Below are positions 1 to 27,601 of a stretch of 27,601 bases of DNA, piece after piece (position 1 is the stretch's first letter; every line of letters begins with the position of its first letter). The notes under the pieces were generated by a model. The model was not told where the DNA came from. It did no database searches and was given only the letters and a program-made list of their open reading frames with translations. Source of the DNA: a virus; the IMG/VR virus record IMGVR_UViG_3300044858_006286, positions 1 through 27,601 of that record. The stretch is one strand, 5' to 3'. Both the position numbers and the translations under genes were made by a program.

Positions 1-1732
1 CGTTATCCGACCAATAGGTTTGAATCTTCTTAACTAAGTCAAGCTGCTGAACTGCTGTCATATTTTTAGCTACAACACAGCTTTGTCCTGCAGAGCAAGG
101 GAAGGAGACAACAACAGTTGAATGATCTTCTTTACCGTCAAATCCGCGAACAAACTCAACGTGATAACCGAGCTCCCGGCAGATGTTAACCAGCTTATCA
201 CCAGAACCCATTCTCACTCTACGGATATAGAACGGTGAATAAGCTGGGTGTACCCCTGGAGTTGAACCTGCCAAAAGACTTAAAGTACCTGAAGGCTTTA
301 CTGTAGTCAGTTTAATTGATTCAGGATAACCCTTAGTCTTTGACCACTCTTTATCAAACTTACGAAGAGCTTCATAAGCTTTATCAAGCCATTCAATCTT
401 CTCATCTGAACACTGACAGATACCAGTTACACCGAGACCTAAACGCATGTTCTTATGAACAATCTTATTTGTCTCGTCGTGAATGAAAGGCATAGCAGCT
501 GTTGCTTTCTGTGTCTTGTATAACAGAGTAGCACAGTCGACGAGCTCTTCTACAGAAGAAATGTTATTGAGATAGAGCTCAGAGAGGTTACAACACTCGT
601 AAGAGGTTAATGAAATCTCAGCACAAGGATTAGTACCCAGAACGTTATCTTCGTTAGTAGGATAAAGCTTAGATGACTTCATAGGACCGTCTTTAAGACG
701 ACCAAACTTTTGTGATAAGGGAAGGTTAAAGAAGCCATAAGGTTCACCTTTAGCAAACCCGGTCTCTTTATCAGTTACATAACCGTTAGTCCAAATCTCA
801 GATGAAATATGGGAAAAGTCATCAGCATAAATCGTATTATTGGACATAGCTCTCCAGTTAGGAATGTTACCCAAAGACCAGTTCTTAGCTCTGAGATAGA
901 GATAGTCATCAGGATCACCTAGAGCGATCTGAGCTGAACGACGAACGTTCCCGGCAACAACAATACTGCCAATAATATTGCAGATGTCAAGTACGTCGGT
1001 TGATCTTAGCTTTTTACCTTCTCTTAATTGGAAGATCTTAGAAATCTTTTCAATACCTTCAATAAGAATACCAGGACCGGAAGCAGTACCACCGAAACCA
1101 GCAATCCTCTCACCAGCACCTCTAACAAGAATAGTTGAGTAAGAGAATGACTTACCGGTGTCGTAGTAAGCTTGTAATGTCTTACGAAGCAGTTCTACCC
1201 AGCCCTGACGTGAATCAGGAACAATAAAGTCAGCATCCTTAGTATTGTGATGTTCTACGGTTACCCCTCTCTTAATCTTAGGAAGTTCGTGAATGTCTTC
1301 TCTGCGAATAGAGAAACCAACACCACCACCTAACATAAGGTTTTCAAAGACGAACAAAAAGGTCTTCGGGTCATTGATAGAAACGTACCAGCAGTTAAGC
1401 AAAGAGTTAGCACCAAACCTCTTAACTGTTTCTGTGCCTAGCTGCCAAAGCATACGGCCAGCAAAGTTACACTTAAGATTAAAAACCAGATCGTAAAGAC
1501 GCTGTGCTTCAGCAGGGGTATAACCAGCTCCAATCTCTTGTGCACCATTGATACAGCGCGCCACTGTCTGCCACCACTCTTCTGTATTGTCTGTACCTTC
1601 GATCTTACGAGCATATGTTCTCTTGTAGACAATGTAGCCTAAGCCGTTAAAGCCCCAAGGTACTTCTTTGTTTACATATTGTTGTAGGAATGATTCTGGT
1701 AACAGATCAGAGGAATAGTTTGTGGTACTCAT
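1..1732 (-). CDS. nrdJ: Adenosylcobalamin-dependent (class II, monomeric) ribonucleoside-triphosphate reductase, 3' end beyond window
   Basis: I translated the reverse strand from the ATG at 1732 and it stays open for 577 codons to the window edge, so the C-terminus is missing. The enzyme reduces ribonucleoside triphosphates to deoxy forms using coenzyme B12, feeding phage DNA synthesis. Seen: NPCAEIS at residues 368-374 and CC at 380-381. The spacing C370 to C381 (11 residues) and E372 match C408, C419 and E410 of the Lactobacillus leichmannii enzyme. C114 (LLNCWYVS) fits its C119 partner. A glycine-rich LMLGGGVGFSI (132-142) and TTVKPSGTLSLLAG (476-489) are also present. The known enzyme has about 739 residues, so roughly 160 are cut off, including the C-terminal shuttle cysteines. 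There is no Shine-Dalgarno before the start. The gene lies 69 bp downstream of the 181-aa gene on the same strand. The family call is firm; the symbol follows common usage. Confidence 0.93.
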   Translation of the reverse strand, partial: MSTTNYSSDLLPESFLQQYVNKEVPWGFNGLGYIVYKRTYARKIEGTDNTEEWWQTVARCINGAQEIGAGYTPAEAQRLYDLVFNLKCNFAGRMLWQLGTETVKRFGANSLLNCWYVSINDPKTFLFVFENLMLGGGVGFSIRREDIHELPKIKRGVTVEHHNTKDADFIVPDSRQGWVELLRKTLQAYYDTGKSFSYSTILVRGAGERIAGFGGTASGPGILIEGIEKISKIFQLREGKKLRSTDVLDICNIIGSIVVAGNVRRSAQIALGDPDDYLYLRAKNWSLGNIPNWRAMSNNTIYADDFSHISSEIWTNGYVTDKETGFAKGEPYGFFNLPLSQKFGRLKDGPMKSSKLYPTNEDNVLGTNPCAEISLTSYECCNLSELYLNNISSVEELVDCATLLYKTQKATAAMPFIHDETNKIVHKNMRLGLGVTGICQCSDEKIEWLDKAYEALRKFDKEWSKTKGYPESIKLTTVKPSGTLSLLAGSTPGVHPAYSPFYIRRVRMGSGDKLVNICRELGYHVEFVRGFDGKEDHSTVVVSFPCSAGQSCVVAKNMTAVQQLDLVKKIQTYWSDN

Positions 1733-1755
1733 AAAATTTTTAGATAGGAAAACGT

Positions 1756-1773
1756 TCGATTTAATTTAATCGA
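1756..1773. promoter_or_regulatory. 18-bp near-palindrome upstream of the reductase gene (possible operator)
   Basis: Arms TCGATT (1756-1761) and AATCGA (1768-1773) flank an AT core, and 8 of 9 positions pair. The centre is about 33 bp upstream of the reductase start in a 69-bp gap, where an operator or promoter would sit. No clear sigma70 -35/-10 pair was found in the gap. A regulatory role is inference; AT-rich palindromes also arise by chance. Confidence 0.25.
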
Positions 1774-1801
1774 TTCTACACCCAAATACTAGCAAATCTA
1801 C

Positions 1802-2347
1802 TTAGTATTTTTTCTTTGGTGTATTTCCAGCACCTGGTTTGGAATCATCCCAGGAATTACCATTAGGGAGCTTTACATTTTTATTATCGAGATTGATCTC
1901 GAAATCAGCTGATTGTTCAGCTTTTTGCTCTTCTGGCTTAATTTGAATTTTTGATTTACGTTTTACAGAATCAGGTACCGGGCCGGTGTTGATTCCGTCG
2001 TCTTGAAGTTCAAGAGCTTCAATAGGAACCGTCATTGGGGTACGATAAAGACCAGGGGCATACTCAACAATAACGTCTGCAAAAATAGCATCTGGAGACT
2101 CAGTACCACCACGATAGTTTTGTGTTGTAGTAGGATAGATGGATTTAATAGCAGAGATTCTCAGATTGAGATCAAAGCTGGGATCCATACATGATTTAAC
2201 GATATCTAGAAAATTTTGACCTTTGTTTCTAAAGAAGTCAAGTTTAAGAGCGTCTTTTCTGAAGCGAACACGGTCCCCGATAAGAAAACCCCCTTGTTGA
2301 TAGCGCTCTAATAGATTTTCGTAAAGTACGTTAAATTTAGTTTCCAT
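1802..2347 (-). CDS. Unknown 181-aa protein, possible SH3/KOW-like N-terminus
   Basis: I do not recognise this gene with certainty. The first ~110 residues look folded: a helical start (NVLYENLLERYQQ) followed by GDRVRFRKDAL, a pattern of small SH3-like beta barrels that bind ligands or nucleic acid. From about residue 115 it is low-complexity and charged, rich in K, E, D, P and N, ending in PKKKY, and probably disordered. It is the first gene of the minus-strand unit and faces gp25 across a 49-bp divergent promoter. A TAAATA box lies 14 nt before its ATG, which suggests late expression and possibly a virion or assembly role. No signal peptide or membrane segment is visible. Function is unknown. 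Confidence 0.8.
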   Translation of the reverse strand: METKFNVLYENLLERYQQGGFLIGDRVRFRKDALKLDFFRNKGQNFLDIVKSCMDPSFDLNLRISAIKSIYPTTTQNYRGGTESPDAIFADVIVEYAPGLYRTPMTVPIEALELQDDGINTGPVPDSVKRKSKIQIKPEEQKAEQSADFEINLDNKNVKLPNGNSWDDSKPGAGNTPKKKY

Positions 2348-2361
2348 AGTAATTGTGATAT

Positions 2362-2369
2362 TATTTATG
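2362..2369 (-). promoter_or_regulatory. T4-late-type box CATAAATA (minus strand)
   Basis: On the minus strand this octamer differs from the T4 late consensus TATAAATA at the first base only. It ends 14 nt before the ATG at 2347. With T4 spacing the mRNA would have a leader of about 9 nt. It is the leftward half of the divergent region 2348-2396. Confidence 0.5.
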
Positions 2370-2379
2370 CAATTTGTTA

Positions 2380-2387
2380 ACTAAATA
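2380..2387 (+). promoter_or_regulatory. T4-late-type box ACTAAATA before gp25
   Basis: The TAAATA core lies 9 nt before the gp25 ATG at 2397 and probably heads the rightward virion transcript. With T4 late spacing (the start about 6 nt after the box) the leader would be about 4 nt, with no Shine-Dalgarno. A promoter role is inferred from its position and its recurrence at other gene starts. Confidence 0.5.
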
Positions 2388-2396
2388 ATAGTGTAA

Positions 2397-2897
2397 ATGG
2401 CCATAAAAATCAAAAGTCTTGAAGATGCCTCTAAAACCTTTGTAGATCAAAAATACGTCTACAAAGACTTATTTTTAGATTTTGAGTTTAGTCGTCAAAT
2501 AACTCCTGGATACACTCAATCCACTCTTGGCAGCGATATTAAAGCTGACTTTGATTTAGGAGCCATAAAGAACTCTTTAACTAATTTATTTAACACTTTA
2601 CCCGGTCAAAGATTCTTATTCCCTGAATACGGTTTAGACTTATATCAATTTTTATTTTCTCCAGTAACTGTCGAAAACGGCGATCTTATTGGTAATGTTA
2701 TTTACAATGGTATTAAGACTTACGAACCTCGAGTTATACCAAAACAAGTTAGGGTAGCAGCAGACCCTGACAACAATCAGTATTTTGTCTCAATAATTAT
2801 TGAGGTACCCGTTTTCAACATAATCACAGATACAAACTTTCTTTTTGATATAAAGAAGCAGTCTTTTGTGTTTATAGAAACATCACGAAACAATTAA
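2397..2897 (+). CDS. gp25: Baseplate wedge subunit gp25 (GPW/gp25 lysozyme-like fold)
   Basis: gp25 is a small core subunit of the T4-type baseplate wedge. It binds gp6 and gp53 and contacts the bottom of the sheath. Seen: the family signature at about residues 68-87, LPGQRFLFPEYGLDLYQFLF, and the EPRV motif near 110 followed by alternating beta strands (YFVSIIIEVPVF). T4 gp25 has 132 residues; this protein has 166, with about 30 extra at the N-terminus. The start is the first in-frame ATG after the divergent promoter region. The gene is followed after 3 nt by gp6, the usual neighbour and structural partner, which makes co-expression likely. The GPW/gp25 family has a lysozyme-like name, but no enzymatic role is expected. 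Confidence 0.93.
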   Translation: MAIKIKSLEDASKTFVDQKYVYKDLFLDFEFSRQITPGYTQSTLGSDIKADFDLGAIKNSLTNLFNTLPGQRFLFPEYGLDLYQFLFSPVTVENGDLIGNVIYNGIKTYEPRVIPKQVRVAADPDNNQYFVSIIIEVPVFNIITDTNFLFDIKKQSFVFIETSRNN

Positions 2898-2900
2898 AAT

Positions 2901-4718
2901 ATGGCAAACAACAACAGCAACTTTGAAATACCTAAGGGCGGATATGTAGCCTTTGATGCATTATCGTTAAGACAGCTTATTGTTCAGCGACTTAATCAGC
3001 AAAACGTCTTTACAGATCAAAACTTCATAGGTTCAAATCTAGCTGCAGTTATTGATATTGTTGCCTATTCTTATAACACTCTTATCTACTATCTTAACAA
3101 AACGTCTACGGAATCAATGTTTACTGAAGCGCAGTTGTATGAAAACATGAATCGCATTGTTAAATTAGTAGATTACAGCCCGGTTGGCTTTCAGACATCT
3201 ACCCTAACGTTCGGGTGCTCAGCACAAGCAGCTCTAACTCAGGGCATTTACACAATACCCCGTTATTCCTACATTATAGCAAACAACATACCTTTTTCTT
3301 TTAATGAAGACATAACATTTGTAAAAGAAACAAATGGAGTTGAAGACCTTAACGAACTCTCTCAACAAAAACTACTTTTCCAAGGTCGTTATGAGGAGTA
3401 CCCGGTGTATACAGCAGCCGGCGACAGTAACGAAACATTAATACTCGATGTTAGTAACGTTTTAGTTGACCACTTTAATATTGATGTTTATGTTAAACCC
3501 GCTCTCACCGGTACTTGGAGACAGTATTCAAAAACTGCAAATCTTTATCTAGAAAATAGCTCGGCTGAAAGATATGAAATAAGACTGAATAGCAATAATC
3601 GCTATGAAATCAGATTCGGAAACAATGTAAACGGCAAAAAGCTTGAAACTGGAGATCAAATAGCAGTATATTATCTGGTTAGTAACGGAGCGAACGGTGA
3701 AATCGGACCTAACGTTCTTAATAATAACTCAGTTCTTGTAAACTATAATACCACTCAGTTTAATCAGATATTAACTGATACACTCAATAACCAGTATCGC
3801 TACCTTACAAATTCTGAGATGACAAACGTAAAATTTGTTAACACAACATCTTCTACCCTATCTCAAGAAAAAGAAACAGTCGAGCAGATTCGAGCAGCTG
3901 CACCTGCACTTTATCGTAGTCAGTACCGTCTTGTTACTACAACAGATTATGAAACCTTCGTAAAAACTAATTTTGCTAATTTATTGTCTGATGTAAAGGC
4001 TGTAAATAACTGGGATTATGTTTCAGGATATCTCAAGTACTTTTACGATATAGGTATTGATGCCCCTGCAAAGACTGATCGTGCTCTACTCAATCAGGTG
4101 CTGTTTTCAGATGCATGTAATTTTAATAATGTTTACCTAATTGTTGTCCCAAAGACTGCGTCTAATGGTCAATTCAATTATTTGTTCCCTGCTCAGAAAG
4201 AACTTATCAACTCCGGTGTACAAAATACAAAAATGGCCACAACTGAAACAACATTTATAGATCCAGTCTATAAAGCAGTATCTTTAGGGGTTGGAGATTC
4301 TAGCTTCACCCCTGCTGATGAAGATCTTTGTGAGCTTACTGTCACAAAAGCAAGCAATTCTCGAAGAGATAACCAAGCTATTATAAACGATATTGTAAAT
4401 ATTATTTCTTCTTACTTTAGCAGAAACAACCTAAAACTTGGTCAAGTTCTTAACATAAGAGACCTCACACAGCAGATTCTAGGTATAGACGGAGTATCAA
4501 CGTTTTTTACTACAAGAACTGATGACCCTACTATAAGAACTGAGGGACTATCTCTATTTGTCTGGAACCCAATTTATCCAGGCAACGATAAAATCGTTAC
4601 ACAAAATAACGTAGCATTTAAATACTTTGAATATCCTTACTTTAACAATATTGCCCTTTTATCAAACAAGATTAAGGTACTTACCAATAACACCTTATAC
4701 GGAAACACTGAGTACTAA
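2901..4718 (+). CDS. gp6: Baseplate wedge subunit gp6 (baseplate J-like)
   Basis: gp6 forms the inner ring that links the six wedges of a T4-type baseplate and changes shape when the sheath contracts. Seen: an N-terminal segment typical of gp6 (LRQLIVQRLNQQNVFTDQNF, about 22-41, then IDIVAYSYNTLIYYLN). The J-like core includes VTTTDYETFV (about 344-353). The C-terminal LGQVLNIRDLTQQILGIDGV (about 513-532) is the end domain of the J family. At 605 residues it is slightly shorter than T4 gp6 (660). It starts 3 nt after gp25 with no Shine-Dalgarno, so it is probably translationally coupled. The next gene follows after 8 nt. Confidence 0.93.
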   Translation: MANNNSNFEIPKGGYVAFDALSLRQLIVQRLNQQNVFTDQNFIGSNLAAVIDIVAYSYNTLIYYLNKTSTESMFTEAQLYENMNRIVKLVDYSPVGFQTSTLTFGCSAQAALTQGIYTIPRYSYIIANNIPFSFNEDITFVKETNGVEDLNELSQQKLLFQGRYEEYPVYTAAGDSNETLILDVSNVLVDHFNIDVYVKPALTGTWRQYSKTANLYLENSSAERYEIRLNSNNRYEIRFGNNVNGKKLETGDQIAVYYLVSNGANGEIGPNVLNNNSVLVNYNTTQFNQILTDTLNNQYRYLTNSEMTNVKFVNTTSSTLSQEKETVEQIRAAAPALYRSQYRLVTTTDYETFVKTNFANLLSDVKAVNNWDYVSGYLKYFYDIGIDAPAKTDRALLNQVLFSDACNFNNVYLIVVPKTASNGQFNYLFPAQKELINSGVQNTKMATTETTFIDPVYKAVSLGVGDSSFTPADEDLCELTVTKASNSRRDNQAIINDIVNIISSYFSRNNLKLGQVLNIRDLTQQILGIDGVSTFFTTRTDDPTIRTEGLSLFVWNPIYPGNDKIVTQNNVAFKYFEYPYFNNIALLSNKIKVLTNNTLYGNTEY

Positions 4719-4726
4719 CAAAATAT

Positions 4727-7700
4727 ATGGTAACGGCTAATTTTTTTGTCACCCCTTTTACTGGAGACGTTTACGCCACAGACTTTACTTTTACCGATGA
4801 AACTAGCGGTAATATAGTAAGTAGAGTCTGGGACCTCGGCGACGGTAATTACAAGTATAACGTAACAGAGTTTACTCACGTATACAACTACCCAGGCACA
4901 TACACTATAAATTTAACCTGTATTGATAATAACGGTAATAGTAGTGTAGCATCTAACCAAATAATTACTGACTACCCCTTCAGGGACTATGTATCTTTTA
5001 CACAAATACCCGACAAATACTCAGACCCAGGCAGCAAGCCTACCGAACCGTTTCGTGTAGCGGTTGTTACTTCTCAGTTAAATTCTCCCTTAACTGTAAA
5101 TCTTTTTGCTGCTAATTCAAATTCAATCCCTTTTGAATACGTCCCTGAACAGTGGAGCTTTTTAGTACCTACTTGGAGATTTTTAGACAGTAAAGATAAT
5201 TTTATTACAAGTCTATCTGTCGAACCGGTAAAGATATTCAAAAACAATAAACAAGTAGGTCTCTCTGGAGAAGCCGAATTTTATTTTATTGACGATACCA
5301 GCACCGGCAATCCTACAATTAACTGTCCTTTACTTTTAGCTGCTACTCTTCAAACATCTGCCTTTAACTTCCCTGAAGATTCCCGTGCTTTTAACTACCT
5401 GAGCTACTCTAATAGTACGGTCGCGCAGGCCGTTATTGTTTGGCAAGTTAACGATCTACAGCCAAGTTTCTTAAAAGTAACAGGTAACTACGTGGATGAA
5501 ATTTATTCTCGTAAATGGACAAACGTAAAAATACCAATACTTATTACCTGCCACAGCAGTAGAGAATTTTACGTACCTGGTTCAGGAGAAACAGATTCTA
5601 ATATTATTTTCTCTTACCCTCCAAGTAATTCAGTAGGATTAAGCGCTGACATAAAATTAAGTCTATCAGGAGTGCCCGATAGTTACTACACAGTCGATGA
5701 AGCTCCTTTATATTTCCAAACACTTGATAAAGAAGGCTTCAAAACAGGGGGATATGTATTTACTACTGTTACTCCCTTATCCCCTATAGCTTCAACAGTT
5801 ATACAGGCAAGTAGTACCGTGTTTGATACCACTATTGCTGAGGGTAAGTTTAATTTTCCAACCGGCCATGCTCCTAACCCGTTTGTTTGGATAGCTAATC
5901 CGGAACAAAATAGACTCAATAAGATTTCTTTAGTTCCCTACCCGTCTTACTGTGAGACTATAAAATACTATAAAGAAAACGGATTACTTGTTGATGGTTA
6001 TATTAAAACATACGAAGTGCCCTCTTTAAGCACAACAAATACTTTTAACTATCTAATGTCGGGCTTCTCTGGTGTATATGGAATAGCTATAGACCCTAGA
6101 AAATATGACGTACTCATTACTGATGTTGAGCTAGATAGAATCTACAAATATTCTACGTTTGGTCAGTTGCTTTGCACAGTACAACTTTCAAGTTTTGGAG
6201 ATTACTCACCTCTGTCAGGAGCTTATACACCGAGTAATATTGCAATAGATAGGTTTTATAACGTTTACGTTTCGCTCTTTAATTCAGTTTCAGTTCTTAA
6301 ATTTGATAAAGATTTAAGTTTTGTTAAAGCTTTTGCACCATCCGGTTCAAATATTTTTAGTGAGTTTGAAAGTGATTTTTTAATAAAACCTCCTGTAGTA
6401 GAGACAGATATTAACAGTAATGTTTGGACAACTTACGCTCACCCTCTCTGTAGTTTTATGGTACAGTATAACCCTTCAGGTGTACCCATTAAACAAATAC
6501 CCTTTAATAACTATTCTGTACCCGTAAGTCTAGCAATAAATGTAGATAATAATATATGGGTAGCTAAAAGCTTTAACGTTACCGAGAATTACGGAGCTAT
6601 TGATCTTTATAATTCTACTACTGGTACATTAATGAGCTCAATAACCGGTTTTACTAGACCGGGTTATTTACACGTTGACAGAAATAACAGCTTATGGTTC
6701 GTTCATGACCTAAGAAGCATAGGGCTTATAACTGAAACAGGGCAAACATTTTCGTGGTTTGTTAGTACCGATGGAACATTTGTACCTCTAACAATACCCA
6801 CCCCTCTAAGCGCTTCCTATTTGAGAGATGATGAAGAGCTTGGAGGTTTAGGTATAGATGTTTACAACAGGCTTTGGGTTATCGATAATACAACCAATAA
6901 GACACATCTTGTCACTGCTGATCCTTATGCTGACTTTTCTACAAAGAGAACTATTAAAGTATTACCAAATTCAGTTTTAGGTTATAGGTTAAATGATGAC
7001 TTATCTTTTTCTTACACTATAGAAAGGGAACAAGAGTATCCTTCAGCACGAGCTGTAGGAGACTGGACAGGTAATAAATGGTACCAAAAATATTCTAGCG
7101 CTCTGTCTGCTCAACCCGTTTCCGGTATATCAGTGCCTTTTACGGTATATGATTTTGAAAACTCCTTTCAAATACAAAGAATAAATGAAGACTTTAATAC
7201 TGCCGAGTATTATAAATCTTTAGCTCTTCCTGAAAACCTCAAAAACAACACAAATTTGTTTGATCAATTCTTTTCTGCCGCGGTTGGTACTAGCATGCCA
7301 AGCGCTTATGAAGATATTGGTCAAAATACTTACGAGAGAATAGCTAACTTCGTCAGTAATCATGCAGACCCTGACACTTGTAACATAGATCAGCTTATTT
7401 CTCTTGCTAGTGAGGTAGGTCTTGACGCTAGTACTTACGGTACAGACTTTCCCACTGAAATTAAGAAATATCTCGATATTGCATCTATACCCCGAGAAAA
7501 GCTTTGGGGTATTTTATCACCACAACCCATACTTGCCCAAAGTGTAGGTGCACAACTAAACCCGCAAACTGCTTATCTGACAGCGGGCACTAAAATATTT
7601 GTAAAGAGTAAATTTGACTCTACTACCTCCCTAATTGAAGTACAACCACTAACAACCGGTGCAACAATTTACCCTCTATCTGCTTTTGAAGGTTACGGTT

Positions 7701-7906
7701 TAATACAACCAGCCCCTGCAAATTACTTTTTCTATTCGTATAGTCCGGTTGTTTCAGATAAATTTATAGAAAATATAATAGATTGGGAAAACCCTTATAC
7801 AACTCTTAATCCTTACGCGTCAACCAATGCTGAGTGGTACGGAGAAAGTGGAGCCATAGAAAATGTATTTAATTATTTGTTAACTAAAAATTTAGTAGTT
7901 AAATAA
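4727..7906 (+). CDS. Large baseplate/tail protein: PKD domain plus NHL-like beta-propeller, positional equivalent of gp7
   Basis: This 1059-aa virion protein starts with a PKD domain (1-85: VWDLGDG near 33-39, then THVYNYPGTYTINLTC), an Ig-like sandwich common in surface and fibre proteins. From about 383 to 730 there are repeated strands of the type GIAIDPRKYDVLITD, NIAIDRFYNVYVS, LAINVDNNIWVA and LGIDVYNRLWVID, the blades of an NHL or lyase-like beta-propeller. A helical region (845-925, with YERIANFVSNHADPDTCNID) and LDIASIPREKLWGI follow. Size and place after gp6 match T4 gp7 (1032 aa), the wedge scaffold, but homology to gp7 cannot be claimed by eye. Start ATG at 4727, 8 nt after gp6; no Shine-Dalgarno. 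Its role could equally be a peripheral wedge protein or a fibre anchor. Confidence 0.8.
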   Translation: MVTANFFVTPFTGDVYATDFTFTDETSGNIVSRVWDLGDGNYKYNVTEFTHVYNYPGTYTINLTCIDNNGNSSVASNQIITDYPFRDYVSFTQIPDKYSDPGSKPTEPFRVAVVTSQLNSPLTVNLFAANSNSIPFEYVPEQWSFLVPTWRFLDSKDNFITSLSVEPVKIFKNNKQVGLSGEAEFYFIDDTSTGNPTINCPLLLAATLQTSAFNFPEDSRAFNYLSYSNSTVAQAVIVWQVNDLQPSFLKVTGNYVDEIYSRKWTNVKIPILITCHSSREFYVPGSGETDSNIIFSYPPSNSVGLSADIKLSLSGVPDSYYTVDEAPLYFQTLDKEGFKTGGYVFTTVTPLSPIASTVIQASSTVFDTTIAEGKFNFPTGHAPNPFVWIANPEQNRLNKISLVPYPSYCETIKYYKENGLLVDGYIKTYEVPSLSTTNTFNYLMSGFSGVYGIAIDPRKYDVLITDVELDRIYKYSTFGQLLCTVQLSSFGDYSPLSGAYTPSNIAIDRFYNVYVSLFNSVSVLKFDKDLSFVKAFAPSGSNIFSEFESDFLIKPPVVETDINSNVWTTYAHPLCSFMVQYNPSGVPIKQIPFNNYSVPVSLAINVDNNIWVAKSFNVTENYGAIDLYNSTTGTLMSSITGFTRPGYLHVDRNNSLWFVHDLRSIGLITETGQTFSWFVSTDGTFVPLTIPTPLSASYLRDDEELGGLGIDVYNRLWVIDNTTNKTHLVTADPYADFSTKRTIKVLPNSVLGYRLNDDLSFSYTIEREQEYPSARAVGDWTGNKWYQKYSSALSAQPVSGISVPFTVYDFENSFQIQRINEDFNTAEYYKSLALPENLKNNTNLFDQFFSAAVGTSMPSAYEDIGQNTYERIANFVSNHADPDTCNIDQLISLASEVGLDASTYGTDFPTEIKKYLDIASIPREKLWGILSPQPILAQSVGAQLNPQTAYLTAGTKIFVKSKFDSTTSLIEVQPLTTGATIYPLSAFEGYGLIQPAPANYFFYSYSPVVSDKFIENIIDWENPYTTLNPYASTNAEWYGESGAIENVFNYLLTKNLVVK
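7898..7905 (+). promoter_or_regulatory. TAAATA box overlapping the stop of the 1059-aa gene
   Basis: GTTAAATA overlaps the previous stop codon and ends 17 nt before the GTG at 7923, giving a predicted leader of about 12 nt. It is the weakest of the set because of its distance and because AAATAA includes the stop. Confidence 0.3.
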
Positions 7907-7922
7907 TAAAGATAATCTTTCT

Positions 7923-10900
7923 GTGGAAACAAGTAAACAACAACAGTTTGAACGCTATGCAAGACCCGCTTTACAGGCTTCCAGCGAAAGCGAGGACCAG
8001 CCCTTGTCTTATATTGACTGGTATAAGTCCCGTACCGGCATTATCCCTGGCCAGGACTACAGACAATATAATGAGTATCTTTTAAATTGGTATAGAGATA
8101 AAAATACAAAAGAAAAAGACAATCAAAATCAGTTACAGATTAATTTTTTGACTCTCTTAAAGCAGTTACAGCTTTTCTTTTCTAATGAAGAGGCAGAAAA
8201 ATGGTATAATAGAATTAATATTCAGGATGAAAAAGAACTATTATTAGCGATACCCTATTTTGCAAAAAAATTAAGAGATATTTCTCTTTATTATATACAA
8301 CTTAGACAAGAGATTAAAAAAACTAAGCTAAAATATAATCTTAGAGGTACAAATACTGGAGTAGTGCAGCAACTTAGAGAACAATTACTAACTGCATTTA
8401 CAAAAAATAACAATGCACCTGTAGTTATACCCTCTTCTATTTTCAAAGGCGTACCTGAACTTAGCAGTATTAAAGATACACTAATGATACAGGTAGAAGA
8501 AATGTTTGATGACCACAGTTATTTTGATCAAAGCTCTACGGTACCGGTTTCAGCTTACTACGATCTTACTAATCCCGCTGTTGAAGAATATTTTCTTTCT
8601 AAAAACCTACCTCTGACAGCTACAGATTGGATTTATAAAGCAGGTAGTTTCGATATCTCAGATGATGTGGTAATTGACGGTATCAATTACTCAGCTGAGC
8701 TTTTAGAAAAATATATAGCTGGTGACAAATATACAGCATCTCTTCCTTCTGTAAGTACTGGTTCAGAATTTTTTACTCAAAACATACAAACCGGTAATAA
8801 CTTTTTCTTCTGGCCTACAGGGCCCTATAGAACAAGTGCTCTCAATAACACCAGATACTCGCCGCTAGCTTTAAGCGCTTCCGGGCTCCAAGACGTAGCT
8901 ACAGCAGGAACAGACATACAAGGAGCAGATACCATTTTTGTTAAATCTATTTCCGGGACTGAGGGTGCGTGGTTTAGACTTAAAAAGTTTGATTTCAACG
9001 ACCGGGTCATGTCGGTGTATGTTGAAGGCAATAAAAAAACAGGTTTTAAATATCCCTTTGCGGGGTTTGGCCTATCGGCTGATGATATTGACTGGACAGG
9101 CCCTAGTGTGAGATATAATTCTCAATATTTTTACCTCGATGATGCTGTAAAGAAAGCTATAGAAAACGAATACTGGAGCTTTAATACGTCCCTCTCTACA
9201 GTATCCCCCTTGAGTCTTAATGCTATGACAATGATTTCAGGGGGTGGATTTGCAAGTAGCGTATATGCTTTAGCAGATAAAATTAAAGTCTGGGATAATC
9301 CGCCGTCTTTCCAAGCCGGGGCTTATTCAGGAGATGTTAAGGAGGCATGGCTGTATCGGGCTGATCGTACCGATATTTCAGTAGCACCCTCGGGTACTAG
9401 TACTATAGTTTGGCCCTATCTCAAAATAAACCCTGAAGAAAGCTTTCCTACTTTTTTACCCAAAGATTTTAGTAATGTTTGCCGACCCATAGCTCTTTCA
9501 AGTGTACCGCTACCCGGGAGTACCTGTTCAGATAACATTAGTAGTTCAGATGTTTTTTATAAACTAAACAACTACACAGATACACCTGAAACTGCTATAG
9601 AAGGAGCCTGGCTATCCGGTAGACAGTTTGCTCAAAACAACTTTGTAGGTATATCCCAAACCGGTCTCAACGGGGTATTTTTGCCCGGGCAGATTACAAG
9701 ATTTATCTGGGATGGGGAAGACCTTACAGATGCTGAAACAGTATTTAAAACTCGCACCCACCAACCAGACTGCACTTTTGCAACCACCGCAAGTGCAAGC
9801 TACACGACCCCTGAACTTTGTACATGTAAGCAAGTGCTTTTTACTCCGTTTGGTCATCCCGGAACTTCATACACTGATAATAATTTACTTGGAGACTTTA
9901 TAGCCGAGGATACTTTTTCACCTTTTAATTTCGATATTAACACTTGGAGAGATTCAACTAATACCAGCTTTGCAAATAGTTCTGCTTTTGGCTGGTACAA
10001 AACAAACAGTAAACTGGGTTGGGGAGATGGTACGTGGTTTACGGGAGTTACCTCTATTGAAAATAAATTGTATTTACGTCAAGGTAAGCCCTACATTTAT
10101 TATAGAACCAATTATAAAGATAAAAATCTCGATGAAACTACCCTACCACCACTCGTTGTAAAATACAACTATAATACTGTTAACAACCCGGTTTGGATTA
10201 AGGCTATAAAAAATCAAGATGACACTTGGGACACTCTCAATGTTCCTTCAGATATGATTTTATACCCTGGAGATTTATTACTTTATAAAAAGGCTGAATC
10301 TACCACAGTAAGTGTCACAGGTCAAATAATAACAAATGAACCTATAACTGAAAACAGAGGAAGTATTTGGTCGCTTTATGATTATGTTTCTATTGGAAAC
10401 GATGTTGCGGGCAACCCACAACAAGTCTATATAAATTTTCCTTCAACATCCTATACAGATATTACATCATTAAATGCACAGGATTCTTATAGACAATACC
10501 CCGCTGTTACATTTTTTGATGTTGTAAGCGGTTACAGATGGACCCTAACTGACCCTAAAGGAACAAAAATATTTTTTAATAACACCCCATCGTTTAGTTT
10601 TGTCCCGGCCCTGACTGGGGTTTATACAGTGTCTGTAACAGCTATAACCGGTACCCCGACAGGCCCTAAAGGTAACTATCAGTTTACCAATATACCCCCA
10701 ATTACAGCAGTTAATCCAATAACCATAACACCTTCTTTAACCAGTTACAGTTTACCAGCTCCGGGATTCGTTATTAATGCATCCTTATTTGGATGGAATT
10801 ATAATACAGGAAAAAGCGATGCAAACTCTGTCGGTACAAAACCATTCTGGGCAAAAAGCTATACAGAAAAAACACCAGAAACAGATTATAAGGGTATCGA

Positions 10901-12905
10901 TAGCTGGGGACAGCCTTTCCGCATTGTTGACGGTTATAATATTATTACCCAGCCTGAATTTTCCGATATAATGCCTGCAGTAGGAAATTATTTTGAGTAC
11001 GATAGAAAATACACCTCGTCTTTTATTTGGGATCAGCCAATAACAATTAACTCCGAAGTTAATGAAAAAATATGGTCAACTATTAGTATAAACACTACTG
11101 CGACCTCTAACTTAGCTGATATTATTGACAACATAAAAACAGACTTAGTTGCCCTACCCACTAACAACCCTTCCCCAATCAAATTACGCAATATTGTTGA
11201 CAATGAACCTGTTGAAGTATACTACAATGCCGTACAGCCATTTACTTGGTCAATTACTGCTACTCCCCTTATAAATGAAACTTTTTATAGTTCTCCGTCG
11301 GCAAGTTTGCAGTTTGTTGCTAAAAGACCTTGGAATTCACTTACAAATAGATACTTTCCGACAGTGACTCTTCTACCCACCGTTGAAGATTTATACACTG
11401 AAACCGATTCGGGCGGATTCTTTACCTCTAATCACTTAGGAGCTTCTGTTTACGTAAATCAAGATTATACAGTCTCTTTATCAACTTCCTCTCAGTATTT
11501 GACTTCTATCTTTGACAATGTCGAAAAATTTGTAGCGGGCCGTGGTCTTACTAAAACCGATCAACCTACACCATACGAAGAGATAATAGATAACAATACC
11601 TGGCTAAAAGAAACATTTATAACCGGGCCTATTGCAGGTAATATTAAAAAGAGTGTAGCTAAAAAGTATCAAAAATTTATACCGTATCAGTCTGCTTATG
11701 AGAGCAATCCAAAAATGCAGGTGGGTCTTGTTTTACCTACAAGTAGACAGACCCCATGGGGCGGTGAACAAGATGCCGTCTGGACTGATATAAACAATAA
11801 ACCAGAAAGCTTTACTGGAGTAGTAAACGTCGATGCCTGGGCACAGTCTCAAGTACTAAAACAAACAAGTAAGCAGCTCGATAACTGGTCAACAGACATA
11901 TTTGGTAATCAGTACGGTCTATACAAAGAAATAAAAGATAGTAGTCTACTCGAGAGAAAACAAATGTATGGTGAGTTATGGACAAGAACCAACGGGCAAA
12001 ATGTACAACCTGCCAGTTCGTCCCTAAGTGCTGTTTTTGATACTTACAAAAACACAGTGCAGTACAGAGAGCTAACTGGTATAGGTATTAAGCATATTGA
12101 TGTGTTTTTTGACACCTTATACGTTCAAACATCCGGCTTAGTACTATTTGAAAAAATAATTTACGACTACGACTCTGATAAAATCAGCAGTATTACAGAC
12201 GAAGCTAGATATCTATCATTAGCTCTTCCCGTCAGCGCATCCTTGCAGAGAGAATTTACCAACACCCAGCTCTCAGGCTTTACATTTGCAAAAGTCGGTG
12301 AAACGTGGTTCTTTCCTCAAGAAAAATTAGTGTTTATAAGTGTATGTGGTTTGAGTGGTACTTTTTTAACTCCTGCTCTTTATAGACTCGATTTAAATAC
12401 AAGATTCTTTAATAAAGTGTTTCCGATTACAAACGAAGATACCTATACAGTAAACTCACTTTCTTCTCTTAATCTAATATCAATACAGGAACCGATACTT
12501 TCCTACAATTCTTTAAAACAAGAATTTTTATTAACCTTAACAGGCAAAAACAACGCTAACGAGACCAATATTGTTGAGTTTGTTATAACAAATACCTCAA
12601 CAAACAATCTTAAAGAGGTCAACGTTTATCAGCCTGAAAAAGCAATAGAAAATATATACCCTCCAACTATACAACAAACCTTAACTGCAACAATAACTGC
12701 AGGTAATATGTTTTCTTACCAGGTAACTGCAACCAATAACCCTCTTTCGTTTGTAATTACCGAACCCTTTGACTGGATTGTAGTTAATGGAACAGGTTTA
12801 TTCACCGGTACAGCCCCAACGGAAACTGGTATGTATTATATACCTTTTGCAGTAAATAATAGTGTGGGTCCTTCATACTACTCTATAAACTTTAATATCA
12901 TATAA
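7923..12905 (+). CDS. Giant 1660-aa virion structural protein (GTG start) with Ig/PKD-like domains
   Basis: This is the largest gene here, in the virion block between the gp7-position gene and a PKD protein. Residues 1-165 are helical and charged (YIDWYKSRTGIIPG, LLNWYRDKN, LLLAIPYFAKKLRDISLYY), probably an anchoring domain. The middle is Trp/Tyr-rich beta sequence. A PKD-like strand set lies near 859-910 (FSFVPALTGVYTVSVTA). Residues 1180-1400 contain TPWGGEQDAVW and FGNQYGLYKE. The last ~78 residues look like a putative-Ig (He_PIG) domain: VVNGTGLFTGTAPTETGMYY. GTG is used because no in-frame ATG lies between the previous stop and the conserved-looking N-terminus. The next gene begins 1 nt after the stop. 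A baseplate periphery or long fibre role is inferred; no enzyme motif was recognised. Confidence 0.75.
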   Translation: METSKQQQFERYARPALQASSESEDQPLSYIDWYKSRTGIIPGQDYRQYNEYLLNWYRDKNTKEKDNQNQLQINFLTLLKQLQLFFSNEEAEKWYNRINIQDEKELLLAIPYFAKKLRDISLYYIQLRQEIKKTKLKYNLRGTNTGVVQQLREQLLTAFTKNNNAPVVIPSSIFKGVPELSSIKDTLMIQVEEMFDDHSYFDQSSTVPVSAYYDLTNPAVEEYFLSKNLPLTATDWIYKAGSFDISDDVVIDGINYSAELLEKYIAGDKYTASLPSVSTGSEFFTQNIQTGNNFFFWPTGPYRTSALNNTRYSPLALSASGLQDVATAGTDIQGADTIFVKSISGTEGAWFRLKKFDFNDRVMSVYVEGNKKTGFKYPFAGFGLSADDIDWTGPSVRYNSQYFYLDDAVKKAIENEYWSFNTSLSTVSPLSLNAMTMISGGGFASSVYALADKIKVWDNPPSFQAGAYSGDVKEAWLYRADRTDISVAPSGTSTIVWPYLKINPEESFPTFLPKDFSNVCRPIALSSVPLPGSTCSDNISSSDVFYKLNNYTDTPETAIEGAWLSGRQFAQNNFVGISQTGLNGVFLPGQITRFIWDGEDLTDAETVFKTRTHQPDCTFATTASASYTTPELCTCKQVLFTPFGHPGTSYTDNNLLGDFIAEDTFSPFNFDINTWRDSTNTSFANSSAFGWYKTNSKLGWGDGTWFTGVTSIENKLYLRQGKPYIYYRTNYKDKNLDETTLPPLVVKYNYNTVNNPVWIKAIKNQDDTWDTLNVPSDMILYPGDLLLYKKAESTTVSVTGQIITNEPITENRGSIWSLYDYVSIGNDVAGNPQQVYINFPSTSYTDITSLNAQDSYRQYPAVTFFDVVSGYRWTLTDPKGTKIFFNNTPSFSFVPALTGVYTVSVTAITGTPTGPKGNYQFTNIPPITAVNPITITPSLTSYSLPAPGFVINASLFGWNYNTGKSDANSVGTKPFWAKSYTEKTPETDYKGIDSWGQPFRIVDGYNIITQPEFSDIMPAVGNYFEYDRKYTSSFIWDQPITINSEVNEKIWSTISINTTATSNLADIIDNIKTDLVALPTNNPSPIKLRNIVDNEPVEVYYNAVQPFTWSITATPLINETFYSSPSASLQFVAKRPWNSLTNRYFPTVTLLPTVEDLYTETDSGGFFTSNHLGASVYVNQDYTVSLSTSSQYLTSIFDNVEKFVAGRGLTKTDQPTPYEEIIDNNTWLKETFITGPIAGNIKKSVAKKYQKFIPYQSAYESNPKMQVGLVLPTSRQTPWGGEQDAVWTDINNKPESFTGVVNVDAWAQSQVLKQTSKQLDNWSTDIFGNQYGLYKEIKDSSLLERKQMYGELWTRTNGQNVQPASSSLSAVFDTYKNTVQYRELTGIGIKHIDVFFDTLYVQTSGLVLFEKIIYDYDSDKISSITDEARYLSLALPVSASLQREFTNTQLSGFTFAKVGETWFFPQEKLVFISVCGLSGTFLTPALYRLDLNTRFFNKVFPITNEDTYTVNSLSSLNLISIQEPILSYNSLKQEFLLTLTGKNNANETNIVEFVITNTSTNNLKEVNVYQPEKAIENIYPPTIQQTLTATITAGNMFSYQVTATNNPLSFVITEPFDWIVVNGTGLFTGTAPTETGMYYIPFAVNNSVGPSYYSINFNII

Positions 12906-12906
12906 A

Positions 12907-14787
12907 ATGACTACAGACTTTACAGTATTATCAGGAATTACCGTAACCCAGAACTATAACTGGGATAAAGGTCTACCGTTTACTGTAGGTCTTTCCGCTA
13001 AAACTAACCCACAAACTCTTACAATTTCAGATATAAACGACTCGACTTCTATTTATATTTCTGGTTACGCTCCCGGGTTTAGAGTTTTTTTTAAAAACAA
13101 CTCTTCAAGCGACCCTGATTTTAGCTTTATAAATTATAATTGGGATTTTGGTGATTTTTACAACGATTCAAATAATACCGTTTCACTATGCTGTTTAGCA
13201 GATGTAGAGCATACCTACATCATGCCCGGCCAGTATACTGTCTCTCTTACACTAATACAGTCAAAGGAACAAACAGGGGCGTTTGTTGGAGAAACCCAAT
13301 GTTTGGGTAAATATAACTATCAGTGGTACTGGGATAACCTAGTTTGTGATAGAGCGGAAACCGTGACCTGGGATGAGGCGGCCTGTAACGGTATAAGATC
13401 GAAATGGTGGGATAACGAAACACAATGTTTTCAAAAATATTGTAAGTTTTGGTCTTGGTATGATTTACGGAGCGCGAGTGAAGCTGCAAACCCGGTAACT
13501 TGGGAACAGACTATGAGCGTAGGTCCTCAAGCTACTTTTACCAAAAAATGGGCATTTGAAGCAAACGATACTGTATGTACTTCAAACACAGACACTACTT
13601 TTATTAATACAGTTATTACTCAATCTCAAACTACTATTAAAACAGCGGTAGTAGAAGTTTTTGAGCTGATACCCGTTGCTAAGCTCTATTTAGTGTCTCA
13701 GCCCGTATCTGGTATTTCACCACTATCGGTACAGATATCCCCGCGTAATACAATAGCAGGTAGTTTTCCTATAGACCGTATTGATTGGGACCCTGGTGAT
13801 GGAACACCTATAAAAACTGTAACTAGGTACACCACACCTAATTCTAATTTATTTACCTACACCAGTGCATTTTCAGCCGATATGCCTGACCCGCGTAATT
13901 ATGACTTTTTGCACACTTACAAGAGAACAATAGACACATATTCAATGTTCTATCCCTCTATAACTGCATATAGCAGCTCAACAGGTACTAAAGATAGCTG
14001 CTCTTTAACAGTAGGCCCTGTTGCTTTATCGAGCTACTCAAACAATATAAGTTTACTGAAAGGCAGAAACACACCTACCGGTAACTTATATAGTTTACAA
14101 ATAGATAACAATGTTACGTTTGTAACAACACAAACCGGAAGCAATAATGCAACCTACACTTTAAATAAACCACAAAATATTATTAGGAACTCTTTTGGTT
14201 CTCCTGTAATCTATAAAGGTAACCCTGGAACAAACTACCCACCTATATATACCCCTACCTGTTTCCCGCCCATACCTAGAAGTAAATGGGCTGACTGGGA
14301 AGTTTTTTATACGGTTACTCCTAGTGAAACAATTTATGTATCACCGCCGTGGGACGAGTGGTCTTTGGCATCTTCGGCGGGAGCTGCCTGTGTTACGGTA
14401 TTCACTATATCTAACGGACAAACCTACACTATACTAAATAGTGCTATTAGTTCCTGTATAATTGAAGCAAACTACAATACCACCCTTGGTTCATGCGTAA
14501 CTTCTACAGGTATAACCTTTATTAATAATGCCGGAACAAACGTTTCTGTTAAAGTTGAAGGATCTGTAGATGATGAGTTTGTAGTTAACGGATCTGTCTA
14601 TGAACCGGGGGCGTATCCTTTTAATTGGAACACAGTCGGTAGTCCGTGCGGTAGCACTAACGGGGATAACGGAGCTCACAACTTTACATACTATGACACT
14701 CTAAGCAACACCGAAGTGATACTATTCCAAGCTAAGGATAATGGCTTTGGAGGTAGCTCGACCTGGACTGTTTATTTGTCAGTCTAG
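12907..14787 (+). CDS. PKD-domain virion protein with two Cys/Trp-rich modules
   Basis: 626 residues. PKD domain 1 begins near 54 (YNWDFGD at 77-83, then EHTYIMPGQYTVSLTLI). Its expected last strand (KTAVVEVFELIPV) appears only near residue 244. The ~125-residue gap holds two Cys/Trp modules starting at C132 (CLGKYNYQWYW) and C174 (CFQKYCKFWSW), ending KKWAFE at 218. PKD domain 2 spans about 257-374 (DWDPGDGTP near 293-301). The C-terminus is a beta-rich domain with several cysteines, ending DNGFGGSSTWTVYLSV, possibly a receptor-binding or carbohydrate-binding sandwich. The start is 1 nt after the previous stop, with no Shine-Dalgarno, so coupling to the 1660-aa gene is likely. A tail-fibre or adhesin role is inferred. 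Confidence 0.78.
   Translation: MTTDFTVLSGITVTQNYNWDKGLPFTVGLSAKTNPQTLTISDINDSTSIYISGYAPGFRVFFKNNSSSDPDFSFINYNWDFGDFYNDSNNTVSLCCLADVEHTYIMPGQYTVSLTLIQSKEQTGAFVGETQCLGKYNYQWYWDNLVCDRAETVTWDEAACNGIRSKWWDNETQCFQKYCKFWSWYDLRSASEAANPVTWEQTMSVGPQATFTKKWAFEANDTVCTSNTDTTFINTVITQSQTTIKTAVVEVFELIPVAKLYLVSQPVSGISPLSVQISPRNTIAGSFPIDRIDWDPGDGTPIKTVTRYTTPNSNLFTYTSAFSADMPDPRNYDFLHTYKRTIDTYSMFYPSITAYSSSTGTKDSCSLTVGPVALSSYSNNISLLKGRNTPTGNLYSLQIDNNVTFVTTQTGSNNATYTLNKPQNIIRNSFGSPVIYKGNPGTNYPPIYTPTCFPPIPRSKWADWEVFYTVTPSETIYVSPPWDEWSLASSAGAACVTVFTISNGQTYTILNSAISSCIIEANYNTTLGSCVTSTGITFINNAGTNVSVKVEGSVDDEFVVNGSVYEPGAYPFNWNTVGSPCGSTNGDNGAHNFTYYDTLSNTEVILFQAKDNGFGGSSTWTVYLSV
13300..13560 (+). repeat. Two tandem Cys/Trp-rich protein modules (copies A and B)
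   Basis: Residues 132-218 of the 626-aa protein. Copy A: CLGKYNYQWYW, then C and TVTWDEAACN. Copy B, 42 residues later: CFQKYCKFWSW, then PVTWEQ and KKWAFE. The shared pattern is C-x2-K-Y-x3-W-x-W, later (T/V)TW, later a K-W. The 1287-aa protein has two more copies. I know of no named domain with this pattern. Confidence 0.6.
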
Positions 14788-14796
14788 AAAATCGGT

Positions 14797-14804
14797 ATTA
14801 AATA
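14797..14804 (+). promoter_or_regulatory. TAAATA box before the 313-aa gene
   Basis: ATTAAATA ends 6 nt before the ATG at 14811, so a T4-type start would leave a leader of about 1 nt. It lies in a 23-bp gap, one of the wider gaps in the virion block. Confidence 0.4.
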
Positions 14805-14810
14805 TTAGTA

Positions 14811-15752
14811 ATGGTATCGGTTAACTATAAGTCTTTAACAGCTTTACAGCCTGTAGAGTTACAGTATAGCTATAATAGTCAAGAGCAATTACAGGCTCAA
14901 AAAACAAGCTACGCTGAAGGACTAACAGTCTACAGTATTGATGGTACAACCGATTTTAAGGATATTTCAATAAACAGAAGTTCCTGCTTTATATTAACCT
15001 CTGCAGTACCCTTAACCTCTTTTTTCGTTCCTCCTGAAAGAGTTAGTATAGGTACAGTTCCCTGCACAGTTAAGTTTCAACCTAGAAACACAAACGTAAA
15101 TTACGCTTTTTACAACGCTCAGGGTAATTTTGTTACTCTCTCGCCAGCTAGTGCAACAAACTTTTTTATTTACCCGGTTGGAGAAAATATAGTAGAAATA
15201 AAAGTTGATAGTAAGTTTGTACGCATACAACCTACATACCCTTACCGAGTTTTTTTAAGTAATGAAGAAATATTAGATTCTCAACTATATCTTCAACGTT
15301 TTTATATTACATATCAAGACAATCTTTTAACGTTAAAGGTAAAAGTAAACGAAGATTTAATAGGCTCTGAATTTCGTTATTTAGCTTTTAACAACGACAA
15401 TATTTTACGAGCAACAGGCTGTATACTAAACGACTCGGTCTTGAACGACTACATTCTTAAAGTTACAGACGTTACTACTACATCTCTCGATAAAAACTTT
15501 ATCCCTACAAATACTTGGGTAACATACTTTGAAGATTTTGAATCTCAAACCAACAATAAAACAGTAGCTATTAACAAAGTGTTTAATAATGCCCCTACCA
15601 ACTATCTTATAGACTTCCCTGTTGAAGAAGCAGTAAATACCGGAAAAGCTAAAATTAATATTGCTAACCTTAAAACAACCTACACCCCTACAGGTGGACC
15701 CGCACCGGTAGATAACTCGTACGAGGAGGTATTAGTTACCAGAAATGAATAA
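14811..15752 (+). CDS. 313-aa probable virion protein, unknown
   Basis: I recognise no family. It is mostly beta sequence, rich in N, T, Y and S, with few cysteines and no signal peptide or membrane span, like its neighbours. The N-terminus (TALQPVELQYSYNSQEQLQA) may be helical. The C-terminus is Pro/Gly-rich (TPTGGPAPVDNSYEEV), perhaps a flexible tail. Its stop overlaps the start of the 836-aa gene by 8 nt, which argues that the two are made together, perhaps in fixed ratio as parts of one fibre or baseplate arm. It lies between PKD- and LamG-containing proteins. It could be a fibre-connector or a peripheral wedge subunit; both are guesses. Confidence 0.7.
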   Translation: MVSVNYKSLTALQPVELQYSYNSQEQLQAQKTSYAEGLTVYSIDGTTDFKDISINRSSCFILTSAVPLTSFFVPPERVSIGTVPCTVKFQPRNTNVNYAFYNAQGNFVTLSPASATNFFIYPVGENIVEIKVDSKFVRIQPTYPYRVFLSNEEILDSQLYLQRFYITYQDNLLTLKVKVNEDLIGSEFRYLAFNNDNILRATGCILNDSVLNDYILKVTDVTTTSLDKNFIPTNTWVTYFEDFESQTNNKTVAINKVFNNAPTNYLIDFPVEEAVNTGKAKINIANLKTTYTPTGGPAPVDNSYEEVLVTRNE

Positions 15753-18255
15753 TTTAAAACAAAGAGAATATTACAAAATTTTTACAGGTACCAACCAAGA
15801 AGGAGGATTAGATAAAATACATCTCGGTTACGAATCAGATTCTGTAGAAATTACATTTAAAAAGGACTATCACACATATTTTCACGTACCTTTTTTTACT
15901 CAGGTTCAGGCTCTTAGCAACAACAACATTACGGGAGACGGAGCAACACCTGGCCCTATACCTGCAATGTCTGACCGAATACAGCAAAAGTTAGGAGGGT
16001 ACGGACAAAATACTCCGTGGGGCAACCCTTCAGGTAAAAGAACCTTTACAGGTACACCAGCTGTAACTAGTAATTCTAATCCATTAAACGGCTTTACTGA
16101 CGGCACTTGGCTGTGCAGCTGGCTATATTCAGTATCCGGAGAAAGCCCGCAATGGTTTGATAGATATTATAACCCGGGTAGAATAGCGTACGAAGAAGCA
16201 TTGCAGGGTGATGCAAACTTCGATGACTACATTATCAACGATCCTATCTTTGTTGATATCCCTTCAACAATGCTTCTTGAACCTGGTGTATGGTATCAAT
16301 ATTTTCACAACGGTGAAAAATCTGCTGCTGAAATAGTTAATAGTTTTGCGGGAGATGATAAAAGTAAATTAACTCTCAATATAGAAAATTGGTCTCCTTT
16401 GCCACGAGACACCTCTATTTACAATACCTCTATAATAACACAAAATTTTAAGAGTGAATGGATAGTTAACGACACAACACCTGGTACAATTCAAAAAGAA
16501 GTTTTAAGTTTTAAAAATACTGATTTTATTGATACAAGAGTTGTTTATAGTACCGCTTACAACAATCCTGATGAGTATACTTTAACTTTTTGGGCACAAA
16601 ATGATGATTGGCAAAATGCCCCCGGTACTCAACTTATAGGTAACTATAACGACGGGGGATACGGTGTATTTTTTAATAATTTAAAGTATTACCCTTATTT
16701 CGTTGTGCCTGAAACCTTTTACGGCCATGTCTTTTATTTTAATTCAGAAGGGAATAACTACTTAGACAAAAGCACCCAGGTCGGGTCAACAGATAATGTA
16801 AACACTGGCACAAGTAGCATTGTTCAGGTTGCAATTAATAGTAATAACGAAACTATTGTGGCAGATGCCGGTAACCAAAAAAGAATATATAAACTAAACC
16901 ATCTCGGTGATGTTATAGCTACCACTAAAAACTCAGTAGGAACAAATTACAATATAACAGGTATTCCAAAACTTATAGCTATAGATGGAAAAGATGGATG
17001 CTATCTAATAACTACAACCGACACTTACTACTTCGATAAAGACTTAATATTTGTCAGTTTGTCAGCAGGTCTGGGATATCAGGATAATGAGCTTATAGCC
17101 TTTGATACAACAGGCACTCTTGTCAGAGAGGCGTCTTGTTTAGATCTAAAATTTGATAATACTAATCAAAAATGGACCGTAAAAACAAACGGCGATCTCT
17201 ACTGTGAAAATGTTTCCCTATCGGGTATAGTAAATAACGTAACAAATATAGCTATAGATCCTGAAAATAATATATGGGCTCTTTATGGTACTAATAAGAT
17301 TTATAAAATTAACCCTGTATCAAAACAAATTATAGACTCATTTGAAATAGGAGTGGATGTTCCGTCAGATATTAAAAATATAAGTTTTATATATACATAT
17401 GATAGACTAGCTGATACTAAAGAATGGTATGCATTAATTTACCACAGCTACGAAAAAACTCTATATCAAGTAACTCTTAACGGCAAAATACATAAAACAA
17501 CACTTATACCGACAAAGCTTGATATCCAAATATCCCCTCCAACTATACAAGATAAAAATAATTTAACTTTTAACGGTAAGGGTGATTTTACTGGCTATGA
17601 GTGGAAGAGAATATTTCATAAAGTTCTTTACAATAACAACCCTCAAATACAATTTAAACAGGCAGTAAGACGTTTCAATACAGGGCTACCCCAATCCGTG
17701 CAAATTCTGTCCGTGCCAGTAAACTATCTTACAAGCGACACTTGGCATTTTATAACCTGCACATTACAAAACCGTACAATGAGAATCTATATTGATTCTC
17801 GTTTAAGAGATGAACTTGTTATACCCAACTCTTATATTATTAGTAATACTAGAAAAAACGATCTATACATCGGAACCCCTTGCGGTAAAACGACAAACCT
17901 TAATAAAGAAATAAATTCTACTGCTCTTATATTTGACGGTTTAATAGATAAAATAAGATTTTACAATTACGCAATAAAAAGCTCGTTCTTGCAGATATTT
18001 GTAAGAGAGTTATTTTTAGCTGAAGATCTTGTCTGGAATATACCAACTGCCAATCTTCAATATATTGAAATAGTTGACAGGTTTTTTAAACATAAACTAC
18101 CCGGTTCAAAAAGTCAGTTTTTTAAAATAAGATTAGCAGGGTCTCAGATTGCTGATACCGCTACTAGACAAACAATAGAAACTACTATTAGAGCTGCAGT
18201 AGAGCAAATCAAACCGGCATATTCAGAGCTTTTGAGTATAGAATGGATTGAATAA
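15745..18255 (+). CDS. Virion protein with LamG/concanavalin-like domain interrupted by a beta-propeller
   Basis: 836 residues. The N-terminal ~270 residues are unknown. Residues 277-312 (YTLTFWAQNDDW, then GGYGVFF) read as the first half of a LamG (concanavalin-A-like lectin) sandwich. The second half appears only at about 653-745: DTWHFITCTLQNRTMRIYID, then DLYIGTP, then FDGLIDKIRFYNYAI. Between them, about 358-588, lie NHL-like blades (VQVAINSNNETIVADAGNQK, NIAIDPENNIWALYG). The C-terminus (TRQTIETTIRAAVEQIKPAY) is helical and ends in EWIE. The start overlaps the previous gene by 8 nt; an AGGAGGT 14 nt upstream is too far away to be a normal ribosome site. LamG folds bind glycans or proteins, so a host-binding or adaptor role fits. 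Confidence 0.78.
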   Translation: MNNLKQREYYKIFTGTNQEGGLDKIHLGYESDSVEITFKKDYHTYFHVPFFTQVQALSNNNITGDGATPGPIPAMSDRIQQKLGGYGQNTPWGNPSGKRTFTGTPAVTSNSNPLNGFTDGTWLCSWLYSVSGESPQWFDRYYNPGRIAYEEALQGDANFDDYIINDPIFVDIPSTMLLEPGVWYQYFHNGEKSAAEIVNSFAGDDKSKLTLNIENWSPLPRDTSIYNTSIITQNFKSEWIVNDTTPGTIQKEVLSFKNTDFIDTRVVYSTAYNNPDEYTLTFWAQNDDWQNAPGTQLIGNYNDGGYGVFFNNLKYYPYFVVPETFYGHVFYFNSEGNNYLDKSTQVGSTDNVNTGTSSIVQVAINSNNETIVADAGNQKRIYKLNHLGDVIATTKNSVGTNYNITGIPKLIAIDGKDGCYLITTTDTYYFDKDLIFVSLSAGLGYQDNELIAFDTTGTLVREASCLDLKFDNTNQKWTVKTNGDLYCENVSLSGIVNNVTNIAIDPENNIWALYGTNKIYKINPVSKQIIDSFEIGVDVPSDIKNISFIYTYDRLADTKEWYALIYHSYEKTLYQVTLNGKIHKTTLIPTKLDIQISPPTIQDKNNLTFNGKGDFTGYEWKRIFHKVLYNNNPQIQFKQAVRRFNTGLPQSVQILSVPVNYLTSDTWHFITCTLQNRTMRIYIDSRLRDELVIPNSYIISNTRKNDLYIGTPCGKTTNLNKEINSTALIFDGLIDKIRFYNYAIKSSFLQIFVRELFLAEDLVWNIPTANLQYIEIVDRFFKHKLPGSKSQFFKIRLAGSQIADTATRQTIETTIRAAVEQIKPAYSELLSIEWIE
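16815..17510 (+). other. NHL-like beta-propeller region inside the LamG domain
   Basis: Roughly residues 358-588 of the 836-aa protein. Repeated units of the form hydrophobic-A-I-D/N-x-N-x-x-(I/V)-x-A/D are seen: VAINSNNETIVAD, IAIDGKDGCYLITT, IAIDPENNIWALYG. The flanks on both sides are LamG-like. Boundaries are approximate to about 20 residues. Confidence 0.55.
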
Positions 18256-18259
18256 ACCT

Positions 18260-18267
18260 GTTAAATA
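18260..18267 (+). promoter_or_regulatory. TAAATA box before the 1287-aa gene
   Basis: GTTAAATA ends 8 nt before the ATG at 18276 in a 20-bp gap, with a predicted leader of about 3 nt. No Shine-Dalgarno is present. Confidence 0.42.
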
Positions 18268-18275
18268 ATGTAATA

Positions 18276-21200
18276 ATGTCTAATTTTTTAACCATCCTAC
18301 CTGTAAGATTTGATAATGAGCCGTTTGTACGTTCTTTAACGGCTTCTATGCTTTTCTTGTCGGGTACAGAATACATACCTGCCACTGGAGCGGACATTGT
18401 GAGGTGGACATTTGACCCTACTACCGTATGGGCTGCCACGCTTAGCGGAGATACCTATACATCAGGTACCACCGCATCAGTTTCAGCTCTCGGAACTATG
18501 GTGTTTTATGTTACTGCAGACACTTATGATTTTACTATTGAAAACTACACTCTACTTCAAACCGGAATTACTGGAGCATTTTTATCAGGTTCCCCTTTAA
18601 GTGTAATCTCAACAAGTGCTTACGATATAGTTTATGATACATTTCCTTTTGTAGAGGGAATGACTACAATTTATATAAATTACGAAAACACTAACAATAG
18701 CACAATTTTTTATAGGTTAACAGCTGCCTCTCCTTACGTTTTTAACTATTATGCTACCAGTCCTTTCTTCAATTTAGGGGTAGCTCAATACAGAGGGGAT
18801 TATTTTGATAGCTGGTCAACTGTTAATAACACCGATACTCTTATTACGTCCTTCTCATCTCTTACCAGCTTTGATTCTAACTTACCTAGGGTTAGTAGTG
18901 TACAAGTTTATGTCTCAGCTATCTCAGCAATCGACTCACTCTCGTCTTGGTACTCTTCTCATCTTTACACAAATAGCTTATCTGCTAAATTTCTACGAAA
19001 CTTTTTAACAGCAGACTTTATTGGCTACCCAACGTATTATTTTGCCGATTTTCAAACCCAAGTAACTCTTACAAGCAGTAACTACACTACATCACCGGGG
19101 ATATGTTTTTACGGGGAAGGGCACACCGAGAAAATTAATTTATCGGCAGCTTTAAATAGTAATATTCAAAGGTATATTTGGACAGTAGGAGACAGCGATA
19201 CAGTAATATATCAAGTGTCTACAGTAGATCTTTCAGGAGCTCGAGCTGCAGTAAATATTAATACTGAAATAGGTTATTACCCTAGAATACCCGTATCACT
19301 GTTAGTAACCAACTCTGATATATTAACAAGTAGCCCTGTTGTATACTATCCCGAAAATCTCTCAGGCGGACCTTCTTTTTACCCATACTATAGTACTACT
19401 TTAGACGTAGAGGGAAATGAAAGTGTTGTTAATACGTATCTTAAGCAGAGTATAAAAGTTAATAGTTACGAGTCACCGCTGTCGTCTTTTTCACCGGGAA
19501 TTGAAGGTGAGGTTGAGCTTCCCGAGGATAATCAAGCCCAGTCTTACACCGCCTCTTTGGTTGTTGCTTTATCAGGTAAAGGTGCAATAGGAGGTTGCTT
19601 AGATAAGTATGGATTACTTTGGAAGTGGTCAACTTTTTCAGAGTGTTCCGCTTTTTCGACAGCGAGCCAGTTACCATCAAGTTGGGCAAATACTCAATGT
19701 CTTGTTTCTGCCGGCACGGTAGGCCCGTTATCCGCTACAAGCGCTCCCGCTGGAAAATACCCTAAAAGATGGAGAAACGAGGGAACACTTTCCGCCACAC
19801 AGTTCACTCCTAGTCCGGTATATTACACAGCTTCTAGTTTAAACTGGACCCTCTCCACCCCGTATTGGGAAGTAGACACAACACTACCCTCTACCATAAC
19901 AGACTATATATACACTTTAAGGTATGAAGACGACGGATCCACTCCCTTTACAGCCAGTATTAATAACGTAACCCCTATATATATTTCAGGCTCTCAGACT
20001 ATCTTTGGTATTATTTCCGCATTTCCCTATGATTGGCAGCAAAAACAGTTGCTACTAACCGATAGCGGCAACGCTACTATTGTACCTGAAAAACGGTTTA
20101 AGCTATATACTGCAAATAAATACCCGCTAACAGGCACTCAGGTAAAGTTTCAAAACTTATCTGTAAATCTAGCAGATGTTGATAGAGTTGTTATTGATTT
20201 AGGAGAAAATATTATACCTACGTTAAGCCCCGAGACAATAATATTATCAGGTGCAGATATTACAAAAGACATTTATACAACATACTTTGTGCCTGGCAAA
20301 AAAACTGTGCAAGCAACTGTGTTCTCAAACTCTGGGCAGTCTTTTGTAACTACATTTACAGATATCGTTGATGTTGTTACGAGGTACGATGACGTTGTTG
20401 TAGAAAATTATCGTACAAAAAACTCTGCACTTGTACTTCCTTGGCTTCAAAAACCTGTTATAGGTCCTAACGAATGGGTTACTGAAAATAATATTAATTC
20501 AGTTATAACAAAGTTTATAGACAATCTTAGCTATCTGCAAAATAGAGGTAGAGAATATTCAAGTGCAGTTACTGATTATATAGGCTGGCTGGGTACTCCA
20601 GCTATAACCGGCACCGGTTGTCCAGTGTATACGTGGGAAGATCTTGATTGTTTTAAGAATAATGAAAGTGTTACTTGGGTAGATGTTCAGCAACTTGATA
20701 CTAATCAACCTGAAATTACTGCTGATGGTAAATTAGTTACATGCGGTACTTGGGAACAACAGACTTGTAGCTCTCTATTACAAAACCCAAACTGCTTAGG
20801 TAAACACTGTATAGAGTGGAAGTGGAAAAGTCGTAAGTGCGCAACTGCAAAAGAAATTATTACCTGGAAAGACACAAGATGTAATCAACCATTTGCTAAA
20901 AAATGGTATTTTGAGCCCTGTGAGACAACTACTGGTGAAATCCTTATAGGTAATTACTGCGACGAAGGTTATTGGAATGTCAACATAACCCATTTAAACA
21001 AATATTACGACCCAATAAACAATTGTATCCCTATTACTAAGTGTATTTATCGATACATTGAAAGCCGTAACAATATAATCTATATCGGTCTTAATACTGA
21101 ACTTAAGGTTCTTTCTTCTGATTATGCTGCAACCCCTATTGCAAGTAGGCTGACCTTAGACGATGTTTCTTCGTTTAGAAATATTAAAGGACTGGGCGTA

Positions 21201-22139
21201 GATAGTCAAAATAAACTTTATATTTTAGACGCGGGGTTGAGTAAAGTTGGGTCGTATATTTTTAACCCAGATACAGCCAGCTGGGAGATATTTACCGTTT
21301 GGGGCGGTGTAGGTACTTCAAACTCTCAAACAAAATTTTTTACCCCTAATGATCTTCATATTGACTTAATAGATAATATTTGGATTGCCGATACCGGTAA
21401 TAAGTGTATAAAACAGTATTCCAATTCCGGTTCATGGCTTCAAACTATAAAAGATGATTTCTTTCAAGAGAATGAACCGCTGAGCGTGGTTGTTGATAGT
21501 GACAATCATCTTCATGTACTCACTAAAAAAGAAATTAGAATTTATACGTACAGTGGTGAATATTTAACAAGCTACTACTTTAACAATCTCACAAGCGAAA
21601 TACCAGTAAGAATTAAAACAAACAAAAACAGGGAAGTTATTTACGTAGTACTTAATAGCCAGGTTTACAAATTTTTTAGAAACGGAGTATATTACGGCGA
21701 AATTATTAATAATAAACCCTGTGTTACAGATATTAATGATGTTGTACAGGATGAATTCCGCAACGTGTTAATAGCGGCTGGCGACAAGGTAGTAAAATAT
21801 TTTGATGTGATGCAAGTAACAGATATAAAAGGGCCTTTACCTGGCACTTACTGGCCAACAAACAGTCTACTCATTCACAAAAATGAATACGTACAAAACT
21901 GGGTATACAATAAAGCGTTCCAGAGATTATGGGATAATATTGAGTTTTTTAGACATTCTTTAATTTTTGAAAACACCGGATGCAGAAAATATGTTGCCCC
22001 CGTTTATAGTAAAAATGACATATTAATTGGTCAAAACGAAATAGTAACTTCTGCAGTAGTTAATAGAGTTATTAGCTATCTGTGGACTAATCTGTCATCA
22101 GTAATAAATTATTTTGATCCTTCTTGTCCTAACGGATAA
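18276..22139 (+). CDS. 1287-aa virion protein: PKD-like domains, two Cys/Trp modules, C-terminal beta-propeller
   Basis: Ig/PKD-like sandwiches fill the first ~700 residues (for example IQRYIWTVGDSD, and FVPGKKTVQATVFSNSG near 672-688). A Cys/Trp module starts at C441 (CLDKYGLLWKW), right after a PKD-like strand. A longer Cys-rich block covers 782-883 and includes CLGKHCIEWKWKSRKC and KKWYFE. A propeller occupies about 944-1180 (GLGVDSQNKLYILDAG, DLHIDLIDNIWIADTGNK, VVVDSDNHLHVLTKK). A short motif of the form IG-x-NE-x-VT is present twice, at 729 and 1251, on each side of the block-propeller unit. The gene directly precedes the collar fibre gene, so a role in a distal tail fibre or baseplate-fibre adaptor is likely. 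No enzyme motif is visible. Confidence 0.8.
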   Translation: MSNFLTILPVRFDNEPFVRSLTASMLFLSGTEYIPATGADIVRWTFDPTTVWAATLSGDTYTSGTTASVSALGTMVFYVTADTYDFTIENYTLLQTGITGAFLSGSPLSVISTSAYDIVYDTFPFVEGMTTIYINYENTNNSTIFYRLTAASPYVFNYYATSPFFNLGVAQYRGDYFDSWSTVNNTDTLITSFSSLTSFDSNLPRVSSVQVYVSAISAIDSLSSWYSSHLYTNSLSAKFLRNFLTADFIGYPTYYFADFQTQVTLTSSNYTTSPGICFYGEGHTEKINLSAALNSNIQRYIWTVGDSDTVIYQVSTVDLSGARAAVNINTEIGYYPRIPVSLLVTNSDILTSSPVVYYPENLSGGPSFYPYYSTTLDVEGNESVVNTYLKQSIKVNSYESPLSSFSPGIEGEVELPEDNQAQSYTASLVVALSGKGAIGGCLDKYGLLWKWSTFSECSAFSTASQLPSSWANTQCLVSAGTVGPLSATSAPAGKYPKRWRNEGTLSATQFTPSPVYYTASSLNWTLSTPYWEVDTTLPSTITDYIYTLRYEDDGSTPFTASINNVTPIYISGSQTIFGIISAFPYDWQQKQLLLTDSGNATIVPEKRFKLYTANKYPLTGTQVKFQNLSVNLADVDRVVIDLGENIIPTLSPETIILSGADITKDIYTTYFVPGKKTVQATVFSNSGQSFVTTFTDIVDVVTRYDDVVVENYRTKNSALVLPWLQKPVIGPNEWVTENNINSVITKFIDNLSYLQNRGREYSSAVTDYIGWLGTPAITGTGCPVYTWEDLDCFKNNESVTWVDVQQLDTNQPEITADGKLVTCGTWEQQTCSSLLQNPNCLGKHCIEWKWKSRKCATAKEIITWKDTRCNQPFAKKWYFEPCETTTGEILIGNYCDEGYWNVNITHLNKYYDPINNCIPITKCIYRYIESRNNIIYIGLNTELKVLSSDYAATPIASRLTLDDVSSFRNIKGLGVDSQNKLYILDAGLSKVGSYIFNPDTASWEIFTVWGGVGTSNSQTKFFTPNDLHIDLIDNIWIADTGNKCIKQYSNSGSWLQTIKDDFFQENEPLSVVVDSDNHLHVLTKKEIRIYTYSGEYLTSYYFNNLTSEIPVRIKTNKNREVIYVVLNSQVYKFFRNGVYYGEIINNKPCVTDINDVVQDEFRNVLIAAGDKVVKYFDVMQVTDIKGPLPGTYWPTNSLLIHKNEYVQNWVYNKAFQRLWDNIEFFRHSLIFENTGCRKYVAPVYSKNDILIGQNEIVTSAVVNRVISYLWTNLSSVINYFDPSCPNG
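19596..19785 (+). repeat. Cys/Trp-rich protein module, copy C
   Basis: Residues 441 to about 503 of the 1287-aa protein: CLDKYGLLWKW, then C, SSWANTQC, and KRWRNE. It fits the C-x2-K-Y-x3-W-x-W pattern of copies A and B, but the second half is longer. Confidence 0.5.
20619..20924 (+). repeat. Cys/Trp-rich protein module, copy D, with an extra Cys-rich arm
   Basis: Residues 782-883 of the 1287-aa protein. The arm (CPVYTWEDLDC, SVTWVD, CGTWEQQTC) precedes CLGKHCIEWKWKSRKC, IITWKDTRCN and KKWYFEPCE. The core aligns with copy A (CLGK, W-x-W, TW-x4-CN) and shares KKW-x-FE with copy B. Confidence 0.58.
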
Positions 22140-22142
22140 ATA
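22135..22142 (+). promoter_or_regulatory. T4-late-type box GATAAATA before the collar fibre gene
   Basis: This box overlaps the stop of the 1287-aa gene and ends 8 nt before the ATG at 22151, with a predicted leader of about 3 nt. It has the full ATAAATA core of the T4 late consensus. Confidence 0.5.
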
Positions 22143-22150
22143 TATAAACA

Positions 22151-22819
22151 ATGTCCTGTCCTACAGTAACAACAATTCAAAAAACTGAGTGCATCGGTAA
22201 CTCACTTGTTACTATTAACTCTAATTTCGCTTCTCTTAAAGATGCTGCCTGTGATAATTCTCAGCAGATACAGGCTTTATTGAATAGCTTTGTCGGGGTA
22301 GTATCTTATTTCCCTGCAACGACTGCGCCCGCGGGATGGCTTGTGCTGAATGGTAGTGTGCTTTCAAGAGCCGAGTATTCAAATCTTTGGACGTTTGCTA
22401 GTAATAGCGGCAATATAACAACAACTGATGCTAGCTGGTTCTCTCTAAGTGCTGTAGGTCGTTTTAGCCCCGGAAACGGATCAACAACTTTTAGGTTGCC
22501 TGATTTAAGAGGTACGTTTGTAAGAAGCTTTGGAACATTAAACCCTTCAGTGGCTTCTGGTGGAATAGGCCTGTATCAGGCTGATGCATTTGAGAGTCAC
22601 ACCCATACGGGTACTACAAATACAGCGGGAGCACATACACATACAGCTTGTCAAGTCTACCCAATCGGTACCCAAGCTGAGGGAGGCGTCGCCGGTCGAC
22701 TGGGTTCCGGTGCAACCGGTTCAGCAGGAGCTCACTCTCATACTGTTTCTCTTAATAACACCGGTGGAACCGAAACCCGCCCTCACAACATAGCACTTTT
22801 ACCCTGCATTAAATACTAA
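22151..22819 (+). CDS. Tail fibre protein with phage collar domain (gp12-like short fibre)
   Basis: A 222-aa fibre protein. Residues 1-48 form an N-terminal module (IQKTECIGNSLVTINSNFAS, then LKDAACD) that also occurs in the next gene. Residues 49-130 carry the tail-collar domain (VVSYFPATTAPAGWLVLNGS, then LPDLRGTFVRSF). The C-terminus has three His clusters, HTHTG (150), HTHTA (162) and HSHT (195), and ends TRPHNIALLPCIKY. This is the classic ending of phage collar fibres; in T4 gp12 such histidines bind metal in the trimeric tip. T4 gp12 has 527 residues, so this is a short version lacking the long shaft. It probably attaches to the preceding large protein and contacts the host surface. 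Confidence 0.88.
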   Translation: MSCPTVTTIQKTECIGNSLVTINSNFASLKDAACDNSQQIQALLNSFVGVVSYFPATTAPAGWLVLNGSVLSRAEYSNLWTFASNSGNITTTDASWFSLSAVGRFSPGNGSTTFRLPDLRGTFVRSFGTLNPSVASGGIGLYQADAFESHTHTGTTNTAGAHTHTACQVYPIGTQAEGGVAGRLGSGATGSAGAHSHTVSLNNTGGTETRPHNIALLPCIKY

Positions 22820-22827
22820 CAAACAAT

Positions 22828-23055
22828 ATGTCATCTTGTAATTTCACAACTACCATAGACGAAAATCAGTGTATAGGAGATTCTCTAGACACTATAAATG
22901 CTAATTTCAGTGCTCTTGATGTGGCTGCATGCGACACTAAAGTAACATACAATACTTTAATAAGAACTCTAACAGCCTTTGCAGCTAACCCAGCAACAAC
23001 ATATACAACGCTAAGTACTCAGTTTAGAGAGTTATCTTCTCTTATTATTCCCTAA
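22828..23055 (+). CDS. 75-aa protein made of the fibre N-terminal module only
   Basis: Residues 6-40 (TTTIDENQCIGDSLDTINAN, then FSALDVAACD) closely match residues 6-39 of the preceding collar fibre protein. The remaining ~35 residues (TLIRTLTAFAANPATTY, then LSTQFRELSSLIIP) have no collar domain. The gene starts 8 nt after the fibre gene, which suggests coupling. It may be a free adaptor or cap that competes with or extends the fibre, or the remnant of a second fibre gene whose distal part was lost. The complete ORF, with a normal start and stop, favours a real product. Confidence 0.72.
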   Translation: MSSCNFTTTIDENQCIGDSLDTINANFSALDVAACDTKVTYNTLIRTLTAFAANPATTYTTLSTQFRELSSLIIP

Positions 23056-23072
23056 AAATTTACCCTCTCTAG

Positions 23073-23080
23073 AATAAATA
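23073..23080 (+). promoter_or_regulatory. T4-late-type box AATAAATA before the acidic protein gene
   Basis: ATAAATA core, ending 13 nt before the ATG at 23094 in a 38-bp gap, with a predicted leader of about 8 nt. It probably gives the acidic gene its own late transcript, bounded downstream by the terminator at 23903. Confidence 0.5.
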
Positions 23081-23093
23081 TAATTACAAACAT

Positions 23094-23879
23094 ATGAAGA
23101 AAAATCCTCTATCGGACATTTACGAAAACAAAGTTCTTCTTAACGAAGAAAAAGACAACGTCGTTCAAGACGCTAAGAAACTTGACGCAATGATTGATGC
23201 TAAAAAAGCTCAACCTGTTGCTGGTCAAGGCGCTGAAAAAGTTAAAGATTTAGAGGAACCAGAAGAGCTCAAAAAGTATTCAGACGGTTCAAAAGCTAAA
23301 GCTGAAACACTCAAAGACAGCGTAGAAGCTCCAAAAGCTGCTTTTGAAGGTTCATTTGAAAGACTTTTTAAAGCTACTATTAACGAAGATGTAATGGAGG
23401 AAGAGCCTGCTATGGACATGGAAATGGACGTTGAAGTTCCTACCTCAAACGAAGAGATGGTTGATGAGCTCGAAGACAAAGAAGACGAAGTTTCTGATCT
23501 CGTTTCAGATCTTAAGTCAGTAATGGATCATCTTCAGTCCATTCTTGACAAGATCTCCAACGAAGTAGAATCCAAAGAAGAAGGTGAAGAAGGTGAAGAG
23601 GAGATGGAGTTCGGCGGAGAAGAGGACGCTGAAGTCGAAGATGAACCGGTTAAAGAGGCAACCGAGCTAAAACCTCTTGGTGATAAGGGTAAAGTGCTCA
23701 TGGGCAAAAACAACAAAGTTGGTGGTGCACCTAAGGTACACGGCGGCAAAGCTCACGGCGGTGATGTTGAGTCAGATCCTAAACTTAAGCCTGCTAAAGC
23801 TCATGACAAAGCTCTTCAAAGCCCGAAGGCTAAGCCTGAAGTTAAGTCAACAGTAAAAGTTGGCGATTTCTTCAAGTAA
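23094..23879 (+). CDS. Acidic, partly coiled-coil protein; possible prohead core/scaffold
   Basis: 261 residues of strongly biased composition. The first ~100 are K/E/D/A-rich and helical. Residues ~85-95 form a FEGSFERLFKATI segment. About 122-155 is a heptad-rich coiled coil (DELEDKEDEVSDLVSDLKSV). About 157-185 is a near-continuous Glu tract, and the C-terminal ~70 residues are basic with G, K, P and H. Acidic, helical, highly expressed proteins of this kind act as internal prohead core proteins in T4 (gp67, gp68, gp22), but I cannot establish homology by eye. Its own promoter box and strong terminator suggest a separately controlled, abundant product. It could also be a tail or head decoration partner. 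Confidence 0.65.
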   Translation: MKKNPLSDIYENKVLLNEEKDNVVQDAKKLDAMIDAKKAQPVAGQGAEKVKDLEEPEELKKYSDGSKAKAETLKDSVEAPKAAFEGSFERLFKATINEDVMEEEPAMDMEMDVEVPTSNEEMVDELEDKEDEVSDLVSDLKSVMDHLQSILDKISNEVESKEEGEEGEEEMEFGGEEDAEVEDEPVKEATELKPLGDKGKVLMGKNNKVGGAPKVHGGKAHGGDVESDPKLKPAKAHDKALQSPKAKPEVKSTVKVGDFFK

Positions 23880-23902
23880 GATTATAATCTTACAGAATTT
23901 AG

Positions 23903-23933
23903 CAGCCCCTAGCAATAGGGGCTGTTTCTGTTT
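23903..23933 (+). terminator. Strong rho-independent terminator
   Basis: A perfect 9-bp stem, CAGCCCCTA (23903-23911) with TAGGGGCTG (23916-23924), is closed by a GCAA (GNRA) tetraloop and followed by TTTCTGTTT. It lies 24 nt after the acidic gene stop and just before the next TAAATA box, so it separates two transcription units. It is the only clear terminator in the window. Confidence 0.9.
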
Positions 23934-23943
23934 ACAGAGATAG

Positions 23944-23951
23944 CTTAAATA
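23944..23951 (+). promoter_or_regulatory. TAAATA box before the 191-aa gene
   Basis: CTTAAATA lies immediately after the terminator and ends 5 nt before the ATG at 23957, so a T4-type start would fall on the A of the ATG (leaderless). Confidence 0.42.
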
Positions 23952-23956
23952 CTATT

Positions 23957-24532
23957 ATGAAGTTATTTGAAAAAGAAATTAAAAAAGCTTATTTAAAGTA
24001 TCATACTGAACCTATTGCACCTAATTCATTAGATCCTCGAGTCTGGTATTTTGCCCCTCAAGGCGGTGAACCTATTTTACAACCAGAGATTAAAGCTCAA
24101 ATAATTTACGATATTGATAGAATCAATTCCGCTGAACAGCAATTTGTTAAAACTAGAGTATGGGATTACTTCTTAGTAGGTCCTATCTTAAAAGAAGGTT
24201 CATCAGAAAAAGCTCCTATCAACATTATAGTTCAGATTAACACAACTAACTTATCCGATCTGCTTAAAGAACATATACTCAATACTATCAAACAGATTAA
24301 CGGAAGACTAGCAACGGGCTCTTTACACCCCATCTATTATATACCTACTGTTAGAAAATTTGACCCTCAGGATCACTTAGCCGTATATCACCCTTACACT
24401 GATAAATGGATTAAAAAGCCTCGCTATCTCGGAGAAGCTAAAACCGATCTAGAACCTCTTCATAAAGATGCTCCTAGAAAATTTCGTAAGTATTCCCTTA
24501 AAAAAGGAGTTAAAAAAATAACTACAGTCTAA
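23957..24532 (+). CDS. 191-aa nucleotidyltransferase-like protein, apparently lacking catalytic acids
   Basis: The middle (YFLVGPILKEGSSEKAPINI, then IVQINTTNLSDLL, about 72-105) has the strand-loop-strand outline of nucleotidyltransferase-fold proteins found in phage genomes, where the usual signature is GS followed by S-D-I-D. Here that position reads APINI, so both catalytic Asp residues seem absent. Later segments, LHPIYYIPT (about 119-127) and YHPYTDKWIKKP (about 140-151), also resemble that group. The C-terminus is basic (RKFRKYSLKKGVKK). The gene stands between the acidic protein and gp14, one base before gp14, so it is probably co-expressed with the neck proteins. A structural role after loss of activity is inference; the fold call is tentative. 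Confidence 0.6.
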   Translation: MKLFEKEIKKAYLKYHTEPIAPNSLDPRVWYFAPQGGEPILQPEIKAQIIYDIDRINSAEQQFVKTRVWDYFLVGPILKEGSSEKAPINIIVQINTTNLSDLLKEHILNTIKQINGRLATGSLHPIYYIPTVRKFDPQDHLAVYHPYTDKWIKKPRYLGEAKTDLEPLHKDAPRKFRKYSLKKGVKKITTV

Positions 24533-24533
24533 T

Positions 24534-25238
24534 ATGCAAAAAGTTCGTTATCTAGATAAAAAAATAAATGATAACGAGAGAAACCTCGTCTCTGGTTATT
24601 GGAAGGAGCAGATTGAGCATTACGGTGCTGAGGTAACATATTATACTCACGGCTACACTCTCTCCACCCATTTCTATCTATACGGTGAAGACACCACGGC
24701 TACTTTTGTAAGTGCAGGACCTATGGTCATGTTTACTGATATCACTAATGATGCCATTATGCTTTCAAAGTTCGGTATTATGGCTGACTGTGATATGACC
24801 TGTGTCATGCATATATCTTCCTTCCAAGAGACATTTGGTCAGTATAGAGAACCAAAAGCTGGAGACTTAATTGAATTAAAAGAGTATGGCGGATTTGGAG
24901 ATAGACCTGGCGGCAGAGGAGCTCCGGTGTATGAAATAACCGAGCGTGATGATCAGAATTTACAATTTAACGCTAACCAGCTTATGGGGCACTATATTTG
25001 GGTTATGAAATGTAAACGTTGGGAATACTCTTCCGAGCCTGGAGCCCCCAAAGAACCTCTTAATGTTCAGTTTAATGATGATAGTCCAGGTGGTCGTATG
25101 CCTGGTGGTGAGAACCCTGAAGAGCTAGTAACACCTTATGAACAATCTAATGATGCAGCAGCCAAGTGTATTATAGATGAAGATGCTAGAGATATTTCCG
25201 AGCCTTATGGGTATTACGGAAATCTTCCAGAATTATAA
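24534..25238 (+). CDS. gp14: Neck protein gp14
   Basis: gp14 and gp13 build the neck under the portal, to which the tail joins. At 234 residues it is near T4 gp14 (256). Family-like features: an early helix (NLVSGYWKEQIEHYGAEVTYY), a beta-rich core (FTDITNDAIMLSKFGIMADC), and EPKAGDLIEL (about 105-114), after which the chain turns to FE/YEIT and MKCKRWEYS. The C-terminus is Pro/Gly/Asp-rich and ends GYYGNLPEL. The start follows the previous stop by 1 nt without a Shine-Dalgarno. In T4 the gene order is 13-14; here gp14 comes first and gp13 lies 730 bp downstream behind an inserted homing endonuclease gene. The family call is from memory of T4-like neck proteins. Confidence 0.75.
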   Translation: MQKVRYLDKKINDNERNLVSGYWKEQIEHYGAEVTYYTHGYTLSTHFYLYGEDTTATFVSAGPMVMFTDITNDAIMLSKFGIMADCDMTCVMHISSFQETFGQYREPKAGDLIELKEYGGFGDRPGGRGAPVYEITERDDQNLQFNANQLMGHYIWVMKCKRWEYSSEPGAPKEPLNVQFNDDSPGGRMPGGENPEELVTPYEQSNDAAAKCIIDEDARDISEPYGYYGNLPEL

Positions 25239-25862
25239 AATTATTTTTCGTTTTCTATTTTTTGCTGCTATTGATAATTTTTTACGTTGTTCAATCCAGT
25301 TTGGACCGTAAATTTCTTTATATGTTTTACCTTTGCGGGGATCAACCCAATTATCACCGTATATTTCTTTTGCGGTTTTACCTTTTCTAGAATCAACCCA
25401 ATCTTGTCCGTGAATTTCTTTTGCGGTTTTACCTTTTAATGAGCTTATTTGTTTATGTGTTATACCCTTACGAGCGTTTGAAATGTTTTGTTTATGTTCT
25501 TCTGTTAACTTCTTACCTTTACGATTGGGCGGAAAAGCCGCTTTTTGACAAATATTAAAACCAATATCTTCATTATATGGTTTAAAATTATCTAGATATT
25601 TTTGTTCGAGATTTAAAAGATCTTTATCTGTAATTTCTTCAGAACAGCATTCCACACACTCAACTACAAAATTACATTTACCATATTTGTTAAAAGAGGC
25701 TTGCATATATCTGTTTAGATGTATATTTTGTTCTAGCTCTTTAAAGTGCCTTTGAATACGGTATCGAATATTGGTAGAACTACCTATATAAAACTTATTA
25801 TTAGAAAGGCATGTAATTTTATATACACCTTTGTTAGTTTGATTATTAAAAATATTATCCAT
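25233..25862 (-). CDS. GIY-YIG homing endonuclease with NUMOD3 and three 17-aa repeats
   Basis: 209 residues, opposite to the flanking virion genes and overlapping the end of gp14 tail-to-tail by 6 bp. The nuclease domain has GVY (12-14) and YIG (25-27), a conserved-type Arg near 33, Glu86 (NLEQKYL) and Asn103 (FNIC), all matching the GIY-YIG active-site layout. A NUMOD3-type DNA-binding motif follows (NRKGKKLTEEHKQNISNARK, 113-132). Then come three consecutive 17-residue repeats of KGKT-x-KEI(Y/H)G-x-x-W (143-159, 160-176, 177-193) and a basic tail. Such enzymes cut a target in a phage genome lacking the insert and so spread by repair. The gene is free-standing; no intron is evident. Expression probably depends on a separate promoter in 25863-25968. 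Confidence 0.92.
   Translation of the reverse strand: MDNIFNNQTNKGVYKITCLSNNKFYIGSSTNIRYRIQRHFKELEQNIHLNRYMQASFNKYGKCNFVVECVECCSEEITDKDLLNLEQKYLDNFKPYNEDIGFNICQKAAFPPNRKGKKLTEEHKQNISNARKGITHKQISSLKGKTAKEIHGQDWVDSRKGKTAKEIYGDNWVDPRKGKTYKEIYGPNWIEQRKKLSIAAKNRKRKIIL
25284..25436 (-). repeat. Three 51-bp tandem repeats inside the GIY-YIG gene
   Basis: Each unit encodes KGKT-x-KEI-(Y/H)-G-x-x-W-(V/I)-x-x-R. The first two units are nearly identical in DNA (both contain TTCTTTTGCGGTTTTACCTT on the plus strand), pointing to recent duplication. Each repeat is probably one DNA-contacting unit. Confidence 0.8.
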
Positions 25863-25871
25863 AATTAGAGC

Positions 25872-25933
25872 GACGGGACAGCTCCTAGTTATCCGGGAGT
25901 TGGTAATTAGTTAGAGCTACTTACCTAACCGTC
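25872..25933 (+). ncRNA. Candidate structured RNA: closing stem with two hairpins
   Basis: Outer stem GACGG (25872-25876) with CCGTC (25929-25933). Hairpin 1: AGCTCC (25880-25885) with GGAGTT (25896-25901), including one G-T pair. Hairpin 2: GGTAA (25902-25906) with TTACC (25921-25925), plus an inner TAG/CTA. A T-rich stretch follows on the plus strand. It could end gp14 transcripts or, read on the minus strand, be a leader that controls the endonuclease gene. The fold is drawn by eye only. Confidence 0.35.
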
Positions 25934-25954
25934 TTTATTATTTATTCTCTAGTG

Positions 25955-25962
25955 ATTAAATA
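25955..25962 (+). promoter_or_regulatory. TAAATA box before gp13
   Basis: ATTAAATA ends 6 nt before the ATG at 25969, with a predicted leader of about 1 nt. It probably restores gp13 transcription downstream of the inserted gene. Confidence 0.42.
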
Positions 25963-25968
25963 ATCAAT

Positions 25969-26895
25969 ATGAACGTATTGCCCCGGTACACCCCTGGATC
26001 TACTAATGCTAACCCTGTTATAGATTCTTATGATGCTTTAGCACAGCGTATACGTCGTCAAATGGGTGAGCCCTTAGTCAACGTTGAAATCGCTAATGAA
26101 CAAATTTACGACTGCATAGCTCAGTCTATGGAGTTCTTTACAAAGTATGCTGGGTATACTGAAGAATTTCTTGTTTTTGATTCCAAGTTATATCAAAAGG
26201 GAAAAGGTATTAAAGTTGACACTTTAATAAATCAAACTCAAGAAATGTATTCATCGTTTACCCCTGGTATGTCAGCTGGTTACGATTATGATATGGGAGC
26301 CTATCGTCGGGTGTTGGATTGTTTTTCATTTACATACGGTGAAACAACAGGTATTAATACTCTGTTTACTCTTGAGCAAGCTATGGCGCAGCAGATTTAC
26401 AGCAGCTATATGGTAAATGGCGGCTTCGGTTTTGATCTAGTAACTTGGGAAGTACTTAAAGGCTTTATCGATACTCGCAACAAAGTACTAGCAATGACAC
26501 CTCATTACCGCTTTGACCCTAAGACACAAATTCTTAGAATCATTCCTGAACCTATTCCTGAACAAACTTACTTGGGTATTGTAGGGTGCTATTTAGAGAA
26601 ACCTATTAAAGATATTATAAACGAGCGCTGGGTGTACCGTTATGCCCTCGCCTTATCAAAAATCACTGTTGGCAATGTGAGAGGTAAGTTCTCAGGTACT
26701 AATCTCTTTGGTGGTGGCCAGGTTAACTATTCAGACTTTATGTCTCAAGGTATACAAGAAAGAGATACTCTAGAAAACGAATTAAAGAACACTTACGAAG
26801 ATGTAACTGGTGCTATGTTCTTTATAGGAGCTGTAATGAAGACATTAATACCAGCTGCAAGTATCGTTTTTCCGTTTCTAAATACATGTATATAA
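25969..26895 (+). CDS. gp13: Neck protein gp13
   Basis: gp13 is the second neck protein, contacting the portal and gp14 to complete the head and receive the tail. The 308-residue length matches T4 gp13 (309). Seen: YDALAQRIRRQMGEPLVNVE (24-43) and IYDCIAQSMEFFTKYAGYTE (about 48-67), the characteristic N-terminal helical pair; then FDPKTQILRIIPEP and the closing WVYRYALALSKITVGNVRGK. The body ends in MFFIG near residue 285. About 20 further hydrophobic residues (AVMKTLIPAASIVFPFLNTC) follow, just where the next ORF starts inside this gene, so the tail may be a product of that insertion. Start ATG 6 nt after a TAAATA box. Confidence 0.8.
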   Translation: MNVLPRYTPGSTNANPVIDSYDALAQRIRRQMGEPLVNVEIANEQIYDCIAQSMEFFTKYAGYTEEFLVFDSKLYQKGKGIKVDTLINQTQEMYSSFTPGMSAGYDYDMGAYRRVLDCFSFTYGETTGINTLFTLEQAMAQQIYSSYMVNGGFGFDLVTWEVLKGFIDTRNKVLAMTPHYRFDPKTQILRIIPEPIPEQTYLGIVGCYLEKPIKDIINERWVYRYALALSKITVGNVRGKFSGTNLFGGGQVNYSDFMSQGIQERDTLENELKNTYEDVTGAMFFIGAVMKTLIPAASIVFPFLNTCI

Positions 26896-27601
26896 ACCCC
26901 TTTACGAGTAAAAGGAATATATTGTATTTTACTCAAGACGTTTTAAAAAAAATTATAAATTACTACAAAGAAACAAATTCTGTTTTAAAAGTTTCTAGAA
27001 AGTTTAACAAATCTCAAAGTCATATTAAAAGAATTCTTAATGCTAATAATATTCAAACTTACAACCGATTTGAGTCTACTCTTAGTAGAAAACCTAAACT
27101 ATCTTCTATCTATAAAGAAAAAAATAACATCATTAAAAAATATAAAAATAACGTTTCTTTAAAAGCGATAGCAGAGGAATATAATGTAGATACTTCTTCT
27201 ATAAAAACACTCATTAAAAAATACAGCTTATTAAAACCTTCTTTAAATTATCAAAAAACACTAGCACCTTTTAAAGAACAAATAATACAACTTTATAATA
27301 ATAATGCTTCTATAAAACAAATTGCTAACACTTTTAACGTACCTGATCTTTCTTTAGCAAGATTTCTAACACAAAACAATATACATACCCCCTATTACAG
27401 AAGCAAGCAAAACAACGCAATACCGGTTTCAGATGCAGAGAAGATTTATAAACTACATCATAACGATAATTTAACTCTTAAAGATATAGGCAATTTATAC
27501 AACTGCAGTGCTCCTACAGTTGCTTCATTCTTTGATAAAAATAGTATACCCAGAAGATCTAAAACTGAATCAGTTATATTAACCAATCAAGATGAAACTA
27601 T
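26886..27601 (+). CDS. Partial multi-helix-turn-helix protein, probable homing endonuclease or recombination-type protein
   Basis: I translated this frame myself: open from the ATG at 26886, inside the last codons of gp13, to the window edge (238 codons). Four helix-turn-helix repeats about 55-75 residues apart are seen: VLKVSRKFNKSQSHIKRILN, SLKAIAEEYNVDTSSIKTLI, SIKQIANTFNVPDLSLARFL and TLKDIGNLYNCSAPTVASFF. This resembles the resolvase-type HTH arrays that form the DNA-reading arm of many phage homing endonucleases, whose nuclease domain lies C-terminal and would be outside the window. The stretch is visibly more AT-rich and more Lys/Asn/Ile-biased than gp13, consistent with a recent insertion. 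No nuclease motif is visible yet. It could instead be a regulator. Confidence 0.65.
   Translation, partial: MYINPFTSKRNILYFTQDVLKKIINYYKETNSVLKVSRKFNKSQSHIKRILNANNIQTYNRFESTLSRKPKLSSIYKEKNNIIKKYKNNVSLKAIAEEYNVDTSSIKTLIKKYSLLKPSLNYQKTLAPFKEQIIQLYNNNASIKQIANTFNVPDLSLARFLTQNNIHTPYYRSKQNNAIPVSDAEKIYKLHHNDNLTLKDIGNLYNCSAPTVASFFDKNSIPRRSKTESVILTNQDET

Follow-up and report, generated by a model that had tools for sequence, protein, structure and literature searches.

Two large proteins of a viral baseplate region carry a short module rich in cysteine and tryptophan, repeated within each of them, which raises the question of what this module is and what a phage would use it for. The reading that we prefer, at a probability of about one half, is that of an accessory domain, specific to this lineage and carried on Ig-like stalks in the baseplate region, a putative attachment knob whose two ends would be tied by cysteines where these are present. 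Its main rival is a structural clamp within the baseplate.

The locus and its genes

The DNA that was analysed, here called the window, is a stretch of 27,601 nucleotides from an uncultured viral contig and contains a T4-like baseplate region. Its proteins are also found at 100% identity on the IMG/VR contig IMGVR_UViG_3300042347_001156 (46,660 bases). The locus is marked by gp25-like and gp6-like baseplate wedge genes (2397 to 4718, plus strand; GPW_gp25 7.5e-14 in Pfam, phrog_219 1.2e-40) that start at 2397 and 2901, respectively; the gp6-like product is about 25-27% identical to gp6 of cyanophages and other T4-like phages. As in the T4-like baseplate wedge locus, these genes stand in order, here ahead of the module proteins. 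Unlike gp6, genes 12907, 15745 and 18276 have no matching record among about 50,000 phage genomes, where gp6 is the only recognisable part of the locus. Large proteins of unknown family are encoded by genes 4727, 7923, 12907 and 14811.

Gene 12907 (12907 to 14787, plus strand) encodes 626 amino acids with two PKD domains, two tandem modules and a window-specific C-terminal extension. Gene 15745 (15745 to 18255, plus strand), its neighbour in the baseplate region, has a laminin-G/ConA-like domain (Laminin_G_3, E 4.8e-8, above the Pfam cut-off) and NHL-like domains. Gene 18276 (18276 to 22139, plus strand; 1287 amino acids) combines NHL-type repeats with a PKD-like domain and the modules B, C0 and C, and is followed by a tail-collar fibre gene starting at 22151. 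A phage ribonucleotide reductase gene (2 to 1732, minus strand) adjoins the baseplate genes on the opposite strand, and endonucleases of the homing type, which PHROGs class as GIY-YIG-like and HNH-like, are interspersed with head-tail connector genes at 25236 to 25862 (minus strand) and 26886 to 27599 (plus strand).

Module copies in the window

A sequence-only reading of this DNA had listed four copies of the module, at 13300, 13426, 19596 and 20793. The motif C-x2-K-(Y/H)-x3-W-x-W is present exactly there, and in all four copies it is followed by TW or SW and then by a late K-x-W or KW. The module is a real repeat in proteins of a tail or baseplate locus, as had been claimed: a profile trained on 118 modules, all taken from phages other than that of the window, recovers every one of the four copies. 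All are on the plus strand. Gene 12907 contains module A1 (13300 to 13425, i-E 1.2e-13) and module A2 (13426 to 13578, as far as the closing cysteine, i-E 4.3e-17); gene 18276 contains module B, a long form (...SSW...KRW; 19596 to 19784, i-E 8.5e-16), and module C (20793 to 20921, i-E 1.4e-16). The best E-value of the same profile against 11,166 reversed or shuffled proteins was 0.18. A degenerate fifth copy, C0 (20619 to 20768, plus strand; CPVYTW...VTW...CGTW...C), was absent from the earlier list. It lies in tandem with C, has an HMM i-E of 0.047, aligns to the module profile with an hhalign probability of 91.3 and is also kept in relatives.

Cysteines had been described as scarce in the rest of the two proteins. 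This is true of gene 18276, where 15 of 20 cysteines are in or beside modules, and is weaker for gene 12907 (6 of 14), in which several further cysteines sit in the C-terminal extension. The extension (14245 to 14784, about 180 amino acids) is missing in all aligned homologues; it matches only its own contig in the viral collection and has no convincing match in Pfam or the phage records.

Definition and distribution of the family

Relatives were collected by three routes, using the anchor gene 15745 (24 loci), gene 12907 (47 loci) and a context-free DNA pattern (at least 119 stretches). With the module profile, the first set of loci yielded 114 copies, and the overall count is at least 133 unique copies, nearly all on uncultured viral contigs. 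The module is about 42-63 residues long. In the alignment of copies the family is defined by four tryptophans and a final Lys-x-Trp; besides the tryptophans, the constant positions are an aromatic residue or histidine four residues ahead of the first tryptophan and a lysine two residues ahead of the last. Homologues of gene 12907 typically carry a tandem pair, and homologues of gene 18276 one long B copy plus a C0-C pair. Two gene 12907 homologues (L065:9938-11443 and L066:9902-11398) have three tandem modules, two of which lack the first C-x2-K-Y part. The gene 18276 homologue of L003 (L003:9983-14506) has a big internal repetition, in which a module and an Ig-like domain recur about three times, and its B modules number four.

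Among the matches listed in the context-free pattern scan of viral contigs, all copies with E < 1e-4 lie in homologues of gene 12907 or 18276, and no convincing module was found outside these homologues. A scan of genome contigs gave bacterial and archaeal matches to the PKD region only, with no convincing module. Searches of about 50,000 phage records by tblastn, with the module proteins, single and tandem modules and distant homologues as queries, gave nothing convincing. Within this sampling, the family is restricted to uncultured phages of a T4-like lineage.

Placement on PKD domains

The modules are placed within or beside Ig-like domains of the PKD type. In gene 12907 a PKD domain is recognised by PKD_4 (PF18911; E 6.5e-10, 39.4 bits against a cut-off of 27) and by PF00801 (28.3 against 23.5). 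A fold search with the AlphaFold2 model relates the second PKD domain of this protein to the PKD domain of ColG (Z 9.4, 87 residues at 2.0 A). Relative to shorter homologues, A1-A2 is an insertion at the last hairpin of the first PKD domain; in alignments, homologues without the pair retain both strands of this hairpin, joined directly. Long strands flank A1-A2 in the model (residues 108-122 and 235-252 of the gene 12907 product). In gene 18276, modules B and C0/C flank a PKD-like domain (20088 to 20387, plus strand; residues ~605-704 of the product, AlphaFold2 pLDDT ~66-88), which has Z 9.6-10.1 to solved PKD-type domains over ~85 residues at ~2.2 A. This domain has no Pfam PKD match, and the resemblance is one of fold alone.

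The AlphaFold2 model of gene 12907, made with 28 sequences, has a mean pLDDT of 73.9, with confident PKD folds and modules at ~43-55. That of gene 18276 has a mean of 57.2, with modules B, C0 and C poorly modelled, and across both models module pLDDT is ~30-55. Matches in the fold searches are confined to the PKD-like and propeller-like parts. The module is not itself a PKD domain, but an extra piece within or beside one. PKD domains are known from surface enzymes of bacteria and from phage proteins that bind receptors. Receptor-binding proteins of Bacillus myophages are among their carriers (PMC11406892).

Presence, absence and the question of a structural clamp

In a tree built from gene 15745, the anchor protein, modules are distributed across the main clade. 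Two separate lineages, one comprising L010 and L018 and the other L003 and L014, cleanly lack the A1-A2 pair in gene 12907 homologues that are otherwise intact. L003, which lacks the pair, is the locus whose gene 18276 homologue has expanded to four B copies. The copy number is therefore variable and the pair dispensable. L007, L009 and L028 keep the A pair and lack module C.

These absences bear on the main alternative to an attachment knob, namely that the modules act as structural clamps: packed on each other or on neighbouring baseplate subunits, they would stiffen or lock the PKD stalks and have no role in host binding. Such a clamp would fit a module that is shared by two neighbouring gene products of the locus and, among the matches listed, is found nowhere else; it would also fit the recurrent tandem pairing (A1-A2, C0-C) and the packing-core-like invariance of the tryptophans, which look more like core residues than exposed binding residues. 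However, with the A pair or module C missing in some lineages, the module is not essential to assembly, and we regard the clamp as unlikely, though still the strongest of the competing explanations.

Outside the tryptophans and cysteines, the A modules have a mean pairwise identity of 34-36%, compared with 50-54% for the PKD domains. Lower conservation outside this frame is expected of a display surface; it may also merely mean relaxed constraint.

Comparison with known domain families

No named family had been recognised in the module, and profile searches of Pfam, NCBIfam, PHROGs and PDB sequences agree, returning no convincing match. Scans of Pfam, NCBIfam and PHROGs with 8 and with 22 modules gave nothing better than E 0.028, and the weak matches were scattered over unrelated families, mostly with one module each.

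The module might still be a divergent form of a known small fold rich in tryptophan and cysteine that lies beyond the reach of profiles, such as the thrombospondin type 1 repeat, the WW domain or a small carbohydrate-binding module. The thrombospondin type 1 repeat is short, rich in tryptophan and cysteine, often tandem and extracellular, with W-x2-W spacing, a CSxTCG motif, six conserved cysteines and a three-stranded fold in which tryptophan and arginine residues stack. Our module is likewise short, rich in these two residues and often tandem, and a shared fold is possible where a profile match is weak or absent. However, its spacing is W-x-W rather than W-x2-W, it has a K-x-W near its end, and no more than one of its cysteine pairs covaries; the module alignment contains neither W-x2-W nor six conserved cysteines. 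None of the families named was matched in Pfam, NCBIfam, PHROGs or PDB sequences up to E 10, and we consider a hidden relationship of this kind improbable.

Cysteines of the module

The sequence-only reading had suggested a knob stabilised by metal or by disulphides. One cysteine pair does behave like a disulphide; as a general description the suggestion is not supported, with most cysteines varying between copies. The pair consists of C6, the cysteine of 'KYC', and Cpost, the cysteine just past the last tryptophan. All 46 copies that have C6 also have Cpost, and 52 of the 60 copies without C6 also lack Cpost. Of the eight exceptions, five are degenerate extra copies, and in the other three the cysteine scored as Cpost is a constitutive one further on. 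In module C both cysteines are present in 25 loci and neither in five, the result of four independent changes, all in step; in module A2 of L028 both are missing, as judged by eye. A tree-aware test counts 4-5 independent events, with a sign test p of 0.125 for four. That C6 and Cpost are gained or lost together fits a disulphide linking the ends of the module.

The first cysteine is nearly always there, with an inconsistent partner. The remaining cysteines vary freely, and a copy may have up to five cysteines or, as in L003 and L056, a single one. A pairing of C16 with C29 is plausible in A1 and was dropped as a general rule, many B copies having just one of the two. Module C of L010 (L010:8395-14403) and of L018 (L018:12777-18806) lacks the near-constant first cysteine and has an extra cysteine nearby (SSCCSW), which may compensate for the loss. 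A zinc-ribbon-like knob, with the cysteines forming a site for zinc or another metal, could draw on the five cysteines of some copies but is very improbable, since only two cysteines covary while the others come and go singly, and four Cys/His ligands per module are not conserved.

A putative attachment knob

The attachment knob is favoured by its display on Ig-like stalks, its dispensability, its variable copy number, its faster change outside the frame and the lectin-like neighbour with Laminin_G_3. In this model the four tryptophans and the Lys-x-Trp end would form a compact core, and a C6-Cpost disulphide, where the pair is present, would tie both ends of the module together. The module would then be an accessory knob at the tip of an Ig-like stalk, aiding contact between the tail and a surface, either that of the host envelope or a matrix, together with the neighbouring laminin-G/ConA-like protein. 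The module would probably serve attachment. The sequence-only reading had also pictured exposed aromatics suited to binding sugars or surfaces; with the modules modelled at pLDDT ~30-55, such exposure and any sugar binding are conjectural. A wider formulation, in which the module represents a new small class of domain with a tryptophan frame and one disulphide in some subclasses, serving in variable copy number as a general surface-attachment knob on two baseplate-region proteins, is more tentative and somewhat doubtful.

In gut phages, adhesion by Ig-like proteins has been demonstrated (PMC13370021). There, as putatively here, modular Ig-like domains of the phage particle serve adhesion; the difference is that the Ig-like domains of the gut phages adhere themselves, whereas the proteins of the window have an undescribed module added to them. 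No convincing match to the module came from Pfam, NCBIfam, PHROGs, PDB sequences or the phage records, about 50,000 in number, and at the level of sequence it is undescribed in these collections.

If the attachment reading is true, an undescribed domain family would be added to the attachment apparatus of a group of phages for which no cultured member was found here. The module would also provide a sequence signature by which this lineage may be recognised in metagenomes, and, at about 45 residues, a compact domain that would be open to direct testing.
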